64,000 nucleotides of DNA, taken from the NCBI GenBank assembly GCA_017854535.1, contig JAFMHL010000006.1, positions 40,649 through 104,648 on the forward strand, in the 5' to 3' direction. Shown piece after piece: positions 1 through 64,000 of this stretch. Position 1 is the stretch's first letter. The number at the start of each line of letters is the position of its first letter. The notes under the pieces are model-generated. The model was not told the DNA's origin. It made no database searches and worked only from the letters and a program-made list of their open reading frames with translations. The stretch comes from Nitratireductor sp. (GTDB lineage Bacteria; Pseudomonadota; Alphaproteobacteria; Rhizobiales; Rhizobiaceae). The translations under genes and the position numbers were made by a program.

Positions 1-82
1 ATCAGGAAACAAAAAACCAATCAAACATTGGGGTGCAGAAGATTTCAGGCCATCGCTTTAGCAAGACTTAATCTGCCAAGAC

Positions 83-493
83 TTAAAGTTCTTTTGCAGC
101 GGTTTCTTTTATGCGGGCAACCATGGCCCGAAGGCCATTGGAGCGCTGAGGCGTTATGTGCTCGGACAATCCCAATTTTGAAAAAATAGCCTGCTCGTCA
201 ATAGTCGTAATCTCGCTGGCCTTCTTACCGGAAAATATTGCGAGAGTAATGGCAACAAGACCGCGAACAATATGAGCGTCAGATGTTCCAATAAAGTTGA
301 TCACCGGATCTTGTGAGCCTTCATTTTGGCTGGATATCCAAACTTGGCTCACACAGCCTTGAACTTTGGTTTGTGACGTTTGAAGTGATTCAGGAAACGG
401 CTTCAGCTGATCGCCAAGTTCTATCAAGTATTTATACCGATCTTCCCAGTCATCCAAAAATTCAAAATTTTCAATAATGTCGTCAATTTGCAT
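83..493 (-). CDS. sufE: SufE family Fe-S cluster assembly protein
   Basis: SufE takes sulfane sulfur from the cysteine desulfurase SufS and stimulates Fe-S cluster assembly in the cytoplasm. The protein carries the family signature around the acceptor cysteine (KVQGCVSQVW) and the C-terminal SNGLRAMVARI segment. The ORF track opens 31 codons further upstream, but SufE proteins begin just before the helical segment read here as MQIDDIIENFEFLDDWEDR, so I use the ATG at 493, giving 136 aa, a usual SufE length. No suf operon gene lies beside it in the window; in rhizobia a stand-alone sufE next to a DUF5330 gene is common. The family is clear; only the start is uncertain. Confidence 0.93.
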   Translation of the reverse strand: MQIDDIIENFEFLDDWEDRYKYLIELGDQLKPFPESLQTSQTKVQGCVSQVWISSQNEGSQDPVINFIGTSDAHIVRGLVAITLAIFSGKKASEITTIDEQAIFSKLGLSEHITPQRSNGLRAMVARIKETAAKEL

Positions 494-622
494 GTAACGT
501 CTACCAATCACCAAGCGATCCTGCTTCTGCAATCCATATATAGAGGCCAAGCAAAGTTTCACACCCCTTGAAGTGATTTTGTCCAAGTGGGCCCATAGTT
601 TGATATTGTCATATTAGTAGTC

Positions 623-943
623 TTAGTTGCTCACGGAAGATGTTGAGACAGGGTCGATTGCATCGGGTTTTTTGTCCTCGCCAACGCGTTGATCAAGCCA
701 AGTGTAAGCCATCTTTGCGCCTTCGCGTGCTTTCAAACCCATTTGAGACAACAAGACGCCGCCGGTCTCGCAAGTTTGCGTGTTTCGAGAACAGAAGCTT
801 CCAATGTCCGAAACAACCGACTGGGCCAGGCTGACAGTTTCCATGGTCGAAACCGCGCGCTGTCCTTCTCCCAGATCAGCGCTTTTGACTGGAATAAATG
901 CGATTACAAGTGTGAGCCAAAATGCAGCACGAATTAGAAACAT
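623..943 (-). CDS. DUF5330 domain-containing small exported protein
   Basis: A 106-aa protein with a hydrophobic N-terminus (MFLIRAAFWLTLVIAFIPVKS) that reads as a signal peptide or single membrane anchor, followed by a short polar domain with two cysteines (FCSRNTQTC) and the segment GLKAREGAKMAYTWLD. This layout matches DUF5330, a family of Hyphomicrobiales with no known function. The gene lies just upstream of sufE on the same strand, and an AAAGG sequence precedes the ATG. The cysteine pair suggests an oxidised periplasmic domain; that is inference. Confidence 0.75.
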   Translation of the reverse strand: MFLIRAAFWLTLVIAFIPVKSADLGEGQRAVSTMETVSLAQSVVSDIGSFCSRNTQTCETGGVLLSQMGLKAREGAKMAYTWLDQRVGEDKKPDAIDPVSTSSVSN

Positions 944-1145
944 GATAAATACCTTTCCCGATGCCTGTTCTTAGCAAGAGGAATTTAAATCGTCGTTTGA
1001 TTACACGATGCAATTTGATTCAAATTTTAATCAGTTTTCTTGCTATCGAACCAAACGCGTTGGAACCATGTAAAATCGCTCAGGTTTGAATCTGAAATTC
1101 AATTTTAGCACATAAAAATCGGCAAATGTCCTCGCTAATGATTGG

Positions 1146-1160
1146 TTAACCATACTTATA
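1146..1160 (+). promoter_or_regulatory. Possible CtrA-binding site
   Basis: TTAACCATACTTATA matches the alphaproteobacterial CtrA consensus TTAA-N7-TTAA with one mismatch in the second half, and its first half has the extended form TTAACCAT often seen in CtrA boxes. It lies in the 333-bp space between the divergent DUF5330 and histidine kinase genes, about 115 bp ahead of the kinase start. The rest of this space is AT-rich and shows no gene. A single degenerate site could be chance. Confidence 0.35.
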
Positions 1161-1276
1161 AATACATGTGCTTTTCGGTGATATTATCACAAAAACACCC
1201 TTGGCAGCCATTTAGCTTAGGGTTCCATTAAAGCTGCTATGCGAACCTATGCCCAACCAAAAGGGGTTGTTTCGTA

Positions 1277-2581
1277 TTGAGTAAACCTAAGACCATGATG
1301 CCATTAGACAAAAATTCGCCAGCAACAACTGGCGATTTGGACATGCTGATTGCTGACCTGAATCAAATGGATCAGCTGTCTCGTTCGTTGGGTGCAACGT
1401 CCCTAGCCAAACCATGCAGCATTCATAATCAAAATGGCGCAGTTTTGTGGATCAATCAGCAGGCAGCTGAATTGCTCGATTTGGAGCAAAGACCAAGCCA
1501 GCGTTCATATTTGGAAAATATCCAGGTACAGGATCGTGTAACGGTTGCACATTATCTGGCGGGCATGGCGGACGATGACAAAGGGTCATCAGATCACGTC
1601 AGTTTCCGGGTCATCAGCCCCCAGCGGGAAGCAAGTATAAAATGGCTTCAAATATCGCGGGATACCGTAACTGGTAAAATTGCCGGTGAAAAATTCACTT
1701 TGACGACTTACCGCGATGTTTCGTTCGAACGCCTTGACGCTGAAACGCATGATCGTCAACGTTTGGAAGCTGAACAGGAAAATGATGCAAAGAGCCAATT
1801 CCTGGCAAATATTAGCCATGAACTTCGCACGCCTCTTAATGCGATTCTGGGTTTTTCCGAGTTGCTCAATTCTCCGCTCATGAGCGACATCTCTAAAGAC
1901 AAGCAAAAAGAATATGTTGGTTTGATCCATGATTCGGCTAGTCATTTACTGACACTTTTGAATGGCATATTGGACATGTCAAAAATCGAGAATGGAATGT
2001 ACGAAATTATCCCTGAAAATTTCTCGCTTTCCAACTGCCTGCAAAAAACCACTGCGATCATGCAGGGGCAGGCTTCTAAAAACGCAATCACATTGCACAC
2101 TTCAGGAATTGATGACCTGCCTGATATTGTTGCCGATGAGCGCGCACTTAAGCAAATCATGATCAATCTGCTTTCTAACGCGATCAAGTTCTCCAACGAA
2201 CAGGGGATGGTCAGTGTTGAAGCCCAGCGTAAAGCCAGAACCATTGCTATTTCGGTAACTGACAAAGGCATCGGAATTTCACCAGAGCACCTTCAAAATC
2301 TCGGAAAACCGTTTTTCCAGGCTGACAGTAAATACGACCGTAAGTATGAAGGTACGGGACTTGGCCTGTCTGTTGTGAAAGGCTTGGTCGAACTTCATGG
2401 CGGAACTGTAAACTTCGCCAGTGAGCGCGGCAAAGGCACCAAAGTTACGATTGTACTTCCTATTTTCGGAAAAACAGGACGCCGTGTGCCCGCTGAATTT
2501 AACATAGAAAAAGTAACATCCATCCAATCTCGCAAAGAAGTTGTTGAGGATGAATTGCGGATCCTCCGCAACACCGCGTAA
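1277..2581 (+). CDS. Soluble PAS-domain sensor histidine kinase
   Basis: A 434-aa histidine kinase without membrane segments. Residues about 35-160 form a PAS-like input domain, followed by a short coiled linker, a HisKA dimerisation domain with the phospho-acceptor box (FLANISHELRTPLNAILGFSEL) and a HATPase_c domain with N, G1 and G2 boxes (NLLSNAIKFS, DKGIGI, GTGLGLSVV). The start is TTG, about ten bases after an AAGGGG sequence; ATGs six and seven codons inside are alternatives. The next gene follows after 10 bp and encodes an anchored peptidoglycan-binding protein, so the two are probably co-transcribed. The kinase resembles the PleC/DivJ/PdhS type, but its partner regulator is not nearby and I do not assign a name. 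Confidence 0.88.
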   Translation: MSKPKTMMPLDKNSPATTGDLDMLIADLNQMDQLSRSLGATSLAKPCSIHNQNGAVLWINQQAAELLDLEQRPSQRSYLENIQVQDRVTVAHYLAGMADDDKGSSDHVSFRVISPQREASIKWLQISRDTVTGKIAGEKFTLTTYRDVSFERLDAETHDRQRLEAEQENDAKSQFLANISHELRTPLNAILGFSELLNSPLMSDISKDKQKEYVGLIHDSASHLLTLLNGILDMSKIENGMYEIIPENFSLSNCLQKTTAIMQGQASKNAITLHTSGIDDLPDIVADERALKQIMINLLSNAIKFSNEQGMVSVEAQRKARTIAISVTDKGIGISPEHLQNLGKPFFQADSKYDRKYEGTGLGLSVVKGLVELHGGTVNFASERGKGTKVTIVLPIFGKTGRRVPAEFNIEKVTSIQSRKEVVEDELRILRNTA

Positions 2582-2591
2582 GGAGTAGACC

Positions 2592-3338
2592 ATGAGCAAC
2601 GGTATTTTAGATTCGTTCTTCACAACACTGCAGAACAATCCATCAGTGGCAGCAGGTAGCTGCACTTTTGTTGTGGCATTTGCATTGGTAGCGGGGAACG
2701 CTTTTTATGCCCAAAGCGGCGTGCATCCAGATCCTATTTGGGCAACTAGAGATAACACGATAACACAGTCTGTCAGTCAGAATGTGCGACCGGTCAAGAC
2801 ACAGCTGTTTGCACCAAAAACTATACCCACACCAGCAACAGGCGATAGCGCTCGCGAAACAACAGGCAGCAAAAGATCCGAACTTGTTGCATCCATTCAA
2901 GCAGCACTTGCTAAAAAAGGTCATTTTGCTGGTGATGTGGACGGTCTTATGGGGCCATTAACGAGCAGTTCGATTAAGGATTATCAAACGCGGATAGGCC
3001 TAAAAGCCACCGGAACGCCGACGCAAGAATTGTTGCTGTTGATCAAGCAAGAGACAAAAAGTGCTTCCAAGAGCGATTCATTGTCCGGTCTGATTGCTGA
3101 TAACACCGGTTCAAATATGGGATATGACAAAAATCTCGTAAAGCTTATCCAGTCTGGCATCATCAATGCCGGTATTGCAAAGATTGATGCAGACGGCATT
3201 TTTGGCAAGCAGACAGAAGCTGCAATTATGGCTTTCCAGCGTGACCACGGCCTTGATGTGACCGGCAAGCCAGATGTGCAAGTCCTTCAAACACTCAAAA
3301 AATTCAAGTGGATTGAGCCGAGCCAGTCAAGCACATAA
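2592..3338 (+). CDS. Membrane-anchored peptidoglycan-binding protein with two PG_binding_1 repeats
   Basis: The 248-aa product has an N-terminal hydrophobic segment (about residues 15-35, AAGSCTFVVAFALVAGNAFYA), a polar linker, and two PG_binding_1-type three-helix repeats at about 95-150 (ALAKKGHFAGDVDGLMGPLT) and 175-240 (GIAKIDADGIFGKQTEAAI). These repeats usually bind cell wall peptides or glycan. No catalytic domain is visible. TAAGGAG lies just ahead of the ATG and gives a strong ribosome binding site. It follows the PAS kinase by 10 bp, which hints at a link between cell wall state and kinase signalling; that link is inference. Confidence 0.85.
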   Translation: MSNGILDSFFTTLQNNPSVAAGSCTFVVAFALVAGNAFYAQSGVHPDPIWATRDNTITQSVSQNVRPVKTQLFAPKTIPTPATGDSARETTGSKRSELVASIQAALAKKGHFAGDVDGLMGPLTSSSIKDYQTRIGLKATGTPTQELLLLIKQETKSASKSDSLSGLIADNTGSNMGYDKNLVKLIQSGIINAGIAKIDADGIFGKQTEAAIMAFQRDHGLDVTGKPDVQVLQTLKKFKWIEPSQSST

Positions 3339-3379
3339 GCACAGGCTTTATCCTGATCTTGATTTCATAGGATAAAAAA

Positions 3380-3721
3380 ATGCGCTTGAAATCAGCGATA
3401 TTCGTTTCGGCGCTGATGCGTATCGAAAATGCTAAAGGTTCGTTTTCAACTGTGCTGAACAAAGGCGCAGAAGATGCTGGCGCAATATTCATTGTGCAAT
3501 TGCTGCCTAATGGCAAAGCCAATCTTTTCGGTCCAGCGCCACAAGCCATGTTCGAGATAGAAGATAGCGGTGAACGCTGGTTTGAGCTTCTTGCTAAAGA
3601 TCTCAGCCAGCAGGAGTTGGAGCCGCGTCTACAGTCTCAGCTCAAATTCGATCCTGATTGTTGGATTATTGAAATCGAGAGTGGTGGTTCATTGGAAAAT
3701 ATCCAAATTATCGCTGAATAG
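3380..3721 (+). CDS. DUF1491 family protein
   Basis: A 113-aa cytoplasmic protein starting MRLKSAIFVSALMRIENAKG, with the AEDAGAIFIVQ segment and a tryptophan-rich C-terminal part (DPDCWIIEIES). This fits DUF1491, a small alphaproteobacterial family of unknown function. An AGGA sequence precedes the ATG. It lies 41 bp after the peptidoglycan-binding gene and converges with the DUF2336 gene with only 14 bp between the stop codons. Confidence 0.75.
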   Translation: MRLKSAIFVSALMRIENAKGSFSTVLNKGAEDAGAIFIVQLLPNGKANLFGPAPQAMFEIEDSGERWFELLAKDLSQQELEPRLQSQLKFDPDCWIIEIESGGSLENIQIIAE

Positions 3722-3735
3722 TGCCTATTGAATTT

Positions 3736-4968
3736 CTATCCAACCGCCATGAATGATTGCTCGAATGTGAAACGACCAGATGCTGGTTGTTCTTTTGCTG
3801 CAGGTGCTCGTTCCAAACTATCTCTGCGCCGTTGAATGGCTTCATTGAATCCGGATTCAGGATTTTGCCCCACAGGGCGAATGCGCTCATTACTGCCAAT
3901 ATCAAAGCGCGCACCAATTTCGTTGAAAATCATTCTGCAAATACCGGTATCCAGTTCGGTAAGAAGTGTTTTTGTGTCACGATAGGTTGCGAAGTCTCTG
4001 CCAATTTTTGGAGAGAGCATCATCAATAACTGAATGTCGTGGGGTGCCGAAACTCCCAGTGCCTTTACCAAATAGGTCAGTTCTGTTTGTTGTGAGCTAA
4101 CCAGTTTCAGGATTGCCTCTGCCTCAAGTCCACAGAGTTCTTGGATATATGTTGCTAGTTCACCTGTTTTACGCTGGCGTGCAAGTTGTAGCAATTTGCG
4201 TGTTTCAGTTTTTGGAAGGTTCAGGTCTGGTTTGAAAATAGAAGTTTGAGAGACTGCTTCCACTGATGACCAATGCTGTTGATTTTCAGTTTTCTCTCGC
4301 CGGCCAAGGCGCCCGCCAATTGAGGCAAGAGCTACAATTTCTTCTCCTTCCAGCCATTTTGGTCCGGTGGTTGGCTCGATTGGAGATAAAACAGTTTCAA
4401 TGATTTCTGGTTCTACTGTTTCCTGAATGCTCGAAACAGGAGTGGAGATCACTTCATCAAGTATAGACTTTGTGTAAGAATCCATAGGAAGACGCCGTTT
4501 TGCAACAATGGCTGCATGCTCGGCTCCTTTTTTCTTCGCAATAGCCCGCAAATCCAAATCGCCCAACACTGGCGAGTACAAAAGGAAAGGCGCTGCCACA
4601 TCAGGCTTGTCTTGTGCCAGATACAAAGCAACGGGCCTTGGCGTGAACACGCCTCGCGCCAGCATTGCAGAAATCAGGCGCTTGTCACTGGCCGATACGC
4701 GCTCGATTAATTGATAAAACAATTCTTTATATTGATCGATTTCTTTACGGGAAGGCCGCTGCACACATCCAAAATTTCTGGTCGACTCAAGCAAGATTTT
4801 GCTGGATTTGGAAGTTTGATCGGGGCTACTGCGCGATGATTTGCCCAAACGGCTGTTATCTATCGCGCTCTCAAAAACAGCCCGACTGGTGCTGCTTGAT
4901 CTTATCCCAGTGCTGTTGGCTGAATGCCCAATCTCTGGACTCATTTGACTGTGAGCTGAAGTAGTCAT
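3736..4968 (-). CDS. DUF2336 domain-containing protein
   Basis: A roughly 410-aa soluble protein. The central part has the DUF2336 signature, with helical repeats such as SDKRLISAMLARGVFTPRPV and FLLYSPVLGDLDL. The family is alphaproteobacterial and has no settled function; it looks like an alpha-helical HEAT-type repeat fold. The ORF track begins at 4998, but the ATG at 4968 has GAGG five bases ahead, a better ribosome binding site than that of the upper ATG, so I prefer it. The N-terminal 60 residues are serine-rich and probably disordered. Confidence 0.75.
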   Translation of the reverse strand: MTTSAHSQMSPEIGHSANSTGIRSSSTSRAVFESAIDNSRLGKSSRSSPDQTSKSSKILLESTRNFGCVQRPSRKEIDQYKELFYQLIERVSASDKRLISAMLARGVFTPRPVALYLAQDKPDVAAPFLLYSPVLGDLDLRAIAKKKGAEHAAIVAKRRLPMDSYTKSILDEVISTPVSSIQETVEPEIIETVLSPIEPTTGPKWLEGEEIVALASIGGRLGRREKTENQQHWSSVEAVSQTSIFKPDLNLPKTETRKLLQLARQRKTGELATYIQELCGLEAEAILKLVSSQQTELTYLVKALGVSAPHDIQLLMMLSPKIGRDFATYRDTKTLLTELDTGICRMIFNEIGARFDIGSNERIRPVGQNPESGFNEAIQRRRDSLERAPAAKEQPASGRFTFEQSFMAVG

Positions 4969-5150
4969 GTCTTCCTCAATTCCAATGAAACTTCGCATAC
5001 CTCTTAAGGGGTATTCGAATCACTTAGGTGATGAGATAGACTTTGCTCCTGCATTTATTAGCAAACTGTTAACCCTGATCAGGTTCAATTAAACTATCAG
5101 CATCTTGAATGGCCATGATTCGAAAGATGCAGACCATAAGGAGCCTAGTA

Positions 5151-5339
5151 ATGGGACAATTGATCAAGTTTCCAGTGACGCAGGTAGGAACAGCGCAAAA
5201 ATCGAAACCAGTTAGAATTAAACAACAGGTGGAGCTGCAACTGACTGCGGAAGTTCTATTTTTTACAGGGGTGCGATATGAGCGCCAAATGGAGAGTTTG
5301 CCCTCCGAGCGGCTGCCGGCACCGATTGCAAGGGCATAG
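5151..5339 (+). CDS. Small conserved hypothetical protein
   Basis: A 62-aa protein (starting MGQLIKFPVTQ) with a basic middle and the segment AEVLFFTGVRYER, which I recognise from short unannotated alphaproteobacterial proteins. The longer ORF in the track starts 14 codons earlier, but AAGGAG lies seven bases ahead of the ATG at 5151, which decides the start. No domain, signal peptide or membrane helix is visible. It is divergent from the DUF2336 gene; the space between them contains the palindrome CCTGATCAGG. Confidence 0.6.
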   Translation: MGQLIKFPVTQVGTAQKSKPVRIKQQVELQLTAEVLFFTGVRYERQMESLPSERLPAPIARA

Positions 5340-5375
5340 AACATTCGTCGAACCGTAGGAGTTCAAAGGACACTT

Positions 5376-5927
5376 TTACGAATAGTCGTATCGGGCACAT
5401 TTAATTTCTGAAAAGAATGCGTCGCTGTCAGTGACCCAGCTATTGTCTGGCTCCAACACGCGAATAATGACAAAGCCTCTTTCAATACCCGCTTCAATAA
5501 CAACTGAACTTTCAACATCTTCTGGTTGGGCTTCTTGAAGCTCCAGGGTTTGCAACGGATTGACGATCAATAAATCCAGTTTGTTGTCGATAGCGGTTCT
5601 GTTGTTCAAGCTATAGATTACACTGCCATTTTCATCGAATACAGAAGCAGACCAAAAGGTTGTGGTCAAAGGACCTTCCATTTTCAACGGTGCTTCACTT
5701 AACTCAAATCGACACACGCCATAGGTAAAGAACGGATCAACCTCTGTGATTGCGGATCCGCTTTCTTCAGGTTTTAGCCGAGTGAAAGCAAACAGATCGG
5801 TGCGGTTTGACAAAAAGGCCCAAGCATCGCGGGTGCCTAATTTGGGAATGAGCAACACAATCGAAATGTGAATCAAACCGGCCAGAATGAGCCCTAAACT
5901 CAAAAGATAAAAGACACGCCATTTCAT
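5376..5927 (-). CDS. DUF1254-like exported or membrane-anchored protein
   Basis: A 183-aa protein with one N-terminal membrane segment (YLLSLGLILAGLIHISIVLLI) and a periplasmic beta-rich remainder with two spaced cysteines. It follows the DUF1214 gene with an ATGA overlap, so the two are translationally coupled; the track start (a TTG three codons earlier) is less likely. In Hyphomicrobiales this short DUF1254-type protein is regularly encoded beside a DUF1214 protein, both small single-domain relatives of the large DUF1254/DUF1214 proteins. The function is unknown. Confidence 0.72.
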   Translation of the reverse strand: MKWRVFYLLSLGLILAGLIHISIVLLIPKLGTRDAWAFLSNRTDLFAFTRLKPEESGSAITEVDPFFTYGVCRFELSEAPLKMEGPLTTTFWSASVFDENGSVIYSLNNRTAIDNKLDLLIVNPLQTLELQEAQPEDVESSVVIEAGIERGFVIIRVLEPDNSWVTDSDAFFSEIKCARYDYS

Positions 5928-6574
5928 GCTGCGCAATCCTGTCTGATGATATTGGGCATTTGAGGATTAACTTGTCCGGAGGTACTGGTGACAGGTGTAT
6001 CATAGACCCGCAATACAAAATAGAAATTTCCTTCTCCAGAAACGCTCAACCAGTTCCCAGACTGGGGTTTACGGCTCACGGATATTCGAAACGAACCGTC
6101 AGGAAATCGCAATAGCTTGCTGGAACTCAAAGCAGATCTGTTACCTTTGGTAGGCTGAACAACTTGTCCGTCATTGCTGTAAACAGCGATGGTCCAAAGC
6201 TTGGAAGGAGGCGTGATGCCAGATATTGCGTAATCGCACTTAAAGGTTAGCGGCTCACCTTGATTGTCTGTCATGGCTTCAAATGCCAGTCCTTCAGTGG
6301 CGCCAAGAGGGATTGTGCCGTCACGAGAAACTTTTGCTGTTGTATAAGGATCTGAGTCGGCACCACCTGCAAAAGGCCAAGCAGTCCATGGTCCAGCTTC
6401 AATCCCGCCCAGTCCATGATTTTGCCGGATCGAATACCATGCACTGGCACCGCCGAGCACAAGGCCAATTGCAACCACAATAATGACATTAGTAATCAGA
6501 CGCACCAGTTTTACCTGCTTAAGAGGTTGGAATTCATGTTTAGGCTCACTGGGCTGTTTGCGCTTTTTGTTCAA
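5924..6574 (-). CDS. DUF1214 domain-containing membrane protein
   Basis: A 216-aa protein with a basic N-terminus, one membrane helix (LITNVIIVVAIGLVLGGASAWYSI) and a DUF1214 domain that includes the typical Gly/Trp-rich C-terminal part (RKPQSGNWLSVSGEGNFYFVLRVY). It starts at a TTG inside the 3' end of the penicillin-binding protein gene (29-bp overlap) and overlaps the following DUF1254-like gene by 4 bp, so the three genes form one transcription unit. The function is unknown; coupling to a cell wall synthase suggests an envelope role, which is inference. Confidence 0.78.
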   Translation of the reverse strand: MNKKRKQPSEPKHEFQPLKQVKLVRLITNVIIVVAIGLVLGGASAWYSIRQNHGLGGIEAGPWTAWPFAGGADSDPYTTAKVSRDGTIPLGATEGLAFEAMTDNQGEPLTFKCDYAISGITPPSKLWTIAVYSNDGQVVQPTKGNRSALSSSKLLRFPDGSFRISVSRKPQSGNWLSVSGEGNFYFVLRVYDTPVTSTSGQVNPQMPNIIRQDCAA

Positions 6575-8726
6575 TCAACGCAAGCACTTGCGGTTGTTTC
6601 ACTGGTTTCACCGAGCGAAGTTTTCGCCCAAGATCACGTAGTGTATCTTCCGCAGCTTCTGACAGGGTTTTAGGCCTTAGCACAGGCTGGATAGCACCAG
6701 CCAGATTGTCTCCAGCCTCTTTTTCCGGAACGCTTGGAAGCGGGTTGTCAATGTAAGGCACTGGCTTCAAATCAATGTTTTGATGAGCAAAGGTCATGAA
6801 CTGTTTCCAAATCATTGCAGGAAGGTTACCGCCCGTCAGTCTTCGTGTGGGTTTGTAATTATCATTTCCCATCCAGACAGCGCCTACAAAATTCCCTGTA
6901 AAGCCAACAAACCAAGCATCGCGATATGAGTTGGTGGTTCCTGTTTTACCGGCCGCTCTTATACCTTCAAGCGCAGCGTTCCTCGCGGTTCCCCATTCGG
7001 GAATTTGTGCCATCATTCGGTTCATCACACCTACGGTGCGTTCGCTCAAAACGCGTTCTGACCTGAAGCCAGCTTTGCGACGATCGTAAATTACTTCGCC
7101 TTGGCTGTTGGTCAATTGGGTAATCCCATGGCGGTTAATCCGATATCCACCTGTCATGAATGTGCCATAACCAGTTGCCATTTCAATCACTGTCAAACCA
7201 TTGGCGCCCAAAACCATGGCGGGTGACATAATCAATTCTGATTCAATGCCCATATTCCGCGCGTTATCAACAATCTTCTGGCCGCCAATGCCTTTTCGTC
7301 CATCGGCTCCCACATAGAATTTTACGGGGATAGTGTTGATGGATTTTACGATAGCCGTTTGAAGATCAATGCGGCCTCTATAGCGCCCTGCATAGTTTCC
7401 CGGACACCATGATCGTCCTGCTGTCGTGATACAAACAGGGCCATCAACAACACGGCTGGTTTCAGTCAATTCCAACTCTTCAACGGCAGTTGCATATACG
7501 AATGGTTTGAACGAAGAGCCCGGCTGGCGTCGTGAGTTTGTAGCCCGATTAAACTGGCTCGCGCCATAGTCGTCACCACCCACCATGGCCCGAACGGCGC
7601 CTTCATTGTCCATAACAACCATCGCCGCTTCGCTCACGCCTTTTTCTTTGCCAAACTGGCGAAGATGACTGGAAATGGCTTCTTCAGCGGCTTTTTGCAA
7701 ATCAACATCGACAGTAGACTTGGCAAAAAACGTTTTATCAGGAAGGCCTCGGGCAATCTCCTGAACCTCTTCGAATGCCCAATCCATAAAATAGTTTGGG
7801 CCTTCGTCGTCATTGCGTTCAACAGGAGTTGCCGGTTTTTTTCGCGCAGCAACAACCTGACCTTCGGTCATAAAGCTTGCTTGGACCATATTGGTCAGCA
7901 CTTCATTGGCGCGGGCGCGTGCATTTGGAAGATTGATGTGTGGCGCATATTTGGTGGGCGCTTTAAACAGTCCGGCCAACATCGCTGCTTCCGACAAAGA
8001 TAGGTCTTTGGCGCTTTTCTCGAAATAAAATTCAGAGGCAGCCGCAATACCAAAATTGCCCCCGCCCATATAAGCGCGGTCAAGATAGAGTTTTAAAATC
8101 TCATTCTTGGTCAAATTGGTTTCTAGCCAAAACGCCAGAAATGCTTCCTTGATTTTACGCTCGATGGTGCGCTCATTGGTAAGAAACAGGTTCTTGGCCA
8201 ACTGCTGGCTGATGGATGAACCACCTTGCACAACAGAGTTTGCACGAACGTTTTCTGCAAGGGCACGGCCAAGGCCGAGAAAATCAATGCCGTAATGCTC
8301 GAAAAACCGACGGTCTTCTGTGGCAAGCACAGCTTTGATAAAATGATCGGGCAGGGTGTCGATTTCATCAGAGTCAGCCTGACGAACGCCGCGTCTACCG
8401 ATTTCCTTGCCGTAGCGATCCAGGAACACTACGGAATACTCTTCTTTGTCGCGCCAATTCTTGTTCGTCTCGTCAAAAGCGGGCAACGCCAGAGCTAAAA
8501 GCAGAATTAGGCCAACTAGACCAATCGTGATGCCCTCATCAACGATTTCGACCATGGCTTTTTTGTAACCAGTAACTCGAAATTTTTGGAAAAATACCCG
8601 AATATTCTCCCAGCGCTCAGAACCATCGGCAAACATCCGATACATGCCAGAATCGATCCATGAGTCGAATTCTAACAGCCAGTTGTTCTTCTTTTTCTTG
8701 CCATTATTGTCAAAAGGGCTACGCAC
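6546..8726 (-). CDS. Class A penicillin-binding protein (PBP1A family), transglycosylase/transpeptidase
   Basis: A bifunctional peptidoglycan synthase. After a cytoplasmic N-terminal region comes one membrane helix (GLVGLILLLALALPAF), then a GT51 glycosyltransferase domain with ATEDRRFFEHYGID and the GGSSISQQLAKNLFL motif, then a penicillin-binding transpeptidase domain with the SxxK nucleophile in RQPGSSFKPFVY, an SxN-type motif (SINT) and KTGTT. The C-terminus is Pro/Lys-rich. The track starts at GTG 8852; I prefer the GTG at 8726 because the stretch beginning RSPFDNNGKKKKNNWLLE resembles the usual N-terminus of rhizobial homologues. With that start it has 726 residues. Polymerisation and cross-linking occur in the periplasm. 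Confidence 0.9.
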   Translation of the reverse strand: MRSPFDNNGKKKKNNWLLEFDSWIDSGMYRMFADGSERWENIRVFFQKFRVTGYKKAMVEIVDEGITIGLVGLILLLALALPAFDETNKNWRDKEEYSVVFLDRYGKEIGRRGVRQADSDEIDTLPDHFIKAVLATEDRRFFEHYGIDFLGLGRALAENVRANSVVQGGSSISQQLAKNLFLTNERTIERKIKEAFLAFWLETNLTKNEILKLYLDRAYMGGGNFGIAAASEFYFEKSAKDLSLSEAAMLAGLFKAPTKYAPHINLPNARARANEVLTNMVQASFMTEGQVVAARKKPATPVERNDDEGPNYFMDWAFEEVQEIARGLPDKTFFAKSTVDVDLQKAAEEAISSHLRQFGKEKGVSEAAMVVMDNEGAVRAMVGGDDYGASQFNRATNSRRQPGSSFKPFVYATAVEELELTETSRVVDGPVCITTAGRSWCPGNYAGRYRGRIDLQTAIVKSINTIPVKFYVGADGRKGIGGQKIVDNARNMGIESELIMSPAMVLGANGLTVIEMATGYGTFMTGGYRINRHGITQLTNSQGEVIYDRRKAGFRSERVLSERTVGVMNRMMAQIPEWGTARNAALEGIRAAGKTGTTNSYRDAWFVGFTGNFVGAVWMGNDNYKPTRRLTGGNLPAMIWKQFMTFAHQNIDLKPVPYIDNPLPSVPEKEAGDNLAGAIQPVLRPKTLSEAAEDTLRDLGRKLRSVKPVKQPQVLALIEQKAQTAQ

Positions 8727-8901
8727 GGCGTAATTCTCTCTTTTAGTTTTCTTTCGATGGGTAAACTCTATAGCAGAAATAACGGCGTTTTGGAGACTTT
8801 TTAGCGCAATGGTTACAATCTTTTGTGTTTCAGCATTTATGTTCTGATACACATCGCCAAAAGCTGCTTGCTACACAAATCACATCAAATCGGACGAAAT
8901 C

Positions 8902-9351
8902 TTGGAAACGCCCTTCTGGAAACGCAAAAAACTGCATGAAATGTCCAATTCCGAGTGGGAATCCCTTTGTGATGGGTGCGGACGCTGTTGCCTCAACAAG
9001 CTTGAAGATTGGGACACGGGCGATATCCATTACACCAATATCGCCTGCAGCGAATTAAACTGCGAAACCTGCCAATGCAAAAGCTATGAGTTCAGATTTG
9101 ATGTGGTTCCTGATTGCATCGACCTTACCCCTGAATTGGTAGAAAAAATCGATTGGCTTCCACCCACTTGCGCCTATCGCTTGGTGAAGGAGGGGAAAGA
9201 TCTATTCGATTGGCATCCGCTCATTTCAGGCGACCCAAATTCAGTCCATGCCGCCGGAATTTCAGTCAAAGGCCGTGTCATCCCAGAGGGCGACTTAAAA
9301 CCGGAAGACTATGAAGAGCACCTCGTGACCTGGCCGGGTGAGGGAGTTTAG
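8902..9351 (+). CDS. YcgN/UPF0260 family cysteine cluster protein
   Basis: A 149-aa protein with a CxxC-rich N-terminal cluster ([12 protein letters not shown]) and further cysteines ([16 protein letters not shown]), followed by a second conserved half ([16 protein letters not shown]). This is the UPF0260/YcgN family, whose cysteines suggest binding of zinc or an Fe-S cluster; the function is not established. The start is a TTG; the N-terminal [12 protein letters not shown] is conserved in the family, which supports this start over the ATG 13 codons inside. It is divergent from the penicillin-binding protein gene. Confidence 0.88.
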
Positions 9352-9505
9352 ATACTTTTAATTTCCAAATTCTATCACGGTGCTTATTTGGCTGTCGCTG
9401 AGAGCCAAGAAACCTACCTTCAATGGTCCTTGCCAAGCACGCTGCACATTAGATGCTGTTGCGATCTATGGCCGGTTGATGGCAACAGACATCATAGCTT
9501 AAGTC

Positions 9506-9742
9506 ATGGCATCGTCTTGGTTTGCAATTGTCCTGGCTTTTGTCGAGTTTGCTCGAACCATCACGGTTTATCTTGCAAAAAAAAGCAATTTGGCCGAGCG
9601 CCAAACCCAGCAAGAAAACAAAGCCAAGGCAGATGGACATGATTTACTTCTCAAGGCGCTTAGGGCCCGTCGTCAAGCACGGGCCCAGCATTTGGATAAC
9701 ACTCATTCTGACACTAATCCTGCAGAGCTGCCAGACGGTTGA
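9506..9742 (+). CDS. Small inner-membrane protein, possible i-spanin (Rz-like)
   Basis: A 78-aa ORF with an N-terminal hydrophobic segment (SWFAIVLAFVEFARTITVYL) followed by a strongly charged, probably helical tail (ERQTQQENKAKADGHD, RARRQARAQ). A second small lipoprotein-like ORF starts inside its 3' half in another frame. Nested genes of this shape are the hallmark of phage Rz/Rz1 spanin pairs, which fuse inner and outer membrane at lysis. No endolysin, holin or other phage gene is near. A 40-codon GTG frame (9380-9502) ends just before this start, but I see nothing recognisable in it. This is either a domesticated or relic lysis pair or a chance arrangement. Confidence 0.4.
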   Translation: MASSWFAIVLAFVEFARTITVYLAKKSNLAERQTQQENKAKADGHDLLLKALRARRQARAQHLDNTHSDTNPAELPDG

Positions 9743-9890
9743 AACTGCAAACACTTTGAAAGATCAGATGAAAGGCCTCGGATGGATCTGTGAAGCGTTC
9801 CGACCGATCACCTATGCCCATGAAGACGATAGCGATACAGTAGTTCAAATTTTGGAACATAACGCAGCTTGGCATGCATTATGCGCGTGA
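9639..9890 (+). CDS. Small putative lipoprotein nested in the preceding ORF, possible o-spanin (Rz1-like)
   Basis: An 83-aa ORF in the +1 frame relative to the preceding one, starting 104 bp before that one ends. It has a hydrophobic stretch ending in a lipobox-like LQSC, then a short mature part with the pattern CEAFRPITY...DSDTV...HNAAWHALC. That pattern recurs, from memory, in small proteins of phage lysis regions. The ATG at 9639 has AAGG nine bases ahead; an ATG two codons earlier is possible. Together the two frames look like a spanin pair. Sequence support is moderate because both products are short. Confidence 0.45.
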   Translation: MIYFSRRLGPVVKHGPSIWITLILTLILQSCQTVETANTLKDQMKGLGWICEAFRPITYAHEDDSDTVVQILEHNAAWHALCA

Positions 9891-9962
9891 TCGCTGTAAT
9901 TTTCGGATGAATTTGAAAATCATTCATTTGCCATTCAGATTTGGAATGCTAGAAACGATACC

Positions 9963-10196
9963 ATGAAAAACATTAGCTTCCTCACCACACTATTTTTGGC
10001 AACGGCCCTCTGGCTGTCGCCTGTTCCTGCATTTGCAGCAGATTGTGCCAGTCAGGCACAAAAACTTGCTGCAAAGGAAGGTGCAGAGCTGCTGAGTGTT
10101 TCTGATTTGGGGAACGATAGATGCGAAGTCACGCTTCGTATTCCTGGCAAAGATGGTAAGCCACCAAGGGTAGTTTCCAAAAAGACTAAAGGCTAG
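9963..10196 (+). CDS. feuN: Small periplasmic protein, FeuN-like modulator of the FeuP/FeuQ system
   Basis: A 77-aa protein with a clear signal peptide (MKNISFLTTLFLATALWLSP, cleavage after AFA) and a roughly 52-residue mature part with two cysteines (DCASQ, DRCEV), which may form a disulfide. It stands immediately upstream of an OmpR-type regulator and sensor kinase. In Sinorhizobium meliloti the small periplasmic protein FeuN is encoded in the same position and restrains signalling by the FeuQ kinase. The assignment rests on size, export signal and position; I cannot align the sequences here. Confidence 0.65.
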   Translation: MKNISFLTTLFLATALWLSPVPAFAADCASQAQKLAAKEGAELLSVSDLGNDRCEVTLRIPGKDGKPPRVVSKKTKG

Positions 10197-10242
10197 ACTG
10201 CTCTTCCGATAGAAAGATTCTTAACTGAAATAGGGACACCTC

Positions 10243-10923
10243 ATGAGGATATTGGTCATCGAAGATGACAAGGACCTTAACCGACAATTGGTCGAGGCAT
10301 TTGAGGAAATAGGATACGCTGTCGATAAAGCTTTCGACGGTGAAGAAGGACACTTTTTGGGTGATACAGAACCCTATGATGCTGTCATATTGGATATCGG
10401 TTTGCCTGAAATGGATGGGATAACCGTTATCGAGAAGTGGCGCCGGGAAGGGCGCAATATGCCGGTATTAATGCTAACCGCTCGTGATCGCTGGAACGAC
10501 AAAGTTTCAGGGATTGATGCAGGCGCTGATGATTATGTCACCAAGCCTTTTCACATTGAAGAAATTCTTGCCAGAGTTCGCAGTCTTATTCGCAGATCCG
10601 CCGGCCACGCTGCCTCTGAAATTACCTGTGGTAGTTTGATGCTTGATACGAGAACTTCTAAAGTGACGTTGGATGGCAATCCGATTAAACTGACGTCGCA
10701 TGAGTTGAGATTGCTTTCTTACATGATGCACCATCAGGAAAAAGTTCTCTCAAGAACCGAACTGACCGAGCATTTATATGATCAGGATTTTGATCGGGAC
10801 TCTAATACCATCGAAGTGTTCATTGGTAGGTTACGTAAAAAATTCAATGGTGAGTTCATCGAAACAGTTCGCGGCCTCGGATACAGATTGATTGCGCCCG
10901 GAAACGGAGGCGAAGCTGCTTGA
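10243..10923 (+). CDS. feuP: OmpR-family response regulator, FeuP-like
   Basis: A 226-aa response regulator with an N-terminal receiver domain (acidic pair EDD at 7-9, phospho-acceptor Asp51 in VILDIGLP, Lys101 in VTKPF) and a C-terminal winged-helix DNA-binding domain (LTSHELRLLSYMM ... RGLGYRLIAP). It sits between a FeuN-like gene and a kinase gene, the order of the rhizobial feuN-feuP-feuQ locus. In S. meliloti FeuP activates genes needed for cyclic glucan export and osmoadaptation; whether the targets are the same here is inference. Confidence 0.85.
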   Translation: MRILVIEDDKDLNRQLVEAFEEIGYAVDKAFDGEEGHFLGDTEPYDAVILDIGLPEMDGITVIEKWRREGRNMPVLMLTARDRWNDKVSGIDAGADDYVTKPFHIEEILARVRSLIRRSAGHAASEITCGSLMLDTRTSKVTLDGNPIKLTSHELRLLSYMMHHQEKVLSRTELTEHLYDQDFDRDSNTIEVFIGRLRKKFNGEFIETVRGLGYRLIAPGNGGEAA

Positions 10924-12281
10924 TGCGTATTCGCACCCTAGCAGCACGGCTTTTTGCTCTAACAGCAATATGGGCAATATTTGCCATCGCATTGGTTGCT
11001 TGGCTGATCAGTCAGAACTTTCGCGAAAGCGTTGAAGAAAATCTGACCGACCGCCTTACGGCTAATCTCTATAATATTATGGGAAGTGTTTCTCCTAGCG
11101 ACGATGGTTTGCTTGTCGGTCGTCCTGATCTAAGGGATTCCCGTTTTCAGGCCTTTCAATCCGGTTATTATTGGTCAGTGACAGAAGTCGCAAACCCATC
11201 CAATCAGATAAGCTCATCGTCCCTTGTTGGTGAGATGATCGAGGTTCCCAGAACTCTTTCCTTTGATGACAGTTTTCAACGCGAAACCAAGATCATGGAC
11301 AAAGCTGGTCAGCATTTGGTTGCCATCGAGGCACAAGCATTTTTGGGTGAGGGCGACAAACTGTTTTCTTTCAAAATTACAGGCAATCAGACCGAGATCG
11401 ATGAACAGGTAAGCGAATTTGTTCGTCAATTGCTGTTAATCCTTGGTCTGTTTGCCATGGGTTTCATTCTTGTCACCTATTTCATTGTGCGGATCGGTTT
11501 AGCGCCTTTGCGCGATGCAACCCAACGGCTTGGTGATATTCGCGAGGGCAGGGCGGAAAAACTTGAAGGCACTTATCCGCTCGAAATCCAACCACTTATT
11601 GATGAAACAAATTCGCTTATTCAATCCAATCGTAGCGTTATTGACAGAGCGCGCACCCAAGTGGGCAATCTGGCACATTCCTTAAAAACGCCCCTTGCTG
11701 TGTTGCGAAATGAGGCCGTAAAAGCCAAGCCTGAGCTTAAGAATTTAATCCAGCTTCAAGTTGCCCAGATGCAGGGGCAGGTGCAAACCTATCTTGATAG
11801 AGCGCGCATTTCAGCAAGATCTGGCACGGTTACGTCCCGAACCGACACTAAGCCAGCCTTGGAACGCTTGGTAAGGGTTATGTGCAAACTTAACCCTAGC
11901 ATCGAAATTGAATGTTCATATGAGACTGTAGAGCCCTATGTTTTTGCAGGGGAGCAACAAGATTTCGAGGAGATGACCGGCAACCTTCTTGAAAACGCCT
12001 GTAAGTTCGCTAATTCGAAAATTCAGATACATTCAAAAATCGTCAATAATCAAATTGAAATCGACATTGACGACGACGGCAAGGGAATGAGCGAGGAACA
12101 GTCTGTCTTGGCTTTGCAACGTGGAATAAGAATTGACGAAACAAAACCCGGCTCGGGCCTCGGCCTTTCTATTGTCAAAGATATAGCCAATGAGTATGGA
12201 GGCACGATCAAACTTTCGAAAGCGCATCTGGGAGGCCTGCAGGCTCGTCTCTCGATTCCAGCAGTACAGGTTAAAAACTAA
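10923..12281 (+). CDS. feuQ: Membrane sensor histidine kinase, FeuQ-like
   Basis: A 452-aa kinase with two membrane helices (about 12-32, and near 175-195: LLLILGLFAMGFILVTYFIV) enclosing a periplasmic sensor domain of about 140 residues, a HAMP-like linker, a dimerisation domain with LAHSLKTPLAVLRNEA, and a HATPase_c domain (NLLENACKFA, DDDGKGM, GSGLGLSIV). The upstream stop and this ATG overlap by one base (TGATG), so translation is coupled to feuP; the track start is a TTG one codon earlier. The periplasmic domain is the expected contact site for the FeuN-like protein. Confidence 0.85.
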   Translation: MRIRTLAARLFALTAIWAIFAIALVAWLISQNFRESVEENLTDRLTANLYNIMGSVSPSDDGLLVGRPDLRDSRFQAFQSGYYWSVTEVANPSNQISSSSLVGEMIEVPRTLSFDDSFQRETKIMDKAGQHLVAIEAQAFLGEGDKLFSFKITGNQTEIDEQVSEFVRQLLLILGLFAMGFILVTYFIVRIGLAPLRDATQRLGDIREGRAEKLEGTYPLEIQPLIDETNSLIQSNRSVIDRARTQVGNLAHSLKTPLAVLRNEAVKAKPELKNLIQLQVAQMQGQVQTYLDRARISARSGTVTSRTDTKPALERLVRVMCKLNPSIEIECSYETVEPYVFAGEQQDFEEMTGNLLENACKFANSKIQIHSKIVNNQIEIDIDDDGKGMSEEQSVLALQRGIRIDETKPGSGLGLSIVKDIANEYGGTIKLSKAHLGGLQARLSIPAVQVKN

Positions 12282-12688
12282 TGGGTAACATTTACGGCAA
12301 TTCGAGTTTCAAGAACGGCTTGTTTTTTCTATTTTCAACAGCAGTATTATCAGCCTGCGTAACAAGCGCCAGTTTGGACAAAGGACCAGGAGCCCTGCTT
12401 TCGAAGGGCCTTGTTGCTGGTGAATTGGGCCGAGGACTGGATCCGCAGTCAAAACGCAAAGCAATTGATGCCGAAATAACCGCTCTTTCTAACTCTGCAA
12501 CGGGAATGGAGACAAAGTGGCAAGGGCAAAAGAACACTTCAGGCATTGTCATTCCTGGGCAACCTTTTGAAGTATCAGGAAAAATTTGCCGTCGGTATTC
12601 CCATGAGATCCTCGTAAATGGACAATCACAGTCTGATGAGGCAACCGCCTGTAAAAATGAAGACGGTGTTTGGGAACCCCTTCAGTGA
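12281..12688 (+). CDS. Surface-antigen-like lipoprotein (RT0821/Lpp0805 type)
   Basis: A 135-aa protein with a lipoprotein signal (VLSAC lipobox at about residue 26) and a C-terminal domain with the pattern AIDAEITAL...WQGQ...GQPFEVSGKICRRYSH...ACKNEDGVWEPL. That is the conserved end of the RT0821/Lpp0805-type surface protein family, related to 17-kDa surface antigens. The ATG overlaps the feuQ stop (TAATG), so it belongs to the feu operon. It would sit in the outer membrane facing the periplasm. Being in the operon of an envelope sensor, it could be a structural output or a modulator; this is inference. Confidence 0.7.
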   Translation: MGNIYGNSSFKNGLFFLFSTAVLSACVTSASLDKGPGALLSKGLVAGELGRGLDPQSKRKAIDAEITALSNSATGMETKWQGQKNTSGIVIPGQPFEVSGKICRRYSHEILVNGQSQSDEATACKNEDGVWEPLQ

Positions 12689-12783
12689 TAAACCAGTGCA
12701 TTCTTGTGCGACCTGTTGTCCAATTTGTTCCTTTAACGTTTGATCTACTTTTAATCAGTTGAAATTCGTCCTATTTAACGAGG

Positions 12784-13911
12784 ATGGTTTTCTGGATTTT
12801 CGCAGCAATAATGACTTTTTTAGCCGCGCTATGCGTGTTGCTGCCGCTATGGCGTGCCCAGCCAAAATCCATTTCCAATATTGAATTTGACAAAGCGCTC
12901 TACAAAGCGCGTGTTAATGAAATTGAGAAAGATGCTTCTCTAGGCAGGTTAACGCCAGAAGCGGCAAAGACCGCAATTGCCGAAGAGGGCAGAAAACTGA
13001 TTTCCTTGGCCAATCCAGCTGAAGCACAAACATCAAATTCTGCGTTCGGATCATGGTCCGTTAAAGGAGCTCAGACCTACGGATTAATTCTGCTGCCGTT
13101 GGCGGCAATCGGAATTTATTTGTCTCTTGGAAATCCTGAAATGCCAGATGCCGGACTTGCATCACGTCTTGCTGTTCCCCCTGAGCAGCAATTAATAGAC
13201 GATCTGGTTGCACGCGCCGAAGCGCACTTATCTAAAAATCCGCAGGATGTTCGCGGATGGGCGGTGCTTGCACCTGTCTACACAAGGGTTGGCAGAATGC
13301 AGGATGCGCTCAATGCTTGGTCGAGTGTTTATCGGCTTGCGCCTGAAACGCCTGAGATAAGGGCAACTCTTGGCGAAAGCATGATAGCGGCGGCAAACGG
13401 TGTTGTTACCTCTGAGGCTAAAGAGTTGTTCGAAGCCGAGTTAATGGCCAACAACGCTTCGGCCAAAGCCAGATTTTATCTGGCCATGGCATTAGGACAG
13501 GAAGGCAAGCACAAAGAGGCAGTGGACGCCTGGCAGGAACTGATCAAAGGTGGATCAAGCCAATCGCCATGGATGGAAGCCGCCCAAGAGTTTTTGGCAC
13601 AATCCGCAAAGGCCGCTAATATTGAGTTGGCCCCAGCAATCGCAGGACCTTCACAAGAGCAGGTTGAAGCTGCTTCTGAAATGAGTGCCGAGGATCGCAA
13701 TGAGATGATCAGCGGAATGGTTGCAGGATTGGCAGAAAAACTCGATGCCGAACCGAAAAACAAACAAGGCTGGCAGCAGCTCATTCGCTCTTATATGGTC
13801 TTGGGGAGAAATGCGGACGCCGAAGCTGCAATCGAAAAGGCTGGAGCAATATTCATAGACGATCGGCCATTTGTTGAGAGCCTGAAGTCGATTTTGACTA
13901 CCAATAACTGA
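12784..13911 (+). CDS. ccmI: Cytochrome c maturation protein CcmI (CycH)
   Basis: CcmI presents apocytochrome c to the heme-ligation complex. The 375-aa protein has two membrane helices (about 1-22 and 97-118, TYGLILLPLAAIGIYLSL) with a short cytoplasmic segment carrying YKARVNEIEKDASLGRLTPEAA, the typical CcmI N-terminal signature, and a periplasmic TPR region (SKNPQDVRGWAVLAPVYTRV). A second TPR-like pair lies near the C-terminus, as in the full-length alphaproteobacterial CycH form. It opens the ccmI-E-F-H operon. The remaining ccm genes (ccmABCDG) are not in the window. Confidence 0.93.
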   Translation: MVFWIFAAIMTFLAALCVLLPLWRAQPKSISNIEFDKALYKARVNEIEKDASLGRLTPEAAKTAIAEEGRKLISLANPAEAQTSNSAFGSWSVKGAQTYGLILLPLAAIGIYLSLGNPEMPDAGLASRLAVPPEQQLIDDLVARAEAHLSKNPQDVRGWAVLAPVYTRVGRMQDALNAWSSVYRLAPETPEIRATLGESMIAAANGVVTSEAKELFEAELMANNASAKARFYLAMALGQEGKHKEAVDAWQELIKGGSSQSPWMEAAQEFLAQSAKAANIELAPAIAGPSQEQVEAASEMSAEDRNEMISGMVAGLAEKLDAEPKNKQGWQQLIRSYMVLGRNADAEAAIEKAGAIFIDDRPFVESLKSILTTNN

Positions 13912-13926
13912 GGTGAAGAAAAGCAG

Positions 13927-14367
13927 ATGACAAGAAAGCAAAAAAGACTTGCAATGATTGGCGCCATTGGTGGCGTGCTCTTGTCAGCTGTATTGTTGGT
14001 AATGTTCGCTTTGCGTGACGAGATCGTATTCTTTTATTCGCCAACTGATATCATCGTTGAGCAAAAGGCTCGGCCAGGTGAGAGGTTTCGCCTCGGAGGT
14101 CTGGTGAAAGAAGGAACGATTGAACGGAACGGTCAGGAAATTTTGTTCACAATCACAGATACGGAAAAAGATCTGCCCGTTCGTTTTGTAGGCATTCTCC
14201 CCGATTTGTTTCGCGAAGGGCAAGGCGTCATCGCCGAAGGGGTTATGGAGTCTGGAGCGCTTTTTGCCGCTGATAATGTGCTGGCAAAGCATGATGAAAA
14301 TTACATGCCAAAAGAAGTCGCTGACACGTTGAAGGAAAAAGGCGTTTGGCAGGGAGAAGCTAAATGA
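13927..14367 (+). CDS. ccmE: Cytochrome c maturation heme chaperone CcmE (CycJ)
   Basis: CcmE carries heme covalently in the periplasm and passes it to CcmF/CcmH. The 146-aa protein has an N-terminal membrane anchor (about 8-28), the OB-fold beta-barrel and the heme-binding motif LAKHDENYMP with the attachment residue His122. The gene follows ccmI by 15 bp and overlaps ccmF by 4 bp (ATGA). Length and motif are normal for the family. Confidence 0.97.
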   Translation: MTRKQKRLAMIGAIGGVLLSAVLLVMFALRDEIVFFYSPTDIIVEQKARPGERFRLGGLVKEGTIERNGQEILFTITDTEKDLPVRFVGILPDLFREGQGVIAEGVMESGALFAADNVLAKHDENYMPKEVADTLKEKGVWQGEAK

Positions 14368-16349
14368 TTGCCGAACTAGGACATTATGCGCTGGTCTTGG
14401 CTTTGTTGCTTGCCCTTGTGCAGGGCAGTTTTCCGATTTTTGGCGCAAAAGCTGGCGATGAGAAATTGATGGCGCTAGGCCAATCAACAGCTTTCGGCAG
14501 TTTTTTATTTATTGCTCTTTCTTTTGCGGCTTTGACACATGCTTACGTCATTTCAGATTTCTCACTTCAAAATGTATGGGAAAATTCGCATTCAGCTAAA
14601 CCGATGCTGTATAAAATTACTGGCGTTTGGGGGAACCATGAAGGTTCGATGCTACTATGGATTTTGATCCTTAGTTTCTTTGGCGCTTTAGTCGCATGGT
14701 TTGGAACCACGCTGCCAAGTGATTTGCGGGCAAATGTTCTGGGCGTTCAAGCTTGGATAGTCATAGCATTTTTGCTTTTCATTCTTTTGACGTCCAATCC
14801 GTTCAATCGTCTTACGCCGGCACCTTTCGAAGGCAATGATTTAAACCCGATATTGCAAGATATCGGGCTCGCTATTCATCCACCTATGTTATATTTGGGC
14901 TATGTTGGTTTCTCTGTGACCTTTTCATTTGCCGTTGCGGCCATGATCAGCGGGCGAATAGATGCAGCTTGGGCACGCTGGGTTCGGCCTTGGGCACTAA
15001 CCGCTTGGATTTTTCTCACCGCAGGTATTTCGATGGGCTCATACTGGGCCTATTATGAACTTGGCTGGGGTGGTTGGTGGTTCTGGGACCCGGTTGAAAA
15101 CGCTTCCTTTATCCCATGGTTGGTCGGAACAGCGTTGCTCCACTCGGCTCTTGTGATGGAAAAGCGAGAAGCCTTGAAGATCTGGACTATTCTTCTGGCA
15201 ATCATCACATTCTCAATGGCATTACTTGGAACTTTCCTGGTTCGTTCAGGCGTTCTGACATCGGTTCATTCTTTTGCCAATGATCCTGAGCGCGGTGTTT
15301 TCATTCTTATGATCCTGCTGGTGTTTATCGGCGGATCTTTAACCTTATTTGCAATCCGGGCGCCGTCGTTGAAAGCTGGCGGCTTGTTCCAGCCAATCTC
15401 ACGTGAAGGTGCGTTGGTATTTAACAATGTGTTTTTGGCAACTGCTGCTGCAACAGTTCTGACAGGAACGCTGTATCCTCTAGTCGTGGAAGCGATTTCT
15501 GGCGAGAAAATTTCTGTTGGGCCTCCCTTCTTCAACATCACGTTTGGGCCTTTGATGGTTCCGTTGTTGATGCTGATACCCTTAGGGCCTCTGCTTTCAT
15601 GGAAACGCGCTGATTTATATCCGGCAATGCAGCGGCTCTATTGGGTTGCTGGGTTGGCCTTGTTGGCAGCCATTTTAGTTTTAGCTTTTACAGAAGATCA
15701 GCCAGTATTAGCATCGATCGGCATCGGACTTGCCGTTTGGTGTATGCTGGGAGCTTTCGCTGAAATCGTCTCAAGGGCAGGCTTTTTCAAAAATTCGGCT
15801 ACTATAGCTTTTGCAAGATTGCGCGGTTTGCCTCGAACCATGTGGGGAACCGCATTTGGACATTTTGGGATGGGCGTATTACTTCTCGGGGTTGTTGCGG
15901 TAACGGCCTTTGAAAAAGAAAGTGTTGCCGAACTGGCTCCAGGTGAAACGATGGAAATCGGTGAATACCAATTACGGTTCGATGGTTTGTTGCCTGTAAC
16001 TGGGCCCAATTTTTCAGAAAACATCGCTACTGTTCAAGTTATCAAAGAGGGCAGCCGTCCATTTGTCTTGAAACCTTCAAAACGGTTTTATCAGGCGCGC
16101 CAAATGCCGACGACTGAAGCTGCTATTGAGTCTATTGGGTTCTCTCAATTGTATTTGTCCCTTGGAGATGTTTCCAGAGAAGGAAAAGTTGTGTTGCGAG
16201 CCTGGTGGAAACCGGCGATCATTCTAATTTGGCTTGGAACCATATTCATGGTCCTAGGCGGGTCCATTTCCTTGTCTGACAGGCGCTTGCGTGTAGGTGT
16301 TGCAAAGGCATCAAAGGCTCGTTTGGAGGCACAGACAGCCAATGCTTAA
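14364..16349 (+). CDS. ccmF: Heme lyase CcmF (CycK)
   Basis: CcmF is the multi-spanning core of the cytochrome c heme lyase and accepts heme from CcmE. The 661-aa protein shows the expected membrane segments, the [11 protein letters not shown] motif near residue 92 and the tryptophan-rich heme-handling WWD signature ([15 protein letters not shown]). A large periplasmic domain lies near the C-terminus before the last helix ([19 protein letters not shown]). The gene overlaps ccmE and ccmH, as expected for an operon. Confidence 0.97.
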
Positions 16350-16830
16350 GCGCGTTTTTCAAATACTAATCTTGTTCAGCATGCTTGCGCTGATATCGGT
16401 TCGTCCTACATTTGCGGTTAATCCCAATGAGATTTTGCCAGATGCTCAATTGGAGCGACGCGCTCGCGATCTTTCATCGATCATTCGATGCATGAAGTGC
16501 CAAAATCAGTCGATCGATGACTCAGATGCGGACTTGGCAAAAGATCTGCGCATCCTTGTCAGGGAAAGACTGACTGAGGGGGATAGCGATCAACAAGTGT
16601 TGGATTATTTGGTAGATCGCTATGGTGAATTCGTCTTGCTGAAACCACAATTTTCTATTTCAAATCTTGCCCTTTGGGGCATACCTGTATTGGCCTTTTT
16701 ACTAGCACTGTTATTTTCATGGCGGTTAATTGGAAACAAGCAAGACAAGTCAGCAAAACTTGCTTCTTCAGACATTCTTACAGATCACGAAAATACTGAA
16801 CTCACGAAGATTTTGAATGAACGTGAGTGA
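16342..16830 (+). CDS. ccmH: Cytochrome c maturation protein CcmH (CycL)
   Basis: CcmH is a membrane-anchored thiol-disulfide protein that reduces the CXXCH heme site of apocytochrome c. The protein has a signal peptide, the redox motif [10 protein letters not shown], and one C-terminal membrane helix ([19 protein letters not shown]). The track ORF starts at 16297, but the ATG at 16342 gives the signal sequence [17 protein letters not shown] and an 8-bp overlap with ccmF, so I use it (162 aa). Confidence 0.95.
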
Positions 16831-16873
16831 AAGATGATGCAGGGTCTTTTTGAAATAAAAGAGGGAATGTATC

Positions 16874-18097
16874 ATGTCAGTTCAAAAACTTGAATTTGAA
16901 GGTGGAAATGGCGCGCAACTGGCGGCCAGACTTGAGTTGCCGGCGGGCGAACCGATTGCATATGCCATCTTTGCTCATTGTTTCACATGTTCGAAAGACC
17001 TTAACGCTACAAGGCGTATTTCCTCGGCTTTATCAGTTAAGGGAATTGCTGTTCTAAGTTTTGATTTTACTGGCCTCGGACATTCTCAAGGTGAATTTGC
17101 GTCAACAAACTTTTCATCCAATATAGCTGATCTTGTTCGCGCTGCTGATTTTCTCAAAGAAAAATTTCAATCTCCGTCTCTGCTGATTGGTCATTCTTTA
17201 GGTGGCGCTGCAGTCTTGGTGGCAGCAAGCAGCATAACGTCTGTAAAAGCCGTCGTGACCATAGGTGCTCCGGCTGATGCAAATCATGTGACCCATAACT
17301 TTGGCGCAAAGATTTCCGAGATTGAGAAAACTGGCAAGGCGGAAGTTAGCCTTGGCGGGCGCAATTTTACAATCCAAAAGCAGTTCTTGGAAGATTTGGC
17401 GGGATCGTCAGTTACCGATCATGTACGAAAACTGAAAAAACCGTTGTTGATTTTACATGCCCCTTTGGATCAAACAGTAGGCGTTGAAAATGCTGGGGAA
17501 TTGTTTAGCGCCGCCAAACATCCAAAAAGTTTCATCTCCCTCGATCAGGCAGATCATCTGCTTAGCAATGCCAAGGACGCTGAGTATGTAGCGGCTAGTA
17601 TTGCCTCTTGGAGCATGCGCTATTTACCAAAAGCTGAAATGGCTGATTCCACTCAAAGCGCAGAGGGAGTGTTGGTGCGTGAAACCAGAGCAGGAAAATT
17701 CCAAAACGAGATCTTTGCGGGAAAACATCATCTACTCGCAGATGAACCCGCTTCTTATGGTGGGGATGATACTGGGCCATCTCCCTACGAATATATGTCT
17801 GCTGCGCTTGGGGCTTGCACCAATATGACCCTGAGGATGTATTCAGATCGAAAGAGCCTTGGCCTTGGGGAAATTAAAGTCGAGGTTATTCACGACAAAA
17901 TTCACGGAAAAGACTGTGAGGAATGTGCTGAGTCTGTCAAAGAGGCAGGCGGAAAAATTGATCAATTTCATCGTATAATAACCGTTGATGCAGCGCTTGA
18001 TGAAACAACAAGAGACAAAATTTTGGAAATTGCTGATAAATGCCCTGTCCATAAAACATTGCACGCAACTTCGCATATCAAAACATCAATTGCTTGA
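16874..18097 (+). CDS. Alpha/beta hydrolase - OsmC fusion protein
   Basis: A 407-aa fusion. Residues 1 to about 250 form an alpha/beta hydrolase with the nucleophile elbow GHSLGG and a catalytic-type histidine (LDQADHLL). Residues about 275-407 form an OsmC/Ohr-like domain with LGACTNMTLRMYSDRK, which holds one conserved cysteine, and a second at KCPVHKTL; OsmC proteins use such a pair to reduce organic hydroperoxides. The fusion is a known family, but its substrate is not established. It stands between ccmH and degP, two genes that, as I recall, are adjacent in other rhizobia, so it may be an insertion into that order. Confidence 0.9.
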   Translation: MSVQKLEFEGGNGAQLAARLELPAGEPIAYAIFAHCFTCSKDLNATRRISSALSVKGIAVLSFDFTGLGHSQGEFASTNFSSNIADLVRAADFLKEKFQSPSLLIGHSLGGAAVLVAASSITSVKAVVTIGAPADANHVTHNFGAKISEIEKTGKAEVSLGGRNFTIQKQFLEDLAGSSVTDHVRKLKKPLLILHAPLDQTVGVENAGELFSAAKHPKSFISLDQADHLLSNAKDAEYVAASIASWSMRYLPKAEMADSTQSAEGVLVRETRAGKFQNEIFAGKHHLLADEPASYGGDDTGPSPYEYMSAALGACTNMTLRMYSDRKSLGLGEIKVEVIHDKIHGKDCEECAESVKEAGGKIDQFHRIITVDAALDETTRDKILEIADKCPVHKTLHATSHIKTSIA

Positions 18098-18115
18098 AAC
18101 GTTCGATATCTATGT

Positions 18116-18144
18116 TTGATCTGCGAACATGACAGAAAATTAAT
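18116..18144 (+). promoter_or_regulatory. Possible housekeeping promoter of degP
   Basis: TTGATC and ATTAAT are separated by 17 bases in the 142-bp space ahead of degP, giving four of six matches in each box to the sigma-70 consensus. I see no clear heat-shock or RpoE-type element here. Prediction by eye only. Confidence 0.3.
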
Positions 18145-18239
18145 CTCACCGTAATAGTCGGGTAATTCGACATATCCCATATTGGTATCACGAAAACGCA
18201 GCAATGCATTTTTCGGCCCACTGAACCAAAGGGAAAATT

Positions 18240-19781
18240 ATGAACAAATCGAAAACTACCATTCAAAAGCGGGTGTTAACTGGCCTGATGGCTTCAGCCG
18301 TCGCCGTTTCTGCTTTTGCACTATCTCCTAATACCCAAAACATATTGTCTTTCCCATCAGCTTACGCTGATGCTGTTCGCGTAAATGCTCCCAAGGCACA
18401 AGGCTTTGCCGATGTCGTTGAAGCTGTCTCTCCTGCAGTCGTCAGCGTCCGCGTAGAGCAAGTTATTCAGCCCGCCTCTGATGATGGCGATGATGAAGAA
18501 TTTCGTTTCGACCGCAGATTTGGCGGTGGTGATCGCGACATGCCGGAATTTTTCAAAAACAATCCTGATCTTTTCAAACGCTTTTTCGGCGAAAAAGGAC
18601 CGCGCGGTGACCGAGGAATGCGCCCTCATGGCAAACGTAATTTTGGATCCTCTCAAGGGTCAGGTTTCTTTATTTCAGAAGACGGATATTTGGTTACCAA
18701 TAACCACGTCATTGATGGCGGAACGAAATATACAATTGTCATGAATGATGGCACTGAAATGGAAGCCAAACTGATTGGTGCTGACAAACGTTCGGACTTG
18801 GCGGTTTTGAAGGTCGATACAGATCAAAAATTCACCTATGTCGGCTTTTCAGAAACCAATCCACGCATTGGCGATTGGGTAGTTGCTGTCGGCAATCCAT
18901 TTGGCTTGGGTGGAACGGTTACTGCAGGCATTGTATCAGCCCAAGGCAGGGAAGTTGGCGCCAGCCGTTATGATGACTTCATCCAAATCGATGCTGCCGT
19001 CAATAAAGGCAATTCCGGCGGTCCTGCTTTTGACCTGAACGGTGAAGTTATAGGAGTGAATACAGCGATCTTCTCGCCCTCTGGCGGTAATGTGGGGATC
19101 GCATTTGCTATTCCTGCTGCCACGTCCCGTGAAATTGTCGATGATCTAATTGCCAATGGTACGGTTGTTCGTGGGTGGCTAGGTGTTCAAATTCAGCCAG
19201 TTACCAAAGACATTGCTGAGGCCCTGGCTCTTGATGAAGCCAATGGTGCGATGGTGACAGAACCTCAAGAAGATAGTCCTGCATCAAAAGCAGGGATCAA
19301 ATCTGGTGATGTCATTATTGCAGTAAATGGTCAAATTGTTCGCGGACCAAAGGCTTTGGCTCGTCTGATTGGCGAGTTTGATCCAGACAGCAAAGTAAAC
19401 CTTACAATTGTCCGTAATGGCGAGGAGCAGGACATTTCTGTTACGCTCGGCAAATTGGCTGAGACAACTCTTGCTGCAAATTCAGAAGATAATTCAGAAG
19501 TCGAGCCTTTGTTGAGCGACAAATTAGGTTTGGCACTTGCCCAATCCCCCGACGGTGATGGCGTTCTAGTTCTTGAAGTAGCACCAGACAGCGCGGCTGA
19601 TACAAAGGGCTTGAGGGCTGGAGATATCGTCGCATCAGTCAATGGTGAAAAAGTTGGCGATCCGCAGGATGTCGAAAAATATGTTGAGCAGGCGCAAAGC
19701 GCTGGCCGTAAAAGCACGCTTTTCCAAATTAAGCGCGAAGGCCGTTCAAGCTTTGTGGCCATTCCTTTCGACAAAGGTTGA
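18240..19781 (+). CDS. degP: Periplasmic serine protease DegP/HtrA (Do family)
   Basis: A 513-aa periplasmic protease and chaperone for misfolded envelope proteins. It has an export signal (about residues 1-44), a trypsin-like domain with the triad His (TNNHVIDGG), Asp (KRSDLAVLKV) and Ser (GNSGGPAF), and two PDZ domains (about 300-390 and 420-505; GWLGVQIQPV and LGLALAQSPDGDGV). An Asp/Arg-rich loop before the protease core (DDGDDEEFRFDRRFGGGDRD) is typical of rhizobial DegP. AAAGGG precedes the ATG. A regulator/kinase pair follows, recalling envelope-stress loci. Confidence 0.95.
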   Translation: MNKSKTTIQKRVLTGLMASAVAVSAFALSPNTQNILSFPSAYADAVRVNAPKAQGFADVVEAVSPAVVSVRVEQVIQPASDDGDDEEFRFDRRFGGGDRDMPEFFKNNPDLFKRFFGEKGPRGDRGMRPHGKRNFGSSQGSGFFISEDGYLVTNNHVIDGGTKYTIVMNDGTEMEAKLIGADKRSDLAVLKVDTDQKFTYVGFSETNPRIGDWVVAVGNPFGLGGTVTAGIVSAQGREVGASRYDDFIQIDAAVNKGNSGGPAFDLNGEVIGVNTAIFSPSGGNVGIAFAIPAATSREIVDDLIANGTVVRGWLGVQIQPVTKDIAEALALDEANGAMVTEPQEDSPASKAGIKSGDVIIAVNGQIVRGPKALARLIGEFDPDSKVNLTIVRNGEEQDISVTLGKLAETTLAANSEDNSEVEPLLSDKLGLALAQSPDGDGVLVLEVAPDSAADTKGLRAGDIVASVNGEKVGDPQDVEKYVEQAQSAGRKSTLFQIKREGRSSFVAIPFDKG

Positions 19782-19840
19782 TTGGATTATCAGAAGTTAT
19801 TGCGGCCATCAATTGTTTGAGTAAGCTGTAATACCAAGTC

Positions 19841-19875
19841 GGCGGGCAGTTCCCCTTTGTCCGCCGTTTTATTTT
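19841..19875 (+). terminator. Rho-independent terminator after degP
   Basis: GGCGGGCA pairs with TGTCCGCC (one G-U pair) around a 9-base loop and is followed by GTTTTATTTTC. It lies about 60 bp after the degP stop and separates degP from the downstream regulator gene. Confidence 0.7.
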
Positions 19876-19915
19876 CTACCTTTCGTTAGTGCGCGTCTTG
19901 TAATATGGATTTTGA

Positions 19916-20596
19916 ATGAAAATATTGATCGTTGAAGATGATAAAGAAGCATCAGCTTATCTTGCCAAAGCATTGAAAGAAGCTGGCCATAATCCTGATC
20001 AGGCAGCTGATGGTGAAGCGGGTTTAGAAATGGGCCGGTCGTCCACCTATGATGTTTTGATCGTAGATCGGATGTTACCAAAACTGGATGGCTTGTCACT
20101 CATCAGCGCCTTGAGATCTGAAGGCGATGAAACGCCAATGTTGATTTTATCAGCCCTTGGTCAGGTAGATGATCGGGTCAAAGGGCTGCGTTCAGGCGGA
20201 GATGATTATCTCACCAAGCCTTATGCCTTTTCAGAATTGTTAGCCCGTGTTGAAATTTTGGCGCGTCGTAAGAAACCCGATGAAGCAGAAACGCATCTGG
20301 CAGTTGGAGAATTGGAACTGGACAGGCTGACCCGCGAAGTACGCCGGGAGGGTAAAAAAATCTTGTTACAGCCGCGCGAGTTTCGTTTGCTCGAATATCT
20401 GATGCGTAATGCAGGCAAAGTTGTTACGCGCACAATGTTATTGGAAGAAGTCTGGGACTATCATTTTGATCCCCAGACCAATGTCATTGACGTCCATGTT
20501 TCGCGCCTTCGCTCCAAAATCGACAAAGATTTTGGTGAGCCAATGCTTCACACCATAAGAGGTGCTGGGTACCTTTTGAAGGTTGAACAGGAATAA
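19916..20596 (+). CDS. OmpR-family response regulator
   Basis: A 226-aa receiver/winged-helix regulator: acidic pocket EDD at 7-9, phospho-acceptor Asp51 (LIVDRMLPKLDG), Lys in LTKPYAF, and a C-terminal DNA-binding domain (PREFRLLEYLMRN ... RGAGYLLKVE). It is most like the CzcR/QseB branch by its motifs. The paired kinase follows after 9 bp. In rhizobia this pair lies between degP and glnE, as here. No regulon is known to me; control of envelope stress genes would be inference from position. Confidence 0.88.
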   Translation: MKILIVEDDKEASAYLAKALKEAGHNPDQAADGEAGLEMGRSSTYDVLIVDRMLPKLDGLSLISALRSEGDETPMLILSALGQVDDRVKGLRSGGDDYLTKPYAFSELLARVEILARRKKPDEAETHLAVGELELDRLTREVRREGKKILLQPREFRLLEYLMRNAGKVVTRTMLLEEVWDYHFDPQTNVIDVHVSRLRSKIDKDFGEPMLHTIRGAGYLLKVEQE

Positions 20597-20605
20597 CTAT
20601 ACCAA

Positions 20606-22012
20606 ATGTGGAAGCGGCTAAAATCCTTATTGCGCGTTACGGCCGTTCGCTTGTCGATTGCCTATACGCTTGCTTTTGGCCTGCTGGCTATCATCCTCGT
20701 TTTTTACATGACAGGTAGCGCCGTTGATTACCTGCGCCAACAATTTCAGTCGAGCATCAATCAGGAAATTACTTCTCTTCGCACTATTTATGAAAGCCGT
20801 GGATTGAATGCGCTGGTGAGAACCATGGAGGTTCGCGCTCGTGCGCCTGGCGCAAATTTATATGTCATTAGCGATCCGGCAGGTTCGATCATTGCAGGTA
20901 ATGTTCGCGATATTGATAGTGATTTGTTGGCAGAAACCGGCTGGCATATGCATCCCTTTGAATATGAGGGTTTTGATACTGATCGAAGCGCAAACGGAGA
21001 GCGTGATCAAAAAAGTAGAGCAGTCGCCCGATCTTTTGAACTGCCTAATGGAATGCGCATTCTCGTCGGCGAAGACATTGGTGAGCCTGAGCGCTTGCGC
21101 GGTGTCGTAAGAAAAGCGCTTTCTTTCTCACTAGGAATGATGCTGCTTGTGGGGTTTCTGATCTGGTATTTTGTTGGGAGCAGAGCGCTTAAACGCATAG
21201 ACATGGTCTCTAAGTCGACCGAGCGGATATTGGCAGGCGACCAGTCTGAACGACTTCCTGTAACAGGTGTCAATGATGAGTTTGACCGTCTCTCCAAACG
21301 TATGAATGTGATGCTTGATCGAATATCTCTGCTCGACAAAGGGCTAAGAAATGTTTCTGATTCAATCGCTCATGATTTGAAAACACCACTCACCAGGCTC
21401 CGAAACAAGGCAGATGCTGCACTTACTGCTGATCATGAAGATAGCAAAAGCCGTGAGGCATTGACGGAAGTCATCGCGGACTCCGATCAACTGATCAAAA
21501 CTTTTAATGCGCTTTTGATGATTTCTCGCGTTGAAGCTGGTTCTCAAATTGCTGAATTAGCGGTGCTTGATATGAGTGCGCTTTTGGAAGATGTTGCAGA
21601 GTTATATGAGCCGGTGTGCGAAGAGGAAGGGTTTGAACTGGAAGTCAAAATTGACAGCGATGTGAAAGTTCTAGGCAATCGTGAACTTCTTTCGCAGGCA
21701 TTGGCCAATTTGTTGGATAACGCTCTAAAATATGGTGCGACGAATGGTGAAACCAATCGTAAAGTCACGATAGGTTTGCGCAAAGAAGGTAAGGCAGTTA
21801 TCGCCTATGTTGCAGACCAAGGGCAGGGTATTGCCGCTTCTGACAGAGAAAGAGTCAAGGAACGTTTTGCCCGTCTTGATGAGAGTCGTTCTTTGCCCGG
21901 GAACGGATTGGGGCTTGCGTTGGTTGATGCAATAGCCAAACTACATAATGGTAGATTCGAGTTGGGAGACGCGAAGCCAGGATTGTTGGCAGAACTTATT
22001 TTCCCAGCGTAA
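20606..22012 (+). CDS. Membrane sensor histidine kinase
   Basis: A 468-aa kinase with two membrane helices (about 18-38 and 170-190, LGMMLLVGFLIWYFVGS) flanking a periplasmic domain of about 130 residues, a HAMP linker (ALKRIDMVSKSTERILAGD), the H-box DSIAHDLKTPLTRLRNKA and an ATPase domain (ANLLDNALKYG, ADQGQGI, GNGLGLALV). It follows its response regulator by 9 bp, so both form one unit. The signal is unknown. Confidence 0.88.
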   Translation: MWKRLKSLLRVTAVRLSIAYTLAFGLLAIILVFYMTGSAVDYLRQQFQSSINQEITSLRTIYESRGLNALVRTMEVRARAPGANLYVISDPAGSIIAGNVRDIDSDLLAETGWHMHPFEYEGFDTDRSANGERDQKSRAVARSFELPNGMRILVGEDIGEPERLRGVVRKALSFSLGMMLLVGFLIWYFVGSRALKRIDMVSKSTERILAGDQSERLPVTGVNDEFDRLSKRMNVMLDRISLLDKGLRNVSDSIAHDLKTPLTRLRNKADAALTADHEDSKSREALTEVIADSDQLIKTFNALLMISRVEAGSQIAELAVLDMSALLEDVAELYEPVCEEEGFELEVKIDSDVKVLGNRELLSQALANLLDNALKYGATNGETNRKVTIGLRKEGKAVIAYVADQGQGIAASDRERVKERFARLDESRSLPGNGLGLALVDAIAKLHNGRFELGDAKPGLLAELIFPA

Positions 22013-22039
22013 CTCAAACTCTGTGAAATGAAGTAACCA

Positions 22040-24994
22040 ATGGCAAAGTCGCTAGAAGATGTTCTTGGCAAAAGAAATCTGGATATAAGTCCTCAAAAGG
22101 TCAAAGCTGCGAATGCAATTGAAACAGATATCCTCGCTAAACTTTCAGAGATTTCAAAGGACAATTCCAAAGCTGCGACTTTGCTTAATCAACTTCAGGC
22201 AGATAGCCGTTCACTGACATTCTTAGCGAATATATTTTCCTTGTCTCCGTATCTCAGAGATTGCGCTCTGATCAGATCAGGAATTCTGGCCGAATGCCTT
22301 TCCGGCCCGTTTGATAAAGTATTGGCTGATATCGTACAAAATACCGCTGAAAGTTGGCGCGACGGAGTTTCGCAAACCGAGTTTATGACAGGGTTGCGCC
22401 TGGCAAAACGAAGGATATCTTTGGCGCTTGGTATTGCTGATCTTGGCAGGTGGTTAGAGCCATCAGCGGTGACTAGAATTCTAAGTGAATTTGCAGATGC
22501 GGCCCTTTCGGCAACGGTCAATTACCTGCTCGTTGAGTTACACAATTCCGGTAAAGTTGTGCTTGGCGATCCAGAAAATCCGTCGTCTGGCAGCGGTATC
22601 ATTGTTTTGGGAATGGGGAAATTCGGTGCATTTGAGCTCAATTATTCCTCTGACATAGACATAATTCTATTCTTCGATCTATCGCAGAAAATGCAATTGT
22701 TAAGCGATGATCCAACAACCGTTTTTGTTCGTTTAGCCAAACAATTGAGCCGCATATTGCAAGAGAGAACCGGCGATGGATATGTCTTCCGCGTTGATTT
22801 GCGCTTGCGTCCTGATCCAGGCTCTACACCCTTGGCCATTCCTGTGGAGACGGCGTTCAACTATTACGAAGCATATGGTCAAAACTGGGAGCGCGCCGCA
22901 TTCATTAAAGCAAGGGCGGTTGCAGGGGACATTAACTGTGGTAACGAATTTTTGCGTGGGCTGGCACCATTTGTCTGGCGGAAATATTTGGACTTTGCAG
23001 CCATCCAAGATGTGCATTCCATCAAACGCCAAATCCATGCGCACAAGGGCCATGGCGAGATTGCCGTCAAAGGGCACAATGTCAAATTGGGCCGTGGCGG
23101 CATTCGGGAAATCGAGTTTTTTGTACAAACACAGCAGTTGATCGCTGGCGGTAGGCGGCCTCAATTGCGGACCACGGGCACTATTGAAGGCTTGAATGCC
23201 CTATGTGCAGATGGTTGGATAACCGCTGATGCGGCAGCCGAACTTACAGATGCATACTGGTTTTTGCGCAATGTGGAACACCGTATTCAAATGATATCGG
23301 ATGAGCAAAGCCACACATTACCAGAGGATGAAGAAGGCCTAAATCGTATTGCCTTGATGATGGGGCATAAAGATCATCAAGACTTTGCAGAACGCCTAGT
23401 GACTAAGATGCGCATTGTAGGGCGCCATTATGCCGCTTTGTTTGAAGCAACACCTGAATTGGCTGCCAAAGGCGGTAACCTGGTGTTCACAGGTGATGAT
23501 GATGATCCTGGCACGCTGGAAACCATTTCAAATATGGGCTTTCAGCAACCATCCCAGATCATTTCAACGATTAAAGGATGGCACTATGGGCGCTACAACG
23601 CAGTGCGAACTGCACCGGCTCGTGAAATGCTCACAGAAATCACCCCTACGCTCTTGGAAGCATTTTCAGAAACCACACACCCCGATTTATCCTTTTTTGC
23701 ATTTGACCGTTTCTTGAGTGGTTTACCTGCAGGCATACAATTTTTCTCAATCCTTAAATCGAACGCTAATCTCATTCGTTTGATCACGTTGATCTTGGGG
23801 TCTGCACCACGTCTTGCAGAAATCATCACCCGCAAGCCTCATATATTTGACGGATTAATTGATCCATCCTTTACCGCAAGCATTCCAGACAAAGAAGAAT
23901 TAAGCGCGCGTTTGAGCAATGCACTTGATCGCGCGCCTTCTTATGAAGAGAAACTGGATCAGGCACGCATCTTTGCTGCCGAACAGCGTTTTCTAATTGG
24001 CATTCGTTTGATCAACCGAACAATCAACGCGCGACAGGCTGGCATCGCTTACACACGTCTTGCTGAGGTCGTTCTTGAGCTTTTGACGGATGTTGTACGC
24101 CATGCATTCGAGCAAAAACATGGGGTCATCAAAGGCGGACAAATTGGCGTTCTGGGCATGGGAAGGTTGGGAAGCTACGATTTAACGGCAAGCTCTGATC
24201 TTGATCTGATTTTCTTATATGATCATGATGAGGACGCAGAAGCTTCCAACGGTGAGAAGCCGCTTTACCCCCAACAATATTTTATCCGTTTGGTTCAGCG
24301 CCTTATCACAGCAATGAACGCGCCAACAGCTGAAGGTACTCTTTATGAATTAGACTTTCGCTTGCGTCCGTCGGGCAATTCGGGGCCTTTGGCAACCCAT
24401 CTTCAGTCTTTTGTTAAATATCAAAACGAGGAAGCATGGATTTGGGAGAGTCAGGCAATCGTCAGAGCTCGAGCGATCATTGGTGACGGCGAAATTGTTA
24501 AAATGATTGAAAACGAACTCAGCAAAATACGCAGCGTTGAACGTGATCGAGTAAAAGTCACAAAAGAAATTTTGGACATGCGAAAGACGCTGGACAAAGA
24601 AAAGCCGGCATCAAATTTGTTTGACGTAAAGCGGGCCCAAGGTGGACTGGTAGATATTGAATTCATAGGCCAGTGGGCGGTTCTTACCGGTTCTGTTGAA
24701 TTCCCTTCAAACTATGATTCCTCTACTTTGGCACTTATAGAAAACACAAAAGATGCGGAGTTGAACTTGGCCGACAAGGAGACGTTGAAGAATGCTTATG
24801 AGTACTTCAATGCGATCCTTCAAATCCAGCGGGTATGTTTAGATGGTGGTTTCGATCCAACTGAGAAAGATAAAGGTTTTGCTGCCGTATTGACTGAGCA
24901 GGTATCTTCACCGGACCTAAAAGTGCTTATTGCGCAGCTCAAGGACACACAAAAGGAAGTCCGGGCGATTTTTACTAAAGTGATAAGCAAATAA
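22040..24994 (+). CDS. glnE: Glutamine synthetase adenylyltransferase/adenylyl-removing enzyme GlnE
   Basis: GlnE adds AMP to, and removes it from, a tyrosine of glutamine synthetase in response to PII, setting nitrogen assimilation. The 984-aa protein has two nucleotidyltransferase halves: an N-terminal deadenylylase with YSSDIDIILFFD and RVDLRLRPDPGSTPL, and a C-terminal adenylylase with ASSDLDLIFLYD and ELDFRLRPSGNSGPL, each followed by helical GlnD-type regions. The length is normal for alphaproteobacteria. It begins 27 bp after the kinase gene and is the last gene of this plus-strand run. Confidence 0.97.
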   Translation: MAKSLEDVLGKRNLDISPQKVKAANAIETDILAKLSEISKDNSKAATLLNQLQADSRSLTFLANIFSLSPYLRDCALIRSGILAECLSGPFDKVLADIVQNTAESWRDGVSQTEFMTGLRLAKRRISLALGIADLGRWLEPSAVTRILSEFADAALSATVNYLLVELHNSGKVVLGDPENPSSGSGIIVLGMGKFGAFELNYSSDIDIILFFDLSQKMQLLSDDPTTVFVRLAKQLSRILQERTGDGYVFRVDLRLRPDPGSTPLAIPVETAFNYYEAYGQNWERAAFIKARAVAGDINCGNEFLRGLAPFVWRKYLDFAAIQDVHSIKRQIHAHKGHGEIAVKGHNVKLGRGGIREIEFFVQTQQLIAGGRRPQLRTTGTIEGLNALCADGWITADAAAELTDAYWFLRNVEHRIQMISDEQSHTLPEDEEGLNRIALMMGHKDHQDFAERLVTKMRIVGRHYAALFEATPELAAKGGNLVFTGDDDDPGTLETISNMGFQQPSQIISTIKGWHYGRYNAVRTAPAREMLTEITPTLLEAFSETTHPDLSFFAFDRFLSGLPAGIQFFSILKSNANLIRLITLILGSAPRLAEIITRKPHIFDGLIDPSFTASIPDKEELSARLSNALDRAPSYEEKLDQARIFAAEQRFLIGIRLINRTINARQAGIAYTRLAEVVLELLTDVVRHAFEQKHGVIKGGQIGVLGMGRLGSYDLTASSDLDLIFLYDHDEDAEASNGEKPLYPQQYFIRLVQRLITAMNAPTAEGTLYELDFRLRPSGNSGPLATHLQSFVKYQNEEAWIWESQAIVRARAIIGDGEIVKMIENELSKIRSVERDRVKVTKEILDMRKTLDKEKPASNLFDVKRAQGGLVDIEFIGQWAVLTGSVEFPSNYDSSTLALIENTKDAELNLADKETLKNAYEYFNAILQIQRVCLDGGFDPTEKDKGFAAVLTEQVSSPDLKVLIAQLKDTQKEVRAIFTKVISK

Positions 24995-25023
24995 AAAAAA
25001 CCCCGAACCGATGAGGTCCAGGG
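24993..25023 (-). terminator. Terminator of the minus-strand PAS kinase gene
   Basis: Read on the minus strand, CCCTGGACC and GGTTCGGGG form a stem with two mismatches around the loop TCATC, followed by a run of eight T. It lies directly between the convergent glnE and kinase stop codons and serves the kinase transcript; there is no T-run in the plus direction. Confidence 0.65.
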
Positions 25024-25049
25024 AGCCAGTTGGCAGGGAGTTTGTATTC

Positions 25050-27401
25050 TTAAGAAGCCTTCTTTAGCGCGCTCGGAGAGGCTTTCTTGAGCGGCAATTG
25101 GAGGGATACGATCGTGCCCTCATTGAGGCGTGATCTGATTTTTATAGCGCCTCCATGCATCTCGGCCAAAGATCTGGAAATAGCCAAGCCAAGACCAGAG
25201 CCACTATGGTTCCGTGTGAGCTGGTTCTGCGCTTGTTCAAATGGACGACCCAATTTTTTCATGTCTTCTTTTGAAATGCCAATGCCATTGTCTTCAATCG
25301 TTATGCGCAGAGAGTTACCAACAATTCGCGCACGAACATGGATGTTGCCTTGTTTGCTGCTGAATTTGACTGCATTTGACAAAAGGTTCAGCAGGATCTG
25401 TTTAACCGCCCGTCTGTCGGCTTCAATCTGCAGGTCGGCAGATATTTCTTCATTGATCACAATTTCTTTGGTGTCCGCATCGCGATGGATAATTCTCATC
25501 GTCTCGGCAATAATATTGTCGACTTGGATGTTTTCGTAATCAAGCGTGAAGCGTCCTGCTTCGATCTTAGACATATCAAGGATATCGTTGATAACCCCCA
25601 ACAGGAAATTCCCGCTATCGTGAATGTCACGGCAATATTCATGATATTTCAGAGAGCCTAATTTGCCAAACATTTCTGCGCGCATGATTTCAGAAAAGCC
25701 GATCACAGCGTTTAGCGGCGTTCTCAATTCATGGCTCATATTGGCAAGAAAATCAGATTTTGCTTTGTTCGCTGCTTCCGCGCGGTTTTTCTCGATGGCG
25801 TGCTTTTCTGCAAGCTCCACCAATTGTTGCGCTTGCACTTCCAGCGTTTGGCGGGAGCGCTTCAAATCTGAAATAGTCGCCTTCAAACGTCCTTCAGAAT
25901 CCATCAATTTGTTTTCATGGCGTTTGATATTGGTGATGTCGTTGCCAACCGAAACATACCCGCCATCTTGGGTCCGGCGTTCATTTATTTGCAGCCAGCG
26001 ACCGTCATTTAATTGCACTTCATAAGATCTTGCATCGTTGTCTTTTGGACCGCTCAACATAATTTCTGTGCCTACCAGTGATATATTTGCTGAACTCATC
26101 AACTGATCATAGGTAATGCCAGGAATAGCAAAATCTGGTTTAATGCCATGTAACTGTTGAAACTTGCTGTTGCACATTACCAATCTTTTGCGATTATCCC
26201 ACAAGACAAACGCTTCTGAGAGATTTTCAATGGCATCATGAAGACGATTAGCAATGCGTTTCGTACGCTTACGAATCTTCTCTTGTTCTGTGACGTCGAT
26301 AGCAATCCCGATTAGTTGTGGCTCACCTTGTTCATTTCGAACGACTTGCGCGCGAATGCGTATCCAGGTCCAGCCATCATCGTGGTTTTTCATTCTAAAG
26401 ACTTTGTCGACAGCTTCGGCGTTCTCGACCAAGACCATATCCGCCAGCGAGTATAGATCTGGATCATCAGGATGGATCATATCTGAAATTTGCCTGAAAC
26501 TGAGAACGCTGTTTCCAGGTTCACGGCCCAGTAACTGATACATCGAGTCTGACCAATAGACATGACCTCTTGAAAGATCCCAATCCCATAGTCCGCAACG
26601 CCCGCGCAGCAACGCAGCCTCAAATCTGTCCTGTATCGTTGTGTAAATCTCGTCGGCTTCTTTAGCCCGAACACTTTGCGCGAAATAGGCATAGAGGATG
26701 ACCACAAGAATGCTGGCTGTACCCACAAAAAGAGACACATTTGTGGAAACCGACTTCCGCCAGTTTTCCATCATCGGCGCAGTCGGTTGGTAAACTGTGA
26801 TCCCACCAAATGGTGTCGGCAAAATACGGTGAACGCCAAGTGCGGGTTGTTTGCCTTCAACCATGATATTGTCAGACTCTAGGCTCTGACCAAATTTTGA
26901 CATCAAATCTGAATTGGCAAAGGTAGTGGATATATGTTTGCCGTATAAATGACTTTCGCGGGGAAGTGTGGCTCTTATGATGCCATTTTGATCTGACAAA
27001 ACGACGTGTCTGTCACGCTTTATATAGCGTGCTGGGACATTGTCATTGATCAGGTTTTCCAGCTTGCTCTCTTGTATCATTTCTGGCGCGACCAGAAGTT
27101 GATTGGAAATTCGTGCTTCGACAAGCTCGGCGATGAAATGCAGTTCGGCTTTGTTGGCATCTACAATCTGTTGGCCAAGCGTATTGATTTGCACCCAGCG
27201 GACCAACGCAACAACCATCAGGAAAATAACGATAAGAATCGGTACAAGACGGCGCAAAAAGTCTTCTGACTTAAGCAGGCGCTCATAGGCCGGATGATAA
27301 AGCTGCTTGGCATAGCCAACCACGCCCCGTTTCTGCTTTTTGACAAATTCAGCAGAATCCGTTTTCCCGCCGCGCGCAATGCGTGCGTCAGCCTGTCCCA
27401 T
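25050..27401 (-). CDS. PAS-domain membrane sensor histidine kinase
   Basis: A 783-aa kinase with two membrane helices (LVPILIVIFLMVVALVRW near residue 50 and VSLFVGTASILVVILYAYFA near 235) enclosing a periplasmic sensor region, then two PAS/PAC units (WDWDLSRGHVYWSDSMYQLLG; FVLWDNRKRLVMCNSKFQ), a coiled coil, the H-box FLANMSHELRTPLNAVIGFSEIM and an ATPase domain (NLLSNAVKFS, EDNGIGI, GSGLGLAIS). The track ORF begins at 27461, but the ATG at 27401 (MGQADARIARGG) has GGAGG six bases ahead, so that start is better. A kinase in this position, convergent with glnE, is part of the rhizobial gene order. Its regulator is not nearby. Confidence 0.88.
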   Translation of the reverse strand: MGQADARIARGGKTDSAEFVKKQKRGVVGYAKQLYHPAYERLLKSEDFLRRLVPILIVIFLMVVALVRWVQINTLGQQIVDANKAELHFIAELVEARISNQLLVAPEMIQESKLENLINDNVPARYIKRDRHVVLSDQNGIIRATLPRESHLYGKHISTTFANSDLMSKFGQSLESDNIMVEGKQPALGVHRILPTPFGGITVYQPTAPMMENWRKSVSTNVSLFVGTASILVVILYAYFAQSVRAKEADEIYTTIQDRFEAALLRGRCGLWDWDLSRGHVYWSDSMYQLLGREPGNSVLSFRQISDMIHPDDPDLYSLADMVLVENAEAVDKVFRMKNHDDGWTWIRIRAQVVRNEQGEPQLIGIAIDVTEQEKIRKRTKRIANRLHDAIENLSEAFVLWDNRKRLVMCNSKFQQLHGIKPDFAIPGITYDQLMSSANISLVGTEIMLSGPKDNDARSYEVQLNDGRWLQINERRTQDGGYVSVGNDITNIKRHENKLMDSEGRLKATISDLKRSRQTLEVQAQQLVELAEKHAIEKNRAEAANKAKSDFLANMSHELRTPLNAVIGFSEIMRAEMFGKLGSLKYHEYCRDIHDSGNFLLGVINDILDMSKIEAGRFTLDYENIQVDNIIAETMRIIHRDADTKEIVINEEISADLQIEADRRAVKQILLNLLSNAVKFSSKQGNIHVRARIVGNSLRITIEDNGIGISKEDMKKLGRPFEQAQNQLTRNHSGSGLGLAISRSLAEMHGGAIKIRSRLNEGTIVSLQLPLKKASPSALKKAS

Positions 27402-27620
27402 AAAGGGCCTCCCCGTAAATTTGATTGCACTCAATACCGCATTGATTTGCATGCACACCATGAATCAAGACGAATCTACTTGTCCAGAGCGAAGGATTCG
27501 TTTTTCTTCCGTTTGGGCGAATTTCTTACCAAATCGTAAAAAAGTGAGTCTTTTGAGTCACACTTTGAGGTTGGAAAACAGTTCTCTTGATTTTAAGAGG
27601 CCAACAAGCTCACTTTCAGA

Positions 27621-30275
27621 TCATGACGCCAAAATGCGGTCAAGGATTTCACTAACATCCCGCGACAAGCCTTTTTGTTTCTTAAGAGCTAGCAGATGTT
27701 TGTGGGCCAGTTTTCTTCTGGCAGGCTCCAAAACGCGCCAAGAGCGGAAACTTGTCAGCAATCGCGAGGCAATTTGAGGATTAATACCGTCTAACTTTGC
27801 GACACTTTGCGCGACGAACCCGTATCCAGCCCCATCTTTGCGATTGAACCCTGTTGGATTGCCAGAGGCAAATGCTGCAATCACCGAACGAACTCTGTTC
27901 GGATTAGTCCATTTGAAGTCAGGATGTGCAACCAATTGATTGATGGTCTCAAGAGCGTTTAGTCCCGGCATAATCGCCTGTGTTGTAAACCATTTATCCA
28001 ACACAATTTGGTCCTCTTTGAAGAGGTGATAAAACTGCTTTGTTGTTTTATCTGCTTCCGGCGTTCCGGCAAGTTCTTGCAGGATCATTCGAAATGCAAA
28101 TTCTTTGTCACTCATATTGTTTGAATTTTTAAACTGACGAACAATAGCTTTGTCAGCCTTCTCACTATTTGCATATAACTCATAGGCAAGCAGCAGATTA
28201 AGCAGGTCGCGTTTCCCTGCTTCAGATGCAGATGGAGAATATTCCAGTTCGGGAGCAAGGCGCTTTACCAACTGTTTTCGCACGCCATCAAGGCTTTCGC
28301 CAAGAGCGGCTAACAACGCGCGGCGAGCGCCATACACTATATCAGGATCAATATTCTTGCCAATCATGCGCGCCAATTCGCTTTCAGACGGCAGAGTCAA
28401 AGCCATCGCGCGAAAGGCCGGTTCCAAACTATCATCAAGCACAATATCGCGACACACATTGAGGAAGGATGGGTTCCATTTTGGTTTGGTCTTTTTCTGC
28501 ATCGCCCGCATGGCTGCTAGGATTTGCCTCGTCGCTATGGTCCGTAATGCCTGCCATCTGTTAAATTCGTCACTGTCGTGGGAACTTAGGAAAATCAGCT
28601 CTTTGTCTGTGTGGCGATAATTCACTTCAACCGGCGCGCTGAAGCTGCGGTTGAAGGAAAGGACAGGGCGCGTATCTATGCCATGAAATGTAATTTTATG
28701 TTTGCGTTTGTCGATCTCAAAAACGTCACCAAAATGGTCTGCACCAGTTATTTTTGTTGGTGAAAGTTCCTTGTCGTCGCCAACGCCGATAAGCCCCATG
28801 CGGATTGGCATATGCATCAACTTCTTGCGCGGTTGACCTGGGCTAGGCGATAGAGACTGTTCAATTTCAACGGTAAAAGTTTTTTTGTCGCTGTCATAGT
28901 CGGTCATCACATGCAGGTTAGGGGTGCCTGCTTGTGTGTACCATAGGAAGAATTGTGAAAGATCACGTTTGCTTGTATATTCAAAGCACGCAATAAAATC
29001 TTCAATGGTTGCCGCGTCCCCATCATGGCGCGTCAAATAACGTTTCATGCCGGATGCGAACTTCTTAGGCCCCAATAAGGTCGCTAACATTCGAACAATC
29101 TCGGCGCCTTTTTCGTAAATCGTTGATGTATAAAAATTATTGATTTCGCGATAGCTATCAGGACGTACTGCGTGAGCTAGCGGCCCAGCATCCTCAGGAA
29201 ATTGATGGGCCCGAAGTGCTACAACATCCTCGATGCGTTTTACAGCACGCGAGCGCATATCTGCCGAAAACTCCTGATCTCGATAGACCGTCAGTCCCTC
29301 TTTCAAACATAACTGAAACCAGTCTCGGCATGTAATGCGATTGCCCGTCCAATTGTGGAAATATTCATGGGCGATGATTGCCTCAATGCGTGAGAAGTCT
29401 GCATCGGTGGCTGTGTTTGGAATTGCCAGAACATATTTGTCGTTGAAGACATTCAGACCTTTGTTTTCCATGGCGCCCATATTGAAGTCAGACACTGCGA
29501 CAATATTGAAAACATCAAGATCATAAGCGCAATTGAAAACTTCTTCGTCCCAACGCATCGAGCGAATCAAAGCATCCATGGCATATCCGGCCCGATCTTC
29601 CTTGCCTTTTTCCACATAGATTCCAAGACGAACATTGCGACCTTCGCTTGTTACATAATCTTCGTGAATAGACCCAAGATCACCTGCCACTAGCGCAAAC
29701 AGATAGCTCGGTTTTGGATGAGGGTCATGCCAGATCGCAAAATGCCGATCCTTTCCAACAGATCCGGTTGCTCCCGGATTGCCATTGGATAGCAGCAAAG
29801 GTTCAGATTTCTTATTTCCTTCCACACGAACTGTATAAGTGGTCAAAACATCGGGACGGTCAGGAAAATAGGTGATCCGCCTAAACCCTTGCGCTTCACA
29901 TTGTGTGCAATAATTGCCGCCTGATCTATAAAGACCAGATAATGCAGTGTTGGCAGTCGGGTTAATACTGGTAACGATTTCTAATTCAAATTCCTTTGGT
30001 GGATTAGAAAGTGTGAATGTGTCGCCATTCGCTGAATATGCTTTGCTAGGTAATTTAGCACCATCCAATGTTACGGATATTAGCTCCAAACCGTCGCCAT
30101 CCAAAACCAATGGTTTTGAACTTTTGATACCTTTGTTTCGGATATAGCTCGTCGTGCTGGTTACAATGGTTTCAGTTTCTTGGAGTTGAAAATGCAGATG
30201 AGTTTTCTCTACCAGATAAGCCGGCTTCGAATAGTGTTTCAGCAATACAGGGCGGGCAGATTGAGTGCGATACAT
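27621..30275 (-). CDS. pepN: Aminopeptidase N
   Basis: A zinc metallo-aminopeptidase (M1 family) that removes N-terminal residues from peptides in the cytoplasm. The 884-aa protein has the exopeptidase motif GAMENKGLN, the zinc site HEYFHNWTGNR with the downstream Glu in LKEGLTVYRDQEF, and the C-terminal helical domain of the bacterial PepN type (DUF3458-like). The length is normal. It is divergent from pgi, with 148 bp between the starts. Confidence 0.96.
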   Translation of the reverse strand: MYRTQSARPVLLKHYSKPAYLVEKTHLHFQLQETETIVTSTTSYIRNKGIKSSKPLVLDGDGLELISVTLDGAKLPSKAYSANGDTFTLSNPPKEFELEIVTSINPTANTALSGLYRSGGNYCTQCEAQGFRRITYFPDRPDVLTTYTVRVEGNKKSEPLLLSNGNPGATGSVGKDRHFAIWHDPHPKPSYLFALVAGDLGSIHEDYVTSEGRNVRLGIYVEKGKEDRAGYAMDALIRSMRWDEEVFNCAYDLDVFNIVAVSDFNMGAMENKGLNVFNDKYVLAIPNTATDADFSRIEAIIAHEYFHNWTGNRITCRDWFQLCLKEGLTVYRDQEFSADMRSRAVKRIEDVVALRAHQFPEDAGPLAHAVRPDSYREINNFYTSTIYEKGAEIVRMLATLLGPKKFASGMKRYLTRHDGDAATIEDFIACFEYTSKRDLSQFFLWYTQAGTPNLHVMTDYDSDKKTFTVEIEQSLSPSPGQPRKKLMHMPIRMGLIGVGDDKELSPTKITGADHFGDVFEIDKRKHKITFHGIDTRPVLSFNRSFSAPVEVNYRHTDKELIFLSSHDSDEFNRWQALRTIATRQILAAMRAMQKKTKPKWNPSFLNVCRDIVLDDSLEPAFRAMALTLPSESELARMIGKNIDPDIVYGARRALLAALGESLDGVRKQLVKRLAPELEYSPSASEAGKRDLLNLLLAYELYANSEKADKAIVRQFKNSNNMSDKEFAFRMILQELAGTPEADKTTKQFYHLFKEDQIVLDKWFTTQAIMPGLNALETINQLVAHPDFKWTNPNRVRSVIAAFASGNPTGFNRKDGAGYGFVAQSVAKLDGINPQIASRLLTSFRSWRVLEPARRKLAHKHLLALKKQKGLSRDVSEILDRILAS

Positions 30276-30423
30276 TTATACAGTCTCATTGAGTGATTCT
30301 TGATCAACCCCTAAACCAATTTGCAGAAAAGCAAAAATACTTGTGAACTAAATTTCACTACACTTGTTGCCAAAATCGAGCTAAAGAAACTTTACGCGCG
30401 TATAGATATGTCAGGAAAACTCT

Positions 30424-32064
30424 ATGACCAGCTCATCCCTCAAAGCCCACAGTTCTGAACTTAAGGCCCACAAAAATCGCTTGTCTCGTATTTCCATGCG
30501 CGAACAATTTGGCGCTGACAAGAAGCGGTTTTCAAAATTTTCGGTTTGCACCGATGATATGATCTTCGACTATTCAAAAAATCGGATAGATACACCTTCG
30601 ATGAAAGCACTTGTTGCATTGGCAAAATCGGCTGGCGTTTCAAATTATCGAGATCGAATGTTTGCAGGAGCGCAAATCAACGAAACCGAGGGCAGGGCTG
30701 TTTTGCATACAGCCTTACGCAACACTTCGGGAAAACCGGTTTTAGTTGATGGCAAAGATGTCATGCCAGACATTCAAAAAGTGCTTAAAGCAATGGCCGC
30801 TTTTGCCAACAAGGTTCGCAACGGAAAATATGCAGTAACGGAAGGTAAGATCACGGATATCGTCAATATCGGTATTGGTGGCTCTGATCTCGGCCCTGCT
30901 ATGGCAACCCTTGCTTTATCTCCTTGGCATAATGGCCCGCGCGCGCATTTTGTTTCGAATGTGGACGGAGCTGATCTTGCAGATACATTTAAGAAAATTG
31001 AGCCAGCAACCACTCTCTTTATTGTAGCTTCCAAAACATTCACCACACAGGAAACAATGCGCAATGCTGAAAGCGCCAGAACGTGGCTGAAGAAGCAATT
31101 GTGCAAAAAAGATGTTGGGCAGCATTTCGCCGCACTTTCAACCAATCTTGAAGCAACCCGTAAATTTGGCATTGATGACGAGCGAACCTTCGGTTTTTGG
31201 GACTGGGTAGGCGGGCGCTATTCGATTTGGTCAGCCATTGGCCTGTCTTTGATGATTGCCATCGGCCCTAAGAAATTCAATGAGTTCTTGGAAGGGGCCC
31301 ATCAAGCCGACCTTCATTTTCAGTCAGAACCGTATGAGAAAAACATTCCTGTATTGATGGCGCTGCTTGGCATTTGGAATCGGAATATCTGGGGGCACGC
31401 AACCCAAGCAGTGTTGCCATATGATAACAGGCTTTCCCGCTTTGCTGCTTATCTCCAGCAATTAGACATGGAATCAAATGGCAAGCGTGTAATGATGAAC
31501 GGTAAGCGGGCTACATCCGATACGGGAGCGATCCTTTGGGGCGAACCGGGGACCAATGGACAACATGCTTTTTATCAATTGATCCATCAGGGTACGAGTG
31601 TCATTCCCTGCGACTTTCTAGTTGCTGCTAAGCCGCAAGAGAAAATGGGCGATCATCATTCCCTATTGGTGGCGAATTGCCTTGCTCAATCGGAAGCTTT
31701 GATGATTGGTAAAACCGAAGACGAAGCTAAATCAGAATTAATAGCTTCGGGCATGAGCGAAAAACAGGCAAAGGCCCTTGCCCCACATAAGGTCTTTGAG
31801 GGTAATCGCCCGTCAAATACTTTTTTATATAAACAGCTTGATCCAAAAACGCTTGGAATGCTGCTTGCATTTTATGAGCACAAGGTTTTCGCTCAAGGGG
31901 TCATTTGGGGCATCAATTCATTTGACCAATGGGGCGTTGAACTTGGAAAAGCACTGGCTGGGCAATTGGTTCCCATGGTAAAAGATCCGGCTTTGGCTAA
32001 AAACAAGGACGCTTCCACGCTTGGCCTATTGGCAAGTTATCATGAGCTTAAAAAGGCCAAATAG
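30424..32064 (+). CDS. pgi: Glucose-6-phosphate isomerase
   Basis: Interconverts glucose 6-phosphate and fructose 6-phosphate. The 546-aa protein has the family signatures ([40 protein letters not shown]) and the glutamate/histidine-bearing [18 protein letters not shown] segment of the active site. Single gene, convergent with a DMT transporter gene with 7 bp between the stops. Confidence 0.97.
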
Positions 32065-32071
32065 ATCGGCC

Positions 32072-33001
32072 TTATTGATTGTAGCCACGTCCAGCGGGCG
32101 AGCGAGTGAGGGACTGTTTTTTCCGCCCTTCACGCCAAACGGTGTAAATCGATGCGGCAACAATGATACCTGCGCCAATCCAGGTGGAAATTCCGGGTAA
32201 AGTTGAAAATACCAGATACCCCAAAATCGTCGCATAGAGCAGGCGTACATAATCCAGCGATGCCAGAACGGATGCCTCTCCCCATTTATAGGCATAAATG
32301 TTAGCCATCTGCGCTAAATAGGACATGACTCCCATCAACACCAGAAGTCCCCATTCCAGTGGTGTTGGCCATTGCCAAAACCAGACCGCAGGAATGAACA
32401 CGGCAATACCGACGCCAATCGCCTGCCATGAAAGTATGGTTGTTGGGCTATCGGTTTTCGACATATGTCGGATGATGACCATCACTAGTCCCGCGCAAGC
32501 AGCTCCCGTAACGGCCATAATACCATAAACAGAAAATGCCTCTGTTCCGGGGTTGAGCATGATCAAAACACCGAGAAAACCAACAGCAACCGCACTCCAA
32601 CGGCGTAATCCAACGGTTTCCTTTAAGATGATCACAGCAAATATGGTCACGAAGAAACTCTTGGCGAAGCCAAGGGCAGTGGCTTCTGCCAGAGGCAAAT
32701 GAATCACGGCGGTAAACCCAAACATCATCGCGCCAAGTGCAAGACAAATCCTGATGAGTTGCAAGCCCGGTTGCCGCGTTTTTAAAACCCCGGGAAACCC
32801 TTTAATAACAACTGGGGCTACGATCATCGACATGATGATTTGGCGAACAAATAGGATTTGGGTGACATGTAGATGCGCACCAAGCACTTTGATAATCACA
32901 ACCATCAACGAGAATAGTGCTGCTGCAACCATCAGAATCAAAGCGCCTTTGACATTGTCCGCAAGACCATCAAAGCGCAGTTTTGTTGAATTATAGGACA
33001 T
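32072..33001 (-). CDS. DMT superfamily (EamA) transporter
   Basis: An inner-membrane protein with about ten hydrophobic segments and two EamA repeats (first half with LPLAEATALGFAKSFFVTIFA, second half with MANIYAYKWGEASVLASLDYVRLLYATILGY). Proteins of this type export or import small metabolites; the substrate cannot be predicted. The track starts at a TTG at 33013; the ATG four codons in (33001) is preferred. Confidence 0.88.
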   Translation of the reverse strand: MSYNSTKLRFDGLADNVKGALILMVAAALFSLMVVIIKVLGAHLHVTQILFVRQIIMSMIVAPVVIKGFPGVLKTRQPGLQLIRICLALGAMMFGFTAVIHLPLAEATALGFAKSFFVTIFAVIILKETVGLRRWSAVAVGFLGVLIMLNPGTEAFSVYGIMAVTGAACAGLVMVIIRHMSKTDSPTTILSWQAIGVGIAVFIPAVWFWQWPTPLEWGLLVLMGVMSYLAQMANIYAYKWGEASVLASLDYVRLLYATILGYLVFSTLPGISTWIGAGIIVAASIYTVWREGRKKQSLTRSPAGRGYNQ

Positions 33002-33135
33002 GCAAATCGCCAAATTGAGACTTCACCATGGCAGAGCAAGGCTTGGCGTGCAATCAGTTCAAAGCAATAATTTGTTTTCCAAGATTGAAGCATCTGCCAA
33101 GCATGTTATATGGCTAAGGGTAATTGGAGAATAAG

Positions 33136-35460
33136 ATGAACGAGATTGTGCAAGCAAAATTTGGCCAAACGAAATTTGGAATGGGCGCATCTGTTTTGCG
33201 CAAAGAGGATGATGCATTCGCCACAGGCAAGGGCTGCTACACGGATGATGTAACCGCCGAGGGCCTGCTTCATGGTTATGTGTTACGTTCGCCATATGCC
33301 CATGCAACGTTCAAGATAAACGATATTGCCGGGGCGCAAGAAGTTGAGGGAGTTCATCTCGTTCTGACTGGCGCAGACTTGGCTCATCTCAATCCGCTTG
33401 AAAATTCGACACGAATCAAAAACCGTGATGGTTCAAAAATAGTCAACCAAAACATTCCTGTCTTGTGCACTGATATCGTGCGCCATGTAGGCGATGCCGT
33501 GGTGTTTATTGTGGCAGACAGCGTGGCGATTGCCAAAGATGCCAGCGAACTCATCGACATCGACTATGATGCGCTACCTGTTACCGTTGATACGGAAGCA
33601 ACACTTGATAAAGATGCTGCTCTTGTTTATCCGGATACTGGTTCCAATCTCGCTTTTACAAGCTTTCTTGGTGACGAAGAAAAGACCGGTGAGGCGTTTG
33701 CCAAGGCTGCTCATGTCACCAAAATGAAGATCATCAATAATAGATTGATCTGTAATTATATGGAAACACGTTCCTGCCTGTCTGAATGGAATGCGGACGA
33801 CGGATATAAAGTTACGGTTTGCTCTCAGGGCGCCCATGGTATTCGTAGCCACCTTGCAAAAATTACGGGAGAAGACCCTGAACGCATTCGTGTTGTAACC
33901 CCTGATGTGGGCGGCGGTTTTGGGACAAAAGTGTTTCCTTATCGCGAATATCCGCTGACCATGGAAGCTTCAAAAAGACTGTCCCGTCCCGTCAAATGGA
34001 CATCGGAAAGGTCTGAGCATTTTGTTGCCGATGCCCATGGGCGGGATAACGTCGCCTATGCCAAAATGGCAATGGATAAAGACGGAAAATTCCTTGCTAT
34101 AGATATTGATCTCATTGCCGCTATGGGTGCGTATCTTCACTGTTATGGTCCTTATATTCCTTGGCTTGGCATGACCATGACAACAGGCATATATGATATA
34201 CCAACAATGGCGATTACCTGTCGCGGGACGTATACCAATACAACGCCACTAGATGCCTATCGGGGCGCGGGTCGCCCGGAAGCAGCCTATCTGATAGAGC
34301 GTCTTGTTGATCAATGCGCAATAGAGATGGGGATCAGCCGCGAAGAAATTCGTTCGCGTAATTTCATCCCAACTGAGATGTTGCCTTACACAACGCCCGG
34401 CGGTCGTATGTACGACACAGGCGAATTTGAAGCCCATATGCGTTTGTGTATGGAGCGCGCGGGTTGGTCCGATTTTGACAAGCGCAATGAAGAAGCAAAA
34501 GCGCGAGGGAAAATTCGTGGCATAGGCATGGCAACGTACATCGAGGCCTGCGCGTTTGCAGGATCAGAGCCTGCATTTGCGACCTTGGAAGATGATGGAA
34601 CCATTCTAATTCGCATTGGCACCCAGTCAAACGGACAGGGCCACGCAACAGCCTATTCTCAATTAGCTGCAGAAAAATTCGGCGTTAGCATTGATAAAAT
34701 CCGTGTTCATCAGGGCGACACGAAAGTGTTGGCAAATGGTGGTGGAACAGGCGGATCGCGATCTGTTCCATTGGGCGGTGTTTCAGTAGTTTATGCTTCT
34801 GAAAATCTCGCAGAAAAAATGAAAGCCGTTGCAGCCAAAGAACTTGAGGCATCCGCAGGCGATATCGAATTGGCCGATGGACAAGCCCGTATTGTGGGTA
34901 CAGACAGAGCGATGTCTTTTGCAGCTATAGCGTCAGCTGCGAGCGAAGCTGAACGCAATGCGGAAGGCGAATACAAACAGGCGGAAGCAACCTATCCAAA
35001 TGGAACGCATATCTGCGAAGTTGAAATTGATCCTGATACAGGCGTCACCAAAGTAATTGCCTATACCATTGTCGATGATTTTGGCGTGACTGTGAACCCT
35101 ATTCTGCTTGCTGGCCAAATTCATGGCGGTGTCGTGCAGGGTATTGGCCAATGCCTTAACGAGCGTGTTCACTATGATGAAGAAGGGCAATTGCTCACGG
35201 CCACTTTTATGGATTATTCCATGCCACGCGCTGCTGAAATTCCCAACTTTCATTTTGAAACCCGCAATGTTCCTTCCACCACCAATGCCATGGGTATGAA
35301 AGGTGCCGGGGAAGCAGGGACTATTGGCGCTTGTCCAGCGGTCATGAATGCTGTCTGTCATGCTTTGCGCAGCGAATATGGCATCGAGAATGTTGACAGC
35401 CCTGCATTACCGCAAACTGTTTGGCATTTGATTGAAACTGCCAAATCGACCAATAAGTGA
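33136..35460 (+). CDS. Xanthine dehydrogenase-family molybdopterin-binding subunit (form II CoxL-like)
   Basis: A 774-aa large subunit of a molybdenum hydroxylase. It has the Ald_Xan_dh N-terminal domain (GCYTDDVTAEGLLHGYVLRSPYAHA), Mo-cofactor segments (DVGGGFGTKVFPYREYPL), and the C-terminal catalytic Glu motif (GAGEAGTIGACPAVMNA). The active-site loop reads AYRGAGR, the form found in form II CoxL-like proteins, and not the AYxCSFR loop of true CO dehydrogenase. GGAG lies six bases ahead of the ATG at 33136; the track start at TTG 33124 covers this ribosome binding site. No FAD or 2Fe-2S subunit gene is adjacent, so partners must be elsewhere. The substrate is unknown. Confidence 0.85.
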   Translation: MNEIVQAKFGQTKFGMGASVLRKEDDAFATGKGCYTDDVTAEGLLHGYVLRSPYAHATFKINDIAGAQEVEGVHLVLTGADLAHLNPLENSTRIKNRDGSKIVNQNIPVLCTDIVRHVGDAVVFIVADSVAIAKDASELIDIDYDALPVTVDTEATLDKDAALVYPDTGSNLAFTSFLGDEEKTGEAFAKAAHVTKMKIINNRLICNYMETRSCLSEWNADDGYKVTVCSQGAHGIRSHLAKITGEDPERIRVVTPDVGGGFGTKVFPYREYPLTMEASKRLSRPVKWTSERSEHFVADAHGRDNVAYAKMAMDKDGKFLAIDIDLIAAMGAYLHCYGPYIPWLGMTMTTGIYDIPTMAITCRGTYTNTTPLDAYRGAGRPEAAYLIERLVDQCAIEMGISREEIRSRNFIPTEMLPYTTPGGRMYDTGEFEAHMRLCMERAGWSDFDKRNEEAKARGKIRGIGMATYIEACAFAGSEPAFATLEDDGTILIRIGTQSNGQGHATAYSQLAAEKFGVSIDKIRVHQGDTKVLANGGGTGGSRSVPLGGVSVVYASENLAEKMKAVAAKELEASAGDIELADGQARIVGTDRAMSFAAIASAASEAERNAEGEYKQAEATYPNGTHICEVEIDPDTGVTKVIAYTIVDDFGVTVNPILLAGQIHGGVVQGIGQCLNERVHYDEEGQLLTATFMDYSMPRAAEIPNFHFETRNVPSTTNAMGMKGAGEAGTIGACPAVMNAVCHALRSEYGIENVDSPALPQTVWHLIETAKSTNK

Positions 35461-35469
35461 TCACACAAA

Positions 35470-36060
35470 ATGTTGTTGTTTCTTAGTTCAGTTTTCTTGC
35501 TGATCATAACCCCGGGGCCAGGCGTATTATCAACGGCAGGCATTGGTTCAGGCTTCGGCTTTCGCGCTGGCCTTGCCTATGTTTCAGGCCTTTGGCTTGG
35601 TAACAATTTGGTAGCGCTGGCTGTCGTTAGCGGACTGGCTGCAATCCTGTTTTCAATTCCTTGGCTGCGCACAGTCTTGCTTCTAGCCTCCTCTGCGTAT
35701 CTTCTGTATATGGCCGCAAAAATTGCGTTCTCTGGGTCAAAAATTGCGTTCATCCGCTCTGATGTTCCACCCGGTTTCATGGGTGGGTTAATGCTTCAAG
35801 GGATAAACCCAAAAGCCTATGTGGTTCACACGACGCTCTTTAGCGGGTTTGCATTCATGCCTGAAAACCTGACCGCCGAGATACTGATCAAGTTTGTGAT
35901 CATGAACATAGTTTGGATACCTATCCATTTAGCCTGGCTATGGGCGGGCGTTGCCTTGAATCGATTGGATTTACCAGCTGGGAAACAACGCCTGATCAAT
36001 TATTTCATGGCTTTCGCAATGCTTGCCGTGGTTGCTATCGCGCTTTGGTTCCGCCCGTAG
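35470..36060 (+). CDS. LysE/RhtB family exporter
   Basis: A 196-aa inner-membrane protein with about six hydrophobic helices and the LysE/RhtB N-terminal motif (ITPGPGVLSTAGIGSGFGFRAG) and GINPKAYVVH loop. Members export amino acids or related small molecules. It starts 9 bp after the CoxL-like gene and is probably co-transcribed with it, which suggests export of a substrate or product of that enzyme; this is inference. Confidence 0.88.
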   Translation: MLLFLSSVFLLIITPGPGVLSTAGIGSGFGFRAGLAYVSGLWLGNNLVALAVVSGLAAILFSIPWLRTVLLLASSAYLLYMAAKIAFSGSKIAFIRSDVPPGFMGGLMLQGINPKAYVVHTTLFSGFAFMPENLTAEILIKFVIMNIVWIPIHLAWLWAGVALNRLDLPAGKQRLINYFMAFAMLAVVAIALWFRP

Positions 36061-36148
36061 AGTTTGCATGCGCTCAATAGAGTCCAGACTCTAGAATTCC
36101 CACTTGATAACTTGAAACTGCGGCCACAAACCGTTATGGGAACACCAT

Positions 36149-36243
36149 CTCATGGAGGTGCCTGTCAAAACAGGCTGAGAGGCGGATTGTAAGATCCCTA
36201 ACTCCTTGAACCTGATCCGGGTCATGCCGGCGTAGGGAATGAG
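36149..36243 (+). ncRNA. TPP riboswitch (THI element)
   Basis: The stretch contains the conserved TPP aptamer blocks in order: GGAGGTGCC, CTGAGA, ACTCCTTGAACCTGA, and GGGTCATGCCGGCGTAGGGA. Helix P1 is closed by CTCAT (36149-36153) with ATGAG (36239-36243). It lies 43 bp ahead of thiM. Directly after the aptamer AGCGTT (36242-36247) can pair with AACGCT (36261-36266), followed by AATTTT, a weak terminator-like hairpin that shares two bases with P1 and could be the expression platform. Thiamine pyrophosphate binding would reduce thiMED expression. Confidence 0.95.
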
Positions 36244-36285
36244 CGTTGAACTTCCTGTAAAACGCTAATTTTCTGCCAGCATGCT

Positions 36286-37062
36286 ATGAGTGGTAGTTGT
36301 AAAATGGCGTTAGAAACACAGTTAAAAGCTGACCTATTGAAATCTGCTCTGGCATCGATCGACGCCTTGAGAGCAGAGGGTGCTATCGTTCATTGTATTA
36401 CCAATACTGTTGCCCAAAACTTCACAGCAAATGTTCTGCTAGCTTGCGGCGCAACACCGTCCATGACCGTTGCGCCCGAAGAGGTCGCTAGCTTTTCAGC
36501 GCGCGCAGACGCGGTGCTGATCAATCTTGGCACCTTGGATGAAGCGCGTAATGAAGCAATCAACCTTTCAATTGATGTTTGCACGAAGTCTGAAAAGCCA
36601 TTCGTTCTTGATCCCGTCATGTGCCATGTTTCACCATCCCGACTGGCTGTGGCAATGGAGGTTTTAGGGCGCGGTCCTGCAATCATTCGTGCAAATACAC
36701 AGGAAGCTGATGCACTAAGATCGCATAAGAATAGCGACATCCTGCCCAAAACCACTTTTGCCCTAACGGGATCGGTAGACATTGTTAGGTCAGTTGGGCA
36801 TGAGATAAAAATCGAAAATGGTACACATCTTTTAAGCAAGGTGACCGCAATAGGTTGCGCTCAAGGCGGGCTAATGGCTGCGCTGTTGCCAAAATCAAAT
36901 TCACCAATGATTGCTGCCATTGCATCCCTCATTTGGGTAGGGGTTGCGGGCGAAAATGCTAGCGCGCTTTCTAATGGTCCTGGCAGTTTTCAGGCACAAT
37001 TTGTCGATCAGCTTTACAGCGTCGAAACAGCGGAACTGAAACACAAAGCGAGAATATCATGA
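36286..37062 (+). CDS. thiM: Hydroxyethylthiazole kinase
   Basis: ThiM phosphorylates the thiazole alcohol so it can be joined to the pyrimidine, a salvage step in thiamine synthesis. The 258-aa protein shows HCITNTVAQNFTANVLLACGATPSM, the usual N-terminal signature, the VLDPVMC strand and the anion-hole cysteine segment VTAIGCAQGG; in many ThiM proteins the latter reads TGTGC or TATGC. The ATG at 36286 lacks a clear ribosome binding site; the ATG at 36304 is an alternative. First gene of the TPP-controlled thiM-thiE-thiD operon. Confidence 0.93.
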   Translation: MSGSCKMALETQLKADLLKSALASIDALRAEGAIVHCITNTVAQNFTANVLLACGATPSMTVAPEEVASFSARADAVLINLGTLDEARNEAINLSIDVCTKSEKPFVLDPVMCHVSPSRLAVAMEVLGRGPAIIRANTQEADALRSHKNSDILPKTTFALTGSVDIVRSVGHEIKIENGTHLLSKVTAIGCAQGGLMAALLPKSNSPMIAAIASLIWVGVAGENASALSNGPGSFQAQFVDQLYSVETAELKHKARIS

Positions 37063-37724
37063 ACCCTGTCGATATCTGTCTATATGGGATATTAGATCCT
37101 GAGCATTGCAACGGCCGAGACCTGGCAGAGCTAGCAATTATAGCCGCAGAAAATGGCGTGACGATTTTGCAGTATCGCGACAAGATCAATGATACGCGCC
37201 ATCAGATCGGTGCAGTCAATGAAATCATCGAGGCAATCAGCCACACAGACGTTCCATTGATCGTCAATGACCGCGTCGATATCACTCTGGCATCAGGCGC
37301 AGCAGGGGTGCACCTTGGTCAGCAAGATATGATGGTCGAAGATGCCCGTGCTATTTTAGGTCCAAAAGCAGTGATTGGCCTTTCGATCAAGACACTGGAT
37401 GACGCTCATTCCGCGCCCGTCGATTTGTTGGACTATGCATTCATAGGCGGTGTGCATGATACGGTTTCTAAGGTGAACCCGGCTGCACTTGGAATTTCCG
37501 GTTGGTTAGAGCGCGCTGCAATTTTGCGCGAAATGAAACCCGATTTGCCTTTGGGCGCAATTGCCGGGTTCACAGTTGAAAACACGGGAGATATGATCGA
37601 AGCAGGCGCACAGGGCATTGCCGTGATTTCGGCTCTATTCAAAGCAGAAAATGTAGGGGTGAGAATTGCTGAATTTCGACAAGCAATTGAGTCAGCAAGA
37701 GCAAAAACGAGTGTAACAGTATGA
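37059..37724 (+). CDS. thiE: Thiamine-phosphate synthase
   Basis: ThiE couples hydroxymethylpyrimidine pyrophosphate with thiazole phosphate to give thiamine phosphate. The 221-aa TIM-barrel protein has YRDKINDTRHQI, the LIVNDRVDITLASGAAGVHLGQQD motif for pyrophosphate and magnesium binding, and the C-terminal GIAVISALF strand. It overlaps thiM and thiD by 4 bp on each side (ATGA), which indicates translational coupling. Confidence 0.94.
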   Translation: MNPVDICLYGILDPEHCNGRDLAELAIIAAENGVTILQYRDKINDTRHQIGAVNEIIEAISHTDVPLIVNDRVDITLASGAAGVHLGQQDMMVEDARAILGPKAVIGLSIKTLDDAHSAPVDLLDYAFIGGVHDTVSKVNPAALGISGWLERAAILREMKPDLPLGAIAGFTVENTGDMIEAGAQGIAVISALFKAENVGVRIAEFRQAIESARAKTSVTV

Positions 37725-38545
37725 GCAATATTCCGATCGTATTGACAATTGCAGGATCAGACTCTGGCGGCGGCGCGGGTATTCAGGCCGATCTTAAAAG
37801 CTTTGCCGCTAACCGCACTTATGGCGCGTCTGTCATCACCGCACTAACAGCTCAAAATACCAAAGGGGTCACAGCGATTCATGATGTGCCGTCTGATTTC
37901 ATAACAGCACAGCTGGATGCGCTATTTTCCGACCTTGATGTTCGTTCAGTTAAAGTTGGCATGCTGGCAACCAAGGATACCATCGTCACAGTTGCCGCTG
38001 GTTTGCGAAAATGGAACGCGAAAAACATCGTTGTTGATCCTGTGATGGTCACCACTAGCGGTGATCCGTTGATTGCAGATGATGCGGTTGCAACATTGAA
38101 AGCCGAGCTTTTTCCGCTGGCTAAATTGGTAACGCCAAATCTGCATGAAGCCGCTAGGCTTACCCATGGAAAACTTGCTGCGAACCGAAACGAGTTGCGA
38201 GGGCAGGCTCGAGGCATTTTGTCAAATGGTCCGCAAGCTGTTTTGGTAAAAGGCGGACATGCCACCATCGAGGGCGATCAATCCCAAAGCAGTGATTTGC
38301 TGTTGACCAAAACCAGCGACGAATGGTTCGATGCTGATCGCATCAACACCCAAAATACCCATGGTACAGGCTGTTCTCTATCATCGGCAATTGTTGCCAA
38401 TCTGGCAAAAGGGATGGAGCTGAATGAAGCAGTCGCGGCTGCAAAAATTTGGCTAACTGAGGCCATCCGTACTGCCGATGAATTGAAAATCGGCGAAGGC
38501 CATGGTCCAATTCATCATTTTCATAATCTTTATAAAAAGTCTTGA
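37721..38545 (+). CDS. thiD: Hydroxymethylpyrimidine/phosphomethylpyrimidine kinase
   Basis: ThiD phosphorylates hydroxymethylpyrimidine twice to supply ThiE. The 274-aa ribokinase-fold protein shows AGSDSGGGAGIQADLKSFAA at the N-terminus, VVDPVMVTTSG, VLVKGGH, and the catalytic NTHGTGCSLSSAI motif. It closes the thiMED operon. The set thiM, thiE, thiD without thiC or thiG here means this locus alone covers salvage and the final coupling. Confidence 0.96.
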   Translation: MSNIPIVLTIAGSDSGGGAGIQADLKSFAANRTYGASVITALTAQNTKGVTAIHDVPSDFITAQLDALFSDLDVRSVKVGMLATKDTIVTVAAGLRKWNAKNIVVDPVMVTTSGDPLIADDAVATLKAELFPLAKLVTPNLHEAARLTHGKLAANRNELRGQARGILSNGPQAVLVKGGHATIEGDQSQSSDLLLTKTSDEWFDADRINTQNTHGTGCSLSSAIVANLAKGMELNEAVAAAKIWLTEAIRTADELKIGEGHGPIHHFHNLYKKS

Positions 38546-38588
38546 GGCACATGCCTCGCAGTCAGAACTCGCGTGATCGGAAGCCGTC

Positions 38589-39662
38589 ATGAAACTCAGT
38601 CGCAGACAATCCTTCAAGGCCCTTGCTGCAGGTAGCGTAGCCGCCGCTCTGGCTGCTCCTGCTATTGCACAAGAGAATATTGAGTGGAAAATGGTGACCT
38701 CTTGGCCAAAGAACTTGCCGGGTCCAGGGGTCACCGCGGAATTGCTGGCTGAAACGATTACCAAGCTCTCTGGAGGCAGGTTGAGCGTTCGTGTTTTCGC
38801 AGCTGGCGAATTGGTCCCTCCGCTGGAGGTGTTTTCGGCAGTATCTAATGGAACAGCAGAAATGGCACATACAGCACCGCTCTTTTGGGCAGGAAAATTC
38901 CCTGCAGCGCCGATTTTTACTGCTGCCCCTTTTGGCTTGGTGCCGCTTGAGCATTTGACATGGATTAAAAAAGGTGGCGGGCAAGCACTTTGGGATGAGA
39001 TGTATGCGCCAGCCGGCATTAAACCATTTATGGCTGGAAACACCGGTTATCAAATGGGTGGCTGGTATAAGAACGAGATCAAATCCGTCGAAGATTTCAA
39101 GGGGCTAAAAATCCGCATGCCAGGTTTAGGCGGCCTTGTTGTTCAAAAATTGGGCGCGGTGCCTGTTGGCCTTGCGCCAGGTGAAATTTTCACCAGTCTT
39201 CAAACGGGTGTAATTGATGCCACTGAATTCCTAGGCCCCTTTAGCGATAGTGCGATGGGATTTCAAAAAATCGCCAAGAACTACTACTTCCCGGGCTTTC
39301 ATGAACCAAACGGATCCGGCGAAGCCTTGGTATCCATTTCAGCCTTGGAATCGCTACCCGTTGATCTGCGTGAAATCGTCGAAAAAGCCTGTGAATGGGT
39401 CAACATGGTTTCATTAGCAGATGCTGAATGGGAAAACGCGGCAGCACTTGAAAGACTGCAGGCAAATGACGGTGTAAACCTGAGGCAATTTCCAGATGAT
39501 GTGATTGCTGCCGCGAAAATTGCAACGGCTGAAGTCATGGCAGAATTATCAGCCAAAGATGATCTGACCGCGCGCGTTGTTGCCAGTTACAGCGGCGCTT
39601 CTAAACATCTTGGAAAATGGTCAGATGTATCGGTGAAAGCGTTTCTTCAAGCACGGGGATAA
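38589..39662 (+). CDS. TRAP transporter substrate-binding protein (DctP family)
   Basis: A 357-aa periplasmic solute receptor. The N-terminus has a twin-arginine signal (SRRQSFKALAAGSVAAALA, ending at AIAQ), then the DctP-type fold with TSWPKNLPGPG, the conserved arginine region LKIRMPGLGG for carboxylate binding, and TGVIDATEFLGPFSD. It resembles TakP-type alpha-keto acid binders that are also Tat-exported. No dctQ or dctM membrane gene is adjacent, so it is an orphan receptor in this window. Confidence 0.88.
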   Translation: MKLSRRQSFKALAAGSVAAALAAPAIAQENIEWKMVTSWPKNLPGPGVTAELLAETITKLSGGRLSVRVFAAGELVPPLEVFSAVSNGTAEMAHTAPLFWAGKFPAAPIFTAAPFGLVPLEHLTWIKKGGGQALWDEMYAPAGIKPFMAGNTGYQMGGWYKNEIKSVEDFKGLKIRMPGLGGLVVQKLGAVPVGLAPGEIFTSLQTGVIDATEFLGPFSDSAMGFQKIAKNYYFPGFHEPNGSGEALVSISALESLPVDLREIVEKACEWVNMVSLADAEWENAAALERLQANDGVNLRQFPDDVIAAAKIATAEVMAELSAKDDLTARVVASYSGASKHLGKWSDVSVKAFLQARG

Positions 39663-39684
39663 TAGCTGGAAATTGGTTTGGTCT

Positions 39685-40524
39685 TTACTCAGCCAGTTTA
39701 CTTTTCAACATCCGCAAATCCTGCCAAGCCAATTTCTTTTGGACCGGATATTGCAGCAGGAAGGAAGGCGCAAGGCTGGCAATCGTCCCGAACTTGTGCC
39801 CTCCAATCTCGCTTTCTTTCCATTGGCCCCGCAGGGTCAAAACCTGCCCTTGAGCGTCAAACAACAAACGCGCTGGCGAATTACCAAGACAAAGAACAAA
39901 TTCAGGCTTTGCCAATTCAATGTGGCGCTCCAAAAACGGACGGCAAATTTCAAGTTCCGGTAAAGTTGGACTGCGGCTGCCCGGCGGATGCCAGGGAATA
40001 CTGGCAACCTGATAAACGCTATCAACTGTCAGCCCGATAGCCGCTAGCATCTTTTCCAGCAAGATGCCTGATTGCCCTGCAAATGGAATACCCATCCCGT
40101 CTTCATCGCGCCCTGGATGCTCATCAATGATCATCAGCTTTGATGTCGGGTCACCATTGGCAAAGACGGAATATTTTGCATTCATTCTCAAATTACAGCC
40201 TTCGAATTGCTCGACCGCAATTTTCAAAGCTTCCAAACTGTCAGCTTTTTCAGCTGCAGCCCGCGCCGCTGCAACCACAGTCTCATCCGGTAGAGTTGCA
40301 GTAGGCTTGGCAGGCGTCTTCTTGAAATTCGACTGTTTGAGCGCTGCAACCCGTTCTTCAAGACTGCCTTTACCTGATTGCCTGGCAGGCTGGCTTTTCG
40401 TCTCTCGCACTTGTTTTTGTGCTTCAGCGCTTTCTGCGAACCGATCAACAGGATGCTCCGTCAACGGGACATCATCGCCCATTTCGCCAAGCCATTCCAA
40501 AATATTGAGTGGGTGTTCATTCAT
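39685..40524 (-). CDS. Uracil-DNA glycosylase family protein with altered motifs
   Basis: A 279-aa protein with an N-terminal low-complexity Lys/Ala-rich region and a C-terminal UDG-like domain of the family 4/5 type (DEHPGRDEDGMGIPFAGQSG, PTLPELEICRPFLERHI, LLQYPVQKKLAWQDL). The usual first motif GEAPG reads DEHPG here, the second motif position, usually a HP(A/S) sequence, reads LAPSFLL, and the N-terminal Fe-S cysteines of family 4 are reduced to one. Activity is therefore uncertain. The start at 40524 (MNEHPLNILEWLGEMG) is preferred to the upstream start in the track. Confidence 0.8.
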   Translation of the reverse strand: MNEHPLNILEWLGEMGDDVPLTEHPVDRFAESAEAQKQVRETKSQPARQSGKGSLEERVAALKQSNFKKTPAKPTATLPDETVVAAARAAAEKADSLEALKIAVEQFEGCNLRMNAKYSVFANGDPTSKLMIIDEHPGRDEDGMGIPFAGQSGILLEKMLAAIGLTVDSVYQVASIPWHPPGSRSPTLPELEICRPFLERHIELAKPEFVLCLGNSPARLLFDAQGQVLTLRGQWKESEIGGHKFGTIASLAPSFLLQYPVQKKLAWQDLRMLKSKLAE

Positions 40525-40679
40525 TCCTGCTTTGTAGCGCCGCCTGCAAAGCAATCCGAGTCATTTTTTTATCAATTTGAGCAAAACATCGCATTTAGAT
40601 GTGATTTCTTTCGGTTCCAAGACTTTCAGGAAGTCTGGCTTTGGGATAAGAAACAGATAACAAATTTGAGGAGCACGAA

Positions 40680-42392
40680 ATGTCCGAAGAAAACGCTGTC
40701 CAAGCAGAACCCCTACCTGAACGTGAAAGCATGCCATTTGACGTGGTAATTGTTGGGGCTGGCCCCGCTGGCCTTTCCGCTGCGATCCGGTTGAAGCAGA
40801 TCAATGAAGAACTGACCGTGGTTGTTCTTGAAAAAGGTCCCGAGGTTGGCGCGCATATTCTTTCGGGCGCTGTTGTGGATCCTATCGCAATCGACAAACT
40901 GCTACCTGATTGGAAAGACGACGCTGATCATCCGTTCAAAGTTGAAGTAACCGCAGACGAGTTTCATATGCGCACGGAAAAGGGCGGCTGGAAGCTTCCT
41001 AATTTCATCTTTCCGCCTCTTTTGAACAATCACGGTAATTATATCGTGTCTTTAGGTAATGTATGCCGTTGGATGGCCGCAAAAGCGGAAGCCCTTGGCG
41101 TAGAAATCTATCCAGGTTTTGCTGGAGCTGAAGTGCTCTACAACGAAAAAGGCGAAGTATATGGCGTTGCCACAGGCGATATGGGCGTTGGCAAAGATGG
41201 GCAACCTGGTCCTAGCTTTGAACGCGGCATGGAATTGCACGGCAAATATATTCTTATTTCAGAGGGCGTTCGTGGGTCGCTAGCCAAACAATTGATCAAC
41301 AAGTTTGATCTGGACAAAGACAGCGATCCGGAAAAGTTCGGTCTTGGAATGAAAGAACTTTGGGAAATAGATCCCTCCAAACACAAACAGGGCCATGTGA
41401 GCCATTCATTCGGTTGGCCGCTTGATAGTTCAACTGATGGCGGTTCGTTTATTTATCACATCGATAACAATCAGGTTTATGTCGGCTTTGTTGTCGCTTT
41501 GGGATATAAAAATCCATATCTTTCTCCGTTTGAAGAATTCCAGCGTTTCAAGACGCATCCTGCTGTTGCCTCCCTCTTGGAAGGTGGCAAACGTATCGCC
41601 TATGGTGCGCGTGCAATCACTCAAGGCGGATGGCAATCTGTTCCAAAGCTTTGCTTTCCAGGCGGAGCGCTTTTGGGCTGCTCTGCTGGTTTCGTAAACG
41701 TTCCTCGGATCAAAGGTTCTCACAATGCCATGCTGTCTGGCATGTTGGCGGCAGAAAAAGCTGCTGCTGCCATCGCTGCTGGTCGTGCCCAAGATGAATT
41801 GACAGACTATGAAACCGAGTGGCGCGATAGCGAAATTGGAAAAGACCTGAAACGCGTGCGCAATGTAAAACCATTGGTAACAAAGTTCGGCACCATGTGG
41901 GGAACCATGGCAAGTGGTTTTGAAATGTGGTGCAATACCATTTTGAAATGGTCACCTTTTGGAACCATGCATCACAAGAAATGGGATTATCAGGCAACTG
42001 AGCCAGCTTCCATGCACACAAAAATCAATTACCAGAAACCGGATGGCAAATTGACATTCGACAGATTATCATCGGTTTTCTTGTCCAACACCAATCATGC
42101 TGAAGAGCAGCCAGCGCATTTGCATGTCAAAGATTTGGTGTTGCAGACCGAGTCTGAGTTGAAGAAATATGCCGGGCCATCCAGCCGCTATTGTCCGGCT
42201 GGTGTTTACGAGTGGGTAGACAAAGATGGCAATGCGATCATCAATGGCGAGGGTAATTCTGAAGGTGCCAAGTTTGTTGTCAACTTCCAGAACTGTGTGC
42301 ATTGCAAGACTTGCGATATCAAAGACCCTAACCAGAATATCAATTGGATAACGCCACAAGGCGGTGAAGGTCCAGTCTATCCTAATATGTGA
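40680..42392 (+). CDS. Electron transfer flavoprotein-ubiquinone oxidoreductase
   Basis: Passes electrons from electron transfer flavoprotein to ubiquinone, linking fatty acid, amino acid and methylated amine oxidation to respiration. The 570-aa protein has the FAD-binding DVVIVGAGPAGLSAAIRLKQ, the membrane and quinone region, and C-terminal 4Fe-4S ligands (RYCPAGVYEW; NCVHCKTCDIKDP). TTGAGGAG precedes the ATG. It is a single gene, divergent from the UDG-like gene; etfA and etfB are not in the window. Confidence 0.96.
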   Translation: MSEENAVQAEPLPERESMPFDVVIVGAGPAGLSAAIRLKQINEELTVVVLEKGPEVGAHILSGAVVDPIAIDKLLPDWKDDADHPFKVEVTADEFHMRTEKGGWKLPNFIFPPLLNNHGNYIVSLGNVCRWMAAKAEALGVEIYPGFAGAEVLYNEKGEVYGVATGDMGVGKDGQPGPSFERGMELHGKYILISEGVRGSLAKQLINKFDLDKDSDPEKFGLGMKELWEIDPSKHKQGHVSHSFGWPLDSSTDGGSFIYHIDNNQVYVGFVVALGYKNPYLSPFEEFQRFKTHPAVASLLEGGKRIAYGARAITQGGWQSVPKLCFPGGALLGCSAGFVNVPRIKGSHNAMLSGMLAAEKAAAAIAAGRAQDELTDYETEWRDSEIGKDLKRVRNVKPLVTKFGTMWGTMASGFEMWCNTILKWSPFGTMHHKKWDYQATEPASMHTKINYQKPDGKLTFDRLSSVFLSNTNHAEEQPAHLHVKDLVLQTESELKKYAGPSSRYCPAGVYEWVDKDGNAIINGEGNSEGAKFVVNFQNCVHCKTCDIKDPNQNINWITPQGGEGPVYPNM

Positions 42393-42493
42393 ACGTTCAG
42401 ATCGCACGTTGAGGGCGCAGCCCGAAGCGCAAGATCTGGACCATTGAAAATGTGATATTTCTAGTCGTGTATTAAGTGTGGTTTGATGTTTCC

Positions 42494-42511
42494 GCCGCAA
42501 GAACTTGCGGC
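42494..42511. repeat. Short perfect inverted repeat between ETF-QO and antiporter genes
   Basis: GCCGCAAG-AA-CTTGCGGC is a perfect 8-bp inverted repeat about 100 bp after the ETF-QO stop. There is no T-run after it, so it is not a plain terminator. It could be an operator for the antiporter gene starting 65 bp later, or a transcript-stabilising hairpin. Confidence 0.4.
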
Positions 42512-42575
42512 AGCACTACCAAATATATTTTCATAAACGCGTCGGTTACTCTATTTTTTCCAACGGCGCTTCACT

Positions 42576-44150
42576 ATGCTCACCGTTATGGAAGAAACAG
42601 AAACAAAACCTCTTAAGGAAACCGTCGAAAATGCCATTGAGCAAACGACGCAGGTTATTCAAGAGACCGCAAAAGCGATAAGTGAAACGGCCGCGTCGGG
42701 AGGGCATGGGTCCCTTTCTGAACTCGGGTCAATTGCCGCCGTTGCTTCTATGGCAGTAGTGCTAGGATTGTTGTTTGTTCGCCTACGCCAACCACCTATC
42801 GTTGGATATATCGTTGCGGGTCTGTTGTTAGGGCCAACTGGGTTCGGGCTTGTCGACCAATCGGAATCGATTACAATTTTAGCCGAACTAGGCGTGCTAC
42901 TTCTGCTCTTTCTTATCGGCATGGAATTGTCTGTTCGAGCATTCGTTCTCGTATTAGTGCCCTCAGTCATTATTGCTTTCGGGCAGATACTTGCAGGAAT
43001 GAGTGTAACGCTTTTGTTGGGCTGGGTTTTGGATTGGAACTGGCCGCAGATCATCCTGCTCGGCTTTATTGTTGCTCTTTCATCCACCGCAGTTGCGATC
43101 AAAGTGCTGGAGGACATCGGTGAACTGCGCTCGGAAACGGGCCGGATCACCATCGGCGTTTTGATTGCGCAGGACATCGCCATTGTTCCCATGCTCATTA
43201 TTGCGGAAAATTTTGGCGATGACAGCAGCGGTTTTGGACTAAAAACAGTTGCGCTTATATTCGGCTCCATCGGTATATTAGGTGCCCTAATTTGGTATCT
43301 CAATTCACCGGGAAAAATTACACTTCCCTTTACCAGATATTTTAAGGGCAAGGCTGATTTGTTGACCCTTGCGATGTTGGCGTTTTGTTTTGCGGCGGCA
43401 GCCATCAGCAGCGTGTTTGGACTATCGGCCGTTTACGGTGCTTTCATTGCTGGACTGGTCGTGGCCAACTCCACCCTGCGCAGCGAGGCGATTGAACTAA
43501 CCTATCCCGTACAGTCCATTCTTGTCTTTGTGTTCTTCTTATCCATCGGCTTGTTGATTGATTTGAACTACATTGTTGAAAATTGGCAAATTGTATTAAG
43601 CTTTGTTTTGCTGACGGTTATCGCAAAAACCTTCCTCAATATCTTGTTGGTGTCGCGCGTTGGCTTTAGCTGGAGTGTTGCCTTGCCAGCCGGACTTGCT
43701 ATGTCTCAAATTGGCGAGTTCTCCTTTATTCTGGCGTCCGTAGGTATTTCAAACCGTGTGTTAGATGAAGACAGTTATCGCCTGGCACTTTCTGTTATTG
43801 CGTTAACGTTGCTCATCTCACCATTCTGGATGGTTACAATCCGCCGCTTCCATGAAGAGACGACGAAAGGCATCACAACCATGCGTGAAGCCTTGGCGCT
43901 TGCTTATGCCAGTGAGTTGGAGGGCGTCCAGCGGGGTACAGAGGCAGTATCCGGCACCATGTTCAGAGGTAAGGTGATTTACCGCGCAACCCGCATTGCA
44001 GCCAAGCGCCGTCGCCAGATGAAGAATGAGGAAAAGCACTCTCTTAATTCAGCCAAGAAAGAAGGCGTAGAACCTGCATCTGACACACGGCCTGAAGGCG
44101 AACCTGCAATTGAGAAAAATGTAGAGGGTGCAAAGCCAGATACCGTGTGA
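42576..44150 (+). CDS. CPA2 family cation:proton antiporter (KefB-type membrane domain)
   Basis: A 524-aa inner-membrane protein with about twelve helices of the Na_H_Exchanger fold (PPIVGYIVAGLLLGPTGFG, LLLFLIGMELSVRAF, ALSSTAVAIKVLEDIGEL, FSFILASVGIS). It lacks the TrkA-N nucleotide-binding domain of full KefB/KefC; instead it has an acidic N-terminal extension of about 45 residues and a charged C-terminal tail of about 90 residues. Ion specificity, K+ or Na+, cannot be told. ATG at 42576 or four codons later. Confidence 0.9.
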   Translation: MLTVMEETETKPLKETVENAIEQTTQVIQETAKAISETAASGGHGSLSELGSIAAVASMAVVLGLLFVRLRQPPIVGYIVAGLLLGPTGFGLVDQSESITILAELGVLLLLFLIGMELSVRAFVLVLVPSVIIAFGQILAGMSVTLLLGWVLDWNWPQIILLGFIVALSSTAVAIKVLEDIGELRSETGRITIGVLIAQDIAIVPMLIIAENFGDDSSGFGLKTVALIFGSIGILGALIWYLNSPGKITLPFTRYFKGKADLLTLAMLAFCFAAAAISSVFGLSAVYGAFIAGLVVANSTLRSEAIELTYPVQSILVFVFFLSIGLLIDLNYIVENWQIVLSFVLLTVIAKTFLNILLVSRVGFSWSVALPAGLAMSQIGEFSFILASVGISNRVLDEDSYRLALSVIALTLLISPFWMVTIRRFHEETTKGITTMREALALAYASELEGVQRGTEAVSGTMFRGKVIYRATRIAAKRRRQMKNEEKHSLNSAKKEGVEPASDTRPEGEPAIEKNVEGAKPDTV

Positions 44151-44169
44151 CCAGCATTATGGTTTCCAA

Positions 44170-44952
44170 CTAACTCAGCAGGCGTTTCAAAATATTCGCC
44201 AGAGACTTTTCAATATCACTAGCTATAAGACCAAGGCCAATGTTTAGCCCGGCTTCCCCATGTATCCAACAAGCAGCTGCACAAGCTTCAAATAAATCCA
44301 TACCTTGAGCCGCTAGCCCAGTTACCATTCCTGCCAAAACATCGCCAGTTCCGGCCTTTGCTAGCCAAGGTGATGCGTGGTCATTAATAAGATATTTGCC
44401 GCTGGGGTCGGCTATGATGGTATGACTACCTTTCAAAACGACAATAGCTCTTGAATACTTTGCAGCTGCAATCGCACGGTCAGGTCGTTCTCCTTTGAGA
44501 AACGGAAAGGCTTTCGAAAACTCTCCCTCGTGAGGTGTAAGGACCGTTGGGTTTTTCAGTTTTGGATATTGTTTGTTATTGCTGATTGGAATCGCATTGG
44601 CATCCAATATGCAGAAAGCGCCAAACGTATTGTTGATGGTAGCATCTATTTGCTCTTTTGTTGCCCCGCCTGGTCCAGCTAAAACTGCGGTGACATTTTT
44701 TACCCCCACATCGATATGTCCTCGAACCATGATGTCTGGTGGTAACACGCTCTGATAAAGCTCGATTTTTTCTGGAGCAATTACAGTGGTAAGGCCCGCC
44801 CCAATTCGGTTACAGGCAGATGCTGCAAGGTGTGTTGCGCCAACCAATTCAATTGCACCATGAATCAGCGCATGCCCTCGCTGATATTTGTGGCTATCAA
44901 GCGTTGGTCTTGGCAGCAGATGTTTCCAAAGATCGGGATTGTTAATTGTCAT
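44170..44952 (-). CDS. nnrD: ADP/ATP-dependent NAD(P)H-hydrate dehydratase
   Basis: Repairs hydrated NAD(P)H. The 260-aa protein is the ribokinase-like YjeF C-terminal domain, with HKYQRGHALIHGA near the N-terminus, VLTPHEGEFSKAF, and the anion-binding GTGDVLAGMVTGLAAQ. The NnrE epimerase domain, usually fused at the N-terminus, is absent, so the epimerase must be encoded elsewhere. The ATG at 44952 is preferred over the upstream GTG. It lies 32 bp after the EEP gene on the same strand. Confidence 0.88.
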   Translation of the reverse strand: MTINNPDLWKHLLPRPTLDSHKYQRGHALIHGAIELVGATHLAASACNRIGAGLTTVIAPEKIELYQSVLPPDIMVRGHIDVGVKNVTAVLAGPGGATKEQIDATINNTFGAFCILDANAIPISNNKQYPKLKNPTVLTPHEGEFSKAFPFLKGERPDRAIAAAKYSRAIVVLKGSHTIIADPSGKYLINDHASPWLAKAGTGDVLAGMVTGLAAQGMDLFEACAAACWIHGEAGLNIGLGLIASDIEKSLANILKRLLS

Positions 44953-44984
44953 AGGTCGATAATAGCGCTCAAAACACACAATGC

Positions 44985-45947
44985 CTATGATGGATTGATC
45001 GATATTTCTGCTAGAAGCGGCAGATGATCAGAGCCAATGGCTGGTAGTGATTTGACACTAACGATTTTTACAATGCCCTTAGCCATGACATGATCGATGG
45101 GTAAGCCAAAGAATGGCGCCAAGGATGCGGGGAGCCATTTGTAAATCCATGTCCCGCCATATCCTTTTGCTACATTCATGCCAGAAAGATTTGCAAATTT
45201 TCGAACCGCATGGCTCCAAGTAGTTGCATTAAAGTCTCCTGCAATAATTGCGTTTGAACCAATTTTTTCAAGCGCTGGTTCAATGGCGTTCAGCTGTTCG
45301 GGTCCCGATGCCGGCCAAGGCCAACGCATGTGAACAGTACCAATTTCAATCCAATGCGTTCCAAATTGAACCTCTGTTAATCCAAGTGCTGCGTAAGCAT
45401 GACAATAATTATTGTCTGCACGTAATGGGAATTTGGAGAATATCATGCCGCCGCCAATGGCCTGCCATTCTGGGCAATGAAACAGATACGGATAATCTGT
45501 CTTAAGCGTCTCAAGCGAAGCCGTCCATTCGCGCGATGTTTCGTTAAGTGTCAAAATGTCGGCATTCGTGTCACGGATCATCGCAAGGACTCCGTCTTTC
45601 AACGGATTATCGAAGCGAAGATTGTATTGCAGAAGCGTAATTTTTTGAGCTGTAATTTCTGAAGTCGAAACGCTTCTACTAGCTGAAGCATTGGTGTCTT
45701 TCGAAAGGTCCATTCGGTTTCCAGCGCTGCTTTGCCAAACGCCAATCGCCGCGAAGAATATCAATAAAATGGGAACTCTTGCCACACGTAACATAACACC
45801 TAAAAGCGCCAAAAAAATCATTGCTAAAGCAAAGTGCCATCTAAAATGGGCAATTGTGTCAAAGGCAGGATGAAACGCGCCGAGAAACCCGAGGGTAACA
45901 CCAAGGATAAGGCCAAGCGCGCATAGGCCGAAAAATATTCTAACCAT
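44985..45947 (-). CDS. Endonuclease/exonuclease/phosphatase family membrane protein
   Basis: A 320-aa protein with three N-terminal membrane segments (FFGLCALGLILGVTLGFL; HFALAMIFLALLGVMLRV; PILLIFFAAIGVW) and a C-terminal EEP domain: LLQYNLRFDN, TLNETSREW, GTVHMRWP, IIAGDFNATTWS, and IGSDHLPLLAEI with the catalytic His. The domain faces the periplasm by the positive-inside pattern. The substrate could be a lipid, nucleic acid or phosphoester. It lies between amn and nnrD on the minus strand. Confidence 0.88.
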   Translation of the reverse strand: MVRIFFGLCALGLILGVTLGFLGAFHPAFDTIAHFRWHFALAMIFLALLGVMLRVARVPILLIFFAAIGVWQSSAGNRMDLSKDTNASASRSVSTSEITAQKITLLQYNLRFDNPLKDGVLAMIRDTNADILTLNETSREWTASLETLKTDYPYLFHCPEWQAIGGGMIFSKFPLRADNNYCHAYAALGLTEVQFGTHWIEIGTVHMRWPWPASGPEQLNAIEPALEKIGSNAIIAGDFNATTWSHAVRKFANLSGMNVAKGYGGTWIYKWLPASLAPFFGLPIDHVMAKGIVKIVSVKSLPAIGSDHLPLLAEISINPS

Positions 45948-45969
45948 TGTTTCGATGATCCGTCAGAGT

Positions 45970-47472
45970 TTATTGAAATGCAGTCTCGTTGAAAGAGCGC
46001 AATTTCCGAGAATGCAAACGTTCGCTTGGCATCTCACGCAATTGCTCCATTACTTTGATACCGATGGTCAAATGCTGCGCGACCTGCCTGTTATAAAACT
46101 CGGTAGCCATCCCTGGCAATTTCAGTTCACCGTGTAGCGGCTTGTCAGAGATACATAACAAAGTGCCGTAGGGAACACGGAAACGGAATCCATTGGCCGC
46201 AATCGTAGCGGATTCCATATCAAGGCCGATTGCTCGTGATTGCGAAAGGCGCTGCACTGGACCGCGCTGGTCACGCAATTCCCAGTTTCTATTGTCGATG
46301 GTCGCAACAGTACCAGTTCGCATGATTTTCTTCAGTTCATAGCCAGAAAGCCCAGTTACCTCAGCAACAGCGCTCTCCATAGCGATTTGAACTTCGGCTA
46401 ACGCCGGAATAGGGATCCAGACTGGTAGATCTTCGTTCAGCACATTGTCTTCACGCACATAGGCATGAGCCAGAACATAGTCTCCAAGCGACTGGGTATT
46501 GCGAAGGCCGGCACAGTGACCCAGCATCAACCAAGTATCGGGACGCAGAACAGCCACGTGATCAGTGATGGTTTTGGCATTGGAAGGACCAACGCCGATA
46601 TTGATCATGGTGATACCTTTATGGCCCGGGCGTTTCAAATGGTAGGCAGGCATTTGAGGCATGCGGGCAGGCGGTGTGCCTTGTGGCTCAATTGGCGTGC
46701 CCCGGCTGACCACATTGCCCGGTTCAACCAGTTCTGTGTAACCGCTATTGGGATCATCCAACATAATGTGGGCAAAGCGAACAAACTCATCCATGTAAAA
46801 CTGGTAGTTGGTAAACAACACGAAGTTTTGAAAATGCGATGGACTGGTTGCCGTGTAGTGGGCAAGCCTGTGCAATGAATAATCGATGCGTGGCGCAGTA
46901 AAAGGTGCCAGAGGTTGAACGGTGTCTTGCAAATCCTCGAAAATGCCATTGGCAATCTTGTCATCGGTCATGGCAAGGTCAGGAGCGTCAAAAATATCGC
47001 GAAGCGGTCGGTTCAAAATCGAATGAATGGAACCGTCGACATGCAGCCCTTCGCCAATTGCAAAATGCAGCGGCATAGGCTGGCTTGAAATTCCGATGGT
47101 CACCGGAACATTGTGATTGGAGATGAGAAGATCGATCTGCTTTTCCAGATAATCGGCAAAAAGGTCGGGCCGTGTTACGGTAGTGAAATAATCGCCAGGT
47201 CCGGCAACATGGCCATAGGCCAAACGTGAATCCACATTGGCATAACTGGTCGTGGTGAAATGAATGCTGGGATAATATGCCCGATAGCGATTTTCAATCG
47301 TCTCCCCATCCATCATGCGTTGAAAATGGCTGCGCAAGAATTGAGTGCTGATCGCATATACTTCCTGAAGCGCTTTAACCGCTTCAGTTGCGGACAGGAA
47401 GTCTCTTGGTTCTGGATAGTCGGGACTTTTTACTGGCAAGTCCACAATGCCTTGGTTTTGTTTTGTTTTCAT
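45970..47472 (-). CDS. amn: AMP nucleosidase
   Basis: Cleaves AMP to adenine and ribose 5-phosphate, adjusting adenylate pools. The 500-aa protein has the N-terminal AMP nucleosidase domain (FTTTSYANVDSRLAYGHVAGPG) and a C-terminal nucleoside phosphorylase fold (MINIGVGPSNAKTITDHVAVLRPDTWLMLGHCAGLR; the loop AIGLDMESATIAANGFR with the catalytic acidic residues). The track starts at TTG 47496; the ATG at 47472 is preferred. The gene heads a minus-strand run amn - EEP - nnrD with short gaps. Confidence 0.95.
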   Translation of the reverse strand: MKTKQNQGIVDLPVKSPDYPEPRDFLSATEAVKALQEVYAISTQFLRSHFQRMMDGETIENRYRAYYPSIHFTTTSYANVDSRLAYGHVAGPGDYFTTVTRPDLFADYLEKQIDLLISNHNVPVTIGISSQPMPLHFAIGEGLHVDGSIHSILNRPLRDIFDAPDLAMTDDKIANGIFEDLQDTVQPLAPFTAPRIDYSLHRLAHYTATSPSHFQNFVLFTNYQFYMDEFVRFAHIMLDDPNSGYTELVEPGNVVSRGTPIEPQGTPPARMPQMPAYHLKRPGHKGITMINIGVGPSNAKTITDHVAVLRPDTWLMLGHCAGLRNTQSLGDYVLAHAYVREDNVLNEDLPVWIPIPALAEVQIAMESAVAEVTGLSGYELKKIMRTGTVATIDNRNWELRDQRGPVQRLSQSRAIGLDMESATIAANGFRFRVPYGTLLCISDKPLHGELKLPGMATEFYNRQVAQHLTIGIKVMEQLREMPSERLHSRKLRSFNETAFQ

Positions 47473-47519
47473 GGAAACCAAATAATGGCTTTTCAATCAA
47501 ACTTCCAGCAAAAAAACAT

Positions 47520-47726
47520 TTACCCAAGAGCTGCAAATATAATGGCTTCAGATGCGGGAGGCTTACGGGCACATATCTGCTCTTGTTTACAAGAAATTGA
47601 AAACGCTGGGCGCAATCCGTTTAAATCGTCTACTTTGCGTGTTTCCAAGATAAGGTTGGCTGTCAAACTGCCAAAGGCTGCAATCAAGGCAGCAACCAGA
47701 AAAAATCTGCGATATAAAATGTCCAT
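47520..47726 (-). CDS. Small hypothetical exported or membrane protein
   Basis: A 68-aa ORF with a hydrophobic N-terminus (FFLVAALIAAFGSLTANLI) and a short tail with two cysteines (ISCKQEQIC). GGGGA lies seven bases ahead of the ATG. It lies upstream of amn on the same strand. I recognise no family, and the opposite strand is also open here, so it may be a chance ORF. Confidence 0.45.
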   Translation of the reverse strand: MDILYRRFFLVAALIAAFGSLTANLILETRKVDDLNGLRPAFSISCKQEQICARKPPASEAIIFAALG

Positions 47727-47805
47727 AATTTGTCCCCGTCTGTTTATTAGGTCTGAATATAAGGTCAGTTTAATGGTTGCCTATTGAACCCATCCTGAAA
47801 ACCTT

Positions 47806-47845
47806 GTTCATATTCGGTTCAAAATGATGAACGTGAATAATTCAC
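47806..47845. promoter_or_regulatory. Tandem inverted repeats ahead of gst, possible operator
   Basis: GTTCAT (47806) and ATGAAC (47827) form a 6-bp inverted repeat with a 15-bp spacer, directly followed by the perfect 13-bp palindrome GTGAATAATTCAC (47833-47845). The pair ends 18 bp before the gst ATG, where a repressor would block transcription or translation start. No regulator gene is next to it, so the binding protein is unknown. Confidence 0.5.
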
Positions 47846-47863
47846 AATAGGAAGTAGAAAACG

Positions 47864-48607
47864 ATGCCCTCCAATACATCTCACAAGCAAACGAAACCAA
47901 TTGAGCTGTTTTATTGGCCAACGCCCAATGGTTGGAAAATCTCGATTATGCTTGAGGAGTTGAAGATCCCTTATCGGGTCAATTATGTGAACATCGGTAA
48001 GGGTGATCAGTTTAAACCTGAGTTTTTGAGCATTTCCCCTAATAATCGCATGCCTGCAATTATCGATCCTGAAGGGCCAAAAGCAGATGGTAGTTTTGGT
48101 GGAAAACCTATCTCAGTTTTTGAGTCAGGCGCAATTCTGCAATATTTGGGTCGCAAGTTTGGGAAATTCTATCCAGAAGCAGAGCGATCCCGCGTTGAGG
48201 TGGATCAATGGCTCATGTGGCAAATGGGTGGCCTGGGGCCTATGGCAGGCCAAGCCCATCATTTTCGGATTTATGCACCTGAAAAGATCAAATATGCCGT
48301 CGATCGTTATACGAATGAATGCAACCGCCTCTATGGCGTGTTGAACAAGCAGCTTGAAGGTCGGAAATTTATTGCCGGTAAATACTCAATTGCTGACATA
48401 GCAAGCATTGGTTGGATTGCGCGCTATGAACGCCAAGGTCAAAAGCTACAGGATTTCCCGAACTTGAAAGAATGGTTTGAGCGCATGCTGGCAAGAAAAG
48501 CCGTAGCAAAAGGTTTGGCGCTTGGCGAGGATGAAGGAACGAGAACCAATCTTGTGGACGATAAAGACACCCACAAACTTCTGTTTGGTCAAACTGCTCG
48601 AAAGTGA
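47864..48607 (+). CDS. Glutathione S-transferase, Nu type (YfcG/YghU-like)
   Basis: A 247-aa protein with a thioredoxin-like N-terminal domain bearing WPTPNGWKISIMLEEL and NNRMPAIIDPEG (cis-Pro) and a helical C-terminal domain (VDQWLMWQMGGLGPMAGQAHHF; GKYSIADIASIGWI). The TPNG motif marks the Nu/Ure2p-like class, which often acts as disulfide-bond oxidoreductase with glutathione. AGGAAG precedes the ATG, and a tandem inverted repeat lies just upstream. Confidence 0.9.
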   Translation: MPSNTSHKQTKPIELFYWPTPNGWKISIMLEELKIPYRVNYVNIGKGDQFKPEFLSISPNNRMPAIIDPEGPKADGSFGGKPISVFESGAILQYLGRKFGKFYPEAERSRVEVDQWLMWQMGGLGPMAGQAHHFRIYAPEKIKYAVDRYTNECNRLYGVLNKQLEGRKFIAGKYSIADIASIGWIARYERQGQKLQDFPNLKEWFERMLARKAVAKGLALGEDEGTRTNLVDDKDTHKLLFGQTARK

Positions 48608-48611
48608 ACTT

Positions 48612-48640
48612 GAAAGAAAAAGGAGAGCCTAACGCTCCCC
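48612..48640 (-). terminator. Terminator after the DUF2147 gene
   Basis: On the minus strand GGGGAGC pairs with GCTCTCC (one G-U pair) around GTTAG and is followed by TTTTTCTTTC. It lies between the convergent gst and DUF2147 genes. Confidence 0.7.
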
Positions 48641-48672
48641 TAGCAGAATAATGTAACTGAATACAGTATTGA

Positions 48673-49017
48673 TTACTGGCGCTTCCAGTTGTCCGTTTTG
48701 ACTGTAACGCCGAATTTCTTGGCAACCAGCTTCATTGAATTGCCAGCGAGTGTCGCTGTTCCGGCAAAGCTGATGCCTGTTGAAAATTGCTTTAGAGTAC
48801 CTTGATAGGTTCCGCCGCCTTTAGCGTTTAGTTTTCCAGAACGCTTACCCTTGTACTCGCCATCAGCAACGTCGACGCAAAAGCTGCCTCCGCATTTTGA
48901 TACATTGACCAAAACACCATCGCCAGTCTTCCATGCGCCTTCAATCGCATCTGCATATGCAAAGCTTGTACTTGCAGCGAAAATGGCAGCTGCTGCCAGA
49001 AGTTTAAATCTATTCAT
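48673..49017 (-). CDS. DUF2147 domain-containing exported protein
   Basis: A 114-aa protein with a signal peptide (MNRFKLLAAAAIFAASTSFA) and a small beta-rich DUF2147 domain: IEGAWKTGDGVLVNVSKCGGSFCVDV, with a conserved cysteine pair, and GGGTYQGTLKQFSTGISFAGTATLAG. It is periplasmic and of unknown function. Many homologues are longer (about 130-150 aa), so this is a short version. Confidence 0.78.
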   Translation of the reverse strand: MNRFKLLAAAAIFAASTSFAYADAIEGAWKTGDGVLVNVSKCGGSFCVDVADGEYKGKRSGKLNAKGGGTYQGTLKQFSTGISFAGTATLAGNSMKLVAKKFGVTVKTDNWKRQ

Positions 49018-49256
49018 AATGCCCTCCGATAGTTTGCAACAGCAGGCTCGTTACAAACGTTGTGTCCGTTTCCTTTACCGTTATCGGTTGCCTGACTCCC
49101 ATAGAAACCAGACTTTACTTATACGTAAACGGAACTTTGTGCAATATTTCTTAAAGGCACTTTCTACACATTGTGGGTAAGTTGCTGTTTTACGCGACCA
49201 TCGCTATTGGCGAAAACAGGTTGAGGGTAAATAATGCCCGCAGGAGAATTTTTGTG

Positions 49257-49949
49257 ATGCGATTCGTTCAAAATTTGCTGCTGTGCACACTATCATCGTC
49301 TTTTTTCATGATAGGTTTGTCAACGTCCTTGGCTCAGCAAGCGCCTACGGACAATGATATCGTGACTTACAGAAAGCTGCAAGCGGCCGCTTATAGGAAT
49401 GACGCCGAACGTGTTTCTCAGTTTGTCGATGAAGGTGATGATCTGGAAAAACGCGATGATGGCGGACGCACACCTTTACTGATCGCCGCCCACCAAAGGT
49501 CGTACAAAACGATTGAGTCTTTGGTTTCTGCCGGTGCTGACCCTAATGTCGTAGATAATGAAGGCTATGGGACCTTCGCAATTGGTGTGGCTGTTTCTGA
49601 CAACGAACTCATAGAATTGGCCTCCAATCTGGGAACGAAGGTAGATGGCGTGTCTGGTGTAAGACAAGATACCCAACTTGGACATGCGGCGCGTAATGCA
49701 AATATTCCTTTGCTTGAATTGATGATCAAACTCGGCGCCGACGTGAATTTTGTAAATGGCGAAGAAGATACGCCACTGATTTCTGCGGTTAAATATGGCG
49801 ATGGTTCTGAAATCTATCAAAAGATGGTTCAAATACTGATGGATGCAGGTGCCAGAAACGGTAAAAAAGATGCCAATGGACAACGCGCACGCCAGATAGC
49901 CCGTGAACGGGGCTATGATGTGATATCGGCCATTATCAAAGAAGGCTAA
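49257..49949 (+). CDS. Exported ankyrin-repeat protein
   Basis: A 230-aa protein with a signal peptide (LLCTLSSSFFMIGLSTSLA) and four to five ankyrin repeats (DGGRTPLLIAAHQRSYKTIESLVSAGADPNVVDNEG; NANIPLLELMIKLGADVNFVNGEEDTPLISAVKYG). The track ORF starts 28 codons upstream, but AGGAGAA precedes the ATG at 49257 and the signal peptide starts there. Probably periplasmic, acting through protein binding. The function is unknown. Confidence 0.85.
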   Translation: MRFVQNLLLCTLSSSFFMIGLSTSLAQQAPTDNDIVTYRKLQAAAYRNDAERVSQFVDEGDDLEKRDDGGRTPLLIAAHQRSYKTIESLVSAGADPNVVDNEGYGTFAIGVAVSDNELIELASNLGTKVDGVSGVRQDTQLGHAARNANIPLLELMIKLGADVNFVNGEEDTPLISAVKYGDGSEIYQKMVQILMDAGARNGKKDANGQRARQIARERGYDVISAIIKEG

Positions 49950-50061
49950 ACCCAGTCTTAGTTGTTGCTATGCATTCTGATTTTCCCGCATAAAAGCCGC
50001 CAGTTTATTTCAAATTTTATTCAAATCTTTTTTGCTCACGTTTGGCAAGGTTACCAAACGG

Positions 50062-50090
50062 TTGACTTTCAAACGTAAAATTTATGTAAA
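50062..50090 (+). promoter_or_regulatory. Candidate promoter of the sel1 gene
   Basis: TTGACT and TGTAAA are separated by 17 bases, a good sigma-70-type promoter by eye. The next annotated start lies 316 bp downstream, so the transcript would have an unusually long leader. The 456-bp space 49950-50405 otherwise holds only a 74-codon frame (50106-50330) that lacks a ribosome binding site and protein-like character. Confidence 0.45.
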
Positions 50091-50405
50091 ATTTCCACTA
50101 AGCTATTGAATTCATTGACTTATGAAAGTGAATCAAAGGTGAAATTCATAACTCGTTTTATCTTTGTTTGGTTTCGGTTAAGCATTCTGTTTAGCAAAAG
50201 ATTCAAGCCCTCCTGTCAAATTCATCTCAACAAACGAAGCCGGATCAACCGGACAATACGAACCGAAAAAGAAGCAGCGAAAAGCGGCTCTGAAGCGTTC
50301 ACAGGGAAACAAAATTGGCAACTGAGTTGATGGGAAGTCAACAAAGCAAAGCCAGAAATTGAAACAACAAGCCGATAACGGCAGGAATTACAGGGGACTA
50401 CCAAA

Positions 50406-50672
50406 ATGGCACTTTACGATTCACACGGCGCAGATTTCGCAGACATGGCTTCTAACGGAAGCGCAGAAACACTTTTCGAGTTGGGCTTGATGTATGCAAC
50501 TGGCCGCAATGGCGATGTTGATGTTGTATCAGCCCATAAATGGCTGAACATCGCAGCGTTTCGCGGTGTAACCCAGGCAAAATCACACCGTGAAGAATTG
50601 GCCGCAGAAATGACCCGCGAGCAAATTGCATTGGCTCAACGCGAAGCGCGTGACTGGATCACAAAGCACTAA
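50406..50672 (+). CDS. Small Sel1-repeat protein
   Basis: An 88-aa protein with one Sel1-like repeat (ETLFELGLMYATGRNGDVDVVSAHKWLNIAAFRGV) between a short polar N-terminus and a charged C-terminal helix (AAEMTREQIALAQREARDWI). It has no signal peptide, so it is cytoplasmic. I recognise this compact form as widely conserved in Hyphomicrobiales, without known function. AGGGGA precedes the ATG. The gene stands alone, with long untranslated space on both sides. Confidence 0.85.
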   Translation: MALYDSHGADFADMASNGSAETLFELGLMYATGRNGDVDVVSAHKWLNIAAFRGVTQAKSHREELAAEMTREQIALAQREARDWITKH

Positions 50673-50692
50673 TCTCCAACACTTAAACAATC

Positions 50693-50715
50693 TTTTGGCC
50701 TGAACTGGGCCAAAA
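50693..50715. repeat. Inverted repeat after the sel1 gene
   Basis: TTTTGGCC and GGCCAAAA form a perfect 8-bp stem around TGAACTG, 20 bp after the sel1 stop. No separate T-run follows on either strand, though the arm itself begins or ends with four T or A. It probably marks the 3' end of the sel1 transcript. Confidence 0.4.
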
Positions 50716-50830
50716 GCCAGGGCGAAATCTCTGGCCAATAATAAGAGCCGAAAACGGCCAACAAAAGAATGCCAAAAGAGTGGGAAAACCACCAAGGCAC
50801 AGATTGCTCTAAAGGGGCAGTCAAAACGAG

Positions 50831-50903
50831 CAGAGGCTGTTTGTACTCACCTTGCCGATGGGGCGCAGGTAGTTGGTAACAAGCAGCCTCTGATTTCGAT
50901 TTT
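50831..50903 (+). ncRNA. Candidate structured RNA or long hairpin
   Basis: CAGAGGCTG (50831-50839) pairs perfectly with CAGCCTCTG (50884-50892), the stem continues after one mismatch with TTGT/ACAA, and inside lies a second possible stem ACCT(T)GC/GCAGGT with the loop CGATGGGGC. The outer stem is followed by ATTTCGATTTT. It lies in the 350-bp gap between sel1 and pcaD, which has no credible ORF. It could be a small RNA with its own terminator, or a leader element for pcaD. I cannot match it to a named family. Confidence 0.4.
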
Positions 50904-51022
50904 ACATGAAATTTTCCAAAACAATTCCAGATAGTTGAAGAACTGCTTCATATAAAATTTGTCGTGACCAAACTTTGTGGCATAACGGGCCAAAGAAGAA
51001 CAAATTCAATCTGGAGCCTTTC

Positions 51023-51883
51023 ATGCAATTTGCTGAACTGAACAATATAACCCTTCATTATCAAGTGCTCAGCGCACCGGCCAACAAGCCTGTTTTGGTA
51101 TTTATCAACTCGCTGGGAACAGATTTTCGCATTTGGCGTGATGTGATCATCAATTTTGCCGGTGATTTTGCAATGGTTGCTTATGACAAGCGTGGTCATG
51201 GTCTTTCAAGCGCGGGCAAATCCCCCTACAAAATGGATGATCATGTGAGTGATCTCATCGCTCTCTTGGATCATCTTAGCGTCAAGAATGCTATCCTATG
51301 CGGCGTATCTGTGGGCGGTTTGATTGCGCAGGGCGTATTTGCCAGACGTCCCGATCTAATCCGCGGCCTTGTTCTTTGTGATACCGGACATAAAATTGGT
51401 ACGGACGAAGTTTGGAATGACCGCATTTCAACCGTGCAAGCAGATGGCATCAAAGCACTGGCTGATGCGACGATGACCCGCTGGTTTTCACCTGAGTTTC
51501 ATGAAGAACAACCTGCGGCCCTGCAGGGCTACCAAAACATGCTGGAGCGCCAATCAGTTGACGGATATGTCGGCACATGTGTAGCAATCCGCGACACAGA
51601 TTACACCGAAATTGCAAAATCAATAACCGTTCCTACCCTTTGCGTAGTTGGGGATCAGGATGGCGCAACACCGCCAGAACTGGTGTCTGAATTAGCTGGA
51701 CTAATAAACGGTTCGGAGTTTCAAATAATCGAAGGCGCAGGGCATATTCCCTCAATCGAGCAGGCAGATAGGCTCTCGGATTTGATGAAGAAGTTTTTCG
51801 CCATACGCATCTTGAGTGCATCTGCCATGGAACCTGCAAGCCCAACAACGATTGAGCATGCACCAAAGCCAACACTCCAATAA
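51023..51883 (+). CDS. pcaD: 3-oxoadipate enol-lactonase
   Basis: Hydrolyses 3-oxoadipate enol-lactone to 3-oxoadipate in the beta-ketoadipate pathway. The 286-aa alpha/beta hydrolase has INSLGTDFRIWRDV, YDKRGHGLSSA, the nucleophile elbow GVSVGGL, CVVGDQDGATPPE and the catalytic His in GAGHIPSIEQ. GGAG lies six bases ahead of the ATG at 51023, which decides against the longer track ORF. The C-terminus extends about 25 residues past the usual end (AMEPASPTTIEHAPKPT). pcaF follows on the same strand. Confidence 0.88.
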   Translation: MQFAELNNITLHYQVLSAPANKPVLVFINSLGTDFRIWRDVIINFAGDFAMVAYDKRGHGLSSAGKSPYKMDDHVSDLIALLDHLSVKNAILCGVSVGGLIAQGVFARRPDLIRGLVLCDTGHKIGTDEVWNDRISTVQADGIKALADATMTRWFSPEFHEEQPAALQGYQNMLERQSVDGYVGTCVAIRDTDYTEIAKSITVPTLCVVGDQDGATPPELVSELAGLINGSEFQIIEGAGHIPSIEQADRLSDLMKKFFAIRILSASAMEPASPTTIEHAPKPTLQ

Positions 51884-51942
51884 TAAAAAATAACATATGA
51901 AATTCCTCACTTCCAAGTGAGCAATGAGACAGGATCCCGACT

Positions 51943-53148
51943 ATGACCGAAGCATATATTTGTGACTACATACGAACACCAATCGGTCGTTTTGGCGGCT
52001 CCCTGGCGCATGTGCGAACAGATGATTTGGCCGCTATACCACTCAAAGCTGTGATGGAGCGCAACAAAGCGGTAGATTGGGAAGCCGTTGACGATCTGTT
52101 TTATGGATGTGCCAATCAGGCCGGTGAAGACAATCGCAATGTTGGGCGTATGGCTTTATTGCTTGCTGGTATGCCTGATGTGATCCCGGCAAACACCATC
52201 AATCGACTTTGCGGCTCTGGTATGGACGCAATCATGACAGCGGCGAGAGCAATCAAATCAGGCGAAATGGAACTAGCCATTGCAGGCGGCGTTGAAAGCA
52301 TGTCGCGCGCACCGTTTGTGATGCCAAAAGCCGATGCTGCATTTTCAAGATCAAATGAAATTTTCGATACGACCATCGGCTGGCGTTTTGTAAATCCGCA
52401 GATGAAAAAACAATATGGCGTGGATTCAATGCCTGAGACAGCAGAAAACGTTGCGGAGGACTTCAATATATCAAGACAGGATCAGGATGCCTTTGCTATA
52501 CGATCTCAGCAAAAAGCTGGCGCTGCTATGGCCAATGGTCGCCTTGCAAAAGAAATCACACCTGTAAAAATTGCCCAGCGAAAAGGGGATCCGCTGATCA
52601 TCGATACGGATGAACATCCCCGTCCTGAAACCACGATGGATCAGCTTGCAAAACTAAGAGCACCCTTTCGCGAAGGCGGAAGCGTAACCGCTGGCAATGC
52701 CTCTGGTGTAAACGATGGCGCAGCAGCTTTGATTATCGCTTCTGAAGCCGCGGCAAAAAAACACGGACTGACACCCATCGCCAGAATTATGGGCGGCGCA
52801 ACGGCGGGCCTTGCCCCACGAATTATGGGATTTGGCCCTGCTATCGCGTCAAAGAAATTGTGCGAGCGCCTTGGTATCAAGCCATCTGATTTCGATGTGA
52901 TCGAATTGAATGAAGCCTTTGCGTCTCAGGGCCTGGCTACTTTGCGCGATCTAGGAATTGCCGATGATGCGGCCCATGTAAACCCAAATGGCGGAGCGAT
53001 TGCTCTTGGCCATCCCCTTGGCATGTCTGGCGCGCGTATCACAGGTTCTGCGGCCCTTGAGTTGAGAGAAAAGGGCGGTCGCTATTCTCTATCAACCATG
53101 TGCATTGGAGTGGGGCAGGGCATTGCCATCGCCTTGGAAAGAGTTTGA
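51943..53148 (+). CDS. pcaF: 3-oxoadipyl-CoA thiolase
   Basis: Cleaves 3-oxoadipyl-CoA to succinyl-CoA and acetyl-CoA, the last step of protocatechuate and catechol degradation. The 401-aa thiolase has the nucleophilic Cys in NRLCGSGMDAIM, GGVESMSRAPFVM, ELNEAFASQGLA, NPNGGAIALGHPLGMSGARI and the second Cys in STMCIGVGQG. Its N-terminus AYICDYIRTPIGRFGGSLA is typical of PcaF. Paired with pcaD; pcaIJ and the ring-cleavage genes are not in the window. A general acetyl-CoA acetyltransferase is the alternative. Confidence 0.88.
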   Translation: MTEAYICDYIRTPIGRFGGSLAHVRTDDLAAIPLKAVMERNKAVDWEAVDDLFYGCANQAGEDNRNVGRMALLLAGMPDVIPANTINRLCGSGMDAIMTAARAIKSGEMELAIAGGVESMSRAPFVMPKADAAFSRSNEIFDTTIGWRFVNPQMKKQYGVDSMPETAENVAEDFNISRQDQDAFAIRSQQKAGAAMANGRLAKEITPVKIAQRKGDPLIIDTDEHPRPETTMDQLAKLRAPFREGGSVTAGNASGVNDGAAALIIASEAAAKKHGLTPIARIMGGATAGLAPRIMGFGPAIASKKLCERLGIKPSDFDVIELNEAFASQGLATLRDLGIADDAAHVNPNGGAIALGHPLGMSGARITGSAALELREKGGRYSLSTMCIGVGQGIAIALERV

Positions 53149-53242
53149 TCCAAAGCGTTCTATGCCTGTGACACCCATTCCCATTGACCTTTGTCAGTGT
53201 GCATGGTTCTAGAAAGCATCATAATTTATATGGGGCAAAAAC

Positions 53243-54214
53243 GTGGCTACACTGATAACAGGCGCAGGTGGCTTTATCGGCTTTCACACTGCAAAGGCAC
53301 TTCTTGAAAAGGGTGAGCATGTTTTAGGCATTGATAATCTCAATGACTATTACGATCCGCAGTTGAAAACCGCGCGTTTGGCGATGCTTGCCAATGAGAA
53401 GAATTTTTCATTCGCTGAAATCGACATCGCAGACATGAAAGCGGTTTCTGATGTGGTTCAAGGGAAGAAAATTGAGCGCATTATTCATTTGGCGGCTCAG
53501 GCAGGTGTGCGTTATTCCATCGAAAATCCTCATGCCTATGTTCAGTCGAATCTGGTAGGCCATGTAAACATGCTTGAATTGGCACGCAATCTCGATGGCC
53601 TTGAGCATATGGCTTATGCTTCCTCCAGTTCCATCTATGGTGGTCGAACCGATTTACCATTTTCAGAGACAGATCGCGCTGATCAGCCTGTCTCGCTATA
53701 TGCAGCCACCAAAAAGTCCAATGAATTAATGAGCCATACCTATGCCCATCTTTATAATATTCCGCTAACAGGATTGCGTTTCTTTACTGTTTATGGACCT
53801 TGGGGCAGGCCTGATATGGCCTATTGGAGTTTTACCAAGGACATCCTTGAAGGCAAAACAATCAAGGTTTTCAACAAAGGCGATATGCTGCGTGATTTCA
53901 CTTATATTGACGACATTGTTGAAGCCATAACCCGCATTTCAAAAAAGGGTTTTGTGGGCGATGGCGTTCCTCATGCCGTCTATAATATCGGTAATAATAA
54001 TCCTGAAAAGCTGGAAGATTTTTTGGCGATTTTGGAAAAATTACTGGGCAAAAAAGCAAAACGTGAAGATCTGCCCATGCAGCCCGGAGACGTTCCGGCC
54101 ACCTATGCCGATATCACGGCTATACAGCGTGATTATGGGTTTGAACCGAAAACCGATCTTGAGACAGGCCTGCGCTCCTTCGTTGGCTGGTACCGGCAGT
54201 ATTTTGCCGTTTAA
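53243..54214 (+). CDS. UDP-glucuronate 4-epimerase-like NAD-dependent epimerase
   Basis: A 323-aa short-chain epimerase with the Rossmann motif TGAGGFIGFHTAKAL, the GIDNLNDYYDPQLKTARL segment typical of UDP-glucuronate 4-epimerases (LpsL/Cap1J/GAE), the YxxxK catalytic pair (SLYAATKKSNE) and RFFTVYGPWGRPDMAYWSFT. It would make UDP-galacturonate for lipopolysaccharide or exopolysaccharide. The start is GTG with GGGG seven bases ahead. It stands alone and not in a polysaccharide cluster. Confidence 0.9.
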   Translation: MATLITGAGGFIGFHTAKALLEKGEHVLGIDNLNDYYDPQLKTARLAMLANEKNFSFAEIDIADMKAVSDVVQGKKIERIIHLAAQAGVRYSIENPHAYVQSNLVGHVNMLELARNLDGLEHMAYASSSSIYGGRTDLPFSETDRADQPVSLYAATKKSNELMSHTYAHLYNIPLTGLRFFTVYGPWGRPDMAYWSFTKDILEGKTIKVFNKGDMLRDFTYIDDIVEAITRISKKGFVGDGVPHAVYNIGNNNPEKLEDFLAILEKLLGKKAKREDLPMQPGDVPATYADITAIQRDYGFEPKTDLETGLRSFVGWYRQYFAV

Positions 54215-54285
54215 AGCGAATGGTTTGAATTTTGTATTGAATCAATGTCTTAACGTCCAGCGCGTTATTCAAGGCGATTTTCCAG

Positions 54286-54302
54286 TTTAGAATAGTTCTA
54301 AA
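54286..54302. promoter_or_regulatory. Iron control element (ICE), Irr-binding site
   Basis: TTTAGAATAGTTCTAAA is a perfect 7-3-7 palindrome identical to the ICE consensus (TTTAGAA-N3-TTCTAAA) recognised by the rhizobial iron regulator Irr. It lies about 125 bp ahead of an iron-binding-protein gene and about 24 bp upstream of the -35 box, a position that would suit activation by Irr in low iron. Confidence 0.85.
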
Positions 54303-54325
54303 GTATTGTTTTTATTGAAGAATTA

Positions 54326-54354
54326 TTGACAGTCGAGCTAATTCAACATAGACA
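54326..54354 (+). promoter_or_regulatory. Promoter of the iron-binding-protein gene
   Basis: A perfect -35 box TTGACA and TAGACA lie 17 bases apart, about 58 bp ahead of the ATG and just downstream of the ICE palindrome. The strong -35 with a weak -10 fits a regulated promoter. Confidence 0.55.
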
Positions 54355-54411
54355 CAGCTTGTAAACGTAATCTGGTTGCACCGCCTTGAACGGTACTTAT
54401 TGGAGAATAAA

Positions 54412-55458
54412 ATGAACGTAAGAATGAAATCAGCCCTGTTGGGCTGCACTGTCCTAATGACAGCGCAAATGAACTTTTCTGTCGCCTTGGCGGCCGATGA
54501 AGTAAACATTTACTCCTATCGTCAGCCTGAATTGATCCAGCCATTGGTTGATACTTTCAAGGCTGAAACAGGTATCACGGTAAATCAGGTATTTCTCGAC
54601 AAAGGCCTTACAGAGCGCATCGCAGCAGAGGGAGAAAATTCACCAGCTGATGTTATTCTAGCAACTGATATTGGACGTCTACAAGCTGCCGTTGATGCTG
54701 GTGTGACACAGAGTGTGGAAGACACTTTGATTAACGAGAATATCCCAGCTCAATATCGTGATCCAGCAGGCAATTGGTTTGGCCTTACTGTCCGCGGACG
54801 TGTGGTCTATGCGTCCAATACCAGGGTAGAACAAGACGCGATTACGTATGAAGAATTGGCCGACCCAAAATGGAAAGGCAAAATCTGTATCAGAGACGGC
54901 CAGCATGATTATAATATTGCTCTGTTCGCATCCATGATCTCAAATTTGGGAGCGGAAAAAGCGGAAACCTGGATGAGTGGCCTTAAAGAAAATCTGGCAC
55001 GCAAGCCAGCAGGCAATGACCGCGAACAGGCAAAGTCGATATTTTCTGGTGAATGTGATCTGGCCATTGGCAACACTTATTATGTTGGCTTGATGCAGAC
55101 CAATGAAAAACAGCCAGAACAAAAAGAATGGGCAAAATCGATCAAGGTCTTGTTTCCCAATGCAGCTGATCGTGGAACACATGTGAACCTTTCTGGCATG
55201 GCTTTGGCAAGATATGCGCCGAACAAAGACAATGCCATCAAGTTTATGGAATATTTGGCAAGCCCGAAAGCGCAGGAAATCTACGCTGAGCAAGTTTTTG
55301 AATATCCTGTAGCACCTGGAACCTCGCCTTCAGAAATTGTGAAAGGTTTTGGTGATTTGAAAGCCGATACTCTGGCTGTTTCAGAACTGGCTAAAAACCG
55401 CAAAATGGCATCAGAAATGGTTGATAAAACCCGCTTTAACGATGGGCCAAGCAACTAA
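54412..55458 (+). CDS. Iron(III) ABC transporter substrate-binding protein (FbpA/AfuA type)
   Basis: A 348-aa periplasmic binding protein. After the signal peptide (LLGCTVLMTAQMNFSVALAA) it shows VNIYSYRQPELIQPLVDTFKAETGI, TDIGRLQAAVDAG, and the tyrosine-pair region IGNTYYVGLM that coordinates ferric iron in FbpA proteins. GGAG lies six bases ahead of the ATG at 54412; the track start at 54376 is upstream of that site. The permease and ATPase genes are not adjacent; a terminator follows directly, so this is a single-gene transcript controlled by iron. Confidence 0.92.
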   Translation: MNVRMKSALLGCTVLMTAQMNFSVALAADEVNIYSYRQPELIQPLVDTFKAETGITVNQVFLDKGLTERIAAEGENSPADVILATDIGRLQAAVDAGVTQSVEDTLINENIPAQYRDPAGNWFGLTVRGRVVYASNTRVEQDAITYEELADPKWKGKICIRDGQHDYNIALFASMISNLGAEKAETWMSGLKENLARKPAGNDREQAKSIFSGECDLAIGNTYYVGLMQTNEKQPEQKEWAKSIKVLFPNAADRGTHVNLSGMALARYAPNKDNAIKFMEYLASPKAQEIYAEQVFEYPVAPGTSPSEIVKGFGDLKADTLAVSELAKNRKMASEMVDKTRFNDGPSN

Positions 55459-55479
55459 ATAGATTGCACTAGACCAAAG

Positions 55480-55507
55480 AAAAAGCCCGCATCTCGCGGG
55501 CTTTTTT
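55480..55507 (+). terminator. Rho-independent terminator after the iron-binding-protein gene
   Basis: AAAAAGCCCGC-ATCTC-GCGGGCTTTTTT is a strong GC stem with flanking A and T runs, 21 bp after the stop. It isolates the iron gene from the cys operon. Confidence 0.92.
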
Positions 55508-55586
55508 GTGAAACGGACTCAGGCAATTGATGGTGTTAAGGCGCTGATTTGACCTTGGCGGCATTTTGCGTGTCCTCAAGACCATT

Positions 55587-55675
55587 TGGAATAAATAACT
55601 TACAACAGCATGAAATATGGAATGAAATAGCGGGTATTTTACGCTGATACCGCATATCTTGGAATTCAATACTAA
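55587..55675 (+). promoter_or_regulatory. Three phased TGGAAT repeats ahead of the cys operon
   Basis: TGGAAT followed by an A-rich AATA-type tail occurs three times: at 55587 (TGGAATAAATA), 55618 (TGGAATGAAATA) and 55660 (TGGAATTCAATA). The spacings of 31 and 42 bp are close to three and four helical turns, so all lie on one face of the DNA. They fit an activator array, for example a CysB-like LysR protein, ahead of cysG. The regulator is inferred. Confidence 0.45.
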
Positions 55676-55696
55676 TTGCGGTCCAAAGGTGTGTAT

Positions 55697-57136
55697 ATGC
55701 GTTACTATCCGTTGTTTCTTGATCTGAAAAACAAAAAAGTTGTTTTTTCCGGCGCGGGTGACCACGCGGCTGCGAAAATTCGCCTTTTGTTGAAAACAGA
55801 AGCAGAAATAGTCGTGATTGGTGAAGACCCTTGCGATGATGTTTTGCAATGGGCTGAACTTGGCAAAATCACATTCTACAATAGACCGCTTCAAAATGAG
55901 GATGTTCGCGACGCTCGTCTTGTATATGGCGCAAATGATGATCTGCCAGCCGATGAGATTGCAATTGCGCTTGGAAGGTCCGCCGGAGCGCTGACCAACA
56001 TTGTTGATAATCTTGAAGCCAGTGAGTTTTTAACGCCAGCAATGGTAGATCGTGATCCGGTGACCATCGCAATTGGAACCGAGGGGACTGCGCCTGTTCT
56101 TGCGCGCAAAATCAAAGCAGATATTGAGGCTTTGCTGCCAGCATCAACTGGACTGTTTGCTCGCATAGGTGATGCGTTTCGTCCTATCGCAGGTACTTTG
56201 AAAACGGCTCGCTTGCGCCGCGAGTTTTGGACTAAATTCTTTTTTACCGAGGCGCCAAAAGCATTGCTGGAAGGTGGTCGCCGTGCTGTGGGCGAACGTC
56301 TCGAAACTCTGTATCACGAAGTAAGTGCGTCAGATGCGGCTAGGGGCCATGTAAATTCAGCAGTGCGCAAAGGTGGCTCTGTAACGTTGATCGGAACAGG
56401 TCCAGGCGATCCGGAATTGTTGACTTTGAAAGCCCGCCGTATGTTGCATGAAGCAGAAGTTGTTCTTTATGATCAGCTCGTCACGTCCCAGATATTGGAG
56501 TTGGCGCGTCGCGAGGCGGTGCTTATTCATGTAGGCAAAAAAGGCTTCGGCAAGAGTTGGAAACAAGATGATATCAATGCTCTGTTGATTGAACATGCAA
56601 AAGCAGGCGCGCAAATTGTTCGGTTAAAATCAGGAGATCCTTCGGTTTTTGGCCGGATGGATGAAGAACTGGATGCTCTCGAAGAAGCAGGCATTGATTG
56701 GGACGTTGTTCCTGGCATCACGGCTGCCTCAGCCGCAGCAGCCAGTATCGGTTCGTCTCTCACGCGGCGTGGTCGAAACTCAGCACTACAGTTTTTAACC
56801 GGTCATGATGTGGATGGTTTTGCCGAGCAGGATTGGAATGATCTTTCAGCAACGGGCGCAACTGCAGCCATTTATATGGGTTTGAAAGCCGCTACGTTTA
56901 TTCGCGGACGTTTGTTGATGCATGGCGCAAAAGCCGACACGCCCGTGACCATTGTTTCCAATGTGTCCCGCATGGATCAAAAGGTTATCACCACGACACT
57001 CTTAGAACTGCCGGATGCGATCAAGGCTGCTGATATGCAAGCTCCCGCTATTTTGCTGCTTGGGCTTAAATCACGCCGCGCCGCCCAAGCGCTCAACCAG
57101 ATTACTTTGCCGCAAATGAAAACAGGAGCTGCATGA
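55697..57136 (+). CDS. cysG: Siroheme synthase CysG (multifunctional)
   Basis: Makes siroheme from uroporphyrinogen III for sulfite reductase. The 479-aa protein joins an N-terminal NAD-dependent dehydrogenase/ferrochelatase domain (YYPLFLDLKNKKVVFSGAGDHAAAKIRLLL; residues 1-150) with a C-terminal SUMT methyltransferase (VTLIGTGPGDPELLTLKARRML; VVPGITAASAAAASIG; residues about 225-465). AGGTG lies six bases ahead of the ATG at 55697. First gene of the sulfate assimilation operon. Confidence 0.95.
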   Translation: MRYYPLFLDLKNKKVVFSGAGDHAAAKIRLLLKTEAEIVVIGEDPCDDVLQWAELGKITFYNRPLQNEDVRDARLVYGANDDLPADEIAIALGRSAGALTNIVDNLEASEFLTPAMVDRDPVTIAIGTEGTAPVLARKIKADIEALLPASTGLFARIGDAFRPIAGTLKTARLRREFWTKFFFTEAPKALLEGGRRAVGERLETLYHEVSASDAARGHVNSAVRKGGSVTLIGTGPGDPELLTLKARRMLHEAEVVLYDQLVTSQILELARREAVLIHVGKKGFGKSWKQDDINALLIEHAKAGAQIVRLKSGDPSVFGRMDEELDALEEAGIDWDVVPGITAASAAAASIGSSLTRRGRNSALQFLTGHDVDGFAEQDWNDLSATGATAAIYMGLKAATFIRGRLLMHGAKADTPVTIVSNVSRMDQKVITTTLLELPDAIKAADMQAPAILLLGLKSRRAAQALNQITLPQMKTGAA

Positions 57137-57447
57137 TGGCCCGCGAATTCACACCTCAAATAGTTACTGCCAATGACCTTTTGTTGGGCGATGCTGTTTA
57201 TCTTACCAAAGCTGGAACATGGTCACGGCTGCATAGTGATGCTCATCTCGCGAATTCGGCAGAACAGGCACAGACCATGTTGAAACATGTAAAAGGTCAA
57301 CAAGATGTTATTGTTGGCGCTTACCTTGCAAATGTAAGTGTCAACGAAGATGGCATTCCCGAGCCGGCTCATTTTCGTGAAGCGTTTCGCACACGTGGTC
57401 CGTCCAACTATTTTCACGGCAAGCAGGCCGATGCTCAATCCAGCTAA
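57136..57447 (+). CDS. DUF2849 domain-containing protein
   Basis: A 103-aa protein with the DUF2849 pattern (TANDLLLGDAVYLTKAGTWSRLHSDAHLA; ANVSVNEDGIPEPAHFREAFRTRGPSNYFHG). Its genes are routinely placed between cysG and cysI in alphaproteobacteria, and it is thought to assist sulfite reduction, though its role is not shown. The ATG overlaps the cysG stop (TGATG) with AGGAG seven bases ahead; the track start is one codon earlier. Confidence 0.88.
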   Translation: MAREFTPQIVTANDLLLGDAVYLTKAGTWSRLHSDAHLANSAEQAQTMLKHVKGQQDVIVGAYLANVSVNEDGIPEPAHFREAFRTRGPSNYFHGKQADAQSS

Positions 57448-57468
57448 GCATTAGACAGAGAGTATTCC

Positions 57469-59136
57469 ATGTATATCTATAATGATTTTGATGCAGAATT
57501 TGTGCGTGACCGGGTTCGTCAGTTCCGTGGGCAGGTCGAAAAGCGCATAGACGGTTCGCTGACCGAAGATGAGTTCAAGCCGTTGCGCTTGATGAATGGT
57601 CTATATCTCCAGCTACATGCCTATATGTTGCGGGTCGCCATTCCCTATGGTTCGCTGGATGCAGCAAAAATGCGCCAGCTGGCCTTCATCGCTGACAAAT
57701 GGGACAAGGGCTACGGCCATTTCACCACAAGGCAGAATATTCAGTTTAACTGGCCATTGCTGAAAGATGTGCCGGATATGCTGGATGCTTTGGCGGATGT
57801 GGGGATGCATGCCATCCAGACATCTGGCAACTGTGTTCGTAATGTTACTGCAGACCATTTTGCCGGTGCTGCTTCCGACGAAATAGAAGATCCACGTCCA
57901 ACAGCTGAGCTTCTCCGCCAATGGTCAACCGACCATCCTGAATTTCAGTTCCTTCCACGTAAATTCAAGATTGCAATTACCGGTTCGCCAAATGATCGCG
58001 CGGTGACGAAAGCCCATGACATTGGCATCCGCATGGTCCGAAACGAAAACGACCAGCCGGGATATGAGATCATCGTTGGCGGCGGTCTTGGTCGTTCGCC
58101 ATTCATTGGCAAAGTCTTGCGCGAGTTTTTGCCCAAGGCTGAATTGCTCCCTTATATTGAGGCTGTCTTGCAGGTTTACAATCTAGAAGGACGCCGTGAT
58201 AACAAATACAAAGCGCGGATCAAGATATTGGTTCATGAAGCTGGATTGGATGAAATCCGCGGTTCTGTTGAAGAAACCTTTGCAAGAACGTTAGCAGAGT
58301 TCAAAAAGCCCTCTGATGAATTAGTTGATCAGATTACAACCTATTTTAATCCACCAGAATTCAACAATATCCAATCTCATGCCTATGAAGAAGCCTTGGA
58401 AACAGATCCTGTGTTGCGCTCCTTTGTTGAGACCAATGTGGCGGAACACAAAAACCCTGCCTATGGCATTGTGACAATTTCTACCAAACCAATTGGCGGA
58501 ACGCCCGGTGACGTTACATCTGATCAAATGCGTTTGATTGCTGATCTGGCTGAAAAATATAGCCACAACGAAGTGCGTATCAGCCATGAGCAAAATGCCG
58601 TTCTGCCCCATGTTCGCAAAGCGGATATTCCTTTGGTCCATGCAGCGTTAAAAGCTGTTGGTTTGGCAACGGCCAATATCGGATTGATCTCAGATATCAT
58701 CGCTTGCCCGGGCATGGACTATTGCGCCCTTGCTACGGCCCGTTCAATTCCAATCGCGCAGGAAATTTCCACCCGTTTTGATGAATTAAAACTAGAAAAA
58801 GAAATTGGTGAGTTACGCATCAAAATTTCCGGCTGCATCAATGCCTGCGGCCACCACCATGTGGGCCATATCGGAATTCTTGGTTTGGACAAGGCTGGTG
58901 TTGAAAACTATCAGATAACCCTTGGCGGCGATGCAACACAAACCATGGCATTGGGCGAACGCGCTGGCCCCGGTTTTGCTGCTGAGGAATTACTGCCTGC
59001 CCTTGAGCGTTTGTTGAACCGCTATTTGGAAATACGTGAATGCAGCGATGAAATATTCCTCGAAACTTATCGCAGGTTAGGTCCTCAACCATTCCAACAA
59101 GCGCTTTATCCCGAGGAAGAAAAATATGCTGCCTGA
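57469..59136 (+). CDS. cysI: Sulfite reductase hemoprotein (nitrite/sulfite reductase family)
   Basis: Reduces sulfite to sulfide using siroheme and a 4Fe-4S cluster. The 555-aa protein has the duplicated ferredoxin-like and catalytic halves (GHFTTRQNIQFNWPLL; NEVRISHEQNAVLPHV) and the siroheme/cluster ligands C-x5-C (ACPGMDYCALA) and C-x3-C (SGCINACGHHHVGHIG). It is of the single-protein type without a CysJ gene nearby. Its place between DUF2849 and cysH points to sulfite, not nitrite, as substrate. Confidence 0.93.
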   Translation: MYIYNDFDAEFVRDRVRQFRGQVEKRIDGSLTEDEFKPLRLMNGLYLQLHAYMLRVAIPYGSLDAAKMRQLAFIADKWDKGYGHFTTRQNIQFNWPLLKDVPDMLDALADVGMHAIQTSGNCVRNVTADHFAGAASDEIEDPRPTAELLRQWSTDHPEFQFLPRKFKIAITGSPNDRAVTKAHDIGIRMVRNENDQPGYEIIVGGGLGRSPFIGKVLREFLPKAELLPYIEAVLQVYNLEGRRDNKYKARIKILVHEAGLDEIRGSVEETFARTLAEFKKPSDELVDQITTYFNPPEFNNIQSHAYEEALETDPVLRSFVETNVAEHKNPAYGIVTISTKPIGGTPGDVTSDQMRLIADLAEKYSHNEVRISHEQNAVLPHVRKADIPLVHAALKAVGLATANIGLISDIIACPGMDYCALATARSIPIAQEISTRFDELKLEKEIGELRIKISGCINACGHHHVGHIGILGLDKAGVENYQITLGGDATQTMALGERAGPGFAAEELLPALERLLNRYLEIRECSDEIFLETYRRLGPQPFQQALYPEEEKYAA

Positions 59137-59848
59137 ACCACATACGCTGGCTTTTCATGCAGGCTTGGATTGGCTGGAAACATCTTCGCTGGAAATGCTC
59201 GATCAAGCATTATCGCTCAATTTGTATGGTCGCACAGCAGTTGTGTCCTCCTTTGGAGTAGATTCTGCTGTTCTTTTGCATCTCGTTTCAAGGATCACGC
59301 GAGATGCACCGATACTCTTCGTCGATACGCGTATGATGTTCCAAGAGACGTTGAACTATCAGCTGGAATTGGCGAGAGAGTTTGGTCTCAAAGACGTCCG
59401 GCAAATAACAGCAAATGATGTGGATCTTCGACGTAATGATGTTTTTGGTCGGTTGCACAAAAAGGACACGGATGCTTGCTGTGACTTACGCAAAACCAAA
59501 CCACTGGAAAAAGCGTTGGAGCCCTTTGACGCCTGGATCAATGGCCGCAAGCGTCAACAATCGCAGTCGCGATCTTCCATGAAGCCGTTGGAAGTGGATG
59601 CTCACGACAGGATCAAAGTAAATCCCCTATTGCATTGGGACAATGAGGATATCAAAGCCTATTTTGATCTTCGTCATTTGCCGCAACATCCAATGGTATC
59701 AAAAGGCTTCACCTCAATTGGATGTGCGCCTTGTACGGCAAAACCGTCACCTGGTTCAGATCCGCGCAGCGGTCGCTGGCAGGGTCAGGATAAAACAGAA
59801 TGCGGTATCCATGTTCAAGATGGTAAAATCATTCGCCGTAGTGCTTGA
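59126..59848 (+). CDS. cysH: Adenylyl-sulfate (APS/PAPS) reductase CysH
   Basis: Reduces APS (or PAPS) to sulfite with thioredoxin or glutathione. The 240-aa protein has the SSFGVDSAVLLHLV nucleotide-binding loop, the cysteine pairs CC (DACCDLRKTKPLE) and CxxC (GCAPCTAKP) that bind a 4Fe-4S cluster and mark the APS-reducing type, and the C-terminal catalytic TECGIHVQ. The start lies inside the cysI 3' end (11-bp overlap). Confidence 0.94.
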   Translation: MLPEPHTLAFHAGLDWLETSSLEMLDQALSLNLYGRTAVVSSFGVDSAVLLHLVSRITRDAPILFVDTRMMFQETLNYQLELAREFGLKDVRQITANDVDLRRNDVFGRLHKKDTDACCDLRKTKPLEKALEPFDAWINGRKRQQSQSRSSMKPLEVDAHDRIKVNPLLHWDNEDIKAYFDLRHLPQHPMVSKGFTSIGCAPCTAKPSPGSDPRSGRWQGQDKTECGIHVQDGKIIRRSA

Positions 59849-59893
59849 GAAAATTTTTGCTGAACCGCGGCTTCAGCGCCCAAGGAGTTTTAA

Positions 59894-60346
59894 ATGCCTG
59901 TAATCATTAAAGATGGAAAATTTGTCGAAGATCAGTTTTTGGCAGCAGGGGGAGGGTTCATCCAACTTGATAAACTGTCTTTGTCTACCCATGGATTAGA
60001 GCCGCAGCATACTGGGGTTGATGTTCCCAATGACACTAAGCCGGAAGCATTGGCCGGATTGTTGAATTCTGTTGAGGCAATTCGCATCCCATTTCCATCA
60101 TTTGCAGATGGTCGAGGATTTTCAATTGCCAAAAAACTTCGTCGCATGGATTTCAACGGATTGTTGCGCGCCCAGGGAAATGTTCTTGCTGATCAGTATC
60201 CTTTAACTTTGCGCTCAGGCTTTAATGAGGTGGAAATTCCTAATGAGCAAGCGGGGCGTCAACCACAGGCCCAATGGAGTGACGCGATTGGTCGGGTCAA
60301 TAATAACTATCTGGATCGCCTAAAGGGTGCTGATCAAGCTGCCTAG
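59894..60346 (+). CDS. DUF934 domain-containing protein of sulfate assimilation
   Basis: A 150-aa protein with the DUF934 pattern (GVDVPNDTKPEALAGLL; IRIPFPSFADGRGFSIAKKLRR; FNGLLRAQGNVLADQYPLTLRSGFNEVEI). Genes of this family nearly always follow cysH/cysI in alpha- and betaproteobacteria; it is described as a probable sulfite reduction accessory protein without proven activity. AAGGAG lies six bases ahead of the ATG. Last gene of the cys operon. Confidence 0.9.
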   Translation: MPVIIKDGKFVEDQFLAAGGGFIQLDKLSLSTHGLEPQHTGVDVPNDTKPEALAGLLNSVEAIRIPFPSFADGRGFSIAKKLRRMDFNGLLRAQGNVLADQYPLTLRSGFNEVEIPNEQAGRQPQAQWSDAIGRVNNNYLDRLKGADQAA

Positions 60347-60458
60347 CGCCGAACGGTAATTTCGAGCGCTCTTATACGGTCAACTGTCGCAAATAGAGTT
60401 TGATCCACATTTCTCCCCGCGCTAGCAATAGATTGGTTAGCATTGAGGGAGTTTTGCC

Positions 60459-61439
60459 ATGTCCACGCCATTAATTGACAATTTGCAATATGCAAACTGT
60501 TCGGAAAAGATATTCCGCCAGATGCGCGAAGGCAATGTTGATGCTGTCCATGTGACCATCGCTTACCACGAAAACTTTCGTGAGGTTGTGCTCAACCTCG
60601 AGCAGTGGAACCGATGGTTCGAGCAATTTCCAGAGCTTATTTTTCGCGGACTTACAGGCGATGATGTGCGTAAAGCTCAAAGTGAGAAGCGCACGGCAAT
60701 TTTCTTCGGCTTTCAAAATCCATCACCAATTGAAGATGATATTGGCCTGATTGAGATTTTCCATACGCTCGGCATCCGCTTTATGCAATTGACCTATAAC
60801 AACCAGTCTTTACTGGCGACAGGATGTTATGAGAGCGAAGACATGGGTCTTACGCGTTTCGGTAAACAGGCGGTGCGCGAAATGAACCGCGTTGGTATGG
60901 TCATTGATATGAGCCATTCAGCTGACCGCTCAACGCTTGAAGCGATTGAGCATTCGTCGCGGCCAATTGCCATAACCCATGCCAACCCTCATTGGTGGCA
61001 TCCTGCCTTGAGAAACAAAAAAGATGAAATTCTGACAGCGTTGACGGGGAGAGGTGGCATGCTCGGCTTTTCCGTCTACCCCCATCACCTAAAAGACGGG
61101 TCAAATTGCACCCTTGAAGATTTTTGCGCTATGATCGCAAAGTCTGCAGAAAAATACGGAGCGCAAAATCTGGGCATTGGAACCGACCTATGCCAAGATC
61201 AACCCGACAGCATAGTGACTTGGATGCGTAATGGACGTTGGTCGAAAGAAACTGATTTTGGTGAAGGTTCCGCATCGGCTCCAGGTTTCCCGGAACAACC
61301 AGACTGGTTCCGTGATAACCGTGATTTTGGCACGTTGAAAAGCGGCCTTGGTGCCATAGGTTTTTCCAATGAAGAAGTGGATGGGATTATGGGGGACAAC
61401 TGGCTCCGTTTTTATGATCAATCCTTCGGTCCGCAATAA
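60459..61439 (+). CDS. Peptidase M19 (membrane dipeptidase) homologue lacking usual zinc ligands
   Basis: A 326-aa TIM-barrel protein of the M19 renal dipeptidase family: GLTRFGKQAVREMNRVGMVIDMSHSADRSTLEAI, ITHANPHWWHPALRNKKDEI, GIGTDL and IMGDNWLRF are clear. The N-terminal HxD pair that binds zinc in true dipeptidases is replaced (PLIDNLQYANCSEKIF), and the bridging Glu position reads GFQNPSP. Catalysis, if any, must differ. No signal peptide is seen, so it is cytoplasmic. GGGAG precedes the ATG. It heads a tight operon with two unknown genes. Similar M19 variants occur in dimethylglycine catabolism loci of Pseudomonas, from memory. Confidence 0.85.
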   Translation: MSTPLIDNLQYANCSEKIFRQMREGNVDAVHVTIAYHENFREVVLNLEQWNRWFEQFPELIFRGLTGDDVRKAQSEKRTAIFFGFQNPSPIEDDIGLIEIFHTLGIRFMQLTYNNQSLLATGCYESEDMGLTRFGKQAVREMNRVGMVIDMSHSADRSTLEAIEHSSRPIAITHANPHWWHPALRNKKDEILTALTGRGGMLGFSVYPHHLKDGSNCTLEDFCAMIAKSAEKYGAQNLGIGTDLCQDQPDSIVTWMRNGRWSKETDFGEGSASAPGFPEQPDWFRDNRDFGTLKSGLGAIGFSNEEVDGIMGDNWLRFYDQSFGPQ

Positions 61440-61451
61440 GGAGTTGGTAAT

Positions 61452-63155
61452 TTGGCTCTCGCACTAGACACTGATCTTTTGTATCCGCAATCCGAACTGC
61501 GCTCTCCTGATACGGTCATGAAACTGGAGCGTATGGGATCGTTCTTCCCAACGCGGTTGAGCTTCATGCGCTCAACCATTCGAAGGCTCGCGGAAGAAAA
61601 GTCAAATCTGGAATGCCCTGTTTGGGAAATGGATGATGACGGCTACGGCCGTGCCGTTTACACGCTGACCTATGGTGGGCATCGCTATTCGCTGGTGGCT
61701 TTTTCAACTCGTATCACAGAAGAGATGCGCACAGACCGTGTCATCGCGGAGGTCTGGGATACGGCTTACGTTTTATATGACGGCGTTCCAACGCGAGAAG
61801 AAATAGATAGACTTGAAGCCAACAGCCCACGCCAAGAAGCCGGCCGATTTTTGCCCTCAGACTTGGTGCTGAGCCGGGCCAACAAATCCGTTCGTCTTTT
61901 TGAGCATGTTACCGAACGTTTAGCTGCTGGTAAGCAACCTGATGAAAAAATGATCGGTGATATCGGATATTTAATGCGCACGACTGCCGTGTATGGCAAC
62001 GGTAAATTCGGCATCGCAGATCGCTCCAAAATTATGAACCGTCCCGGGCTGTCTGGTCCGTTTCAGGCTGAAATGCTGGCCGTTTGGCTCATTCGTAACT
62101 TTACCCATGATCTGGTCGAGTATGTTGCGCAAAAAAAGGCTCCCCAAACAGCCGTGCGCCTCGAAAAGCGGTTGAAGCGATATCTTGGCATCGGCAACTC
62201 AACAGGTCTGGGCATGGCACCGTTTTTGGTCAACCATCCTGTCCTGCTCAACAATTGGATGTCGGTCCGCGAGACCGCATTAGCCCGCGTCTGCGCGATT
62301 GAAAAGACTGACCAAAAAACCGCTGATCGTCTAATGGAATTATTCAATCGTGTATCGGTTCACTTGCAAGAATGGAACGTACCTGATCAACGCCAAATGC
62401 AGCGTATTGAAGTTTTGCGAACTGAATGGGAAGCCTTGGCAACCACGATCACATCTAACTGGTTTTTGCAGGAAAACAGTTTTGAGAAATTAGTAATGCT
62501 TTCACAATCGCAGTCGATGGAATGTCAGGAATTGGTCGTTGCTATGCTACTGGAACCCCATGGCGATATGGTCGACGGATTGACAGATTGTATGGCCAGT
62601 GAATATGAGCCGCGCCTTGAGCCGTCAATGACAATCAAAGAACTTCGCGCTGCCGTTGATCAGCATTATGACTGGGCCTTAACGGTCGATTTTTCAAAGC
62701 AGCAATCCAAGCAGCAATTTTGGTATGTGTCTGAGGAAAAACTGGAGCCGCGTTTGGGAGATCGTTTCAGCGAAGACGGAGCAGAACTTGAACTACCCCA
62801 CGACATAGCATTGTTGACCCAAAACCTTGTCGCAGACCTTGATGAATATTCGCAATCAACAAGTGTTGCGGAATTCTTATTAGTCCATTCAAGCCATCGC
62901 TATGTGGTAAAGCGGATCCAAACCACAAGCAGATTTGCCTATGCGGAAATAAGAGACAACCTTGTTGGCGATGCTTGCCTACCAATTGATATGTTGCGTT
63001 GCAAATTGTCCTTTTTTGGCGCATCAAAATTTGATCCAAAGTCCTCGAGATGGACCCGTATTACTATGTATCAGGGTGCACCATTAGCTGATGATCTTCA
63101 CGATAAAACGCGAGACAATGATGATTGGTGGCTTCCGGTTATGGAGCGCGCATAA
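61452..63155 (+). CDS. Conserved hypothetical protein, 567 aa
   Basis: I do not recognise a named domain. The protein is soluble, has no signal peptide, and reads as mostly helical and mixed, with conserved-looking blocks such as FFPTRLSFMRSTIRRL, RYLGIGNSTGLGMAPFLVNH and VKRIQTTSRFAYAEIRDN, and acidic/aromatic surroundings near the end (DNDDWWLPVME). The start is TTG, eight bases after GGAG that itself overlaps the M19 stop (TAAGGAG). Its stop overlaps the DUF3726 start (TAATG). The operon layout suggests the three products work together. Confidence 0.85.
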   Translation: MALALDTDLLYPQSELRSPDTVMKLERMGSFFPTRLSFMRSTIRRLAEEKSNLECPVWEMDDDGYGRAVYTLTYGGHRYSLVAFSTRITEEMRTDRVIAEVWDTAYVLYDGVPTREEIDRLEANSPRQEAGRFLPSDLVLSRANKSVRLFEHVTERLAAGKQPDEKMIGDIGYLMRTTAVYGNGKFGIADRSKIMNRPGLSGPFQAEMLAVWLIRNFTHDLVEYVAQKKAPQTAVRLEKRLKRYLGIGNSTGLGMAPFLVNHPVLLNNWMSVRETALARVCAIEKTDQKTADRLMELFNRVSVHLQEWNVPDQRQMQRIEVLRTEWEALATTITSNWFLQENSFEKLVMLSQSQSMECQELVVAMLLEPHGDMVDGLTDCMASEYEPRLEPSMTIKELRAAVDQHYDWALTVDFSKQQSKQQFWYVSEEKLEPRLGDRFSEDGAELELPHDIALLTQNLVADLDEYSQSTSVAEFLLVHSSHRYVVKRIQTTSRFAYAEIRDNLVGDACLPIDMLRCKLSFFGASKFDPKSSRWTRITMYQGAPLADDLHDKTRDNDDWWLPVMERA

Positions 63156-63832
63156 TGCGACGTTCTTTAAATGAAATCAGTGGCGAAATTCGCAAAGCTT
63201 CATTGGGTGCTGGCTTTCCGATGGGCCATGCGCAAGAGATATCCCATGCGGCAGCCTGGCTCATTTCAAGAAACCTGGATGGTGTAAAATCTGTTTTGAA
63301 TGGATTGCGAGGAGGTTTTAAACCCATAACACCGCCGCTGAAATTCAAGACTTCTCCTGCCGGAAAGAAACAATATTTTCTGCCAAATGTTCATGCGGCC
63401 AGTCATGGAGTAGGCCTTCGCGATATGATGATCGCTGATGCAGGGCAACACAGGTTTCAACTTGATCAAATTGATGTGCCGCTATTGTTAATTGGTTTGC
63501 TGGGCGCACAATGTGATGATCAGAACTATGAAATATGGTGGGGGCTGGAACATGAGCAGACGTTCAGCTTGCATCCAAATGTGTTCGAAAGTGAGCTCAA
63601 AGATTTTGCTTTAAAACTCGAAACACATAGATCTTTTGTAGGACTGGCGATGGTCGAACCAAGTCTTGTTGAAAACGAACAGCTTCAAAACATGTTTTCA
63701 GCGCCAGAAGGGTATTTGATAAACGAAATTTTGTGGCTTGAAATTAAGTCATTAGCTGCAAAAACCTATGTACCAGCCAGTGAGGCGTCGCGCACCAAAG
63801 GGGCAGGGGCAGCTATAAATGACAATGATTGA
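63155..63832 (+). CDS. DUF3726 domain-containing protein
   Basis: A 225-aa protein with the family's N-terminal signature (RRSLNEISGEIRKASLGAGFPMGHAQEISHAAAWL) and a mixed C-terminal region. DUF3726 has no known function. The ATG overlaps the stop of the 567-aa gene (TAATG), so translation is coupled; the track start ten codons upstream lies inside that gene. It closes the three-gene operon and is followed by 78 bp and tRNA-Ser. Confidence 0.8.
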   Translation: MRRSLNEISGEIRKASLGAGFPMGHAQEISHAAAWLISRNLDGVKSVLNGLRGGFKPITPPLKFKTSPAGKKQYFLPNVHAASHGVGLRDMMIADAGQHRFQLDQIDVPLLLIGLLGAQCDDQNYEIWWGLEHEQTFSLHPNVFESELKDFALKLETHRSFVGLAMVEPSLVENEQLQNMFSAPEGYLINEILWLEIKSLAAKTYVPASEASRTKGAGAAINDND

Positions 63833-63910
63833 GCGCGTTCTGCCTATCGAAGTGAACTGATCTGCAATTAGGTCTTGATTTCCGCGTCCTTCCCTAATAT
63901 TCACGGCCTC

Positions 63911-64000
63911 GGAGAGGTGGCCGAGTGGTCGAAGGCGCGCCCCTGCTAAGGGCGTAGGCGGGTAACTGTCTCGAGGGTTCGAATCCCTTCCTCTCCGCCA
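63911..64000 (+). tRNA. tRNA-Ser (anticodon GCU)
   Basis: A complete 90-base class II tRNA: acceptor stem GGAGAGG/CCTCTCC, D-arm GCCGAGTGGTCGAAGGC, anticodon stem CGCCC/GGGCG with loop CTGCTAA (anticodon GCT at 63945-63947, reading AGC and AGU), long variable arm, T-loop TTCGAAT, discriminator G and encoded CCA, which is the very end of the window. All stems close. Confidence 0.98.

Follow-up and report, generated by a model that had tools for sequence, protein, structure and literature searches.

Canonical enzymes of the Peptidase M19 (membrane dipeptidase) family need an N-terminal His-x-Asp (HxD) motif and a bridging glutamate for their binuclear zinc site, which also has two later histidines as ligands. 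The Ldh_2 family includes malate, L-lactate and ureidoglycolate dehydrogenases and delta1-piperideine-2-carboxylate reductase. An operon for the catabolism of homarine (N-methylpicolinate), homABCDER, said to have been described by Ferrer-Gonzalez et al. in 2026, reportedly consists of five genes plus a LysR gene and is said to occur in SAR11/SAR116 and marine Alphaproteobacteria. The genes studied here possibly belong to this same operon, a likeness drawn from the reported gene count and the marine alphaproteobacterial range. In Pseudomonas and Vibrio, a pepD-hypothetical-dgcAB region is associated with dimethylglycine catabolism (PMC12093977). The comparison with that region is one of gene layout alone: both sets pair a predicted dipeptidase and an unknown gene with methylated-amine demethylation genes.

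The locus is a three-gene operon of a Nitratireductor sp., and positions are those of the window, the whole 64,000-nucleotide stretch of DNA that was analysed. The 567-residue protein of the second gene is referred to as U567. The features of the operon are as follows.

60459..61439, + strand: M19-fold protein of 326 aa, non-canonical subtype (PF01244 match, E=2.2e-71)
60483..60491, + strand: Leu9-Gln10-Tyr11, replacing the M19 His-x-Asp metal ligands (alignment of 86 operon M19 proteins)
60714..60716, + strand: Gln86, replacing the M19 bridging glutamate (Gln in 86/86 aligned)
60915..60917, + strand: His153 (DMSH), M19 histidine kept (85/86 aligned)
60978..60980, + strand: His174 (THAN), M19 histidine kept (86/86 aligned)
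61440..61443, + strand: GGAG ribosome-binding site, 8 nt ahead of the U567 TTG start
61452..63155, + strand: U567, 567-aa protein of an unnamed family with a predicted orphan fold (TTG start; no Pfam family)
63155..63832, + strand: DUF3726 protein of 225 aa, apparently a degenerate Ldh_2-like partner of U567 (ATG start; PF12525, E=2.6e-11)
63770..63829, + strand: DUF3726 C-terminal tail VPASEASRTKGAGAAINDND, the best-conserved part of the family

The sequence-only reading had described three genes with coupling signals, TAAGGAG eight bases before a TTG start followed by a TAATG overlap, and both its coordinates and its sequence were exact. In the overlap, the TAA stop of U567 and the ATG start of the DUF3726 gene share the A at 63155. 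The trio stands alone in the window organism, with no transporter, aldehyde dehydrogenase or Ldh_2 gene nearby, and a tRNA-Ser gene lies 3′ of it at the contig end. None of the three proteins was assigned above cut-off by NCBIfam, and sigma-70 promoters and terminators predicted around the operon did not exceed those of shuffled sequence. A defence or phage origin was considered and dropped, there being no PADLOC or PHROGs match. A literature search for DUF3726 and PA5396 yielded no paper.

U567 was detected in 27 of the 199 genomes of the order and 53 of the 385 of the class, on 168 plasmids (one haloarchaeal), and at no fewer than 567 loci in a species-level genome collection, including Rhodobacteraceae, Rhizobiaceae, SAR116, Acidimicrobiales and Gammaproteobacteria. 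The module as a whole ranged over Alpha-, Gamma- and Betaproteobacteria, Acidimicrobiales and one haloarchaeon, and was also carried by streamlined, low-GC alphaproteobacterial genomes of 1.2–1.4 Mb. Phaeobacter inhibens and Ruegeria sp. TM1040 are among its hosts. Linkage was counted at 129 U567 loci, in which genes were called with a simple home-made codon-usage caller. A DUF3726-like gene lay directly 3′ of U567 on the same strand in 116 of the 127 loci with a downstream gene, overlapping U567 in 91 and within 60 bp of it in 20, and in two more loci the DUF3726 tail was found further downstream. On a plasmid of Mesorhizobium sp. 131-2-1 the two are a single 814-aa fusion (locus L144, 11956-14400) with the tail kept at the C-terminus. 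M19 was immediately 5′ of U567 in 76 of 128 loci and no more than eight genes away in 100 of 129, with no M19 gene near the other 29. Distance-matrix correlations, uncorrected for the shared ancestry of the genomes, were 0.71 for U567-DUF3726 (permutation maximum 0.16), 0.55 for M19-U567 (0.25) and 0.27 for M19-DUF3726 (0.27). The linkage, fusion and distance data thus identify the U567-DUF3726 pair as the core, with M19 as a frequent companion, and the retention of pair and trio across phyla excludes a chance arrangement. The genes are indeed kept together in relatives. A complex of all three proteins, as the sequence-only reading had supposed, gained no support, since fusion and near-obligate pairing were seen only for U567 and DUF3726.

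Neither U567 nor its 64 aligned relatives matched any Pfam family beyond chance. An AlphaFold2 model built from the 65 sequences was of high confidence (pLDDT 93.4, pTM 0.93), and Foldseek found no match for it in the PDB (best E 0.26, TM-scores low throughout) or among viral structures; a search of the PDB with the sequence profile was likewise negative. On this model, and against these two structure sets, the fold is apparently unsolved, although we do not claim it to be unique. Kinship between U567 and Ldh_2 was also considered, and the comparison was negative. About 70 residues, rich in Arg, Glu, Asn and Gly, were invariant in U567 across distant taxa, as expected of an enzyme. His262 was nearly invariant and no Cys was conserved above 80%. 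Two U567 copies contained an in-frame stop (G092:C1:1648129-1649808 and G403:C1:454991-456643), reflecting a pseudogene, a start-site effect or a sequencing error.

The DUF3726 protein of the window scored 43.7 bits against PF12525 (cut-off 22.1), a family matched by 29 of 30 U567 partners. Its predicted structure (pLDDT 78.5) returned only Ldh_2 proteins among the top 25 Foldseek matches (best E=8e-4, probability 1.00, TM-score 0.40 to the query), the common fold extending over about 140 residues. When the DUF3726 profile was compared with the operon Ldh_2 by hhalign, the N-terminal helices aligned over 59 columns (E=1e-4, with a probability of only 55). DUF3726 shares the fold of Ldh_2 and apparently its N-terminal helix pattern but is about 100 residues shorter, has a C-terminal tail of its own and lacks the family motifs: the catalytic SHG and the NAD-site motifs GTNP and GGYKG were present in 1, 0 and 0 of 30 DUF3726 proteins, compared with 22, 23 and 20 of 24 operon Ldh_2 proteins, and the lone SHG is probably due to chance. 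The haloarchaeal (Natrinema) U567 partner (locus L147, 11683-12636) was near full-length and Ldh_2-like, with no catalytic motifs and a DUF3726-like tail, and fell just under the PF02615 (Ldh_2) cut-off of 38.8 bits (36.2 bits, E=5e-9); from its sequence it looks like an evolutionary intermediate between Ldh_2 and DUF3726. The middle of DUF3726 was poorly conserved; conservation was highest in the last 20 residues, which carry the near-invariant pattern SRxxGAGAGLxDND. That this tail was modelled at low confidence in the protein alone is as expected for a docking tail. DUF3726 resembles a shortened Ldh_2 dehydrogenase from which the catalytic and NAD motifs have gone and in which a near-invariant C-terminal tail has been retained.

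The M19 protein of the window scored 241 bits against PF01244 (cut-off 26). It belongs to the same family as membrane dipeptidase and keeps both later histidine ligands, His153 and His174, but is without the canonical binuclear zinc ligands: the HxD segment reads DNLQY, and the residue at the bridging-glutamate position is Gln86. The same pattern, noted from the single sequence before, was found across all 86 aligned operon relatives. The consensus at the HxD segment was D-x-L-Q-Y, with L9 in 76 and Y11 in 74, six rows gapped at the N-terminus and none with H or D at those columns; the single exception at the His153 column was an aspartate; and Asp243 and many pocket-type residues were invariant or nearly so. 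Because the HxD motif and the glutamate were replaced in all 86, the change marks a fixed subtype and not a local loss. On this alignment, the operon M19 is a subtype with a fixed, different site, and with the canonical ligands missing it should not be named a membrane dipeptidase. The ligand loss is not unique to the operon, however, as the closest solved relative, PDB 2i5g (E=1e-51, nearly full length), likewise has Leu and Gln at the HxD and Glu positions in the printed alignment. This structure, labelled 'amidohydrolase', is one that we take to be of a Pseudomonas aeruginosa protein. The Nitratireductor genome also encodes a paralogous M19 protein of the canonical kind, which has DGHND close to the N-terminus.

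In the recurrent full layout, a divergent LysR gene was followed by genes for aldehyde dehydrogenase, M19, U567, DUF3726 and Ldh_2, together with a ProXWV or BCCT importer, and Pot-type importers were also among the recurrent neighbours. Aldehyde dehydrogenase was near 41 and Ldh_2 near 35 of the 129 U567 loci. In two streamlined genomes of 1.4 Mb the genes for ProXWV, aldehyde dehydrogenase, M19, U567 and DUF3726 were consecutive, and Ldh_2 adjoined them; two others of 1.2-1.3 Mb had the trio only, and on many Roseobacter chromosomes the trio was alone, with no transporter, aldehyde dehydrogenase or Ldh_2 nearby. The operon Ldh_2 was closest to the delta1-piperideine-2-carboxylate reductase 1wtj (E=3e-57), of the cyclic-imine reductase type, and the operon aldehyde dehydrogenase was closest to succinate-semialdehyde and betaine/aminoaldehyde dehydrogenases. 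A SoxA-type N-methyl-amino-acid oxidase was found in the flank of seven loci from several divergent subgroups. The window's own genome has, on contig C107 (locus L206, 922-10667), a corrinoid-dependent demethylation cluster in which an Ldh_2 protein with 74% identity to that of the operon in a relative (L033) is encoded beside an MtgC-like corrinoid protein (below MtgC cut-offs), an MTHFR relative, a methyltetrahydrofolate-corrinoid methyltransferase, a RACo activator and a LysR protein; an MttB-family protein is encoded on the same contig. Taken together, importers, dehydrogenases, LysR and N-methyl-amino-acid oxidases suggest that the module serves to break down N-methylated amines taken up from outside. 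This is in agreement with the earlier suggestion of amine catabolism, whereas the repair role offered beside it found no support. The importer types near the module varied (Pro, BCCT, Pot, TRAP and liv), and agmatinase or importers of the polyamine type were present at some loci, so different clades may use different substrates.

The reading we favour, with a probability of roughly 0.6, is that the operon encodes the central part of a module that breaks down imported N-methylated amines of the betaine type, in which U567-DUF3726 would act as a two-subunit enzyme and M19 as a C-N hydrolase. We infer the U567-DUF3726 complex, as well as each reaction and the order of steps below, from the gene linkage, the fusion, the fold predictions, the motif losses and the neighbours. 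U567 would provide the active site of an obligate two-subunit enzyme. DUF3726, derived from Ldh_2 and no longer catalytic, would stabilise U567, with the C-terminal tail inserted into or beside its active site. This enzyme would make the key first attack on the N-methylated substrate, by ring reduction or opening or by C-N activation. A C-N bond of the product (amide, formamide or imine) would then be hydrolysed by the M19 variant at its remodelled, non-binuclear site. Where present, the aldehyde dehydrogenase, as an oxidation step, and the Ldh_2 imine reductase would lead to an N-methyl amino acid, which would be demethylated by a heterotetrameric SoxA-type N-methyl-amino-acid oxidase. More tentatively, and at distinctly less than even odds, U567-DUF3726 may be an enzyme of a never-solved fold whose targets are N-methylated or quaternary amines, N-methylpyridinium rings perhaps among them, and the tail of its dead-Ldh_2-derived subunit would reach into the active site to assist. 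The main interest lies with U567 and its degenerate dehydrogenase partner, less with the M19 protein. A large Pfam-less family of apparently unsolved fold, with a dedicated pseudo-dehydrogenase partner, is widespread in marine and soil bacteria, among them some with streamlined genomes, in which few accessory genes are retained. If the module breaks down betaine-type osmolytes, genes that had so far been anonymous would be tied to the cycling of dissolved organic nitrogen, an abundant pool, and the reactions would represent new chemistry.

A specific form of this explanation, not quite an even bet, is that the module is homABCDER itself, the five enzymes being aldehyde dehydrogenase, M19, U567, DUF3726 and Ldh_2, and the LysR protein HomR. 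With similar reserve, the pathway may be pictured as ring opening by U567-DUF3726, removal of the N-formyl carbon by M19, and conversion to N-methylglutamate by aldehyde dehydrogenase and Ldh_2. The commonest full layout, seen in several genomes, has the reported count of five genes plus LysR, the module occurs in SAR116 and in low-GC alphaproteobacterial genomes of 1.2-1.4 Mb (after ProXWV in two), the Ldh_2 resembles cyclic-imine reductases, and genes for N-methyl-amino-acid oxidases are found close by. Consistent with this, N-methylglutamate dehydrogenase participates in homarine catabolism according to a 2026 paper, which cites the homarine pathway paper. Many hosts of the module are soil rhizobia, however, and the agmatinase genes or polyamine importers at some loci also argue against homarine as the substrate. 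The window has just three genes of the layout of five enzymes plus LysR. Co-occurrence with N-methylglutamate dehydrogenase was rejected as a test, being uninformative with SoxA/MgdC-like genes in 192 of the 199 genomes of the order. If the module is the homarine operon, its pathway has been described before, and the novelty here lies in the U567 fold and in the origin and tail of DUF3726.

A Sinorhizobium pSymB relative is surrounded by Pot-type importers, RidA-like proteins and a class III aminotransferase, and agmatinase-like genes occur at a few loci (all by eye). These would fit a module that acts on polyamines or guanidino amines and has betaine neighbours only incidentally. Such a module is unlikely, as most of these loci belong to distant members (28-32% identity) or to single clades, and close relatives more often have neighbours of the ProXWV/BCCT, corrinoid and demethylation kinds. 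The loss of three metal ligands in all operon M19 proteins and of the Ldh_2 motifs in DUF3726 could instead indicate that M19 serves here as a scaffold or pseudo-enzyme and that U567-DUF3726 has a regulatory or chaperone role; the conservation of His153, His174, Asp243 and the pocket-type residues in M19, and of the invariant residues of U567, makes this more doubtful still. Finally, the trio follows, by 112 bp and on the same strand, an assimilatory sulfate reduction cluster (siroheme synthase, sulfite reductase, cysH and a DUF934-sized gene), but it is highly improbable that the operon is part of that cluster, since the relatives that were inspected had no neighbours of this kind.

Some loci had other neighbours. 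At Roseobacter loci such as L196, L067 and L084, the trio, its M19 gene sometimes uncalled, occupied a conserved chromosomal spot beside truA with no amine genes near, together with genes resembling ycjX and those for a DUF697 protein and TamA/TamB-type proteins. In L120 (6670-7920) and L128, a gene resembling, by eye only, that of an M24-type DMSP lyase (DddP) was directly 5′ of M19-U567-DUF3726-Ldh_2. In a single clade (L039, L042 and L045), U567 and a short DUF3726 were followed by a SAM carboxyl methyltransferase (PF03492).
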